DNA from: Nitrososphaerota archaeon
GTDB lineage: Archaea > Thermoproteota > Nitrososphaeria > Nitrososphaerales > Nitrosopumilaceae
Length of the DNA stretch: 38,635 nucleotides
NCBI GenBank assembly: GCA_021325615.1
Contig: JAJPGU010000026.1
Coordinates: 1-38,635 of the forward strand
Direction: 5' to 3'
The position numbers and the translations under genes were made by a program. Shown here one piece after another: positions 1 to 38,635 of this stretch. Below the pieces are notes generated by a model. The model was given only the letters and a program-made list of their open reading frames with translations, did not search any database and was not told where the DNA came from. Positions within the stretch are counted from its first letter, which is position 1. Each line of letters opens with the position of its first letter.

Positions 1-3000
1 GTGAGCACCTCGGCTGGCAGAGTGTGCGTTCTTGATAACCCGTCAGTTGCGGAGAGCGTTTCAATCAGTGTCTGCGGCGGGATGGTGTGCGTCCTGTTTA
101 CTGCGTCCGTTGCGGAGAGCGACTCGGAAAGCATCTGATTGACTAGGTGAACTGTCGAGGCGGTGTCTGTTGCCGAGAGGGATTCCCCAAGTGTCTGCGG
201 TGGTATGATGTGGGTCTTGTTTACTGCGTCCGTTGCGGAGAGCGACTCGGTGAGTACCTGCGGCGGGATTACGTGCGTCGTAGACAGGCCTTCTGTTGAC
301 GACATTGACTCGGTGAGTACCTGCGGCGGGATTACGTGCGTCGTAGACAGGCCTTCTGTTGACGACATTGACTCGGTAATTACTTTTGTAGTTGACACAC
401 CCGCCCTTGGTACCGCAATAGCAACCCAGGACCACTTGGCACCGCTCGTTGTCCAAGAGTATCCCATGGAGCTGGTTGGCGGGTTCTGGTAGCTGGATGC
501 TCCCGTTAGCGAGGCGCTTGTAGAAAGTGGCGTAGACCCAAGCCTTTCATTATTTGATGCCGTCGGTGCAACTGCCGACCCGTCGCCGCCGTTTATCGCA
601 AAGGAATCAATGTTGTAGTTGGCAGAACCGCTCTGCGTTATGGCCTGGCTCATGCTAGTACCCGTGGAGCCGCTCGTTGATGCATACGCAGTCGGGTTTA
701 TGGTCTGGCTTACGCCGTCAAGGACGTACAGGCTTGCAACGTACTGGGCCGTGCCGGAGCTTGTGTTTACCGTTACCGTGCCGCCGGTTGCAGCCGTTGG
801 ATTCTTGCAGTACCAGATTTCTGCGTCTATTGTGTTTGTCCTTACCGCAGACTGGGTGAAGGTGCACCCGCCCCCGGACCATGTCGGAGAGTTGATTCCG
901 GTGCTCACTGTGCCGCTGCTGAGGGCTATACTGAGGACAAGCTCGTTGTTTGTAGCATATGACGGCACCGTAACGCCGCTTAATGTAAACGAGTTGCTCG
1001 AAACCGTTCCGGAGGCTGAGATCACCGGGTTCTGAATGGAGATGGTAGGAGGCGAGGTTACCATGCCGTCCGTGGAAGAGAGTGTTTCCTGAGCCGTCTG
1101 GGTACTGCTGTAGATCCTAGATAAGGCATCGGTTGAGGTCATCGTCTCAGGTAGCGTTCTTACATAGGTTGCGTTGAGCTTTATTGCGTCGGAGCTTGTG
1201 AGGGTTTCGGTCAGCTTCTCCGTTACTCCATAATTTGCAGTTACTGTTTCGGCCGCATTTGGCATTGTGAATGATGTTGGGTTTGCCGAGGTGCAAGTAC
1301 CGGTGGTACATGTGGACTTTACCCAGGTTTCCGAAATGCTAGGAGAGGTGATCCAGATAAAGTGTACCGCGGTATTAGAGGCCACACTTCCTACTCCTGA
1401 CCCCAAGCTGCTCTTTTTTACCTGAGTCTGCCCTGCTCCTCCCGATAGTTTGGGGGTACAATTAGCTGTACAAAAATCTGCAACGACTGTGGTTGTAGCA
1501 ATGCTGGAGTCACTCGATATCATCGGAGCTTTGAAAGTTATTGTATTCCCTGGCCCCGCCGGATCAACCGCAACAAACCAAGATCTCGCCTCGTTAAAAA
1601 CTTGACCTGACCCATATGTTATCTGCACTGGTCCTAACGAGTAGAGTTGGGGGTACTGCAGCGGCACGGAATAAGTGTATTGTACCAAAGTATTGTCTCC
1701 CACAAGCCCTCTGTTCCATGTCAACATCTTGGTGTCCCCCACTGTTTGGACTTTGGCATCGGTTGTTACGTTGAAGACAGACGGCACGGATTCCTGGATT
1801 GTTACGTTACCAGCTCCTTCGAGGGATGTGATGTTTATCCTTACTGTATAGAGGTTAGGGTCGTCAATAGGGTCAATCTTAGAATCTGCAGTCCTGATAA
1901 TGTCAAATGCATACGAATTCTGCACCAAGAACGAGGTGTTGAAGGTAGCTACTCCGGACGGGTTCTGGGCAGTTATCCCTACGGTATAGTTCCCCTCAGG
2001 ACCGGTCTGATACTGGGCATCATAGAGTCCACACTGCAATTCCGGCGTAATTCCGTTGCCTGACGAGAGGCTGGCAACCCCGTTTGGACCTTTGATATCC
2101 ATTGATATGTTCGCGTTGCATACGGAATGTCCTCCGTTGTCCAATACCGCTATGGTAAAGTTTGCAGTCTCGCCAGGCCTGTAGATGCTCTTCTGGGTGT
2201 TTGCCGAGACCAGGCCCCATGTGAACTGGTCCTGGATGGTATACGTCTTGCCGTCCCTTTCCAGTTTAATCACAACCCTGTAGAGGCCGGGCTTGCCATA
2301 CCTGTGAGACCCCAGCTTGATGTCAAACTTGCCGTCCCGAAGCTTCTGGAAGGTGGACTTGAGGGGGACCACGCTGCCGTCGGGGCCGATAACGCTGATT
2401 GTTATCTTGCCATTGTGCCCCTTCCAGCCTCCCGTTTGCATTTCTCCCGGCGAGTCCGCAAGGGGCCTCTTGAACTTCTTGAGGTCAGAGGATGCAAAGT
2501 ACTGGAACTTGAGCTCGGGGTTCTCGGTAATGAGATAGCTGTCCTTCGTGTTTGCGACGGAGGTGGTAACTGGTATGGCAGTGTCGTTGGTGCTGTTTGC
2601 AAGGGTCGAGTTTGCAAGCGTACTATTAAGGACGGAAGTGGCGTTTGAGAACCCAAAGGCTATCCCCTGGGTGGAGTTGGCAAGCGTACCATTCTGTATA
2701 GGGGTGGAGTTGGCAAGCGTACCATTCTGCATAGGGGTGGAGTTGGCAAGCGTACCATTCTGTATAGTGGAATTGGATGGAGCCTTTACAGGCAACGGGC
2801 TAGGCAGCTGGACGGGAGCCGTGGAGTTTTCGGAAAGCGGGTTGCTCTGGTATAGATAGGCAATCTGGGAGGGGCTTAAGAGCGACCCGTAGAGGTTTAC
2901 GCCCTCAATTGATCCCGAGAAGAGGTTGCTTGGGGTCCCCCTGTCTCCCATGTAGGCTCCTATGAGCACGTCGGCCTTGGAGGAAAGGTCGTTGACGGTC

Positions 3001-4592
3001 TTTGTCGTGAGCTGCCCGTTTAGCGCAATCGTGGGAACGCCGCTAAGCTGCCCGGTCGCCTCCTGCCTGCCGTTGACATAGAGCGTTATGGTGGTGCCGT
3101 TGAACGTAGAGGCAAGGTGCGTCCAGTCCTGCGGTATGGTGCTGTTGGATGTGATCGTGTTCCACCTTATACCGTCAAACACGGAGAAGAAGGCGGTCTT
3201 GGCAGGCGGCATGTTATTGTTGATTCCAAGTATGAAGGTGTCTCCCTTGCTTATCACGGTAAACTGGGAAGAGCCCTGGCTGTAATCGGGGTTGACCCAT
3301 GCAGATAGCGTGAGGTCCGAGAGGTTTGCAGTAGAATTGACGTTCTGTTTGAGGTAGCCGTTCCCGTCAAGCTCAAGCGAGGTGGTACCGGATGAGTTGC
3401 CGACCTGCGCGTCCCCGACCGATGTAGAGCTGATGTTGGCGTTTGAAAACTTCCACGAGCTAATAAGCCCTGGCAAATTGCTTGACGAGTTTGTCGAGTT
3501 TCCTTCCCGCGTGGAGTTGGAGAACTTGTTGAATGAAAGGTTGCTTGTAGCGTTTGAGAATCCTGTGACCGACAGGGTCGAGTTGGAATTTGCGGTGGCG
3601 TTTGAGAACTTGTCGAACGAAAGGTTGTTGCCCTGGGTACCGTTTGAAAACTCGCTGAATCCAAGCTTCGACGAGTTGCCAGACGTGTCGTTGGCACGGT
3701 TGCCTGTGTTGTTCTGCTCCCCTCCCCTGTCCGCATACGCTGCAGAAATGAATCTTGGATAAAATGAAAACGGCGTTGCAAAGGCCGACGAGGCTATTAT
3801 CACAATAAAGAATACGGACAAGATTTTGCGGGGATTTGAAATTCTGAATTTTTCATTTTCAGATTTTGCCAAGATGAATCCCGAAAGGGGAATTAGGATC
3901 AGAAAGACTAGCGGATCTTTTGGATCTATGGTGTCATGCGCAACCTGCCATGCCAATTTTTCTACCGCGTATGTCTCCGTAATTATTTTCGAGCCTGAAG
4001 GCAACGCTCCCGAAATGATTGCGCCGTAATTTCCAACATGACTGGCATGAAATGATCCCTCCAATTCGTTTTCAAGGCCTGACACAACATTAGCCAGATC
4101 TTGTCCTGGATTTTTTAACAGGGTCGATGGAGTGACAGTCTCCTGATGATTCCATTCGGAAATATTTGATGCCTCCTTTCCGTGTACCTTTATCCTGGTA
4201 AGATCAGATATCCTATCAAGTGTTGCCTGGAACTCGGAGGTTCTTTTTACAACCGAGAACATGCCGTTGCTGTTGTTGCCTAGTTTTATCGACATGCTTT
4301 CAGACAGATTTACCTGAATCTGGGTGGACGACTTTACAAGCTGGGAGGCCTGGTTCTGACCCGGTGGTTGGTTAGATTCTGCCACTCCAACATTTTCAGA
4401 AAGGTTGACGGTGATGGATTTTTTGGCAGGTGACTGGGTGTGGATGACCACGGCATCACCAGCCTTGAGTGGCACCTGCGGTAAATACGGTACACCTGTC
4501 ACCGACTCGGCGTTTGCAATGCTCAGCGAGGTCGTCATTGCCAGTACAAGAAGTATGGCAACGGACGGCTTCCAGAGTCCCCTGTTTGTCAT
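1..4592 (-). CDS. Giant exported LamG/repeat surface protein, C-terminus beyond window
   Basis: The reading frame is open from an ATG at 4592 to the left edge (about 1530 codons, no stop), so the gene is partial at its 3' end. Residues 1-28 form a signal peptide (hydrophobic core, then ANAES). About residues 225-245 and 256-276 are two further hydrophobic stretches; the second looks like another signal peptide (FATPFSF...AAYAD). Then come an Asn/Ser/Thr-rich linker, a LamG-like concanavalin fold (about 374-574, with the LTLSAWV and WTHLAS signatures), three 11-residue NST/QNGT sequon repeats (about 602-640), macroglobulin-like beta domains (YRPGE motif), and C-terminal repeats of the ESLSATD...THxIPPQ type. 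The many N-X-S/T sequons suggest a glycosylated cell-surface protein. Its ligand is unknown. The start rests on the signal peptide and a TTAAG-type box about 27 bases upstream. Confidence 0.85.
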   Translation of the reverse strand, partial: MTNRGLWKPSVAILLVLAMTTSLSIANAESVTGVPYLPQVPLKAGDAVVIHTQSPAKKSITVNLSENVGVAESNQPPGQNQASQLVKSSTQIQVNLSESMSIKLGNNSNGMFSVVKRTSEFQATLDRISDLTRIKVHGKEASNISEWNHQETVTPSTLLKNPGQDLANVVSGLENELEGSFHASHVGNYGAIISGALPSGSKIITETYAVEKLAWQVAHDTIDPKDPLVFLILIPLSGFILAKSENEKFRISNPRKILSVFFIVIIASSAFATPFSFYPRFISAAYADRGGEQNNTGNRANDTSGNSSKLGFSEFSNGTQGNNLSFDKFSNATANSNSTLSVTGFSNATSNLSFNKFSNSTREGNSTNSSSNLPGLISSWKFSNANISSTSVGDAQVGNSSGTTSLELDGNGYLKQNVNSTANLSDLTLSAWVNPDYSQGSSQFTVISKGDTFILGINNNMPPAKTAFFSVFDGIRWNTITSNSTIPQDWTHLASTFNGTTITLYVNGRQEATGQLSGVPTIALNGQLTTKTVNDLSSKADVLIGAYMGDRGTPSNLFSGSIEGVNLYGSLLSPSQIAYLYQSNPLSENSTAPVQLPSPLPVKAPSNSTIQNGTLANSTPMQNGTLANSTPIQNGTLANSTQGIAFGFSNATSVLNSTLANSTLANSTNDTAIPVTTSVANTKDSYLITENPELKFQYFASSDLKKFKRPLADSPGEMQTGGWKGHNGKITISVIGPDGSVVPLKSTFQKLRDGKFDIKLGSHRYGKPGLYRVVIKLERDGKTYTIQDQFTWGLVSANTQKSIYRPGETANFTIAVLDNGGHSVCNANISMDIKGPNGVASLSSGNGITPELQCGLYDAQYQTGPEGNYTVGITAQNPSGVATFNTSFLVQNSYAFDIIRTADSKIDPIDDPNLYTVRINITSLEGAGNVTIQESVPSVFNVTTDAKVQTVGDTKMLTWNRGLVGDNTLVQYTYSVPLQYPQLYSLGPVQITYGSGQVFNEARSWFVAVDPAGPGNTITFKAPMISSDSSIATTTVVADFCTANCTPKLSGGAGQTQVKKSSLGSGVGSVASNTAVHFIWITSPSISETWVKSTCTTGTCTSANPTSFTMPNAAETVTANYGVTEKLTETLTSSDAIKLNATYVRTLPETMTSTDALSRIYSSTQTAQETLSSTDGMVTSPPTISIQNPVISASGTVSSNSFTLSGVTVPSYATNNELVLSIALSSGTVSTGINSPTWSGGGCTFTQSAVRTNTIDAEIWYCKNPTAATGGTVTVNTSSGTAQYVASLYVLDGVSQTINPTAYASTSGSTGTSMSQAITQSGSANYNIDSFAINGGDGSAVAPTASNNERLGSTPLSTSASLTGASSYQNPPTSSMGYSWTTSGAKWSWVAIAVPRAGVSTTKVITESMSSTEGLSTTHVIPPQVLTESMSSTEGLSTTHVIPPQVLTESLSATDAVNKTHIIPPQTLGESLSATDTASTVHLVNQMLSESLSATDAVNRTHTIPPQTLIETLSATDGLSRTHTLPAEVL
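244..369 (-). repeat. Perfect 63-bp tandem duplication inside surface-protein repeats
   Basis: Bases 244-306 and 307-369 are identical 63-bp units, each encoding one 21-residue ESMSSTEGLSTTHVIPPQ-type repeat. A third, diverged unit starts at 370, and related 60-63 bp units continue to the left edge. The perfect identity implies recent slippage or gene conversion. Confidence 0.9.
2671..2775 (-). repeat. 33-bp coding repeats (11-residue sequon units)
   Basis: Three near-identical 33-bp units begin at 2671, 2704 and 2737. They differ at a single base or at the unit edge, and encode NSTPIQNGTLA-like units with two N-glycosylation sequons each. Confidence 0.85.
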
Positions 4593-4907
4593 TATATATA
4601 CGGTCGTTCGGACAATCTTAAGACGAATGGAAATAGGACGGCCCTTGCCGATCCGAATTGGCAGATTGCCACCTAGGCGGTGCCATTCTGGAATGGGCCT
4701 TTTTTGAGATTTTGTCCCGTACCGGCTCTCCAAATACCCCGGCCAAGTTTTTCACCATGCCAAGAAATCTTTCACGATCCGGAATTCCCCCCAGGTAACG
4801 GGCAGGTTCTCTCAAAATAATCCGGTTCCAGCAGCCTTCAAAACTTTATCCCGTACAATCACTTGAAAATATTCGTAACTGGCTATTAGCCAGAAAACTT
4901 GTTCAAA
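4593..4907. other. Intergenic region between two surface-protein genes
   Basis: These 315 bases separate the stop of the NHL/FnIII gene from the start of the LamG protein gene, both on the minus strand. A perfect odd palindrome CTGGCTATTAGCCAG lies at 4879-4893, just after the upstream stop. A TTAAG-type promoter box lies at about 4617-4622, and TATATATA sits directly against the ATG at 4593-4600. A TTG-initiated frame of 65 codons (4618-4815, minus) looks non-coding in composition and is not called. Confidence 0.6.
4879..4893. other. Perfect 15-bp palindrome after the NHL/FnIII gene
   Basis: CTGGCTATTAGCCAG has 7-bp arms around one central base. It sits 15 bases past the stop of the minus-strand gene and could be a short hairpin (5-bp stem, 5-base loop) at the mRNA end or a protein-binding site. 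No U-run follows directly, so a terminator role is uncertain. Confidence 0.4.
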
Positions 4908-7900
4908 TTATTTTCTGTCTTGGTGGTGGTCCCTTTCATCAGGGTTCCCTACATGCCATCCATCGTGCGGGGGTGGCAGGTTCGAGTTTTCCACCTCTAC
5001 GTCCCCCTGGGTCACAGGTCCCGGATTGGAGTAGGTCTGCGTTCCCGACTTGTTGAAGACTTCTATCTGGAAGACGTCAGGCAGGGGGCTCTTGTCAGCC
5101 CTGTCCTGCACCGTCACTGAAAATGTAAAGCCTCCTGTCCCGTTCACCTTTGCTTGGCCCGTGAAGGTTGCCGATCCGTCCGTGTTGGCAGAAAGGGTCA
5201 GTATCGTGGTGCTCTGCAGATCAATCTTTGCAGACTGGTCGTGGTACTGCAGTCTTCCCTCCAAGTTGCCGTTCCTGTCCCGGACAGATTGTACGTCAAA
5301 TTCAAAAGTCTTGCCCTTTCCTACAGACCCGTGGCCATGGGTCGACGCAACATGATAGTCGATATGGTTTGACGACCCAAGCGGGAACCCGTAGTCGAGA
5401 TTGACTACCGAGTCCTTCTCCACGTGAATATCAGATGCAATGAATGCGCCGACTGCCGTAGCGCCCTGGTCAAGGTGGATTTCCTTCAGCGAATAGACGT
5501 TTGCATATATGATTGATGATCTTCCAATATGCACTTGCTGTCCCACATAGAACAAAATCTTGGATGCATCAATGTTCGAAGTGCCCGAGTTTATTGAAAC
5601 TCCCTTTCCTCCCTCCATCGCATCCCCGACGTGGATTGTAGTGGGGCCGTCAAATACCAGTGATGCGTTGTTGCCAATTGTCAGCGAGTCAAGCGTGTAG
5701 TTGCCGCCTGCAAACTCAAGTGTCGCCCGTGCTCCCACCTTCACGTTTCCATAGGTCAGGGGTCCTGCCGGCAATGCCATTGTACCGGAGCTGTGCACGG
5801 ATACGTCCTTTGCGCCGCTGACGTGCGTTGCAGGGAAGAATGCAGGCAGTGAGACATAGAACGAGGAGGTCTTGTTTGGTGCTTCCATCGAGGTTCCCTC
5901 GTTGTGCAGGGTCCTAAAGTAGAAGGCCTGGTAAACCGTTGCGTTTTCCTCAATGTGCACGTTTGTGCCTACAATTCCAGAGTTTGGAAGCCTCGAGTTT
6001 TCCTCGATGTGGATCTCGCCGTTTACCGGCTCCTCTCCCACATTTCCGCAGTTCACCTTGCCCGAATCCTCAAGGTGAACTCCCCGTATTCCGAACATTA
6101 CGTAGCTTCCAATCATTCGTATATTTTCAGGACTTGGTGTCTGGCTGCACGATTCAAGTTGTACTACAGGCGTTACTGCCGATGCAGGCGGTGATGAAAG
6201 CGGTGACGTTCCGCCGGAGTTTGTCGCAACTATCTCGTAATAGTAGGTCGTTGACGACGCAAGTCCGGTATCGACAAACGTGGTGGTAGCGGAAGTTCCA
6301 GCCCTGAGGTTGAATGGTCCTGAGGGGCTGGTGGAGCGGTATATGGTATATGACGTTGCGTTTGCAGAGGCCGTCCATGTCACCGTAATCGAGTTTGCAG
6401 ATGTGGCGTTGGCCGTCACGGATGCGGGCGAGGCAGGTGGAAGCGGAAGGGTTGTAGCCGATGCCGGGGGTGTCGATAATGCAGATGTGCCGCCTGCGTC
6501 CGATGCGGTAATCTCATAATAGTACGTGGTGGCAGGCACAAGCCCGGTATCGTTGAATGCAGGCGATGCCGAGGTTCCAACCTGCGTTGTGAATGGGCCT
6601 GAGGCTGTGGAAGCGCGGTATACGGTATATGACGTTGCGTTTACGGACGCAGTCCAGGATACGGCAATTGATGTTGACGACTTGGTGGTTGCGGTCACCG
6701 AGGCTGGCGCGGCAGGCGGGGGAGGCGGGGCGGTCAGGGTGGTGGCAGATGCCGGCGGTGATGAAAGTGCGGAGGATCCTCCGGGGTTTGTTGCGGCAAC
6801 CTCGTAATAGTAGGTGGTCGATTGCGCAAGGCCCGTGTTGTTAAAGGTTGTAGCGGATGAAGTTCCTGCCTCCACGTTGAACGGCCCCGAGGGGCTGGTG
6901 GAGCGGTATATTACATATGACGTTGCCCCCGGTGCCGCGGCCCACGTCACCGTAATCGAGGTAGTCGACGTGGCATTTGCGCTCACCGATGTCGGCGTGG
7001 AAGGCGGAAGCGGGAAGGTGGTTGCGTTAACAGGCGGCGTTGAAGGAGGCGACGTTCCGCCGGTGTTTGTAGCAGTTATTTCATAATAGTACGTGGTGGC
7101 AGGCACAAGCCCGGTATCGTTGAATGCAGGCGATGCCGAGGTTCCAACCTGCGTTGTGAATGGGCCTGAGGCTGTGGAAGCGCGGAAAATGGCATATGAC
7201 ACTGCGCGTGCCGAGGCAGACCATGATACAGTAATTGAAGTTGATGATGTGGTGGTCGCAGTTACGGATACCGGCGTTGGCGGCGGAAGAGGCGGTGTAG
7301 TTGCTGATGCAGGGGGTATCGAGAGCCCCGATGATCCGCCCGGCCCGTTTGCGGAAACCTCGTAGTAGTATGTGGTGGCAGGTGATACCGCAGTATCGTT
7401 AAGTGTGGTGGATGTCGTAGTGCCTGCAAGGATGTTAAAGAGTGCGGATGCGCTCAGTGCGCGGTAAACCTTGTACACGTTTGCCCCAACTGATGCCGCC
7501 CATGAAACGGTAATTGATGTAGGCGAGGTTGCAGTAGCTGTCACGGAGATTGGCGCAACCGGCGGCATGGGCACCACGGGGGTTGCCTCGTTTGAAAATC
7601 CCGACTGGCCCGACGGGCTTGTCGCGCTCACCTCGTAATAGGTCTTGGTGTTGGGAGGGTTGTCGGTAAATGTTGTTGCGGAGGTGGTCCCTGCAATCGT
7701 GCTGAACGGCCCTCCTGCCGATGGCGAGCTGTATATGGTATATGACGTTGCCCCGGCTGACGCATTCCATGTGAGAATGACATTCTGCGGAGGCGAGAGG
7801 GTAGCGACGAGGTTTGTTGGAGCAGGCGGCGGGCTTCCTCCCGGTGCAAAGTTGTAAACCGAAATGTTGTTGAAGTTGGTATCCGTCACGTACACGTTTC

Positions 7901-8798
7901 CTGACGAGTCAAGGGCAACATCGGCGGGGGCGTTAAACTGTCCCGGGCTGAAACTTGGCGACGCGGTAAAGGACCCAAAGACCGTGATGAAGGTGCCGTT
8001 GCCATAGAATTTCTCGACCCTGCCGTTTGTAAGGTCCGTCACAAGGATCTTGCCCGCAGGGTCCACTGCAACTCCCTGCGGGTTGGAAAACTGTCCTGTT
8101 CCCACGCCCGGGCTGCCAAAGCTTAGGACATAGCTTCCCGCGCTGTTAAACTCTACAATGCGATAATTAGGGGGGTCGCTCACGTAGATATTTCCAGTGG
8201 AAGGATCCACTGCAACATCTGCCGGCTGGAAATGCTTTGTACCGGTCGAGGTCGTAAACGACGTCAGAAAGTTGCCAGTCCCGTCAAACTTGTCTATCCT
8301 GCCGTTGCCGCTGTCACCGACGTAGACATTTCCTGACGAATCAACCGCAATCCCTACCGGATATGATATGTTTCCCGAGCCAAAGGTCCTGACAAAGTTT
8401 CCGCTGCTGTCAAACTGTACGACCCTGCCGTTGTTGTTGTCTGTCACATAAAACCCAGACGATGTGACTGCGACATCCTGAGGGCTGCTAAACGAGTCCC
8501 CGCTGTTAAAGCTGGAAATTATGGTCGCGTTAGTCCCGCCCGGGTTGAAGATTACCACCCTGTTGTCCCCAGTGTCCGCCACTATGACATTTCCATTCGG
8601 ATCCACCGCTAGGCCCTGGGGCACGTTAAGGGTTTCCGGGCTTGGCGCGACAAGCGAGCCATCAATGTCCCTTACATAGGTATACGTGTCTGCAAACGCC
8701 GGGGAAAACTGATACGCCGCGATAAACAGGAGCCCGAGAAGAACCAGTGCAGGGATGTATAGTCTCAAGTCTAAGCTACGCCCAGCCATCAGTGCCAT
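4908..8798 (-). CDS. Exported NHL-propeller / six-FnIII / beta-helix surface protein
   Basis: This 1296-residue exported protein starts with a signal peptide or anchor (hydrophobic about 13-33, then FADTY). Residues about 50-315 contain six NHL repeats (GLAVDPNGNVIVADTGDNRV pattern), which would close a six-bladed beta-propeller. About 322-878 are six fibronectin type III domains, each with a TYYYEV/I strand and an Ala/Thr/Pro-rich linker. About 885-1140 is a glycine-poor beta-helix-like stretch (repeated HIEEN, HLE, TIGNN turns) resembling polymer-forming surface domains. The C-terminal 1150-1270 resembles the module that follows choice-of-anchor regions in bacterial surface proteins. The protein is likely a cell-surface adhesin or matrix scaffold; the ligand is unknown. 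An ATTAATAGG box is centred 28 bases before the ATG at 8798. A second ATG three codons in (8789) is possible. Confidence 0.85.
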   Translation of the reverse strand: MALMAGRSLDLRLYIPALVLLGLLFIAAYQFSPAFADTYTYVRDIDGSLVAPSPETLNVPQGLAVDPNGNVIVADTGDNRVVIFNPGGTNATIISSFNSGDSFSSPQDVAVTSSGFYVTDNNNGRVVQFDSSGNFVRTFGSGNISYPVGIAVDSSGNVYVGDSGNGRIDKFDGTGNFLTSFTTSTGTKHFQPADVAVDPSTGNIYVSDPPNYRIVEFNSAGSYVLSFGSPGVGTGQFSNPQGVAVDPAGKILVTDLTNGRVEKFYGNGTFITVFGSFTASPSFSPGQFNAPADVALDSSGNVYVTDTNFNNISVYNFAPGGSPPPAPTNLVATLSPPQNVILTWNASAGATSYTIYSSPSAGGPFSTIAGTTSATTFTDNPPNTKTYYEVSATSPSGQSGFSNEATPVVPMPPVAPISVTATATSPTSITVSWAASVGANVYKVYRALSASALFNILAGTTTSTTLNDTAVSPATTYYYEVSANGPGGSSGLSIPPASATTPPLPPPTPVSVTATTTSSTSITVSWSASARAVSYAIFRASTASGPFTTQVGTSASPAFNDTGLVPATTYYYEITATNTGGTSPPSTPPVNATTFPLPPSTPTSVSANATSTTSITVTWAAAPGATSYVIYRSTSPSGPFNVEAGTSSATTFNNTGLAQSTTYYYEVAATNPGGSSALSSPPASATTLTAPPPPPAAPASVTATTKSSTSIAVSWTASVNATSYTVYRASTASGPFTTQVGTSASPAFNDTGLVPATTYYYEITASDAGGTSALSTPPASATTLPLPPASPASVTANATSANSITVTWTASANATSYTIYRSTSPSGPFNLRAGTSATTTFVDTGLASSTTYYYEIVATNSGGTSPLSSPPASAVTPVVQLESCSQTPSPENIRMIGSYVMFGIRGVHLEDSGKVNCGNVGEEPVNGEIHIEENSRLPNSGIVGTNVHIEENATVYQAFYFRTLHNEGTSMEAPNKTSSFYVSLPAFFPATHVSGAKDVSVHSSGTMALPAGPLTYGNVKVGARATLEFAGGNYTLDSLTIGNNASLVFDGPTTIHVGDAMEGGKGVSINSGTSNIDASKILFYVGQQVHIGRSSIIYANVYSLKEIHLDQGATAVGAFIASDIHVEKDSVVNLDYGFPLGSSNHIDYHVASTHGHGSVGKGKTFEFDVQSVRDRNGNLEGRLQYHDQSAKIDLQSTTILTLSANTDGSATFTGQAKVNGTGGFTFSVTVQDRADKSPLPDVFQIEVFNKSGTQTYSNPGPVTQGDVEVENSNLPPPHDGWHVGNPDERDHHQDRK
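6514..6618 (-). repeat. 105-bp exact repeat, copy in FnIII domain 5
   Basis: Bases 6514-6618 are identical to 7081-7185, 567 bases away, while sequence on both sides diverges. The tract encodes the same stretch of two FnIII domains (third and fifth), which points to recent gene conversion within the gene. Confidence 0.9.
7081..7185 (-). repeat. 105-bp exact repeat, copy in FnIII domain 3
   Basis: Partner of the identical tract at 6514-6618. Two FnIII domains lie between equivalent points of the copies, so recombination between them would delete or add a two-domain unit. Confidence 0.9.
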
Positions 8799-8820
8799 CG
8801 GTGGTACGTTTCAAAAAAAT

Positions 8821-8830
8821 CCTATTAATG
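8821..8830 (-). promoter_or_regulatory. TATA-like box of the NHL/FnIII gene
   Basis: The minus strand reads CATTAATAGG, centred about 28 bases before the ATG at 8798, as expected for a leaderless archaeal transcript. More AT-rich sequence lies behind it at 8839-8855. Confidence 0.4.
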
Positions 8831-8932
8831 TAGATTGTAAAATAATTATACAAAGTACTTCTGTAACCTTCTTCTGTAACCATTGACCTACCAGCAAAAA
8901 TTGCGCGTGTCCAAGTTATAGGTCTACTCTTC

Positions 8933-8944
8933 TCCAAATTTGGA
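8933..8944. promoter_or_regulatory. Perfect 12-bp palindrome, possible operator
   Basis: TCCAAATTTGGA is a perfect even palindrome seven bases before a TTTAAC box (8951-8956) that would serve the small ORF at 8979. It occupies the place of a BRE-proximal operator, but no regulator can be named. Confidence 0.35.
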
Positions 8945-8978
8945 CAACGATTTAACTTGTGGACGAACCTGCATGAAT

Positions 8979-9152
8979 ATGGAGTGGATTATACCGGACG
9001 ATCCAAGCAAAATCCGGGACAAGGCAAGCATCATGAAGACATGGCGCACAGGCTGGCGTCAGATCGCCCCAGTTGCAGATGGCACTGGCATTGGCAAAAT
9101 TCAAAGGCTTGGCAGTTCGGTTTGGCGCAATCAATATTTCAGAATCTCATAA
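8979..9152 (+). CDS. Possible small protein, 57 residues, unknown
   Basis: I do not recognise this short frame. It begins MEWIIPDD, has four tryptophans and several basic residues, and ends in FRIS, with no signal peptide or membrane segment. In its favour, an ATTTAAC box at 8950-8956 is centred about 26 bases before this ATG, the spacing seen for other genes here, and codon choice (GGC, GAC, AAG, ATC) resembles the neighbours. Against it, the frame is short and its last 14 bases overlap the stop end of the convergent gene. An upstream ATG at 8973 and a TTG at 8940 are in the same frame. It may be a genuine small gene or a chance frame. Confidence 0.35.
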   Translation: MEWIIPDDPSKIRDKASIMKTWRTGWRQIAPVADGTGIGKIQRLGSSVWRNQYFRIS

Positions 9153-9924
9153 AGACCCTGCAGTTCCCAAGCCTCATTGCTACAAGGAATGACACCATAG
9201 ATACCAGGACAAGGGCAGGCCAAGGAAATTCCGGAAGGGATTCATCAGGGGATACAAGGTCGCCCCATGATGTCGGGGAGGGTATGCCAAGGATGCTGCC
9301 CGGGGCTGCGTCCTTTGGATACGTGTAGAACTTGCCGTTTGCAGAATCATAGGCCTCCATGTAAAATCCGTAATGGTCAAGCCTCCCAATGGAGCCAATT
9401 GGAATCCTAAACTCGTAACTTGAGTGCGGCACGGCACTGTACCTGTCGTTCGAGTCAGATACCCCTCCTATTGCAATGGTCCCGTTCGGCATGGCTATCC
9501 TCTGGAAGTTGCCGTCAAGTCCAAAGGGCGAGCCCCCCTGCATGGCAGACCCCTCGGCCCTGCCAAGAGTACCTGTAAAGCAATAGTCGTTGGAGTTTGG
9601 GACCAAAGGCCTGACCTTGTTTATGTCAAAGCATATAGTCGCAAAGTCTGACCCCTTCTGGTAGTCCGTGCCCGTGATGTCGTCTATCATGACATACACA
9701 AAGTTTCCCTCGTGCGCACTGCGCAGGGCAATCTGTGTGCCGTCGTCATACGAAAACATGTTGAGGCTTGACTGCTTCCACTCCTCCGTGAAGGACCACT
9801 TGCCGTCAAAGACGGCATACTGCATGTGTGCCGAGAGTGTTATCATGATTGGCTCGTCAGCATATGCGCATGATGTCCCAAGCACTAGGACGGTGGCAAT
9901 TAGGGCCATGTATCTGACTTGCAA
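9139..9924 (-). CDS. Exported CBM9-like protein with C-terminal membrane anchor
   Basis: The protein has up to 261 residues. It has a signal peptide (about 6-22, ending CAYADEP), a single beta-rich domain of about 190 residues, and a C-terminal hydrophobic helix (about 236-252) followed by a short basic tail. The opening ITLSAHMQYAVFDGKWSFTEEW matches the start of CBM9/DOMON-like domains, whose hallmark is an i-DGkw...EW segment; the later FRIPIGSIG resembles a typical edge strand of that fold. It probably sits on the outer face of the cytoplasmic membrane and binds a carbohydrate or a redox cofactor; which one cannot be read from the sequence. The start may be the TTG at 9924 or the ATG at 9909; the signal peptide works from either. 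Confidence 0.75.
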   Translation of the reverse strand: MQVRYMALIATVLVLGTSCAYADEPIMITLSAHMQYAVFDGKWSFTEEWKQSSLNMFSYDDGTQIALRSAHEGNFVYVMIDDITGTDYQKGSDFATICFDINKVRPLVPNSNDYCFTGTLGRAEGSAMQGGSPFGLDGNFQRIAMPNGTIAIGGVSDSNDRYSAVPHSSYEFRIPIGSIGRLDHYGFYMEAYDSANGKFYTYPKDAAPGSILGIPSPTSWGDLVSPDESLPEFPWPALVLVSMVSFLVAMRLGNCRVFMRF

Positions 9925-9989
9925 AACTTTAAGCGCCGTGAAAAATTACAACCAAACCGATTTTAAACTTTGGTTGGGGCGCAGACAGG

Positions 9990-9996
9990 TTTATAG
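9990..9996 (+). promoter_or_regulatory. TATA box deciding the GTG start at 10020
   Basis: TTTATAG is centred 27 bases before GTG 10020. The only nearby ATG (10000) reaches a stop after seven codons, so the box supports a leaderless GTG start. Confidence 0.6.
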
Positions 9997-10019
9997 TCCA
10001 TGTCTCTCCCTGCTGGGTT

Positions 10020-10247
10020 GTGAAAAAGTCTACCGCCATAGGAATAATTGCTGCAGTGGCAATAGCGGCAGTAGCAGCGCTCTACATTTCACAGACAAGG
10101 GAAAGCACCCCGGTCCCTGCACTGCAGAACTCCACGTCTACTGCCTTGCAAGGAAATGCAAGTATCATCGCACCGCCGGTGCACAATGCCACGGGAAGGC
10201 ACCTTAGCGTGACAATACAGGAACAGGTAGGAATCAAGTCGAAATAG
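10020..10247 (+). CDS. Tiny signal-anchored peptide with LSV...EQVG tail
   Basis: This 75-residue protein starts with GTG. Residues 1-25 are a signal or anchor helix (MKKSTAIGIIAAVAIAAVAALY). The rest is a short, Ser/Thr/Asn-rich external tail with NST, NAS and NAT sequons, ending in HLSVTIQEQVGIKSK. That last motif resembles ITVNLSENVGVAES near the N-terminus of the giant surface protein at 1-4592, so the two may present a related short beta segment. I know of no named family. It is transcribed divergently from the CBM9-like gene and lies 77 bases ahead of another exported protein. It could be a small surface or membrane-complex subunit. Confidence 0.6.
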   Translation: MKKSTAIGIIAAVAIAAVAALYISQTRESTPVPALQNSTSTALQGNASIIAPPVHNATGRHLSVTIQEQVGIKSK

Positions 10248-10324
10248 GCAAGTTCCAAAATGGAACATTACCAGCCCTAGTAATTGCCACAATATCTAAT
10301 AATGACAGGTCGATCATATGAGCA

Positions 10325-10936
10325 ATGAATCATCTAAAAACCGTGGGACTGTTAGGCATCGTAGCCATAGCAGTCGGCATGGTCGGGATTAACGAGGTCA
10401 GCGCAAACCCTCTAGGGGTAGCCGACAACGCCAAATCCAATTCAGGTGAAAAGTCGACGTTTCTTGGCCACATCATCGTGACCGTAAGAGACCCAGAAGG
10501 CCACATCAAGGCATACAGGCAGACCGACAACATAGTAACTGCGATAGGCCACAACTGTGCCGCAAACCTGCTCTTCGGAACAGCATTTGCAAACTGCACA
10601 GGACCGGCAGCATTCCAGTATATTGCCCTCACCAACGCCACATTCACTCCAGCTGCTGGCGACACCTCGATTACAAACGAGCAGTCCAACGGCGGAATGC
10701 AGCGACAGGCGGGGACCATCTCTGCTGCCCAGGTAGCAACAAGTGGTACTAATGCCGCAATCGCACAGATTGCAAAGACATTCACATACACTGGGACGAA
10801 CTCCAGAACCGTATCAGGTTCAGGACTGTTTGACGCCTCTAGTGCAGGTAACATGTTTGCAGACCACACCTTCAGCACTGTCACCCTGAACACAAACGAC
10901 CAACTGACAGTCCAATGGCAAATAACACTTAGTTAG
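10325..10936 (+). CDS. Small exported protein with virion-protein-like domain
   Basis: This 203-residue protein has an N-terminal signal peptide (hydrophobic 7-22, then NEVSANP) and one domain. The domain starts GHIIVTVRDPEGHIKAYRQTDN and continues with GHNCAANLLFG, FQYIALTNATFTPAAGDTSI, RQAGTIS, SGLFDA and LNTNDQLTVQWQITLS. The order of these motifs (an ialg-like strand, a TxitnE turn, RqagtiS, GlFda, ntnDqLtVqWxI) recalls tail or head-surface proteins of tailed phages, where this kind of domain ends in a similar strand. The export signal argues for a role on the cell surface rather than in a provirus, and no other virus genes are near. The function is unknown. An AT-rich ATATCTAATAATG stretch lies about 26 bases before the ATG. 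Confidence 0.7.
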   Translation: MNHLKTVGLLGIVAIAVGMVGINEVSANPLGVADNAKSNSGEKSTFLGHIIVTVRDPEGHIKAYRQTDNIVTAIGHNCAANLLFGTAFANCTGPAAFQYIALTNATFTPAAGDTSITNEQSNGGMQRQAGTISAAQVATSGTNAAIAQIAKTFTYTGTNSRTVSGSGLFDASSAGNMFADHTFSTVTLNTNDQLTVQWQITLS

Positions 10937-11053
10937 TGGTTGCAGTTTTTGCAATGCGGCCATTAACTATGTGGATTTTCCACCCCGATTTTCCCAAATT
11001 CTACTTTTGAATTATTTTTCTTACGCACCAGCCCTGCCTTGAAACAAGCCAAA

Positions 11054-11060
11054 CCTATAA
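11054..11060 (+). promoter_or_regulatory. TATA box deciding the GTG start of the UDG gene
   Basis: CCTATAA is centred about 28 bases before GTG 11086. The overlapping ATG at 11084 is followed at once by TGA, so GTG is the only workable leaderless start. Confidence 0.6.
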
Positions 11061-11085
11061 TCCAAGGGACTGCAGACAACGACAT

Positions 11086-11751
11086 GTGAGCGCCGCCCTT
11101 GGGAAGCTAAACAAGAGGATAGTTGCCTGCAGGAAATGCCCGAGGCTTGCAACGTACATCCGCAAGGTGGCCCGGGAAAAGGCTCCAAGGTACAGGGACC
11201 AAAAGTACTGGGGAAGGCCGTTGACAGGGTTTGGAGATCTGGGCGCAAGGGTCCTGATAGTGGGCCTTGCTCCTGCCGCACACGGGGGCAACAGGACCGG
11301 CAGGATGTTTACCGGAGACTGCTCGGGAGACTGGCTTGCCAAGGCGTTGTACGAGAACGGTTTTGCAAACAAGCCAACGAGCGTAAGCGCAGACGACGGC
11401 CTTGAGCTGAAAGGCGCCTACGTTACCGCGTCGGTGAGGTGCGCCCCGCCCCAGAACAAGCCCGCAAGGGACGAGTTTGAAAACTGCTTTCCGTATATCG
11501 TAGAGGAACTTGCAATACTAAAGGACGTAAGCGTGATAGTTTGCCTGGGCAGGATAGCCTATGACACCTGCTGCAAGCTGCTGTCCATAAGAGGAATCGG
11601 GTTTGCCCACGGCAAGTCGTTCAGGCATGGAAACCTGACCGTGATATGCTCGTACCACCCAAGCAGGCAGAACACCCAGACCGGGCGCCTCAAGTGGCAC
11701 CAGTGGTCATCCATATTTGCAAAGGCGCAAAGAGCGCTTGACAAGGCGTAA
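11086..11751 (+). CDS. Uracil-DNA glycosylase, family 5 (UDGb)
   Basis: This 221-residue protein removes uracil (and in family 5 enzymes other deaminated bases) from DNA, the first step of base excision repair. Motif A is GLAPAAHGGNRTGR at residues 60-73, where family 5 has Ala-Ala instead of the catalytic polar residue of other UDG families. Motif B is YHPSRQNTQTG near the C-terminus. Four cysteines suited to a [4Fe-4S] cluster are present: Cys15 and Cys18 (CRKC), one in SVRCAPP and one in ENCFP. The length is normal. The gene stands alone under its own promoter, convergent with cdvB. GTG is the start. Confidence 0.93.
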   Translation: MSAALGKLNKRIVACRKCPRLATYIRKVAREKAPRYRDQKYWGRPLTGFGDLGARVLIVGLAPAAHGGNRTGRMFTGDCSGDWLAKALYENGFANKPTSVSADDGLELKGAYVTASVRCAPPQNKPARDEFENCFPYIVEELAILKDVSVIVCLGRIAYDTCCKLLSIRGIGFAHGKSFRHGNLTVICSYHPSRQNTQTGRLKWHQWSSIFAKAQRALDKA

Positions 11752-11825
11752 GGCCCGGCCCTACAGGCCTTGCGGTTTAGTATAAAAAGAGACGTTCTCG
11801 CCAGTTCTCCCCATCCGAGCTTCCC
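11752..11825. other. Convergent gap between UDG and cdvB, with T-tract/TATA-like element
   Basis: AAGGCC and GGCCTT form a short inverted repeat just after the UDG stop. At 11780-11790 the plus strand reads AGTATAAAAAG. Read on the minus strand it is CTTTTTATACT, a T-rich stretch fitting termination of cdvB; read on the plus strand it is a strong TATA-like box pointing into cdvB antisense. Confidence 0.4.
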
Positions 11826-12467
11826 CTACTCGTATGTTGATTGTGACGATACGCCGGAGGGTGATGGAACTGATGGGAATCTGTCGCCAATCTGCTGTTC
11901 TGCAACTGCTGATGCCTCCTGAAGTATCTTCTCGGTCTCCTCGTTTGATACGTCCGAGTCCACGTTGAAGTCTCCTCCTGCAAGAGAGTCCATCATCAGG
12001 CCGTTGAGTGTCTGGGTCATTGCGTTCAGCTCGGAATCCGCCTCTGGCATGAACCTTCCGAGGGATGATTTGAGTCCCTTCATGGTTGACATTGCTGGAG
12101 CGATTGCTACCATTGCGTCTCCTAGGTCGTGTATTGTCGTCAGGCGCAATTGTACTTGCTCTAGTGCCATTCGTGCGTTTCCTAGCATCTTTGTGACCTT
12201 TCGTATCTCAGCAAGCTCGTTTGACAGAACCCTGCTGGTGCTTGCATCGTGCTGCTGCATTGCGGCTACGATTCGCTTGAAAAGCTGTTCATCTCTTTGT
12301 CTCAGCTTTGTCAGCATAGCGTCCATCTTCGATATCTGACCCTGTAACTTGTTCACAGCGCCCTCAATCCTTGGCTTGAGTGCTCCCTGTGGTTTTACAG
12401 TTTCACGTAGTTTTTCGGTTATACCTACAGACTCAGGACGAGTCCAGGTCTTATCGAAGCCGGTCAT
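11826..12467 (-). CDS. cdvB: CdvB-type ESCRT-III cell-division protein
   Basis: This 213-residue protein of the Snf7/ESCRT-III class forms filaments at the division site in Thaumarchaeota and Sulfolobales together with CdvA and the AAA ATPase CdvC/Vps4. Residues about 20-150 are long, charged helices (KLQGQISKMDAMLTKLRQRDEQLFKRI and ELAEIRKVTKMLGNARMALEQVQLRL), typical of the basic ESCRT-III core. The C-terminal part (about 150-213) is acidic and Ser-rich, with a GxxNVDSDVSNEETEKILQEA helix that would correspond to the regulatory alpha5 region. No winged-helix extension is visible, so this resembles the shorter paralogues (CdvB1/B2-like) rather than the longest CdvB. cdvA and cdvC are not in the window. 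A CAATTAAG box centred 27 bases upstream supports the ATG. Confidence 0.9.
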   Translation of the reverse strand: MTGFDKTWTRPESVGITEKLRETVKPQGALKPRIEGAVNKLQGQISKMDAMLTKLRQRDEQLFKRIVAAMQQHDASTSRVLSNELAEIRKVTKMLGNARMALEQVQLRLTTIHDLGDAMVAIAPAMSTMKGLKSSLGRFMPEADSELNAMTQTLNGLMMDSLAGGDFNVDSDVSNEETEKILQEASAVAEQQIGDRFPSVPSPSGVSSQSTYE

Positions 12468-12490
12468 GAGGGCTAGTTTTAAAGTTAGTT

Positions 12491-12498
12491 CTTAATTG
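12491..12498 (-). promoter_or_regulatory. TATA-like box of cdvB
   Basis: The minus strand reads CAATTAAG, centred about 27 bases before ATG 12467. A second AT stretch (TTTAAA at 12478-12483) is too close to the start to act as the box. Confidence 0.45.
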
Positions 12499-12540
12499 CC
12501 GGTGTATATTATCGTCAACTCTAGGCTAAATTTAGCTAAC

Positions 12541-12550
12541 AAAAATAAAT
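12541..12550 (+). promoter_or_regulatory. TATA-like box deciding the GTG start at 12571
   Basis: AAAAATAAAT lies about 26 bases before GTG 12571. It lies inside any longer reading that starts further upstream, so the family-typical start VAKIAVFDSG is preferred. Confidence 0.5.
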
Positions 12551-12570
12551 CGCCCCATCCCCACCGGGTT

Positions 12571-13323
12571 GTGGCAAAAATCGCAGTCTTTGACTCCGGC
12601 CTGGGATCCCTTTCCGTAATTTGGCCCATCCAGAAGAGGTTCAGGTCGGACATGGTCTACTTTGCAGACCAGGCTTCCTACCCATATGGCACCAAGTCTC
12701 CCCGGGAGCTCCGAAAAATAATCGCCTCTACAATTGACATGCTGGAGGACCGGTTCGGCCCGGATCTCATAGTGGTAGCCTCCAACACCCCTTCGTTACT
12801 GCTTGAACCGGACAAGGGCAGGAAAGTTTTGGGCGTGTATCCTCCACTTGAAGAGGCATCAAAACGGAGCAGGACAAGGAAGATTGCGGTACTTGCAACA
12901 AGGTCGGTCATCAAAAGCCCCAGGCTTTCCGCCTACATCAGGAGGCATGCACCACCCGCCACCAAGGTTTTCAGGGTGGATGCCACGCCGCTTGTAGACC
13001 TGGTAGAGTCTGGCAGGTTCATCACGGAAAAGAAATCCAGCATAAAAAAGATAGTAAAAATTTTGCATCCGGTATTCTCCAAGGGCGTGGACGTTGCTAC
13101 ACTTTCGAGCACGCACCTTCCCTTCCTCCTTCCGCTGCTCAGGAAATCATTTCCCGCCGTGACGTTCCTTGACCCCGCAGACTCGGTTGCAGCCAGGGTC
13201 GCGGGTCTTTTGAAAAAGCAGGAACGGCGAAACAGGATCCGGATTTATGCGTCGGGGGATGCAAAGGCCTTTGAGAAAAAACTCCAAAGGGTCGGGATCA
13301 GGCGCAGGGTGTCACTTTTGTGA
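12571..13323 (+). CDS. Glutamate-racemase homologue with both catalytic Cys replaced by Ser
   Basis: The 250-residue fold and motif order match MurI/glutamate racemase: FDSGLGSLSV (7-16), YFADQASYPYG (30-40), a VASNTPS segment (69-75) and an SSTHLP segment (179-184). In true glutamate racemases the last two are xCNTA and GCTHYP and supply the two cysteines that act as acid/base pair. Here both positions are serine (Ser71 and Ser180), read directly from TCC and AGC codons. Asp8, Ser9, Asn72, Thr73 and His182 are kept, so the substrate pocket may persist without racemase chemistry. Archaea have no murein, so a role in D-glutamate supply is not expected. It may bind or act on an amino or keto acid. 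A longer reading from 12496 is less likely. The last 12 bases overlap the convergent cbiF stop. Confidence 0.8.
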   Translation: MAKIAVFDSGLGSLSVIWPIQKRFRSDMVYFADQASYPYGTKSPRELRKIIASTIDMLEDRFGPDLIVVASNTPSLLLEPDKGRKVLGVYPPLEEASKRSRTRKIAVLATRSVIKSPRLSAYIRRHAPPATKVFRVDATPLVDLVESGRFITEKKSSIKKIVKILHPVFSKGVDVATLSSTHLPFLLPLLRKSFPAVTFLDPADSVAARVAGLLKKQERRNRIRIYASGDAKAFEKKLQRVGIRRRVSLL

Positions 13324-14085
13324 TATCGCCTTTGCCTTCCTGTACCCGTGGCTGAAGGTCTTGTCGTAAAGCCTCGAGTATTCGTACTGCTTTGGGTTAA
13401 CAATGTCCCCGATTATGATGATTGCAGTCTTGGTGATCTTCTCGTCCCGGATTTTTTTTGCAATGTCCCCAAGCGTCCCGGTAACAATCTTCTCGTCGGT
13501 CCAGCTTGCACGGTATACCGCGGCAGCAGGCGTGGACTTGGGATAGCCCCCCTCTATTGCCTGCTTGACAATGTCTGATACCAGGTGAACGCTGAGGTAG
13601 AATATCATCGTGGCCTTGTGCTTTGCAAGCTCGGAAATCTTTTCCCGTTTTGGGACCTTTGTCCTTGACTCGGCCCTTGTCACTATGATTGTCTGAGTCA
13701 CGCCAGGCAGCGTAAGCTCGCACCCAAGCGCCGCAGCCGACGCAAGAAACGAGGTTATGCCCGGCACCACCTCGTACTCTATGCCTTCCTTCTTGAGGTT
13801 GTCAGTCTGCTCCCTGATCGCGCCGTAAATTGACGGGTCGCCGTCATGAAGCCTTACCACAAGCTTTCCCGCAAGTGCCCCGTCCCGCAGGACTTCGAAG
13901 ATCTCCTCGCGTACAAGCTTTGCAGCGTCATAGAGCTTTGCCTTCTTGCACATCTTGACAATCGCGGGCGGAATCAGCGATCCCGAATAGACAACGATAT
14001 CCGCCTTTTCAATAAGCTTCTTTGCCTTTACCGTGATGAGATCCGGGTCTCCCGGGCCGCAGCCCACAAAGTATACCTTAGCCAC
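13312..14085 (-). CDS. cbiF: Precorrin-4/cobalt-precorrin-4 C11-methyltransferase
   Basis: This 257-residue SAM-dependent tetrapyrrole methylase transfers a methyl group to C11 of (cobalt-)precorrin-4 in corrin ring synthesis. The N-terminal VYFVGCGPGDPDLITVKA is the family P-loop-like motif, and it is followed by DIVVYSGSLIPPAIV, which marks the CbiF/CobM branch. Further family motifs are VVRLHDGDPSIYGAIREQ and YEVVPGITSFLASAAALG. It is the last gene of a minus-strand run with cbiT and cbiL and overlaps the cbiL stop by 8 bases, so translation is probably coupled. Its 3' end overlaps the racemase homologue by 12 bases. Confidence 0.93.
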   Translation of the reverse strand: MAKVYFVGCGPGDPDLITVKAKKLIEKADIVVYSGSLIPPAIVKMCKKAKLYDAAKLVREEIFEVLRDGALAGKLVVRLHDGDPSIYGAIREQTDNLKKEGIEYEVVPGITSFLASAAALGCELTLPGVTQTIIVTRAESRTKVPKREKISELAKHKATMIFYLSVHLVSDIVKQAIEGGYPKSTPAAAVYRASWTDEKIVTGTLGDIAKKIRDEKITKTAIIIIGDIVNPKQYEYSRLYDKTFSHGYRKAKAISQK

Positions 14086-14800
14086 GCTTTACCACCATTA
14101 TCGAAAAGTACTTGCTTGTCAGGGTGTCCTTTGTTACCTCGCCAAGTGTCAGCTTCTTCACAATCTCCTCGTTTGTCCCGACATCCTGGGCTATCGCAAA
14201 AAGTGAGCTGTCAGGGAATCCCGCCTCCCTTAGGAGCGATATTACCTGGTCAAAATACCTGCCGTCCTTGAGAAATATCATGGTGTCGCAGTTCTTCGCA
14301 GTCTCCTTAACCCTCGAAAGGTCATAGCAAGCAGGAATTACAGCCACCGTCTCATCCCCCTCTGCTATGCTTATTCCCACCTTGGAGGCAAACGCAAACA
14401 TGGAAACTATGCCAGGCACCACCGTTATCTTGATCTCAGGATACTTTGACCGCAGTTCCCGCTGCAGGTAGATCCATGTGCTGTAAAGCGACGGGTCTCC
14501 GACCGTAAGATATACCACGTTCTTCCCGCTCCTCACCTTTTCGGCTATCGTGCGCGCGTTGGCCTGCCAGGTGTTTTCAAGGGTCTCCCTGTCCTTGACC
14601 ATCGGGAAGACAAGGTTCTCGACATCGGGTTTTTTTGACTTGTCGACAAGCGACGAAATGATAGAGTAGGCGATGCTTTCCTTTCCCTCCTTGGAGGTGG
14701 GGCACATGATTACGTCGGCGTTCTGGATTGCCCTTACCGCCTTGACCGTCAGGAGGTCTGGATCGCCCGGGCCGCAGCCCACGCATGTCAGCTCTGCCAT
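14078..14800 (-). CDS. cbiL: Precorrin-2/cobalt-precorrin-2 C20-methyltransferase
   Basis: The 240-residue protein is a second SAM-dependent tetrapyrrole methylase: TCVGCGPGDPDLLTVKAVRAI at the N-terminus, then VYLTVGDPSLYSTWIYL and ITVVPGIVSMFAFASKVG. MCPTSKEGKESIAYSI after the first motif is characteristic of the C20 enzyme CbiL/CobI, which methylates (cobalt-)precorrin-2. The N-terminus resembles that of CbiF, and the two are old paralogues. A TTTAATTAGG stretch overlapping the cbiT stop lies 26 bases before the ATG, so an internal promoter could add to read-through from cbiT. The gap to cbiT is 26 bases. Confidence 0.93.
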   Translation of the reverse strand: MAELTCVGCGPGDPDLLTVKAVRAIQNADVIMCPTSKEGKESIAYSIISSLVDKSKKPDVENLVFPMVKDRETLENTWQANARTIAEKVRSGKNVVYLTVGDPSLYSTWIYLQRELRSKYPEIKITVVPGIVSMFAFASKVGISIAEGDETVAVIPACYDLSRVKETAKNCDTMIFLKDGRYFDQVISLLREAGFPDSSLFAIAQDVGTNEEIVKKLTLGEVTKDTLTSKYFSIMVVKRG

Positions 14801-14821
14801 TTGAAGAAAAGCTCCACGGCA

Positions 14822-14831
14822 CCTAATTAAA
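14822..14831 (-). promoter_or_regulatory. Possible internal promoter box for cbiL-cbiF
   Basis: The minus strand reads TTTAATTAGG across the cbiT stop codon, centred about 26 bases before the cbiL ATG. Confidence 0.4.
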
Positions 14832-15423
14832 GGTTAGATTTTTGTGCGGAAATTATTGTGACGGGATTTCGAGCAAGCATCATGGTGCCCGTCGATGTCT
14901 TGCGGCTTTTTGATATCGTGACTTGGGTGATGTCGACCGATGCGAACTGCAGCCCTTCGATCGTTGAAAGTACGGAGTAAAGGGTCTCGATCAAGATAGT
15001 TCCGATCACTATCCTACCTCCCGCCTTCAGCTTGCCCTCGCAGAGTTTCAGAATGTCGGCAGTCTCCCCTCCCGTCCCGCCGACGAAGATGGCGTCGGCC
15101 TGTGGGAGATCAGAAATTTTTTCAAGCGCGTTTCCAAGAATGACGTTTACATTCGGTGTGCCGAATTTTTCGAGGTTCTTTTTTGTAAGCTCCACCGCCT
15201 TGGGATCAACGTCTATTGCAAAGACCTTGCCAAGCGGCCCAATCTGGTACGCCGCCTCTATAGACACAGACCCGCTTCCGCACCCTATGTCGTATACAAT
15301 TTGGCCGTCGCACAGCCTTGCCTTGCTTATCTGGATTACCCTTGCCTCCTCCTTTGTGATGGGGACATCCTCTACCCTGTCAAAATATTCGTCAGGGATT
15401 CCCGGCGTCTTGTGTTTCCACAT
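14827..15423 (-). CDS. cbiT: Cobalt-precorrin-6B/7 C15-methyltransferase (decarboxylating) subunit CbiT
   Basis: This 198-residue class I SAM methyltransferase is the stand-alone archaeal counterpart of the C-terminal half of CobL; it methylates C15 and removes the C12 acetate carboxyl of the corrin intermediate. TPGIPDEYFDRVEDVPITKEEARV is the typical CbiT opening. DIGCGSGSVSIEAA is SAM motif I, IDVDPKAVELTKKN carries the acidic ribose-binding residue, and FVGGTGGETADIL is a later conserved turn. It is the first gene of the cbiT-cbiL-cbiF group. A CTAAATAG box sits 27 bases before its ATG, so its mRNA is probably leaderless. Confidence 0.93.
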   Translation of the reverse strand: MWKHKTPGIPDEYFDRVEDVPITKEEARVIQISKARLCDGQIVYDIGCGSGSVSIEAAYQIGPLGKVFAIDVDPKAVELTKKNLEKFGTPNVNVILGNALEKISDLPQADAIFVGGTGGETADILKLCEGKLKAGGRIVIGTILIETLYSVLSTIEGLQFASVDITQVTISKSRKTSTGTMMLARNPVTIISAQKSNL

Positions 15424-15445
15424 CTAACCTGTAGGATTCCGCTTG

Positions 15446-15453
15446 CTATTTAG
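15446..15453 (-). promoter_or_regulatory. TATA box of the cbiT-cbiL-cbiF group
   Basis: The minus strand reads CTAAATAG, centred about 27 bases before ATG 15423. Confidence 0.5.
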
Positions 15454-15459
15454 TGCTAA

Positions 15460-15885
15460 CTAATGAACTACTAGGGAGCTGATGTCTGCATGGATTATGG
15501 TATTGATGAGTATCCAGCTGAAAATGAACATCAGAAAGTAGCTACCATATCCAGTGGTGGCAAGCTTGCGCTTGTCGGAAGGAAGCAGCGGAACGCGGAA
15601 GCCCTTTGCAATAACATATGAAACTATGAAGAGTACTATCATTATGCCAAACCCAAGGAACATCCTCTGGGTTACCTCGATGGGGCTTCCAACCATTGCG
15701 GCTATGGTTCCGGCAAGTATTCCAAGGCCCACGCGAAGCCAGAAGACCTTGTCAAGTCCCTTCTTTATCTTGGTCTCGTCGTCCTCCGTTACCGGCGGCG
15801 GCTGGGTCGGCGGCAAGTCCTTTGCTGGGTCCGCGCCCTGCTCGGGTTTCCTCTCTGGTTCCTTTTTCTTTGGATGACGTGCCAA
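15460..15885 (-). CDS. Conserved-looking membrane protein, three helices, charged Pro-rich N-tail
   Basis: This 141-residue protein starts with TTG at 15885; the codon for residue 1 is preceded in frame by TGA and no ATG lies nearby. Residues 1-45 are a Lys/Glu/Pro-rich cytoplasmic-looking tail (KKKEPERKPEQ, DLPPTQPPPV). Three hydrophobic helices follow: about 50-66, 74-92 and 113-131. I do not recognise the family. The small helical core with a disordered charged tail would suit an accessory subunit of a membrane complex. It lies 36 bases upstream of cbiT on the same strand, but cbiT has its own promoter. A palindromic TAAATATTTA about 40 bases upstream (15920-15929) is a possible promoter box giving a short leader. 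Confidence 0.7.
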   Translation of the reverse strand: MARHPKKKEPERKPEQGADPAKDLPPTQPPPVTEDDETKIKKGLDKVFWLRVGLGILAGTIAAMVGSPIEVTQRMFLGFGIMIVLFIVSYVIAKGFRVPLLPSDKRKLATTGYGSYFLMFIFSWILINTIIHADISSLVVH

Positions 15886-16010
15886 GCTAAATTTTCAAAC
15901 TCACTGAGTAACGCCTGTGTAAATATTTACCGTTGGATACAGGCGTGGTTTCCGGAAGACATGCCCCTCCGACCCGCCCGTCCCCCTCATTCTCACGCAA
16001 TAGCAAAGAG

Positions 16011-16018
16011 TATAATTT
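16011..16018 (+). promoter_or_regulatory. TATA box deciding the NFACT start
   Basis: TATAATTT is centred about 25 bases before ATG 16039. It rules out longer readings from 15874 and agrees with the family start MTLAGIELSYL. Confidence 0.6.
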
Positions 16019-16038
16019 TGGATCTACATCGGAATATC

Positions 16039-17967
16039 ATGACTCTTGCAGGAATCGAGCTTTCCTATCTTGTAAACGATATCGCAGGCAGGACAAGGGA
16101 CTATTACGTCAGCAACATCTACGGGATTACCCGCAACAGCCTGCTCTTCAAGCTTCACCATCCCGAAAAGCCCGACATTTTGCTGATGTTTTCCACCTTC
16201 GGCCTCTGGATAACCAACGTAAAGATAAGCCAGATGGAGGAGAACAGGCTTGTCAAGAGGCTCAGGAGCGACCTCCTGCGCTCCAAGGTACTGGAAGTAA
16301 GGCAGGTCGAGGGCGAGAGAATCGCCCAGATAACTTTCGGGGGGTTTGACCAGCAGTTCATACTTATCGGCGAATTTTTCGGGGACGGCAACATCATACT
16401 TTGCAACAAGGACATGAAGATCCTCTCCCTGTTCCACTCGATAGACGTAAGGCACAGGAAGCTTGCGGTGGGGCTGAATTATGTGCCCCCGCCATCAGGC
16501 GGCCTGAACATTTTCAAGGCTACACTTGCAGACCTCGAGGAGGTGAGGACGACCTCCACCGCGACGGTGAGGTGGGTTGGCAGGACGCTTGGCCTTCCCT
16601 CCAAGTATGCCGAGGAGATAATGAGGATCTCAAAAATAGACGGGCAGAGGCTCGGAAATACGCTTTCAAGCGAGGAGGTGACAGCAATTTACCAGGCCGC
16701 ACGGGACCTCGTGGAAAGGGTGGTAACGGGCAAGCACGACGCCTGCATCGTCAGGGACGACAAGGGCGCGGACGTCTACCCGCTCCCGCTGGGAGATCTC
16801 TCCCAGAAGAATGTCGCAAAGGTTTCCGGCTTTATGGAGGGCCTTGACACGCTCTTCTCCGAGAACCTCCTGGACCAGGGAAAGACAACCCGCACGGATT
16901 CTGTCAGCCAGAAAATTACGGAGCTTGAGCACAAGCTGGAGGAGCAGAACAAGGCCATACTGCTTGTCAAGCAGAGGTCTGACTCGATTTCAGGCGTTGC
17001 CAGGGCCCTGCTTGCCTCGGCATCCACCGGGATAACGTCCATTGAAGACCCGGGGGTCCTTCCGGTGCTGCAGGAACGGGGCTCCCAGCTTGCAAGGGAG
17101 GCCGGTGTACCGGTCATCAACATAAACGGCGACAAGATAAAGGTAAACCCCCAGTCGTCCATCCAGGCCATAGCCTCGGTCCTGTTCAACGAGTCAAAAA
17201 GGCAGCTCAAGGCAGTGGACACCATAGAGGTCGAGAAGAAGAAGACAGAAAAGAACCTCGACTCCTTCCGGAAGCAGGCAACCATTGCAGAGAACTCCAT
17301 AGTATTTTCGATTCAGAAGAAGAGGGAGTGGTATGAGAGATACAGGTGGTTTTTCACCTCGGACGGGCTGCTTGCCATCGGCGGACGGGACGCATCCTCA
17401 AACTCCTCCGTGATTAGGAAGCACCTCGGCAAGGGAGACAAGGTGTTCCATGCAGAGATAGTTGGCTCGCCGTTTTTCATACTCAAGGAGGGAGGGGACG
17501 AGATCGTTTCAAGCGTTTCAGAGGTGGCACAGGCCACGGTCTGCTTTAGCAGGGCGTGGAGGGAGGGGCTGTACGGCCTGAACGCCTACTGGGTGAGGCC
17601 CGAACAGGTAAAGATGGCAGCCCCCACAGGCCAGTTCCTTGCAAAGGGTGCGTTCCCCATAGAGGGAACGCGCAACTTCATCCAAGTATCAAGCCTGCAG
17701 CTTGGAGTGGGGCTGTACAGGAGGGGCGAGAGCTACTCGATTATGTCTGGCCCCGTGCAGGCAGTCAAGGCGCAGTGCCTCTTTTATGTGGTAATCGAGC
17801 CGTCGGGGCTTGATATGACGGAGCTTGCAAAAAAAGTGAGGGTGGAGTTCCTCAAGCTTGCCGAGAACCAGGATATTGTCAAGGCGTTTTCGATAGATGA
17901 TTTCATCCGGGCGCTCCCGGCAGGCGATAGCCACATCGTGGAATCGGCAGAGGGGATGGGCTCCTGA
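16039..17967 (+). CDS. NFACT family protein (archaeal Rqc2/NEMF/RqcH homologue)
   Basis: This 642-residue ribosome-rescue factor belongs to the family that binds split 50S/60S subunits carrying peptidyl-tRNA and, in bacteria and eukaryotes, adds C-terminal Ala or Ala/Thr tails to stalled chains. The NFACT-N domain runs from residue 1 (MTLAGIELSYLVNDI) to about 180. A helix-hairpin region follows to about 270 (LGLPSKYAEEIMRIS is the HhH part). A coiled coil spans about 290-430 (KITELEHKLEEQNKAI, VEVEKKKTEKNL-like segments). The NFACT-R domain occupies about 430-530 (WYERYRWFFTSDGLLAIGGRD...NSSVIRKHLGKGD...FFILKEG). It overlaps the next gene by one base (TGATG), so translation is coupled to the Mut7-C RNase and AMMECR1 genes. 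Confidence 0.92.
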   Translation: MTLAGIELSYLVNDIAGRTRDYYVSNIYGITRNSLLFKLHHPEKPDILLMFSTFGLWITNVKISQMEENRLVKRLRSDLLRSKVLEVRQVEGERIAQITFGGFDQQFILIGEFFGDGNIILCNKDMKILSLFHSIDVRHRKLAVGLNYVPPPSGGLNIFKATLADLEEVRTTSTATVRWVGRTLGLPSKYAEEIMRISKIDGQRLGNTLSSEEVTAIYQAARDLVERVVTGKHDACIVRDDKGADVYPLPLGDLSQKNVAKVSGFMEGLDTLFSENLLDQGKTTRTDSVSQKITELEHKLEEQNKAILLVKQRSDSISGVARALLASASTGITSIEDPGVLPVLQERGSQLAREAGVPVININGDKIKVNPQSSIQAIASVLFNESKRQLKAVDTIEVEKKKTEKNLDSFRKQATIAENSIVFSIQKKREWYERYRWFFTSDGLLAIGGRDASSNSSVIRKHLGKGDKVFHAEIVGSPFFILKEGGDEIVSSVSEVAQATVCFSRAWREGLYGLNAYWVRPEQVKMAAPTGQFLAKGAFPIEGTRNFIQVSSLQLGVGLYRRGESYSIMSGPVQAVKAQCLFYVVIEPSGLDMTELAKKVRVEFLKLAENQDIVKAFSIDDFIRALPAGDSHIVESAEGMGS

Positions 17968-18455
17968 TGACCGCCCACAAGCCGACCTTTGCAGTCGACG
18001 CGATGCTTGGCAACCTGGCAAGAAAGCTCCGCCTGCTCGGATACGACACCAGGTACGACTCGAAGGTGGAGGATGCCGAGCTGATAAAGATTGGCGAGAA
18101 GCAGAGGCGCATCATAGTAACAAAGGACGAGGCCCTCACAAGGGGCGCGGAAAAGGTCGGCGTTCAGACCGTGCTGATTCGCGGTAATGACGAGGTCGAG
18201 CAGATCTACCAGGTTGCGACAAAGGTCGGCCTCTCAAATTTTACAATTGATACCAGTTCCTCAAGGTGCGTGGTCTGCAACGGCAAGATCTCGCCCATTG
18301 AAAAGATAAGGATACTTGGCAAGGTCCCAGAGGGCATCTACGAAAGGCAGGAAAAGTTCTGGGTCTGCAGCGATTGCAAGAAGATCTACTGGGAGGGAAC
18401 GCATTTTGAGAAGCTCCAGGAATTTGCAGAAAAGATAAACCAGAGGCTGAAATGA
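17967..18455 (+). CDS. Mut7-C PIN-like RNase with zinc ribbon
   Basis: This 162-residue Mut7-C (DUF82) family protein is predicted to be a metal-dependent ribonuclease of the PIN fold. FAVDAMLGNLARKLRLLGYDT (8-28) holds the first catalytic Asp (Asp11), and RRIIVTKDEAL (47-57) holds another acidic site (Asp54). A C-terminal zinc ribbon uses Cys101/Cys104 and Cys134/Cys137. The target RNA is unknown. The ATG overlaps the NFACT stop and its own stop overlaps the AMMECR1 ATG, so the three proteins are made together. The link to a ribosome-rescue factor suggests the enzyme could cut mRNA or tRNA on stalled ribosomes, but that is inference. Confidence 0.9.
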   Translation: MTAHKPTFAVDAMLGNLARKLRLLGYDTRYDSKVEDAELIKIGEKQRRIIVTKDEALTRGAEKVGVQTVLIRGNDEVEQIYQVATKVGLSNFTIDTSSSRCVVCNGKISPIEKIRILGKVPEGIYERQEKFWVCSDCKKIYWEGTHFEKLQEFAEKINQRLK

Positions 18456-19054
18456 ACCCCTTCTCCGATTCCGACGGAGAGATGCTTGTGAGGACGGCAA
18501 GGTCCTGCGTCACCGAGTACCTCAAGACAGGGAGGAGGCCACCTCTTTCAGACGATTTCAGGTCCAGGTTTTCGTTCAACTCCGGGGTCTTTGTGACCAT
18601 ATCAAAGGACGAGAACCTGAGGGGCTGCATCGGTTTTCCCACGCCGGAGAGGAAGCTCTACCAGTCGCTTGCCGACGCTGCCGTTGCCGCAGCAACCGAG
18701 GACCCAAGGTTTCCGCCGGTCCTCCATGGGGAGCTTGGCGAGGTTTCCTTTGAGGTAACGCTGCTTACGCCTCCAGAGGTGGTAAGAGTCAGGGATCCTT
18801 CCGAGTATCCCTCCATGATAAGGGTTGGAAGGGACGGGCTAATCGTAAGGTGGGAGTACGGCTCCGGTCTGTTGCTGCCCCAGGTTCCTGTCGAGTACGG
18901 CTGGAACGAGGAGGAGTTTCTCTCGCATACGTGCCAAAAGGCTGGCGCGCCTCCCGATGCCTGGAGGCTGAAAAGCACGATGATATTGAGGTTCGAGGGA
19001 ATCGTATTCAAGGAGACAGAGCCTTCGGGCCCCGTTGCCCGTGCAGACCTATAG
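18452..19054 (+). CDS. AMMECR1 domain protein
   Basis: This 200-residue AMMECR1 family protein is conserved from archaea to human. The signature LRGCIGFP is at residues 57-63, followed by EDPRFPPV and the HSDLxxVxxEVtLL-like segment GEVSFEVTLLTPPEVV. The C-terminal part contains GLLLPQVPVEYGWNEEEFLSHTC with the family cysteine. The biochemical role is not established; proposals include nucleic-acid metabolism and, with MEMO1-type partners, redox or radical chemistry. The ATG overlaps the Mut7-C stop by four bases. The last six bases overlap the convergent dehydratase small-subunit stop. Confidence 0.92.
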   Translation: MNPFSDSDGEMLVRTARSCVTEYLKTGRRPPLSDDFRSRFSFNSGVFVTISKDENLRGCIGFPTPERKLYQSLADAAVAAATEDPRFPPVLHGELGEVSFEVTLLTPPEVVRVRDPSEYPSMIRVGRDGLIVRWEYGSGLLLPQVPVEYGWNEEEFLSHTCQKAGAPPDAWRLKSTMILRFEGIVFKETEPSGPVARADL

Positions 19055-19432
19055 GATCTTTCCCTCTAGCGCGTCTACCACTATTTTCTGGCCGTCCCGC
19101 AGCGACTCGTAGTCCTTTCTTTCTGCCACGACAAGCGGTATGTTGGAAATGGCACATCCGGAGGCTGTTGTGATGTCGGCGTGCAGGCAGACCATCGCAA
19201 GCGGCGCGGCCTTGTTGTACATCAGCGAGTATATTGTGTATGCCCCCACGCTGCTTCCCACGCCGTTTGGAAACACGAGGATCTTGTCGCCAAGAAACTT
19301 GCCAAAAAGGTCATGCTTTTCGTCCCGCACCCTGCCGGTCTTTTTGTCAATCCCTCCCAGGAAGTTTATCGGGTGCCGGGCGCAGAGGACGGCCCCCTCG
19401 GCCCTCCCACGCACTATGACCTTTACGTTCAT
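19049..19432 (-). CDS. Phosphomevalonate dehydratase (aconitase X) small subunit
   Basis: This 127-residue swivelling domain of aconitase X (DUF126 family) pairs with the large subunit encoded just upstream. Conserved parts are the VIVRGRAEGAVLC opening, INFLGGIDKKTGRV, GDKILVFPNGVGSSVGAYTIYSL and GCAISNIPLVV. In archaea this complex dehydrates mevalonate 5-phosphate to trans-anhydromevalonate 5-phosphate in the modified mevalonate pathway to isoprenoid lipids. The ATG overlaps the stop of the large subunit by four bases (ATGA), so subunits are made in equal amounts. The next pathway enzyme (a UbiD-type decarboxylase) is not in the window. Confidence 0.9.
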   Translation of the reverse strand: MNVKVIVRGRAEGAVLCARHPINFLGGIDKKTGRVRDEKHDLFGKFLGDKILVFPNGVGSSVGAYTIYSLMYNKAAPLAMVCLHADITTASGCAISNIPLVVAERKDYESLRDGQKIVVDALEGKIL

Positions 19433-20583
19433 GCCGTCTCCTCCTCGACAATCTGCTTGAGGCTCTTGAGGCTGACGCCAACCCCGTTGGATGTCCTGAG
19501 GTAGTATGCCCCCTTGACGCTGTTTGTAATTACCGAGTCCACGTCCTCCTTGTCTACAAGTGGCGTAAGGCAGGTGCAGCAGTCATAGAGTATCTCGCCG
19601 CCTGCCCTTGTAAGCTCCTTTGTGTACCCAAGGTCGCGCATCTGGCCCTGGATGGCGCGCGGGCAGAAGATCATGCAGCGCTTCCGAAAGGACCTGCCCT
19701 TGAGCCTAGACGCAAGATCAGAGATTTCCTCAAGCCCAAGCTGCGGGCTGCCAAGGGTGATAATGTCGCCAGACTCGGCCGTGTTCAGTTCGTCCCTGAC
19801 AGATGCAAGCTCCTTCCTGTCAAAATCAACCTTCTCGCCCTCGCCCTCGCCAAGTGTGAACATGCCGCAGCTTCCAGAGGTCCCCATCCCTGCGCAGAGC
19901 GACTTGCAGCTGCGCCTGTCAAGGCCCTTTGAACCGGATATCGCAACGGAGCTGTCGGCCACCTTGCCTGCAAAATATCCCAAGAGCCCGTAGGCAAGCT
20001 CGTCTGCAGGCTCGGCCTTCATCCTGATTGTCAGCTTGGGCTTCCTGTTCTCCTCCTCGCGAAGGTCCGAATGGGGCGACTTGCCGGTCAGGGCGCTGGC
20101 AAGGGCGCTGAACGCGCTCTCCTTGTTGGTCTTGAGCGAGGAGACAGAGTTTGCGTAAATTGCCGCATTGCTCTCTGCAAAGGAAACCTGAGTCCCGCCC
20201 TTTGGCATCTCGAAAATCTCGTAGGGTATGCAGGAAAAGGACGGGATGGCCCCCATCTTTTCATACGATTTTCTGATGCTCTGCTGCTTTTGTATGAATT
20301 CCTCGTCAAGGCCAAACCTTGACACGCTGTCAGAATCAAACCCCATGGGGTTTACCGTTGTCTTGATCTTGAATTTGGCGTCCTGGCTTAGGTGCGAGAG
20401 GAACTGCTCCCCCGCGTCGCCAATCGTGTTATAGTTTACTCCCGAGAGGTGCGCCCACTCTACTGGAATCAGTTTGTCGGCCCCCGTTGCCTTGCCTATT
20501 GCAACAAGGATCCTGTAGGCCATGGCAAGCGTCTCGCCCTGCTTTCCATCAAGTGCAGCCTCCTCCTCCTTTGTTAGCTCCAA
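19429..20583 (-). CDS. Phosphomevalonate dehydratase (aconitase X) large subunit
   Basis: The catalytic subunit (DUF521 family) has 384 residues from the TTG at 20583. ELTKEEEAALDGKQGE is the normal family start, which is why this TTG is chosen over an ATG at 20634 that would add 17 atypical residues. Other family segments are WAHLSGVNYNTIGDAGEQFL near 45-65, GKSPHSDLREEENRKP, SGSCGMFTLGEGE with an Fe-S type cysteine, and YDCCTCLTPL near the C-terminus. The active site is thought to hold a [4Fe-4S] cluster bound by three cysteines. A TATTATATC box centred about 26 bases before the TTG supports a leaderless mRNA; the same AT tract faces nth on the other strand. Confidence 0.88.
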   Translation of the reverse strand: MELTKEEEAALDGKQGETLAMAYRILVAIGKATGADKLIPVEWAHLSGVNYNTIGDAGEQFLSHLSQDAKFKIKTTVNPMGFDSDSVSRFGLDEEFIQKQQSIRKSYEKMGAIPSFSCIPYEIFEMPKGGTQVSFAESNAAIYANSVSSLKTNKESAFSALASALTGKSPHSDLREEENRKPKLTIRMKAEPADELAYGLLGYFAGKVADSSVAISGSKGLDRRSCKSLCAGMGTSGSCGMFTLGEGEGEKVDFDRKELASVRDELNTAESGDIITLGSPQLGLEEISDLASRLKGRSFRKRCMIFCPRAIQGQMRDLGYTKELTRAGGEILYDCCTCLTPLVDKEDVDSVITNSVKGAYYLRTSNGVGVSLKSLKQIVEEETA

Positions 20584-20605
20584 TGCCGTACCTTTCTTGG
20601 AACAG

Positions 20606-20614
20606 ATATAATAC
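20606..20614. promoter_or_regulatory. Bidirectional TATA tract shared by nth and the dehydratase operon
   Basis: The plus strand reads ATATAATAC, about 28 bases before the nth TTG at 20638. The minus strand reads GTATTATAT, about 26 bases before the dehydratase TTG at 20583. Both spacings suit leaderless starts, so one AT tract may serve both directions. Confidence 0.55.
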
Positions 20615-20637
20615 TTGTGTGCTGCATATGACATCGT

Positions 20638-21330
20638 TTGGACAAGATAGCCCAGATTTTGGACGGGATGATAACCACGATGAATACAGTCAAGCCGCCC
20701 CGCATGACGGCGCTCAGAGAGCTGCGCGAGGCCGAGAACGGCAGCCCGCTTAGCATACTGATTGGCACGATACTTTCAGCCCGCACAAGGGACGAGAACA
20801 CGTCGGCAGTTGTAAGGAAATTGTTTGCAAGATACAAGACCGCGCATGATCTTGCGCGGGCAAAGGTCCCAGACGTGGAGAAGATAATCAAGTCGACGGG
20901 CTTTTACCGGGTCAAGGCAAGGCGGATAATCGAGGTTGCCTCGATAATAGACTCCAAGTATTCCGGAAAGGTCCCCCAGGACCTTGAGAGGCTCGTCGAG
21001 CTGCCGGGGGTGGGCAGGAAGACTGCAAACTGCGTCCTAGTCTATGCTTTTGACAAGCCAGCAATCCCGGTGGACACCCACGTGCACCGGATCTCAAACA
21101 GGCTGGGGCTTGTAAAGACCAAGACTCCGGAGGATACGGAGGAGGAGCTCATGAAAAAAATCCCAAGGGAGCACTGGCTAAGGATAAACGACACCTTTGT
21201 AATGTACGGCCAGAACATCTGCAAGCCGATATCGCCAATGTGCGGGGTCTGCCAGGTAAGAAAATACTGCGCCTATAACAGGGTTAACGCTTCTTCGTCT
21301 TTATCAAAACGCCGATCAAAACGCCGGTAA
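20638..21330 (+). CDS. nth: Endonuclease III (DNA glycosylase/AP lyase)
   Basis: This 230-residue enzyme removes oxidised pyrimidines and cuts at abasic sites. LSARTRDENT (47-56) is the typical archaeal form of the LSaQTtD motif. The helix-hairpin-helix LPGVGRKTAN (122-131) carries the catalytic Lys128, and VDTHVHR has the catalytic Asp146. The [4Fe-4S] cluster ligands are Cys195, Cys202, Cys205 and Cys211 (C-x6-C-x2-C-x5-C). The start is a TTG at 20638 supported by the TATA tract. After the last Cys the protein carries a basic tail with two SKRR repeats, encoded by a 12-bp tandem duplication (21303-21326) that lies inside a 47-base overlap with the convergent gene. Confidence 0.93.
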   Translation: MDKIAQILDGMITTMNTVKPPRMTALRELREAENGSPLSILIGTILSARTRDENTSAVVRKLFARYKTAHDLARAKVPDVEKIIKSTGFYRVKARRIIEVASIIDSKYSGKVPQDLERLVELPGVGRKTANCVLVYAFDKPAIPVDTHVHRISNRLGLVKTKTPEDTEEELMKKIPREHWLRINDTFVMYGQNICKPISPMCGVCQVRKYCAYNRVNASSSLSKRRSKRR

Positions 21331-21949
21331 CGCCCACCACTATGAAGGGCATGTAGAATATCGGGTTTGCAGCAGGGTCTCCAGAGACGATGTTTATCGC
21401 AACCGAGCCTCCCGAGGTGCTCGGTGGGTCATTTACCGAGTCCAGGCCCGCAACCGCAATGTCCCTTACCGTGAAACCGTTCACGTCAAGGTTGTCCACA
21501 AGGACATCCTGGTTTATCGACGCCGACAGTCCACCATTGCTAGAGTGTTGGACCGTGACAATCTGCCCCGGGCTCCACCCGTTGGTCTTGGCCTCGTGAA
21601 GGATAAAGTACCCGTCCTCTGGAGTGCTCACGGCCATCCAGAGCCTGTGGTTGGGCGGGGCGCCCATCCCAATCTCTATGAACTTGGCCACCTTTGGGTC
21701 CTCGTAAAGCCGAATTATCGCGCTACCGTTGGAATTTGAATAGTTGAGCTTGTTTTCTATGGTAAGCTGCCAGTTGGTGACGTGCTCGTGCGGAAGCTTT
21801 ATGACAGTTTCATTGTCCCGCACAACGTTGAATGCCCCCCACGGGACCTCGACGCTGTCGTAGTGTTCCGACTTGTTCATCGTTGACTGCTGCGCATAGA
21901 CCGGCAACAGCGGCGTAACAAGCAAAAGCAAGATGATTGCCCTGCGCAT
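21284..21949 (-). CDS. Exported beta-rich protein with C-terminal membrane anchor
   Basis: I do not recognise this 221-residue protein. Residues 1-19 form a signal peptide (MRRAIILLLLVTPLLPVYAQQ). The middle is beta-rich: TVIKLPHEHVTNWQLTIENKL, RLYEDPKVAKFIEIGMG, WMAVSTPEDGYFIL, ending with VNDPPSTSGGSVAINIVSGDP. A C-terminal helix (about 196-214, FYMPFIVVGVTGVLIGVLI) with a basic KTKKR end anchors it, leaving the domain outside. There are sequons at NKS, NYS and NGS. The 3' end overlaps nth by 47 bases. A palindromic GTTATAAC box is centred about 25 bases before the ATG, so the mRNA is probably leaderless. Confidence 0.75.
   Translation of the reverse strand: MRRAIILLLLVTPLLPVYAQQSTMNKSEHYDSVEVPWGAFNVVRDNETVIKLPHEHVTNWQLTIENKLNYSNSNGSAIIRLYEDPKVAKFIEIGMGAPPNHRLWMAVSTPEDGYFILHEAKTNGWSPGQIVTVQHSSNGGLSASINQDVLVDNLDVNGFTVRDIAVAGLDSVNDPPSTSGGSVAINIVSGDPAANPIFYMPFIVVGVTGVLIGVLIKTKKR
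21303..21326. repeat. 12-bp tandem duplication in the nth overlap
   Basis: ATCAAAACGCCG occurs at 21303-21314 and again at 21315-21326. It encodes SKRR-SKRR at the nth C-terminus and GVLI-GVLI in the membrane anchor of the opposite-strand protein. Confidence 0.85.
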
Positions 21950-21969
21950 GAACTTGTTGAGTTCTGGGG

Positions 21970-21977
21970 GTTATAAC
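21970..21977 (-). promoter_or_regulatory. TATA-like box of the anchored protein gene
   Basis: GTTATAAC, itself palindromic, is centred about 25 bases before ATG 21949. Confidence 0.5.
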
Positions 21978-22027
21978 AACATACGCCTGATTTCTGCATC
22001 AAGAGACATGCCGGATGGGCCAGTCCC

Positions 22028-23167
22028 TCAAGGAACGAAGGGGTTGTCCCAGTTGATGAGGGTCTTGAAAACCTCGGGCCTCATCATGTATTCTGATGGG
22101 CTCTGCTTTTGGAGGATCATGTTCCGCAGCTTGGTGCCGCTCAGTTGTTCCTGGAACTCAGGCCCGTGGGGGCAGTTCCGCTCGCTTGCAAAGGAAAGAC
22201 ATTTCCTGCAGTAGAAGAAGGCTGGGTAGAAAATGGGTTCTATCCCTATGTCTGGGTAGTTTTCAAATATTTTTTGCGAGGCAAAGGGATCATAGTATGT
22301 GCCGACGCCGGCATGATCCCTCCCTATGATGATGTTCGTGCAGCCAAAGTTCTTCCGCATTATGGAGTGGTGGATGGCCTCTTTTGGACCAGCATATCTC
22401 ATCTCGGTGTGAAGCGTGGCAAGGTGGCACCTGTTCTGCGGGTAGTAGTTCTTTATCAGGGTCTCATATGCCAATACTATTGCCTCGTCCTTGTAGTCCC
22501 CCGACTTTTTCTTCCCTATCAGAGGGTTGACAAAGAGCCCGTCGTGGGTGTTTAGCGAGGCCTTTTGGAGCATCTCGTGTGCAACGTGAGGAACGTTCCT
22601 TGTCTGAAAGCCCACTATGGTCTTCCACCCCGCCTTTTCAAAGATCTCCCTCATCTCCCTCGGTGTCTTGCGGTACCTCCGGACAGGGGTCTCCTCCGGC
22701 CGCTTGAACAAGTCAATTTTCCCCCCAATAAGGTATTCCTTGAGGGACTTGGTCTTGGCAACTCCCGGGTGCTTCTCGTCAGTTGTACCGTATACTCCCT
22801 TGGACGCCTTTTCCTTGTCGAAGGTATAAGCCTCTTCCACGTGGAGTACCGCAAGGGGAGACCCGTTTACCGAAAGGGCGACATCCCTCGAATCCTTCAT
22901 CTTTGTAGCAGTCTCCTTGTCGACATCAAGTACTATCGGAATCGTCCATGGGAGGTCGTTTGCAAGTCTGCCCCTAGAAACGACGCTCTCAAAATCCTCC
23001 CTTGGGAGGAATCCCTCAAGGGGACTGAAAATGCCGTCTGCAATGTTCTCAACATCGTTTGCAAGATCGGCGCTAATCTGTATGGAGAAGAGTCCCTCCG
23101 CCCCCCCGTTTGCAATCCTGTTTACCAGTTTACCGCCGTGTGGTTTTGCCGCTCCCATTCCATTCAC
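22028..23167 (-). CDS. sat: Sulfate adenylyltransferase (ATP sulfurylase)
   Basis: The 379-residue enzyme makes adenylyl sulfate (APS) from ATP and sulfate. The nucleotide site is [18 protein letters not shown] at 188-191 and HVAH at 194-197. [14 protein letters not shown] begins at 282. Earlier, [14 protein letters not shown] (46-60) is the family N-terminal segment. Cys320, Cys323 and Cys332 (C-x2-C-x8-C), followed by a CPHG turn, match the zinc site of archaeal and thermophile ATP sulfurylases. Six bases separate it from cysH upstream, so the two form an operon for sulfate assimilation. The start is the GTG at 23167 or the ATG at 23158. Confidence 0.95.
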
Positions 23168-23173
23168 CAGTTG

Positions 23174-23893
23174 TTATTTCCCGTGGTCCGCATGGAGCCC
23201 GCATTCCTTCTGCGAGTCGTCTTCCCACCACCACCGGCCTGCCCGCAAGGGCTCACCCGGCTTGATTGCGCGGGTGCAAGGCTCACATCCTATGCTTGGA
23301 TACCCCTTGTCGTGCAACTTGTTGTATGGAACGTCGTTCTTCTTGATGTAGTCCCAGACCTGGTCCCATGTCCACTCGATTATCGGATTTATCTTAAGGA
23401 TGCCGTTGTGCTGCTGGTCTATCTCCATCTTGTGCGCGACAGATCTTACTTCGGTCTGTTCTGCCCGCAATCCCGTGATCCAGCCGTCCAGTGTCGATAG
23501 CATCTTCTTCAGGGGGTGAACCTTCCTGATGCCGCAGCAAAGCTTGCGGTTGCCAACGCTCTGGTAAAAGAGGTTCATCCCGTTCACCCGGACCATCTGC
23601 TCCACCTCGGCTGCGTCGGGGAACATCACTTCTATGGTTGCGTTGTACTTGTCCCTTATCTTGTCCATTACGTCGTATGTCTCTTGGTTGAGCCTTCCGG
23701 TGTCAAGCGTAAAAATCCTGAACTTGGGGTTGATCTTCATCATCATGTCTATTACGACCACGTCCTCCGCGCCAAAGCTTGACGCCATGGCAACCCTTGG
23801 ATGGAGGTTTTCTGAGGCCCACTTGAGGACGTCCTGAGGAGTTTTCAGTTGGTCGTTTAACTGCTTTAACTGCTCAGCAGTAATGCTGTGCAT
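23174..23893 (-). CDS. cysH: Assimilatory adenylylsulfate (APS) reductase
   Basis: The 239-residue enzyme reduces APS to sulfite with electrons from a thioredoxin-like donor. SFGAED (39-44) is the PP-loop-like site, and FTLDTGRLNQETY (61-73) is the substrate loop. Cys119-Cys120 and Cys203/Cys206 (GCEPC) are the [4Fe-4S] ligands that mark APS-type rather than PAPS-type reductases. ECGLH (230-234) carries the catalytic Cys. The start is set at ATG 23893 because a GTTATATGAC box is centred 25 bases upstream; the in-frame TTG at 23908 and ATG at 23905 lie too near the box. It precedes sat in one operon. Confidence 0.93.
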   Translation of the reverse strand: MHSITAEQLKQLNDQLKTPQDVLKWASENLHPRVAMASSFGAEDVVVIDMMMKINPKFRIFTLDTGRLNQETYDVMDKIRDKYNATIEVMFPDAAEVEQMVRVNGMNLFYQSVGNRKLCCGIRKVHPLKKMLSTLDGWITGLRAEQTEVRSVAHKMEIDQQHNGILKINPIIEWTWDQVWDYIKKNDVPYNKLHDKGYPSIGCEPCTRAIKPGEPLRAGRWWWEDDSQKECGLHADHGK

Positions 23894-23913
23894 GAAAAAA
23901 AACATCAATTTTG

Positions 23914-23923
23914 GTCATATAAC
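23914..23923 (-). promoter_or_regulatory. TATA box deciding the cysH start
   Basis: The minus strand reads GTTATATGAC, centred about 25 bases before ATG 23893. Confidence 0.55.
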
Positions 23924-24008
23924 GGTTCTGTAGTTTTTCCACCATCTCGGATAATTTCTTACAGCAGGATTGCATCACAGGGTTTGCAGGAACCGCCAAA
24001 CCTCATTG

Positions 24009-24016
24009 ATTATTAG
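24009..24016 (+). promoter_or_regulatory. TATA-like box deciding the ThiI-like start
   Basis: ATTATTAG is centred about 27 bases before ATG 24039 and lies inside the longer in-frame reading from 23970. Confidence 0.5.
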
Positions 24017-24038
24017 GTGGACAATTCATCCTAGGGTT

Positions 24039-25187
24039 ATGAGCAAGCATGCCGGGAGCAATGCGGTCGAGAAAACTGTTCTAGTAGTTTTTCCTTCGAT
24101 CTTTTCACAGAACAAGGTAGGCATCCTTGAGGAAAACATTGCAAAGGTGCTCAAGGCAAAAGGGGAAAGTTTTCCGCGCATCAGGAGGGACGAGAACCTG
24201 GTAATAGTAGAGGTCCCAGATCCGGTTCTTGTTTCCGCAACGCTTGTTTCGCTCTTTGGAATAGAAAGGATTGCAATTGCACGGGAAATTGAGAACAAGT
24301 TTGCACTTGCGCTTGAAACAATTGCCTCAACAGGTAGGAACCTCCTCCTGAGGGGCGACAGGTTCTACGTCAAGGTCGAGGGCAGGTCGTCTGACTATCT
24401 TGCCAAGGATCTGGAGGTAGCAGCAACCGCAAGCCTGATAGAAAAGTCATCCGACCTTGATGTGCATCCAGGGTCAGAGTCAAGCCACACGAGGCTTCTT
24501 TACACTTACATCACCAATTCACACGCCTACGTCTGCGCCTTCGTGGACAGGGGGCTTGGCGGAATTCCCTACAACTCGCAGGGAGAGAGGATGGTGTGCT
24601 GCATCTATGACGAGCTCTCGGCAGTTTCCTGCCTGCAGGCAATCAAGATGGGATTTGACGTAATAATGGTCACCGTTTACTCCAATGATTCCGACCTGCT
24701 CAGGGCATCCAAGATGATAAACAGGATGCTTCTCTCAGTGGTCGGCCCCAAGGTCACCCTTTATTTTTGCAAGGCGCAAAAAATGCAGGACCTCAGGACC
24801 AGGATTCTCGTGGGCGCCCAGATAGCAACACTGGTTGCCAAATCAAAGGGGATAAGGCATGTCGGACTGCCCGTCCCGCCCTTTGCGTTTCCGGCAAGAT
24901 TCATAGAGGAGACAAGCTGCCTTGTTTCCAAGAAGGGCCTTGTGCCATGGCTGCCTCTTGCAGGGATGGACTCGAGCCTGATCGAGAACGCAGGCCAGTT
25001 GGGCCTTGAAAAGTTTCTCACGTCCCTTGGGGAGCTGTGCAATACAAAGTTAGGAAAAAAGGCCATCCCGCAAAAGAGTGTCGATTCCCGCGCAGCAGAC
25101 ACTGTAAAAAATCTCAGACAGGTCTCAATTACAATAGGATCGAAGAATTTGTACGACATGATAGACTCTCTGAGAACCAATCATTGA
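24039..25187 (+). CDS. THUMP/ThiI-like protein with a degenerate PP-loop
   Basis: The 382 residues have the layout of ThiI, the tRNA 4-thiouridine sulfurtransferase. An N-terminal ferredoxin-like part (about 12-95) is followed by a THUMP RNA-binding domain (about 100-172, FYVKVEGRSS... AYVCAFVDRGLGGIPYNSQGERM) and an adenylation-like domain. In ThiI the segment after GkvlcL is SGGIDSPVA, the ATP pyrophosphatase loop. Here it is CCIYDELSAVSC (187-198), with both glycines and the loop Ser missing. ATP activation of tRNA is therefore unlikely by the known route. RFIEETSCLV further on may be a relic of the domain. It diverges from cysH-sat and could bind tRNA as a partner for a separate sulfur-transfer enzyme. 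Confidence 0.75.
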   Translation: MSKHAGSNAVEKTVLVVFPSIFSQNKVGILEENIAKVLKAKGESFPRIRRDENLVIVEVPDPVLVSATLVSLFGIERIAIAREIENKFALALETIASTGRNLLLRGDRFYVKVEGRSSDYLAKDLEVAATASLIEKSSDLDVHPGSESSHTRLLYTYITNSHAYVCAFVDRGLGGIPYNSQGERMVCCIYDELSAVSCLQAIKMGFDVIMVTVYSNDSDLLRASKMINRMLLSVVGPKVTLYFCKAQKMQDLRTRILVGAQIATLVAKSKGIRHVGLPVPPFAFPARFIEETSCLVSKKGLVPWLPLAGMDSSLIENAGQLGLEKFLTSLGELCNTKLGKKAIPQKSVDSRAADTVKNLRQVSITIGSKNLYDMIDSLRTNH

Positions 25188-25188
25188 A

Positions 25189-25196
25189 ATTTAAAT
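25189..25196 (+). promoter_or_regulatory. TATA box deciding the glycosyltransferase start
   Basis: ATTTAAAT starts two bases after the stop of the ThiI-like gene and is centred about 25 bases before ATG 25217. Confidence 0.55.
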
Positions 25197-25216
25197 GGGT
25201 AAATTTTAACGGCATC

Positions 25217-26449
25217 ATGAAAAAAATTGGCGGATTCATCAACCCGTGGGGCAACGGCCACTACACAAGGATGATGGCCCTTGATGAAGCCATACGTAAA
25301 AACCTGCAGGACGAGCTTGAGATCCACTACTCGAGCTGCGGCGAGATTTATGACAAGCTGCTAAAGAAATTTCCGGCACACACGGAAAACCTTCATGATA
25401 TTACCATACCGACCCCGATTGACGGCAAGTGCGGACCGAGCGTCACCCTTTCACTGTTCAACTTCCTCCTCCCGGTGGCAGGCAGGCCTCCCCTGGTCTC
25501 CGTCATGGCAAGGTACCTTATTGCCGAGGGCAGGCTGTACGACAGCCAGAAGTTTGATCTCGTAATCAATGACGGCGACGTGGGCTCAAATGTAATTGCA
25601 GAAAAGCGCAATGTAAAGTCAGTCTTTGTGACAAACCAGTTCAGGACGCGCCTGTGGGCGTCAAGGGCCTTCCTCTATCCCGGCCTGCTCTACATATCGA
25701 AGAAGATTGCCAAGGCAACAAGGATAATAGTTGCAGACTCGCCCCCGCCCTACACCATCTGCGAGTACAACCTGAACTTCCCCGACTCCCTGAAGGAAAA
25801 GGTAACCTACGTGGGGCACTTTACCAACGGCAAGGAAATCCCGCACGGTCCCAAGACCGAACTTGAAAGGCTTCTTGAGGGGTCCGACGGCTTTGGCTAC
25901 TGGATGATTACTGGCAACAAGTCCACCAACGATACTACCGCAAAAAAATACAAGACCATCTTTCAGATGCCGGAGATGGAAAACGAGAGAAGGATAGTGT
26001 CCCATGCAAAGAACGACCCCACCATAGACAGGGTCACTGGCAGGGACGGCAAAACATACTCCATTGCAGAGGCGCTTGAGAAAAGGGTGGACTGGATCCA
26101 GATAGACATAGGATTCCTCTCCGAGCAGGAAAAGAACACGGTGCTTGACACTTGCAAGTATGCAGTGATAAATGGCTCCCACACTGCGATGGGCGAGATA
26201 CTTGGGGCCAAGGCCAAGCCAATAATCGGCATCCCGGTATATGACGAGCACACAAATCAGATAAAATGGGCAGAGGAGAGAAAGCTCGGAATCCTTGCGA
26301 CCACTGCCAAGCAGACCGCAAGGGCTGTTGCAAGAATGCATGACGACTACGGCACCTTCCAGGACAGCGTGAAGGAATTTGCCAAGAACTACGAAAGAAA
26401 CGGCGCCGTCAAGACCGCAAAGATTGTTTCCGAAATGCTTTCCAACTAG
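25217..26449 (+). CDS. MurG-like predicted glycosyltransferase
   Basis: This 410-residue protein has the two-Rossmann GT-B layout. MKKIGGFINPWGNGHYTRMM at the N-terminus carries the Gly-rich GNGH turn of MurG-type enzymes (GT28-related, Glyco_trans_1_3-like). DLVINDGDVGSNVIAEKRNVKSVFV (about 114-138) closes the first domain. The second domain has VTYVGHFTNGKEIP, WMITGNKSTND, and a C-terminal nucleotide-sugar loop around INGSHTAMGEILGAKAKPIIGIPVYDEHTNQ (about 317-348). The acceptor and sugar are not known. It probably acts on the cytoplasmic side in lipid or protein glycosylation. Longer readings from 25037 are rejected because the promoter lies inside them. Confidence 0.85.
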   Translation: MKKIGGFINPWGNGHYTRMMALDEAIRKNLQDELEIHYSSCGEIYDKLLKKFPAHTENLHDITIPTPIDGKCGPSVTLSLFNFLLPVAGRPPLVSVMARYLIAEGRLYDSQKFDLVINDGDVGSNVIAEKRNVKSVFVTNQFRTRLWASRAFLYPGLLYISKKIAKATRIIVADSPPPYTICEYNLNFPDSLKEKVTYVGHFTNGKEIPHGPKTELERLLEGSDGFGYWMITGNKSTNDTTAKKYKTIFQMPEMENERRIVSHAKNDPTIDRVTGRDGKTYSIAEALEKRVDWIQIDIGFLSEQEKNTVLDTCKYAVINGSHTAMGEILGAKAKPIIGIPVYDEHTNQIKWAEERKLGILATTAKQTARAVARMHDDYGTFQDSVKEFAKNYERNGAVKTAKIVSEMLSN

Positions 26450-26455
26450 AAACAA

Positions 26456-26463
26456 TTATAATT
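26456..26463 (+). promoter_or_regulatory. TATA box of the putative small RNA
   Basis: TTATAATT starts seven bases after the glycosyltransferase stop and is centred about 25 bases before the left arm of the inverted repeat at 26484. The only following gene (26594) has its own box at 26564-26571. Confidence 0.45.
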
Positions 26464-26483
26464 TTTGCAACTCTAGATCAGTT

Positions 26484-26551
26484 TCTGGTACGCGGCATTT
26501 TCGATGGGCGAACTGACCAGCTAGGGATGAAGACATAGACCGCGTACCAGA
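26484..26551 (+). ncRNA. Putative 68-base structured RNA closed by a perfect 12-bp stem
   Basis: TCTGGTACGCGG (26484-26495) and CCGCGTACCAGA (26540-26551) are perfect inverted repeats 44 bases apart. Inside, TTCG/CGAA around ATGGG (26500-26512) can form a small hairpin; a CTGA (26513-26516) and GGGATGA (26524-26530) lie seven bases apart, like a D'/C' pair of a C/D guide RNA, but no good outer C and D boxes are present. A TATA box about 25 bases before the stem would start transcription near its first base, and no protein frame covers the region. Alternatives are an mRNA-end structure of the upstream gene or a relic of a mobile element. Confidence 0.45.
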
Positions 26552-26563
26552 ATTGGCAAAAGC

Positions 26564-26571
26564 TTTTATGG
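26564..26571 (+). promoter_or_regulatory. TATA box deciding the TTG start at 26594
   Basis: TTTTATGG is centred about 26 bases before TTG 26594, giving a leaderless start. Confidence 0.55.
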
Positions 26572-26593
26572 ATAACTCTTGTGATCGCCGTCA

Positions 26594-26815
26594 TTGACCG
26601 AGTGCCCCGAGTGTGCAGCCAAGCAAGCCCAAGTAGAGATGAAGTTTGATCCCAACACAAAACACTTCATCTGCAAAAAGTGCGGCCTGTTTGCAACAAG
26701 GGAGCAGATAAGCGACATCAAGTACAGGCTCAATAGGAAGGAGAAGACTCGCGAGGACAAGCATGACGAATACCGCGACTGGTGGCAGTCAAGCAAGAAA
26801 GAAAAGCAGGGTTAG
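26594..26815 (+). CDS. Small zinc-ribbon protein
   Basis: This 73-residue protein starts with TTG. CPEC at residues 4-7 and CKKC at 27-30 form one zinc knuckle pair around a short beta strand (VEMKFDPNTKHFI). The rest is a highly charged helix (REQISDIKYRLNRKEKTRED) ending DYRDWWQSSKKEKQG-like with two tryptophans. It resembles archaeal zinc-ribbon proteins thought to bind nucleic acid or a transcription/translation partner, but no specific family is recognised. It is followed after 17 bases by an acidic protein, probably in the same operon. Confidence 0.75.
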   Translation: MTECPECAAKQAQVEMKFDPNTKHFICKKCGLFATREQISDIKYRLNRKEKTREDKHDEYRDWWQSSKKEKQG

Positions 26816-26832
26816 CTTCAGGGGAGTAAGAG

Positions 26833-27228
26833 ATGAGCAAAGAAATTCCAAAATGGGCGCAGGACGAAATAAAGAATGCCAAGTTTGGCAAGCCCGACGC
26901 TGTTACTAGGACTGGATACATCCTTGAGATTTATGACAAGGACATGAGGATAGACGCGCAGGTCTACGAGGCCATGGAGGACGGGAGGAAGATAATCGAG
27001 GGCATGAGCCTGCCAAAGAAGGTCAAGCCGGCAGACCTCATGAAGGGGACGGTCTACGAGTTTGCCATAAACTCCTACAAGGCTCCGCTTGGCAAGAAGG
27101 TTGTCGAGTTCCTCAAAAAGGAAATGGATATTGACATGAATGCAATTTACCAATTCGAGCTTACGGGCCTTGAGCTGATGGATGTCGATTCCGACTCGGC
27201 AGACTCGGGCGAGTCTGAAGAGGAATAG
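26833..27228 (+). CDS. Acidic-tailed protein of unknown function
   Basis: The 131-residue protein looks soluble. Residues 1-110 alternate short helices and strands (WAQDEIKNAKFG, RTGYILEIYDKDMRIDAQVYEAMEDGRKIIEG), possibly a compact alpha/beta or OB-like fold. Residues 114-131 are almost all Asp, Glu and Ser. The purine-rich GGGGAGTAAGAG before the ATG can serve as a Shine-Dalgarno site, as expected for a second gene in an operon after a leaderless first gene. The acidic tail may contact a basic partner, perhaps the Lys/Arg-rich zinc-ribbon protein encoded upstream. I know of no named family. Confidence 0.7.
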   Translation: MSKEIPKWAQDEIKNAKFGKPDAVTRTGYILEIYDKDMRIDAQVYEAMEDGRKIIEGMSLPKKVKPADLMKGTVYEFAINSYKAPLGKKVVEFLKKEMDIDMNAIYQFELTGLELMDVDSDSADSGESEEE

Positions 27229-27234
27229 GGCGCG

Positions 27235-28026
27235 CTAGTTCCTACTGCCCTTTGACCGTCGGAAGATTTCTCCAACTATCGGGTTCACAAGGTATGGCAG
27301 GGTCTGCTTGAACCAGATTGCGGCGCGGACTATCTGTGGCGTTACAATCTCAAGCCTTGGCGACGACGCAGCGCGTACCACGGCCCTTGCAACAGTCTCA
27401 GGGCTGAGCGCCGCGGTATACCTCGGCATCCTTTCAAACGACCCGTGGCTGAAAAAGTTGGTCCTAACCATTATGGGGCTCACCACCGTTATCCCGACGC
27501 CGGTACCCTTGAGCTCATGGTACAGCGATTCTGAAAAGCCAAGCATCGCAAACTTTGATGCGCAGTAGCCCGCCATCGCGGGAATGCCAAAGCTTGCCGC
27601 AACGGATGCCACGTTAACTATGTGTCCCGACCCTTGCTCCAGCATTTTTGGCAGGAATGCCTTGGTGGAGTAAACCATCCCGAGGTAGTTGGTCTCCATC
27701 TGGGCCTGGACGTCCTCAACCCTTAGGTCTGAGAATTTTCCATAGATTCCAAAGCCTGCATTGTTCACAAGGACGTCTATCCTCCCTAGCTTTTCGAGCA
27801 CCTCGCCTGCCATCCCGTCCACCTCGCCCCTCTTTGAGACGTCGCAGGGGCACACAAGAACGCGGCCCTTGCAGCCCGAGAGCTCGGATGCCGCCTCCTC
27901 AAGTCTGTCCCTGTTTCGCGAGACCAGTACGATGTCGGCGTGGAGCTTGGCAAAACTCCTTGCAGACTCTTTTCCAATGCCGCTTGAGGCACCGGTTATC
28001 ACTACTGTCTTGCCCGCATAGTCCAT
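27235..28026 (-). CDS. Short-chain dehydrogenase/reductase
   Basis: The 263-residue protein is a classical SDR. TGASSGIG (11-18) binds the NAD(P) cofactor, CDV at 61-63 contacts the adenine, NNAG (88-91) is the structural motif, and the catalytic set is Ser141, Tyr154 and Lys158 (YCASK). Arg37 and Arg39 after the second strand (SRNRDR) favour NADP(H). The C-terminal part is hydrophobic enough for loose membrane contact (IWFKQTLPYLVNPIVGEIF). The substrate is not identifiable. A CTTTATTTC box centred about 25 bases before the ATG suggests a leaderless mRNA. Confidence 0.9.
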   Translation of the reverse strand: MDYAGKTVVITGASSGIGKESARSFAKLHADIVLVSRNRDRLEEAASELSGCKGRVLVCPCDVSKRGEVDGMAGEVLEKLGRIDVLVNNAGFGIYGKFSDLRVEDVQAQMETNYLGMVYSTKAFLPKMLEQGSGHIVNVASVAASFGIPAMAGYCASKFAMLGFSESLYHELKGTGVGITVVSPIMVRTNFFSHGSFERMPRYTAALSPETVARAVVRAASSPRLEIVTPQIVRAAIWFKQTLPYLVNPIVGEIFRRSKGSRN

Positions 28027-28046
28027 TGTTGAAAAACCGGCGTAAT

Positions 28047-28055
28047 GAAATAAAG
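28047..28055 (-). promoter_or_regulatory. TATA-like box of the SDR gene
   Basis: The minus strand reads CTTTATTTC, centred about 25 bases before ATG 28026. Confidence 0.5.
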
Positions 28056-28091
28056 TGGTTTCTACGGATTGCGGCCTTGCGCGGTTCGCGC

Positions 28092-29108
28092 CTAAATTGC
28101 CTTCTGGTTCTTAATGCTTGGGTAAACCACCCTCATCAAAAAGAGCCAGCTGATGACAAGGCCGACGTGGTAGGTTGCTATCCTCCAAGCAATGATTATG
28201 TTCCACTGGAGGCTGCCCTTTGCGGCCTCGTATGTCAGGGTGTTTAGGTGCCCGAGGTACGCCCATACTGCAAACTCTGTCAGCCCCGATCCTCCGATGG
28301 TTACCGGAAGGTTTCCCACAGCGTTTGCCGCCATGGTGGCCATGAGCGAGTGGAAGAAGGATATCACATATCCAGCCCCGTTGGCAATAATCATAAACGA
28401 AAGCCCGTATAGCGACCAGGTAAAGACCGAGATTATCAATGAAACAACGAATGCCTTCTTTATCTGCTGGTTGTGCCTCGTCTCCCTGCTCATGTCGCAG
28501 ATTTCCTTCATCCACAGGTTGGTCTTGTCGATGTACTGTACGGCACGCTCCTTTCCAAACCTAGTCGCGATCCTGGATATCCCGCCCGGGACCTGGAAGG
28601 TGCGCTTTGAGGAGAGGAAGAACAGCGAGGACCACACGCCCGTAATCGGCAGGCTTACTGCAAGTATCGCAATGCCTACGGCATATGCCCCGTATGTAAA
28701 CGAGAATGCGGCGGCAGTGATTGCAAAGATGCCGGCTACGAGGACCTCGGTCACAATCTCGACAATGGTGACATACGACGCCTTTCCCACCGGAATGCCC
28801 TTCTTGTTGAGCCACATTATCCTGACAAGTTCGCCGCCCACAAAGGATGGCGTGGTCGAGGTTACAAACTCGCTTCCTATTCTTACGGCAATGGTCCTCC
28901 AGTTTGCATCTATCGGGCCCAGAAATTTACGGACCAGATAGTTGAACTTGAGTCCCTGCGTGAGCAGCTTCAGCGCCATGGCAATTGCCGCACCAATGAA
29001 CGGAACCATGCCTACTGCAAGCAGGTTTGCCAAGCTGACGTTGAACGTAAAGGCGATTATCAGGAATGGTATGATGCTTACCGGTATGGCCAGCAGCTTC
29101 CAATTCAT
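28092..29108 (-). CDS. AglD/LPG-synthase transmembrane family protein (UPF0104)
   Basis: The 338-residue integral membrane protein has about eight helices and belongs to the lysylphosphatidylglycerol-synthase transmembrane region family, which also covers the membrane part of archaeal AglD. SEFVTSTTPSFVGGELVRIMWLNKKGIPVGKA (about 79-110) is the family signature: a helix break with xxxxPGGxGGxE-like Gly/Pro and a following Arg. NAVGNLPVTIGGSGLTEFAVWAYL (about 264-287) is its second, matching turn (GxLPxxxGGxGxxE). These proteins are candidates for lipid flippases or glycolipid handling; the soluble catalytic domain of LPG synthase is absent. A GCTTATATTT box is centred 27 bases before the ATG. 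Confidence 0.88.
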   Translation of the reverse strand: MNWKLLAIPVSIIPFLIIAFTFNVSLANLLAVGMVPFIGAAIAMALKLLTQGLKFNYLVRKFLGPIDANWRTIAVRIGSEFVTSTTPSFVGGELVRIMWLNKKGIPVGKASYVTIVEIVTEVLVAGIFAITAAAFSFTYGAYAVGIAILAVSLPITGVWSSLFFLSSKRTFQVPGGISRIATRFGKERAVQYIDKTNLWMKEICDMSRETRHNQQIKKAFVVSLIISVFTWSLYGLSFMIIANGAGYVISFFHSLMATMAANAVGNLPVTIGGSGLTEFAVWAYLGHLNTLTYEAAKGSLQWNIIIAWRIATYHVGLVISWLFLMRVVYPSIKNQKAI

Positions 29109-29130
29109 AGTGTGCCCTATCTATGCAAGT

Positions 29131-29140
29131 AAATATAAGC
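29131..29140 (-). promoter_or_regulatory. TATA box of the AglD-like gene
   Basis: The minus strand reads GCTTATATTT, centred about 27 bases before ATG 29108. Confidence 0.55.
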
Positions 29141-29218
29141 CCAGATATTGGTCAGATGCTGGGCTTGGGCCGCTAAATTGATAGTGCCTAACGCTTCAGG
29201 AAAAATGGCAGATCTAAA

Positions 29219-29977
29219 ATGAAAGCAATCTTTATTGTTGGAACCGCGGGGTCGGGCAAGTCGCTACTTGCGTCGAAGGTCTTTGACTATTACACCAGGA
29301 ACGGCCATTTTGTCGGAATGCTTAACCTGGATCCAGGAGTTGAAAACCTTCCCTATACTTGCGACGTGGACGTGAGGGATTACGTAGATATCGTATCGAT
29401 AATGAAGCAGTATGACTTGGGCCCAAACGGCTCGATGATAATGGCAAACGACCTAATTGCAGCCAAGATTGACCAGCTGCAGCACGACGTGGACGACGTA
29501 AACCCAGACTACCTGATAGTGGACACCCCCGGGCAGATCGAGCTTTTTGCATACAGGGCAAGCGGCCCCTTTTTTGTCCAGAGCCTTAACACTGAAGAAA
29601 AGGCCTCCATATTCCTCCATGACGGATCCCTAATCACCACCGCCACAAATTTCGTCTCGATAGCGCTTCTTGCAACATCTGTCAGGCTGAGGCTCGGGCT
29701 TCCGCAGCTAAACGTGATCACAAAGGCAGACCTCATCCAAGACAAGCTTAAAGACATACTGAAATGGTCAACCAACATGGCAAGCCTCGAGGAGGCGATT
29801 GCAAAAGAGTCAGACGGCGAGAGCTACATACTTGCCACCAACCTCCTGAGGAGCCTCAACCAGGGAGGCTTTGCCCAGGGTCTCATCCCGGTCTCAAACG
29901 CGACGGGCGAGGGGATGGTAAACCTCTACTCTGCACTCAGCAGGATGCTCAGCTTGGGCGAGGAGATCGAGGACTGA
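29219..29977 (+). CDS. GPN-loop GTPase
   Basis: The 252-residue GTPase has the P-loop GTAGSGKS at 8-15, the insertion GPN at 68-70 (YDLGPNGSM) that completes the active site across the dimer, and DTPGQIELF (102-110) as the G3 region. TKAD near residue 164 gives base specificity. Eukaryotic GPN1-3 help assemble and import RNA polymerase II; archaeal forms are homodimers of unsettled role. The stop overlaps the ATG of the homoserine kinase gene (TGATG), so the two are co-translated. The ATG at 29219 is the first family-consistent start. Confidence 0.93.
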   Translation: MKAIFIVGTAGSGKSLLASKVFDYYTRNGHFVGMLNLDPGVENLPYTCDVDVRDYVDIVSIMKQYDLGPNGSMIMANDLIAAKIDQLQHDVDDVNPDYLIVDTPGQIELFAYRASGPFFVQSLNTEEKASIFLHDGSLITTATNFVSIALLATSVRLRLGLPQLNVITKADLIQDKLKDILKWSTNMASLEEAIAKESDGESYILATNLLRSLNQGGFAQGLIPVSNATGEGMVNLYSALSRMLSLGEEIED

Positions 29978-30894
29978 TGGTCCAGAGCGTTACAGTCAAG
30001 GCTCCGTGCTCCACTGCAAACCTCGGTCCCGGTTTTGATGTCTTTGGCCTTGCCCTTGACGCCTACTATGACAAGGTCAGGCTGCAAAAGGGAGGCAGGG
30101 GGATAACAATCCAAACCGCTGACAGGATACCCATGGAGCTTGAAAAAAATTCTGCCGGCCTGGTTGTAAGGGAAATGGCAAAAAAATTCAAAATTAAGAC
30201 AGGGCTTGTAGTTGAGATTACAAAGGGTGTCCCGACAGGGTTCGGGATGGGAAGCAGCGCGGCATCGGCTGCTGCCGCCGCGGTCGCATTTGACGCCCTA
30301 TTCAAGCTGAGGCTGGACGGGAACAGCCTGGTGAGGTTCGCAGGGATGGGCGAGGTGGCAAGCGCAGGCTCGGTCCACTATGACAATGTGGCAGCCTCGG
30401 TCCTAGGAGGATTTGTAATAGTAAGGACCAATCCGCTTGACGTGATAAAGGCAAGTCCCCCAAAGGGCCTGCTCCTGTGCGTTGCCATACCAAAAATTCC
30501 CGTCCCACAGAGGAAGACAGAGGCTTCAAGGAAGGTTCTGCCAAAAACCGTAGGGCTTGCCGACCACGTCAGGAACCTTTCTAATGCCTCTACCCTTGCC
30601 GCGGGCTTTATGACCGGGAATGTCCCGCTGATTGGCAGCTCCATAAATGACATAATTGTAGAGCCTGCGCGCAAACACCTCATCCCTGGATTTGACAGCG
30701 TAAAGAAGAACGCACTAAGAGCAGGCGCGATGGGGGTGACGATAAGCGGTGCCGGCCCCTCCGTGATCGCCTTTGCATCCGGGGCCACAAGTACCAGCAG
30801 GATTTCAGGCGCAATGAGGCGCGGGTTTGCATCGGCTGGGGTTGATTGCACCACAGTAATCTGCAGGCCCAGCGGCGGGGCCTCGGTAGTATAG
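29977..30894 (+). CDS. thrB: Homoserine kinase
   Basis: The 305-residue GHMP kinase phosphorylates homoserine on the way to threonine. VTVKAPCSTANLGPGFDVFGLALD (5-28) is the ThrB form of the N-terminal motif. VPTGFGMGSSAASAAAAAVAF (84-104) is the GHMP ATP-binding loop. The third motif GAMGVTISGAGPSVIAF lies near 245-265. The length fits the family. The ATG overlaps the stop of the GPN GTPase; longer in-frame readings from 29764 run through that gene. Its TAG stop abuts the TAG stop of the convergent crotonase in the palindrome TAGCTA. Confidence 0.93.
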   Translation: MVQSVTVKAPCSTANLGPGFDVFGLALDAYYDKVRLQKGGRGITIQTADRIPMELEKNSAGLVVREMAKKFKIKTGLVVEITKGVPTGFGMGSSAASAAAAAVAFDALFKLRLDGNSLVRFAGMGEVASAGSVHYDNVAASVLGGFVIVRTNPLDVIKASPPKGLLLCVAIPKIPVPQRKTEASRKVLPKTVGLADHVRNLSNASTLAAGFMTGNVPLIGSSINDIIVEPARKHLIPGFDSVKKNALRAGAMGVTISGAGPSVIAFASGATSTSRISGAMRRGFASAGVDCTTVICRPSGGASVV

Positions 30895-31647
30895 CTACTT
30901 CCTCTTGAGAAAAGAGGCCATTCTTTCCTCGCGCTCCTTTGTTGAAAAGCAAAGGGCCCACGAATAGATCTCAAGCTTCAGCCCCGTTTCAAGGCTGGCA
31001 TCCATCCCCTTGTTTACAAGCATCTTTGAAATCCCTACCGCAAAGTTGCTGTTTTTTGCAACCTCCCTGGCATAGGACCTTGTCTCCGAGATGAGAGTTT
31101 CAGGCGGAAACACTTTGTTGACAAGCCCCATCGAGACTGCCTCCTCCGCCCCAATCCTTCTGCCCGAAAAGATCAGGTCCTTGGCCCTTGCGGGGCCCAC
31201 TATCCTCAGCAGCCTCTGGGTTCCGCCCCATCCCGGACAAATGCCCAGCGTTACCTCAGGCTGCCCCAGCTGGGCGTTTGCCGAAGCAAACCTGATGTCG
31301 CACGAGAGCGCAAGCTCGCACCCGCCCCCGAGGGCATAGCCGTTTATTGCTGCAATGACCGGCTTGCCGATTTTTTCTATCTTGTTGAGCACCTCGTGGC
31401 CCCGCAGCGCATACTTTTCCGCGTCGGTCGGCCCTATTTTGCTCATGTACTCGATGTCGGCTCCGGCCGAGAATGCCTTTTTTCCCTCGCCCGTGATTAT
31501 GATTACTTTGGACGAGTCCTTTTCCAGTTCCTCAAGAACTGTTATGAACTCGTTCATGACGTCAAGGCTCATTGCGTTCAGCTTGTCCTCCCTGTCTATG
31601 GTTATCTGGACAACCTCCCCGTCCCGCTCCATCTTGAGATATTTCAT
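30895..31647 (-). CDS. Enoyl-CoA hydratase/crotonase (possible 3-hydroxypropionyl-CoA dehydratase)
   Basis: The 250-residue crotonase has its oxyanion-hole segments AFSAGADI (59-65) and NGYALGGGCELALSCD (102-117). The two catalytic glutamates are Glu111 and Glu131 (LGQPEVTLGICPGWGGTQRL), 20 residues apart as in classical enoyl-CoA hydratase. In Thaumarchaeota a bifunctional crotonase of this size serves both crotonyl-CoA hydration and 3-hydroxypropionyl-CoA dehydration in the 3-hydroxypropionate/4-hydroxybutyrate CO2-fixation cycle, and this is a good candidate for that enzyme; fatty-acid oxidation is the alternative. The ATG at 31647 is chosen over 31719 because a GTTAAATG box is centred 26 bases upstream of it. 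Confidence 0.9.
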   Translation of the reverse strand: MKYLKMERDGEVVQITIDREDKLNAMSLDVMNEFITVLEELEKDSSKVIIITGEGKKAFSAGADIEYMSKIGPTDAEKYALRGHEVLNKIEKIGKPVIAAINGYALGGGCELALSCDIRFASANAQLGQPEVTLGICPGWGGTQRLLRIVGPARAKDLIFSGRRIGAEEAVSMGLVNKVFPPETLISETRSYAREVAKNSNFAVGISKMLVNKGMDASLETGLKLEIYSWALCFSTKEREERMASFLKRK

Positions 31648-31669
31648 GCAGGTGATTACCCTGCCGGCA

Positions 31670-31677
31670 CATTTAAC
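31670..31677 (-). promoter_or_regulatory. TATA-like box deciding the crotonase start
   Basis: The minus strand reads GTTAAATG, centred about 26 bases before ATG 31647 and inside the longer frame from 31719. Confidence 0.5.
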
Positions 31678-31724
31678 TTTAGACGGGGCTTGCCGGGGAC
31701 CAAACTCACCCGAGCCCACCGAAG

Positions 31725-31734
31725 TTTTTTAATC
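31725..31734 (+). promoter_or_regulatory. TATA-like box of the VOC gene
   Basis: TTTTTTAATC is centred about 26 bases before ATG 31755. Confidence 0.5.
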
Positions 31735-31754
31735 TTGACTGCCATACCAACAAC

Positions 31755-32120
31755 ATGCCGCGAGTAATCTACTTTAACATGTCAGCAGATGACACCGAAC
31801 GGGCAAGGAAGTTCTACGCCGATGTTTTTGGATGGGCCTTTGAAAAGTGGGACGGTCCCATGGAATACTGGCTGATAAAGACCGGTGATGACAAACAGCC
31901 TGGCATTAACGGCGGGCTTGCAAAGAGGAGTGCTCTCAACCCCAGCGTGGTAAACCTGATTAGCGTTCCCTCCATTGAGGAATACTCAAAAAAGATCACC
32001 GAAATGGGCGGCACCGTAAGCCCTGGAATGCCTATCAAGGGAGTAGGATATTTTGCACACTGCACCGATTCCGAAGGGAACAGGTTTGACATACTCGAGC
32101 CCGAGCAGAACGCAAAATAA
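31755..32120 (+). CDS. VOC (glyoxalase/dioxygenase-like) family protein
   Basis: The 121-residue protein consists of two beta-alpha-beta-beta-beta units. The first is VIYFNMSADDTERARKFYADVFGWAFEKW (4-32), with the typical ERARKFYxxxFGW helix. The second is VNLISVPSIEEYSKKITEMGGTV, ending FAHCTDSEGNRFDILEPE. The closing Glu is a usual metal ligand of the fold. The substrate is unknown; close relatives are small metal-binding proteins of detoxification or of unknown role. It stands alone with its own promoter. Confidence 0.88.
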   Translation: MPRVIYFNMSADDTERARKFYADVFGWAFEKWDGPMEYWLIKTGDDKQPGINGGLAKRSALNPSVVNLISVPSIEEYSKKITEMGGTVSPGMPIKGVGYFAHCTDSEGNRFDILEPEQNAK

Positions 32121-32224
32121 AGGACCTACGCTGCGGTGAAAAATGCTGCCTGTTGGCGCGTCCCGCGTGCTGAAACCCTGGTTTGTAGCCCTGTTCCAGC
32201 CACAGCAGGGGATCCCGAAAGCGA

Positions 32225-32231
32225 GTTATAC
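32225..32231 (+). promoter_or_regulatory. TATA box deciding the TTG start of the transporter
   Basis: GTTATAC is centred about 28 bases before TTG 32256 and lies inside the longer reading from 32136. Confidence 0.55.
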
Positions 32232-32255
32232 GGCGTGCCGTCCAGTGGAGCTGCT

Positions 32256-33083
32256 TTGAATCCGCTTGGCATACTCCCTGCAGTAGGCTCTGCAATCTGC
32301 TGGGGCACCTTCTTTGTCCCGGTAAGAAAGGTCAACGTGGTAAACATCTGGCAGCTGCAGGGCGCGACCGGCATAGGGGTACTGCTTTTTGCAATCCCGG
32401 TCGGTTTTTTCTCAGGGTTCCAGATCCTGCCGGCAGGGCTGCTTTCCGGCACAATCTGGGCTGCAGGAAACATCCTTGCTCTCTACTCAGTAAGGCTCAT
32501 AGGCCTCTCCCGCACCTCGCCATTCCTTGCGGGCTTTAGCGTCTTAGTCTCATTCCTCTGGGGGGTCCTGTACTTTGGCGAGAGGTTTAACCTCATGGCC
32601 CTTGCGGTGGCAGGCGTGGGCCTCCTGCTCTTTGGCCTCTTCTTCATATCAAACACCTCCAAGGGTGCGCCCATCAGGAAAAGGGGATATCTTGTTGCAA
32701 CCGCGTCGGGCCTTGTAGGAGGGTCGTACGTCATCCCGCTCCAGGCTGCACACTCGCTCCAGTCGGGATTTTTCTCCTCAAGCCTTGCAATTTTTGCAGT
32801 AGGCATTCCCCTCCTGCTCATCTCAAGAAACTTTGCAAGGAAGGAGATGCTTGCAGGGATGCTCTCGGGCGGCCTCTTCAACGTCGGGAGCCTTGCCGTA
32901 CTGTTTGCAGTGGGGCTGATTGGGATAACCGTGGCATATCCGATATCGCAGACTGCGACGCTCTTTGCAGTGTCATGGGGAGTGATATACTTTAGGGAAA
33001 TCGTACACCGCGAGGCAATCCTGAAGGTTGCAGCAGGTGCAGGCCTCATACTGTGCGGTGCCGCGCTTGTCACGGTGGCATAG
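32256..33083 (+). CDS. DMT-superfamily transporter (GRP/EamA-like)
   Basis: The 275-residue protein has about ten transmembrane helices and starts with TTG. LNPLGILPAVGSAICWGTFFVPVRKV (1-26) has the SAxxWGtxfvpvkk entry helix of the drug/metabolite transporter superfamily, close to the sugar-transport (GRP) branch. Two repeated halves of five helices are visible, each with a basic loop (SKGAPIRKRGY between them). The second half contains GGLFNVGSLAVLFAVGLIGITVAYPISQ. It probably exports or imports a small organic solute. The first 40 codons of the longer frame are not hydrophobic and precede the promoter, so they are left out. Confidence 0.85.
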   Translation: MNPLGILPAVGSAICWGTFFVPVRKVNVVNIWQLQGATGIGVLLFAIPVGFFSGFQILPAGLLSGTIWAAGNILALYSVRLIGLSRTSPFLAGFSVLVSFLWGVLYFGERFNLMALAVAGVGLLLFGLFFISNTSKGAPIRKRGYLVATASGLVGGSYVIPLQAAHSLQSGFFSSSLAIFAVGIPLLLISRNFARKEMLAGMLSGGLFNVGSLAVLFAVGLIGITVAYPISQTATLFAVSWGVIYFREIVHREAILKVAAGAGLILCGAALVTVA

Positions 33084-33091
33084 TCAAGCAA

Positions 33092-33097
33092 TTTATT
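33092..33097 (+). promoter_or_regulatory. TATA-like box deciding the TTG start of queC
   Basis: TTTATT starts nine bases after the transporter stop and is centred about 27 bases before TTG 33122. Confidence 0.5.
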
Positions 33098-33121
33098 TGG
33101 TCTGGCGCAAGTGCCTTCGAA

Positions 33122-33796
33122 TTGAAGGCTGTAATAGTATTCAGCGGCGGGATGGACTCGGTCTGTACCGCAGCGTACCTGAAGGAAAAATACGACCTTT
33201 ATGGAATCACGTTCTCATACGGCCAGAAGGCTGGCGAGGAACTCAGGGCGGCGCGGCATTTCTCCAGGATACTAAAACTGCGGGAGCATCGCATAGTAAG
33301 CATAGATTTCATGAAATATCTCTATGAAAAGACAAACGCGCTTACAAACCCCAAGATGGCAATCCCGTCCGCCTTTGACTATTCCATAGTTGTGCCCATC
33401 CGAAACGCGGTCTTTCTCTCGATTGCCTCGGCATGGGCATTTTCAAAGAAGGCCGAGCTTGTGGCCTATGGCGCCCACCGGGATGACCAGCGCTATCCCG
33501 ACTGCAGGCCGAAATTCTCCAAGATGCTTGCCGACGCGCTCAATGAGGGTGAGGCCGACGGAATCAGGAAAGGCCTTAGGAAGAGGATAAAGATCTGGAG
33601 CCCATTTGTTGCAAACCTTTCGAAGAGCAGCCTGCTGAGGATGGGCCATGAAAGGCTGGGGGACGAGATCTTCAAGACATGGAGCTGCTACTCCAACGCG
33701 CGGGTCCACTGCGGAAGGTGCGAGTCGTGCAACAACAGGAAGGTTGCCTTTGCCGATGCGGGCATGGAAGACAAGACGAAGTACAGGTTTCCCTAG
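33122..33796 (+). CDS. queC: 7-cyano-7-deazaguanine (preQ0) synthase QueC
   Basis: The 224-residue enzyme uses ATP and ammonia to turn 7-carboxy-7-deazaguanine into preQ0, the precursor of archaeosine in tRNA. SGGMDS (8-13) is the PP-loop. The DDxxYPDCRxxF segment (DDQRYPDCRPKF) is typical, as is the C-terminal zinc site CYSNARVHCGRCESC with four cysteines followed by NRKVAF. Start at the TTG 33122: the usual family opening LKAVIVFSGG begins exactly there and the box precedes it. The TAG stop abuts the stop of the opposite-strand small membrane protein. folE and queE, on the other strand just beyond, supply its substrate pathway. Confidence 0.95.
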   Translation: MKAVIVFSGGMDSVCTAAYLKEKYDLYGITFSYGQKAGEELRAARHFSRILKLREHRIVSIDFMKYLYEKTNALTNPKMAIPSAFDYSIVVPIRNAVFLSIASAWAFSKKAELVAYGAHRDDQRYPDCRPKFSKMLADALNEGEADGIRKGLRKRIKIWSPFVANLSKSSLLRMGHERLGDEIFKTWSCYSNARVHCGRCESCNNRKVAFADAGMEDKTKYRFP

Positions 33797-34048
33797 CTAA
33801 ATCTTGAGGGCGGGCCTCTTTAACAATAGCGGCCTTATCACCATGTAGTAAATCGGAAACGGAATTCCCGCAACGCCCCAGAAGATCCAGTTGGTCATGT
33901 CCTGCGTGAACCCAAGCTTGTGGAAGTAGTCCATCGAGCTTGCCGCTGCCATCACCCCCACAGCCATAACTATGAAGAATTCTATCGCATACCAGGAAAA
34001 TGCAGGCCACGAGTCCTTGGGAGCGTGGAAATTGTTATGTACGCCCAT
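33797..34048 (-). CDS. Small two-helix membrane protein of unknown function
   Basis: The 83-residue protein has two hydrophobic helices (about 18-36, AFSWYAIEFFIVMAVGVMAA, and 53-70, WIFWGVAGIPFPIYYMVI). Its N-terminus is MGVHNNFHAPKDSW and its C-terminal tail is basic (RPLLLKRPALKI). A histidine-rich start and aromatic-rich helices would suit a small subunit of a membrane enzyme, but no family is recognised. The ATG at 34048 is preferred to 34066 because an AATTAAATAA box is centred 27 bases before it. It lies between queC and folE, but nothing ties it to archaeosine synthesis. Confidence 0.7.
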   Translation of the reverse strand: MGVHNNFHAPKDSWPAFSWYAIEFFIVMAVGVMAAASSMDYFHKLGFTQDMTNWIFWGVAGIPFPIYYMVIRPLLLKRPALKI

Positions 34049-34070
34049 ACCCGTCGTGAGCCGCACCAGA

Positions 34071-34080
34071 TTATTTAATT
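34071..34080 (-). promoter_or_regulatory. TATA box deciding the small membrane-protein start
   Basis: The minus strand reads AATTAAATAA, centred about 27 bases before ATG 34048. Confidence 0.55.
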
Positions 34081-34088
34081 TTTGAGGT

Positions 34089-34649
34089 TTAGACCACGTT
34101 TGGGGGAGATCTTCCGCTATAGATCATGCTGAGTACGTCGGCCCTTGCATCCTTCTTGTCGTATATCCCCCTTGATGCAATGGTGGTAACCACTGCGTCG
34201 TTTCTGACCCCACGCATCTTCATGCAAAGGTGCTCGCCCTCCGCTATCACAAGCACGCCCTTGACGCCCTCGGAAAGCAGCTCGTCTGCCACGTTCTTTG
34301 TTATCCTTTCCTGTATCTGCAGCCTCGCAGAGTACTTCTCCACCAGGCGCACGAGTTTTGAGATGCCAAACACCTTGCCGTTTGGCGCATATGCCACTGT
34401 GACCTTCCCAAAGAAGGGCAGCATGTGGTGCTCGCACATGGAATAGAACTGGATGTCCTTTGCTATTACAATGTCCGAGTCCTCCGAGAACTTGACCGAG
34501 AGTTCCGACTCGGCATCATATCCCTTGAAAATTTCCTCGTACATGTCGGCTATCCTTGAAGGCGTGTCTACCAGCCCCTCCCTTGTCGGGTCCTCCCCTA
34601 TCTCGGCTATCAGTTCCCTGATTAGCTTCTTTACCCTCTCCTTGTTCAT
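34089..34649 (-). CDS. folE: GTP cyclohydrolase I, type FolE
   Basis: The 186-residue enzyme converts GTP to 7,8-dihydroneopterin triphosphate, the first step of both folate/pterin and 7-deazaguanine synthesis. The zinc ligands are Cys72 and His75 (MCEHHMLPFFG) and Cys142 (EGEHLCMKMRG). EDPTREGLVDTPSRIADMY (19-37) is the standard N-terminal segment, and ISKLVRLVEKYSARLQIQERIT is the core helix. The ATG overlaps the queE stop (TGATG), so both are made from one mRNA, which points to preQ0/archaeosine as its main duty here. Confidence 0.95.
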   Translation of the reverse strand: MNKERVKKLIRELIAEIGEDPTREGLVDTPSRIADMYEEIFKGYDAESELSVKFSEDSDIVIAKDIQFYSMCEHHMLPFFGKVTVAYAPNGKVFGISKLVRLVEKYSARLQIQERITKNVADELLSEGVKGVLVIAEGEHLCMKMRGVRNDAVVTTIASRGIYDKKDARADVLSMIYSGRSPPNVV

Positions 34650-35362
34650 CAGGGGGCTCCTATGAATTTGTGCAACTGGGGCACGATGCGCACCCCGTCA
34701 TAATGAGGATAAACTGCGTCATAAAACTCGAGAAGCTTCTTCAAGTCTGGCTCTGCTACACCATACGTAGGCTGTATTATAAATCCTGCAATCTTTGCAC
34801 CCGATACAATGCCGAAGATCGCCTTGACAAGACCCCTGAACTGTTCAAGTTCGGTCCTCGAACTCACTACTATCTTGATGTACGTCACCTTGCCCGATCC
34901 CGCGGCAAGTTCCAGGCACTGCAGCTCGTTTTCCAAAAGTTTGGAATAATGGATCCTGTCTACGTATTCTGATTCAGGTGTTTTGAACTCTATCTTGACA
35001 TAGTCAATGTACGGTAACACCTGGGAGAATTTTCCAGAATCAAAGCACGACGACTCGAGGTATGTCGGTATCTTTTTTTTCTGGACAAACTTTGCAAGCT
35101 CGGAAACCGCCTCGGCCTGGACTAGCGGATCTCCCCCCGTAAAGTTTACCTTGTACGTATTTTTTTCAAGGCTTTTCTCGATGAGCTTCTCCGCCTCGCC
35201 AATCTCGTATTCCGTCCCAGACTGCATCGGAAGCGCCTCCTTCGTGTCGCAGTAGAAGCACTTGAAGGGGCATCCCGCTAGCCTGACAAAGAGAGTCTTT
35301 GTCCCATAGAGGATCCCCTCGCCTTCCACCGAAGTGAATATTTCAAACAGCCTTACTTTCAA
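34649..35362 (-). CDS. queE: 7-carboxy-7-deazaguanine synthase QueE
   Basis: This 237-residue radical-SAM enzyme contracts carboxytetrahydropterin to 7-carboxy-7-deazaguanine. The cluster motif is Cys31-x3-Cys35-x2-Cys38 (CPFKCFYC). IFTSVEGEGILYGTKTLFVRLAGC before it and NFTGGDPLVQ (SAM-binding GGE-like) after it are family marks. It precedes folE with overlapping stop and start. A TTG at 35362 is the only suitable start; an AT-rich box (35386-35399) lies about 26 bases upstream, while an AGGAGG-like stretch between them may be chance. QueD, the middle enzyme, is not in the window. Confidence 0.93.
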   Translation of the reverse strand: MKVRLFEIFTSVEGEGILYGTKTLFVRLAGCPFKCFYCDTKEALPMQSGTEYEIGEAEKLIEKSLEKNTYKVNFTGGDPLVQAEAVSELAKFVQKKKIPTYLESSCFDSGKFSQVLPYIDYVKIEFKTPESEYVDRIHYSKLLENELQCLELAAGSGKVTYIKIVVSSRTELEQFRGLVKAIFGIVSGAKIAGFIIQPTYGVAEPDLKKLLEFYDAVYPHYDGVRIVPQLHKFIGAP

Positions 35363-35385
35363 GCACCGGATCTCCTTCCTCCTCA

Positions 35386-35399
35386 GTATTTATTTAATT
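35386..35399 (-). promoter_or_regulatory. TATA-like tract of queE-folE
   Basis: The minus strand reads AATTAAATAAATAC; its inner part is about 26 bases before TTG 35362. Confidence 0.5.
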
Positions 35400-35430
35400 G
35401 GGTTGCGTGCCGAACAAATTTTACCAAAAC

Positions 35431-35440
35431 GATTTATCTG
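35431..35440 (+). promoter_or_regulatory. TATA-like box deciding the TTG start at 35462
   Basis: GATTTATCTG is centred about 27 bases before TTG 35462. Confidence 0.55.
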
Positions 35441-35461
35441 ATTATCAAAGCAAAGCAGTCA

Positions 35462-37825
35462 TTGAGAAATACAGCCTTTATTCTTGTCGTTATCGCACTT
35501 TCCATCTTACTCGGGTTCCAGCAGGCCGAGGCGGCTACAATCACCGCCACCCCAAAAACCCAGGCCTTTGGCCCAAATGACTGGATAGTTGTCTACCTCA
35601 AGGTCCAGGGATACCACGGCGGTCCGATCTCGTGGATTGCGCACAGGCCTGACAACTCGACGCTTTCGGGCAACCTTACCACGGTCAAGTCAGACGGCAC
35701 CGCCCTCCAGCAGATCATCCGCACCGCGTTTGACAACATGTTTGGAAACTGGTCCATCACCTACAAGTACGACAATTCCACCCAGAATGCCACCTTTGAG
35801 GTAAAACCAATCGTACTCTCCGTCTACACGGACAAGAACCTGTATTACGAGCCCGACGTCATGCACCTTAACATCACGACGTCATACTACGTACCAGTAG
35901 CAAACCGAGCCGAGTTTTTCCACCTCAACTTTTATGACCAAAAGGGGAACCTCCTCACTGACATACCCACCATAGACATCAGGGCCTTTGAGCCCAGCGT
36001 CATCTACAATTTCCACATGCTCCCGCTTGCAGACTACCACCCGCCAGGCCTTTACAAGATAAGGGTCCAGTACTACAACACGGTAACTGAGGTCCCGTTC
36101 CTTGTGGGCAAGTTCTCAGAGTTTTTGCTGCTCGCCTCGCATACTGACAAGAGCACCTACCAGACCGGCGACGTGGTAAACATGGGGATTTCCGTAACCA
36201 GGGTTACCCAGTCATCAGGAACGCTAAAGATAACCGATCCCTCGGGCAACTCCACCACCCGCCAGTTCGAAGTCTCCTCAACGCACACGTCCCTGAGCCT
36301 CAGCGGGATTGCCACCAAGGCTGGGACCTACAACTATCTGATACAGTACGGCGGGATAACAGGCACCGGTTCTTTCAACGTGGTGCCAAACCAGGCGAGC
36401 CTGCCAAAGATACAGTTTGGGATATTTCCCGACAAGATGTACTACAGGCCGGGCGAGATAATTCATGTGAAAGCCCTGGTGTCCCAGTCCGTTGCAAACT
36501 CCACCACCATCTGGTCGGTGGACCCAAACGGCGTTGAATATCCAAGAAAGACCCTGCCGTTTGCAGGCCTTGACACCATACTCCCGCACCAGATAGCGGC
36601 AAACGCGCCTACCGGACAGTGGGAGCTCTACGTGGACTATGCGGGCCTTGTCCGGAGCGTACGGTTCGTAGTGGTTGGCGCGCCCGTCGACCCAAGCGAG
36701 CTGCTAAGCGTCAACCAGTTCACCGCCCCTTCCTTTTACTCGTACTTTGCCAAAGGGCTTGACGAGCCCAGCGGAATCGCGATAGACTCTGACAACGATG
36801 TCTACGTCGTGGACTCGGGCAATTCCCTTATCAAGAAATTCGACCCCACAGGCAAGCTCCTCCTTTCATGGGGCGGAATGGGTACTGCGAACGGCAGGTT
36901 CATCCACCCAAGCGGCATAGCAGTAGGAAGCAAGTACGTCTTTGTTGCTGATACCGGTAACGCAAGGATCCAGATGTTTGACAAGGACGGCAACTTCATC
37001 TACCAGTGGGGAGGATATGGGGATTCCCAGGGAATGTTCCATGTACCGGTCGGCCTTGCGCTTGACAGCGGCGGGTTTTTGTTTGTGGCAGATGCGGACA
37101 GGCCGACAATCCAGATTTTCAACTCGCAGGACGTGTATACGGACGAGATCAAGCCTCTCCTCACGCCAGAGGGGAATTTCCCGGCGCTGGACGGGATAGC
37201 GTTTGGCCCGGACGGCAGCTTTTACGTCTCCTCGCCGGACGACAGGGTATTGAGGTTCTCAGACATCGGCCACTTTGTGAACTTTTACGGCTCGGCAGGG
37301 AGCGAGGACGGGAGGTTGAACGGCCCGACAGCTCTGGCAGTTGACGGCAGCGGAAACCTGTATGTTGCGGACACTGGCAACTACAGGATCCAAAAGTTCG
37401 ACTCCCGCGGCAACTTCCTTGCAAGCTGGGGTTCGCAGGGAGTCCTGCCGGGGCAGTTTGAGGATCCCTCAGGAATAGCGGTAGACTCTGCAGGAAACGT
37501 CTATGTTGCAGACAAGGCCACCAATACGGTACAAAAGTTTTCGGTGCGCGGGGGCACGGTCCCTGCCATACCGGACTGGGTAAGGGAAAGGGCCCTGTGG
37601 TGGGCGGAGGGCGCCCTAGACAAGAGCCAGTTTGTCCTTGCGGTAAAATACATGGTGAACCTGGGCCTTGTCAACGTAACGCAATCAAACGCCAGTGCGG
37701 GCGTTACAAATGTGCCTCACTGGCTAAGGCATGACGCCAGGTGGTGGGCAGAGGGCCAGATAGATGACAAGACGTTTGCAGAATGCATCGAGGATCTTAT
37801 CTCAGCCGGGATCCTGAGGCTCTAG
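35462..37825 (+). CDS. Exported NHL-propeller protein with MG-like domains and paired WWAEG repeats
   Basis: This 787-residue exported protein starts with TTG, followed by a signal peptide (NTAFILVVIALSILLGF...AEAA). Residues about 25-410 hold three or four Ig-like/macroglobulin-like domains, three with a DKxxYxPGD/E turn. About 430-700 contain six NHL repeats (PSGIAIDSDNDVYVVDSGN pattern), a complete propeller. The C-terminal 90 residues carry two copies of a helical module: IPDWVRERALWWAEGALDKSQF and VPHWLRHDARWWAEGQIDDKTF, each followed by a short helix. This module is frequent at the ends of thaumarchaeal exported proteins and probably links them to the cell envelope. The ligand is unknown. 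Its TAG stop shares CTAG with the stop of the small membrane gene on the other strand. Confidence 0.87.
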   Translation: MRNTAFILVVIALSILLGFQQAEAATITATPKTQAFGPNDWIVVYLKVQGYHGGPISWIAHRPDNSTLSGNLTTVKSDGTALQQIIRTAFDNMFGNWSITYKYDNSTQNATFEVKPIVLSVYTDKNLYYEPDVMHLNITTSYYVPVANRAEFFHLNFYDQKGNLLTDIPTIDIRAFEPSVIYNFHMLPLADYHPPGLYKIRVQYYNTVTEVPFLVGKFSEFLLLASHTDKSTYQTGDVVNMGISVTRVTQSSGTLKITDPSGNSTTRQFEVSSTHTSLSLSGIATKAGTYNYLIQYGGITGTGSFNVVPNQASLPKIQFGIFPDKMYYRPGEIIHVKALVSQSVANSTTIWSVDPNGVEYPRKTLPFAGLDTILPHQIAANAPTGQWELYVDYAGLVRSVRFVVVGAPVDPSELLSVNQFTAPSFYSYFAKGLDEPSGIAIDSDNDVYVVDSGNSLIKKFDPTGKLLLSWGGMGTANGRFIHPSGIAVGSKYVFVADTGNARIQMFDKDGNFIYQWGGYGDSQGMFHVPVGLALDSGGFLFVADADRPTIQIFNSQDVYTDEIKPLLTPEGNFPALDGIAFGPDGSFYVSSPDDRVLRFSDIGHFVNFYGSAGSEDGRLNGPTALAVDGSGNLYVADTGNYRIQKFDSRGNFLASWGSQGVLPGQFEDPSGIAVDSAGNVYVADKATNTVQKFSVRGGTVPAIPDWVRERALWWAEGALDKSQFVLAVKYMVNLGLVNVTQSNASAGVTNVPHWLRHDARWWAEGQIDDKTFAECIEDLISAGILRL

Positions 37826-38019
37826 GATGCAATCTTTGGAGCCTTTCTAGCAAACAGTCCTGCGATGAAGACAAGCGCTCCAAGAATCCCTATGAGGCTG
37901 CCGACAAACTGAATGGTGTCGGAAAGGTCGGTAACTGCAGGTGCAAGAAGCACGGCGAGTATGGCGCCTACCGCCATCATCGGAATTCCAATGCCTGCCG
38001 AGATCTGCTTTGATACCAT
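37822..38019 (-). CDS. Small two-helix membrane protein
   Basis: The 65-residue protein has two hydrophobic helices (about 8-28, AGIGIPMMAVGAILAVLLAPA, and 36-57, IQFVGSLIGILGALVFIAGLF) and a short basic tail (ARKAPKIAS). I do not recognise it. Glycine- and alanine-rich helices of this length are common in small subunits and in holin-like or regulatory peptides. A CATATACA box centred about 26 bases before the ATG supports expression as a leaderless mRNA. It overlaps the stop of the NHL protein by four bases. Confidence 0.65.
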   Translation of the reverse strand: MVSKQISAGIGIPMMAVGAILAVLLAPAVTDLSDTIQFVGSLIGILGALVFIAGLFARKAPKIAS

Positions 38020-38040
38020 GTGTTGTGCTGGAATTAAAAA

Positions 38041-38048
38041 TGTATATG
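38041..38048 (-). promoter_or_regulatory. TATA-like box of the small membrane gene
   Basis: The minus strand reads CATATACA, centred about 26 bases before ATG 38019. Confidence 0.45.
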
Positions 38049-38094
38049 AATTTTATGGAGTCCCTGTTGTGGTCCTTCGAATTTCCAGAACGGG

Positions 38095-38635
38095 CTAGCC
38101 CCTTCTGTGGTCCTGCCTCTGAATCCATGGGAAGCTGTACCCGTTCCCCTGGTTGTCGTTACCGCGGTAGGCGCTGTTCCCATTTTCCTGGTTGTGCGGG
38201 TTCCCGCGGTAGTGTTCCTTCTGGTTGTTAAGATGGTCGCGTTGAGGCGACGTGGTTGTGGCGTTGTTCTGAGCCGGTGGATTTGGCTGCGGAGGCGGTG
38301 ACTGCGCCGTGCCGTTCTGGGATGCCGGCGGGATCGTAGGCGGCGTTGGAAGAGGCGGTGGCGTCGGGATGGTATTGTTCTGTGGCGGTGCCGGCACGGT
38401 TGGCGGAGCCTGGACGGTGCCGTTTTGTGGCGGCGTTGGAAGAGGCGGTGGCGTCGGGATGGTATTGTTCTGTGGCGGTGCCGTCGCGTTTTGGGCAGGC
38501 GGTGCTGGCGGAACAGTAGAGTTCTGCGGTGGCGGCGGCAAGGTGCCGTTCTGCTGCGGTGCCTGGTTGTTCAGCGGCGGGACTGGAGGTGCTGGATTGT
38601 GGTTCTGGACGGGCGGAATGTTCTGGACAGGCGGA
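38095..38635 (-). CDS. Proline-rich sequon-repeat protein, N-terminus beyond window
   Basis: The frame is open to the right edge, so at least 179 residues are seen and the start lies outside. The visible part is a Pro/Gln/Asn-rich, low-complexity chain of PPVQN, PAPPAQNAT, PPQNNTIPTPPPLPTPP and QNGT units, with an N-glycosylation sequon roughly every 12-15 residues. The last 45 residues change to a charged His/Asn/Arg/Gly-rich tail (RDHLNNQKEHYRGNPHNQ... PWIQRQDHRRG). It resembles extended, glycosylated stalks of cell-surface proteins. Any globular domain would be N-terminal and outside the window. The 54-base repeat at 38339-38393/38429-38483 lies in it. Confidence 0.7.
   Translation of the reverse strand, partial: PPVQNIPPVQNHNPAPPVPPLNNQAPQQNGTLPPPPQNSTVPPAPPAQNATAPPQNNTIPTPPPLPTPPQNGTVQAPPTVPAPPQNNTIPTPPPLPTPPTIPPASQNGTAQSPPPQPNPPAQNNATTTSPQRDHLNNQKEHYRGNPHNQENGNSAYRGNDNQGNGYSFPWIQRQDHRRG
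38339..38393 (-). repeat. 55-bp exact repeat, first copy
   Basis: Bases 38339-38393 are identical to 38429-38483, 90 bases (30 codons) apart. They encode the same PPQNNTIPTPPPLPTPP segment of the proline-rich protein. Confidence 0.85.
38429..38483 (-). repeat. 55-bp exact repeat, second copy
   Basis: Partner of 38339-38393, offset by exactly 90 bases, so length changes by recombination would keep the frame. Confidence 0.85.

Follow-up and report, generated by a model that had tools for sequence, protein, structure and literature searches.

The MurI glutamate racemases work through a catalytic pair of cysteines that act as acid and base. In OpaE, a member of the same superfamily, Cys-to-Ser substitution at both sites leaves at most 0.3% activity (PMC12661438), and the C197S variant of EcL-DER displays no racemase activity (PMC12838360). 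A 2025 mSystems paper (PMC12363236) described glutamate racemase, annotated as K01776, throughout the ammonia-oxidizing archaea. There, the N. maritimus protein was said to have the necessary catalytic sites, D-glutamate use was proposed in the deep sea, and 32–72% of the sediment racemase pool was ascribed to ammonia-oxidizing archaea. The occurrence of a racemase-like protein in these archaea is already known; what is added here is that both catalytic positions are fixed as serine. Our literature search of open-licence papers found no mention of the two serines.

We analyzed a contig stretch of 38,635 nucleotides from a member of the Nitrosopumilaceae (the window), which encodes the protein under study (Table 1). 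All 250 residues are free of cysteine, and the protein therefore lacks even the single catalytic Cys retained in arylmalonate decarboxylase-type enzymes. The translation shows FDSGLG (residues 7–12), PYG (38–40), VASNTPS with Ser71, LSSTHLP with Ser180, and His182, and so confirms the motifs that a sequence-only reading had picked out. In alignment with Bacillus subtilis RacE, Ser71, Asn72, and Thr73 correspond to Cys74, Asn75, and Thr76, while Ser180, Thr181, and His182 correspond to Cys185, Thr186, and His187. A same-frame TTG extension to position 12496 finds no backing among orthologues.

Table 1. Features of the Ser/Ser gene, its protein, and its neighbors (window positions, unless a locus is named)
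Feature	Position	Strand	Remarks
CdvB1/B2-type ESCRT-III cell-division gene	11826..12467	-	Divergent from Ser/Ser gene; most stable neighbor
Ser/Ser glutamate-racemase-fold gene	12571..13323	+	250 aa, GTG start
Asp8-Ser9-Gly10 (= RacE Asp10-Ser11)	12592..12600	+	Asp8 invariant in 135 rows; Ser9 replaced by Ala in two bacterial members
Pro38-Tyr39-Gly40 substrate loop	12682..12690	+	Invariant
Ser71-Asn72-Thr73, replacing catalytic Cys-Asn-Thr	12781..12789	+	Ser71 codon TCN clade-wide
Glu146 (aligned with RacE Glu153)	13006..13008	+	Invariant
Ser180-Thr181-His182, replacing catalytic Cys-Thr-His	13108..13116	+	Ser180 codon AGY clade-wide
CbiF-CbiL-CbiT cobalamin genes	13312..15423	-	Convergent with Ser/Ser gene, 12-bp overlap; synteny only
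Orphan HyuA gene	L034:4404-7385	-	Further loci L030, L281, L284, L292-L298

The best family match of the window protein is glutamate racemase (TIGR00067, 2e-28), and its closest solved relatives are MurI proteins throughout. Its score of 99.4 bits, like the 117.8 bits of the orthologue from genome G103, which we take to be Nitrosopumilus maritimus SCM1, falls below the curated equivalog cut-off of 146.65 bits; two members from family f8 score above it. The broader Asp/Glu racemase superfamily model, PF01177, is matched at 33.5 bits against a cut-off of 31. An AlphaFold2 model built with 21 orthologues as input reached a pLDDT of 91.6, and the top Foldseek matches of this model in the PDB are all glutamate racemases (TM 0.83–0.89). 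Judged from the predicted model, the window protein is a MurI-fold member in a peptidoglycan-free archaeon. It has the complete MurI substrate-contact set (Asp-Ser, PYG, Asn-Thr, Thr-His, and Glu), parts of which are missing in families f2 and f3, one f8 genus, and the bacterial members described below. Across the entire clade, by contrast, the catalytic cysteine pair of MurI is replaced by an invariant Ser71 and Ser180. A TIGR00067 search of the window genome for a second racemase matched this gene alone, and a TIGR00035 search matched nothing; the PF01177 search of the whole genome missed even the Ser/Ser gene and is hence uninformative on further racemases.

These data bear directly on whether the protein is a genuine, perhaps slow, Ser-based glutamate racemase that serves archaeal D-glutamate use, which is how PMC12363236 reads it. 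The family match, the structural resemblance to 2GZM (found by Foldseek and also in PMC12363236), and the retention of most substrate-contact residues speak for this reading, yet the two residues expected to perform the chemistry do not. The G103 protein (row L210) has neither catalytic cysteine, and the published claim of a full set of catalytic sites thus disagrees with the residues in our alignment. In addition, both the window and G103 proteins score under the equivalog cut-off, and Cys-to-Ser changes abolish or strongly lower the activity of related enzymes. From those mutants of other superfamily members, we infer that two-thiol glutamate racemase activity has been lost. In L. fermenti MurI, changing one Cys to Ser reportedly leaves some activity, so there is room for a slow racemase. 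Overall, we regard a working glutamate racemase as improbable, and the Ser/Ser protein is probably something other than the D-glutamate-making enzyme named in databases and in the 2025 paper.

Of 61 near relatives, 34 have an orthologue; across the class, the figure is 181 of 300 genomes, with a frequency that falls steeply beyond the ammonia-oxidizing families. The sequence-only reading had proposed aligning these homologues and held that Cys/Cys in sister genomes would point to a strain-specific or sequencing change. Every distinct orthologue row that exceeded 200 bits and covered both sites was Ser/Ser (133 of 133, 131 of them archaeal), including the G103 orthologue; the pair is conserved in every ammonia-oxidizing archaeal family sampled, and no Cys/Cys sister was found. 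Because all orthologues agree, sequencing error, a strain-specific change, and chance are ruled out. The codon is TCN at site 71 and AGY at site 180 in every row. Each class lies one base from Cys (TGY), and no silent one-step exchange connects the two, so their constancy at each site fits a single ancestral origin. Elsewhere in the phylum, a relative from a different family (G450; L161/L191) encodes a true, above-cut-off MurI with Cys/Cys and the motif ACHT, in which His takes the place of Asn after the first Cys.

Among 135 Ser/Ser rows, pairwise identity averages approximately 51% and drops to 26%. Even so, 22 columns are conserved at 98.5% or higher, and both serines are conserved at 100%, as are Asp8, Gly10, Gly12, Ser13, Tyr30, Asp33, Pro38-Tyr39-Gly40, Glu146, Leu178, Thr181, and His182. 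The pocket residues Ser9, Asn72, Thr73, and Thr110 are near-invariant. Fixation of both serines, together with so many near-invariant columns at this level of identity, points to selection instead of decay, as the sequence-only reading had suggested, and we read the proteins as an old, selected, non-canonical MurI subfamily.

Gene loss does occur. The gene is frameshifted in the complete genome G127 (L194), whose pseudogene can still be read to contain SNTPS and SSTHLP, and broken in the near-complete genome G122 (L195) and in G036; in the complete genome G140 (L238), it has been deleted from between CdvB and CbiF. Among Nitrosotalea relatives, several apparent absences reflect the end of a contig and not a loss. 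Since a few genomes have only a pseudogene or no copy, the function is dispensable. The same broken copies and deletion might suggest a horizontally acquired MurI that persists as a decaying relic, but the losses are isolated, and most genomes of four families carry an intact gene whose active site is invariant. We assign this explanation a next-to-negligible probability; as a general account, it is refuted by 22 columns that stay near-invariant despite a mean identity of 51%.

Plasmid records yielded Ser/Ser proteins from at least two bacteria, Phyllobacterium zundukense (with the motifs FDAG, ASNAPS, and LSSTHLPW) and Fusobacterium vincentii, and a search of viral contigs for relatives returned none. 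In a maximum-likelihood tree, the archaeal and bacterial Ser/Ser proteins form one clade apart from every Cys/Cys MurI, with support of 100/99 for the full alignment and 98/95 when both catalytic motifs were masked. Convergent loss of the cysteines in archaea and bacteria is disfavored by the masked-motif support and by the identical codon class at each site. In Fusobacterium, a standard Cys/Cys MurI is encoded on the same record as the Ser/Ser protein, so Ser/Ser is not simply what becomes of MurI where peptidoglycan is absent. The suggestion that Ser/Ser is tied to murein-free organisms consequently holds for the peptidoglycan-free archaeal host but fails for Fusobacterium and Phyllobacterium.

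What the pocket now does can be framed as a choice between catalysis and binding; the sequence-only reading had named binding, or a one-base lyase/decarboxylase-type reaction, as candidate roles. With both proton-transfer thiols missing, the two-domain racemase fold kept in the predicted model, and the corresponding superfamily mutants near-dead, the protein could be a pseudo-racemase that performs no chemistry and whose pocket serves to sense or buffer a metabolite resembling glutamate, or to make contact with another protein. Pocket conservation alone would also fit a pure binding role. However, serine at both positions in 100% of archaeal and bacterial members, alongside retained Asp8, Glu146, and His182, exceeds the needs of binding, and the protein lacks both a regulator domain and a consistent partner. 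We consider a binding-only role doubtful and favor an enzyme with a Ser-based center over a mere binding protein.

The Asp/Glu-racemase pocket is largely kept, together with the Asp, Glu, and His residues that aid proton transfer, but has Ser at both proton-transfer positions. In the proposed mechanism, the two serines would form the working center of an enzyme, as suggested by their stricter conservation relative to Ser9, Asn72, and Thr73. Ser180-His182-Glu146 would line one face and Asp8-Ser71 the other, acting as weak acid/base or nucleophile. The substrate may be a glutamate-like dicarboxylate, or a lactam or derivative thereof; the actual reaction is a guess. Families f2 and f3, like one f8 genus, have Ile instead of Asn72, and the bacterial members lack Ser9 and Thr73, so a ligand other than glutamate is conceivable. 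In lineages with an adjacent gene for HyuA, an orphan oxoprolinase-like ATPase, the product might feed that ATPase or the protein might serve it. For this Ser/Ser branch, which is old and distinct within the MurI fold and shared by most ammonia-oxidizing archaea and a few bacteria, we see about an even chance that its serines are the center of an enzyme acting on a glutamate-like ligand and that the protein serves HyuA where the two are adjacent. Somewhat less probable is the more specific proposal of a separate enzyme family, hidden under the 'glutamate racemase' label, in which the racemase pocket, with a Ser180-His182-Glu146/Asp8-Ser71 center, would have been turned to a non-racemizing conversion of a metabolite resembling glutamate or a lactam.

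The connection to HyuA comes from Nitrososphaeraceae. By Pfam assignment, the next gene downstream of the Ser/Ser gene, in the same orientation, is an orphan hydantoinase/oxoprolinase-A (HyuA) gene in at least 10 genomes from four genera. HyuB was sought in 16 archaeal genomes and found in none. The window genome lacks HyuA, as do many others that encode the Ser/Ser protein, which rules it out as an obligate partner. The adjacency is the only functional lead, not proof, and would point to a glutamate-, lactam-, or hydantoin-type substrate. On plasmids, orphan HyuA genes have citrate-type transporters and FAD oxidoreductases among their neighbors, with no annotated racemase. In some Nitrososphaeraceae, a PRPP synthase gene lies near the Ser/Ser gene, and in Phyllobacterium one lies 2 kb from it; this is probably a coincidence.

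The remaining neighborhood is less informative. Nitrosopumilaceae share the order UDG-CdvB-Ser/Ser gene-CbiF-CbiL-CbiT, which f2, f3, and some of f8 retain in part and which might suggest a cobalamin- or cell-division-linked factor positioned between CbiF-L-T and a CdvB paralogue. This block, however, is broadly syntenic and belongs to a longer conserved gene order with unrelated genes; the Cbi genes are apart from it in some genomes, and both the CdvB and Cbi neighbors are missing in many Nitrososphaeraceae. Moreover, G127 and G140, in which the Ser/Ser gene is broken or missing, still hold CbiF, CbiL, and CdvB. General synteny and the persistence of these neighbors mean that the CdvB-Cbi context says little. 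We therefore dropped a cobalamin role inferred from neighbors as general synteny and consider a factor linked to either process very improbable.

Elsewhere in the window, positions 19429-20634 (-) encode a member of the Aconitase X family (406 bits), and several related genomes have relatives of it within the same block. Positions 10325-10936 (+) give a weak, above-cut-off match to the podophage fibre family Gp80, and further ammonia-oxidizing archaea have relatives of this protein close to the corresponding locus. Positions 4908-8798 (-) encode an exported protein of 1296 residues with NHL-like and repeated fibronectin-like domains, and the NHL-like repeats of a 787-residue protein at 35462-37825 (+) resemble, by eye only, those of the exported protein.

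The distinction from a racemase carries consequences beyond this locus. If the protein is not a racemase, the inference of D-glutamate use falls, and some of the D-amino-acid genes counted in the environment are misassigned. A group of global importance would then have a widely conserved gene whose reaction differs from its label. The published 'GLUR' (N. maritimus A9A551, PMC12363236) apparently belongs to the same orthologous group, and its reported distribution agrees with ours; it was treated as a working racemase, whereas the orthologues examined here have Ser at both catalytic residues.

Compared with MurI/RacE (TIGR00067, PF01177), the window protein shares the fold (TM up to 0.89), the DSG, PYG, N-T, and T-H motifs, and the conserved Asp, Glu, and His. 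It differs in reading SNTPS for CNTAS and SSTHLP for GCTHYP, with Ser for both catalytic Cys, in a score below the TIGR00067 cut-off, and in belonging to a separate clade. The homologues from Phyllobacterium (WP_262291953.1, annotated 'Asp/Glu racemase') and Fusobacterium vincentii resemble the archaeal proteins in the Ser/Ser pair, P74-S75, STHLP, and clade membership, but have Asp-Ala-Gly for DSG and Ser-Asn-Ala for SNT, with no HyuA, CdvB, or Cbi neighbors seen. Arylmalonate decarboxylase, EcL-DER, and RacX are likewise superfamily members with an altered cysteine pair, in which one Cys is replaced; each keeps at least one catalytic Cys, whereas the Ser/Ser protein keeps neither.
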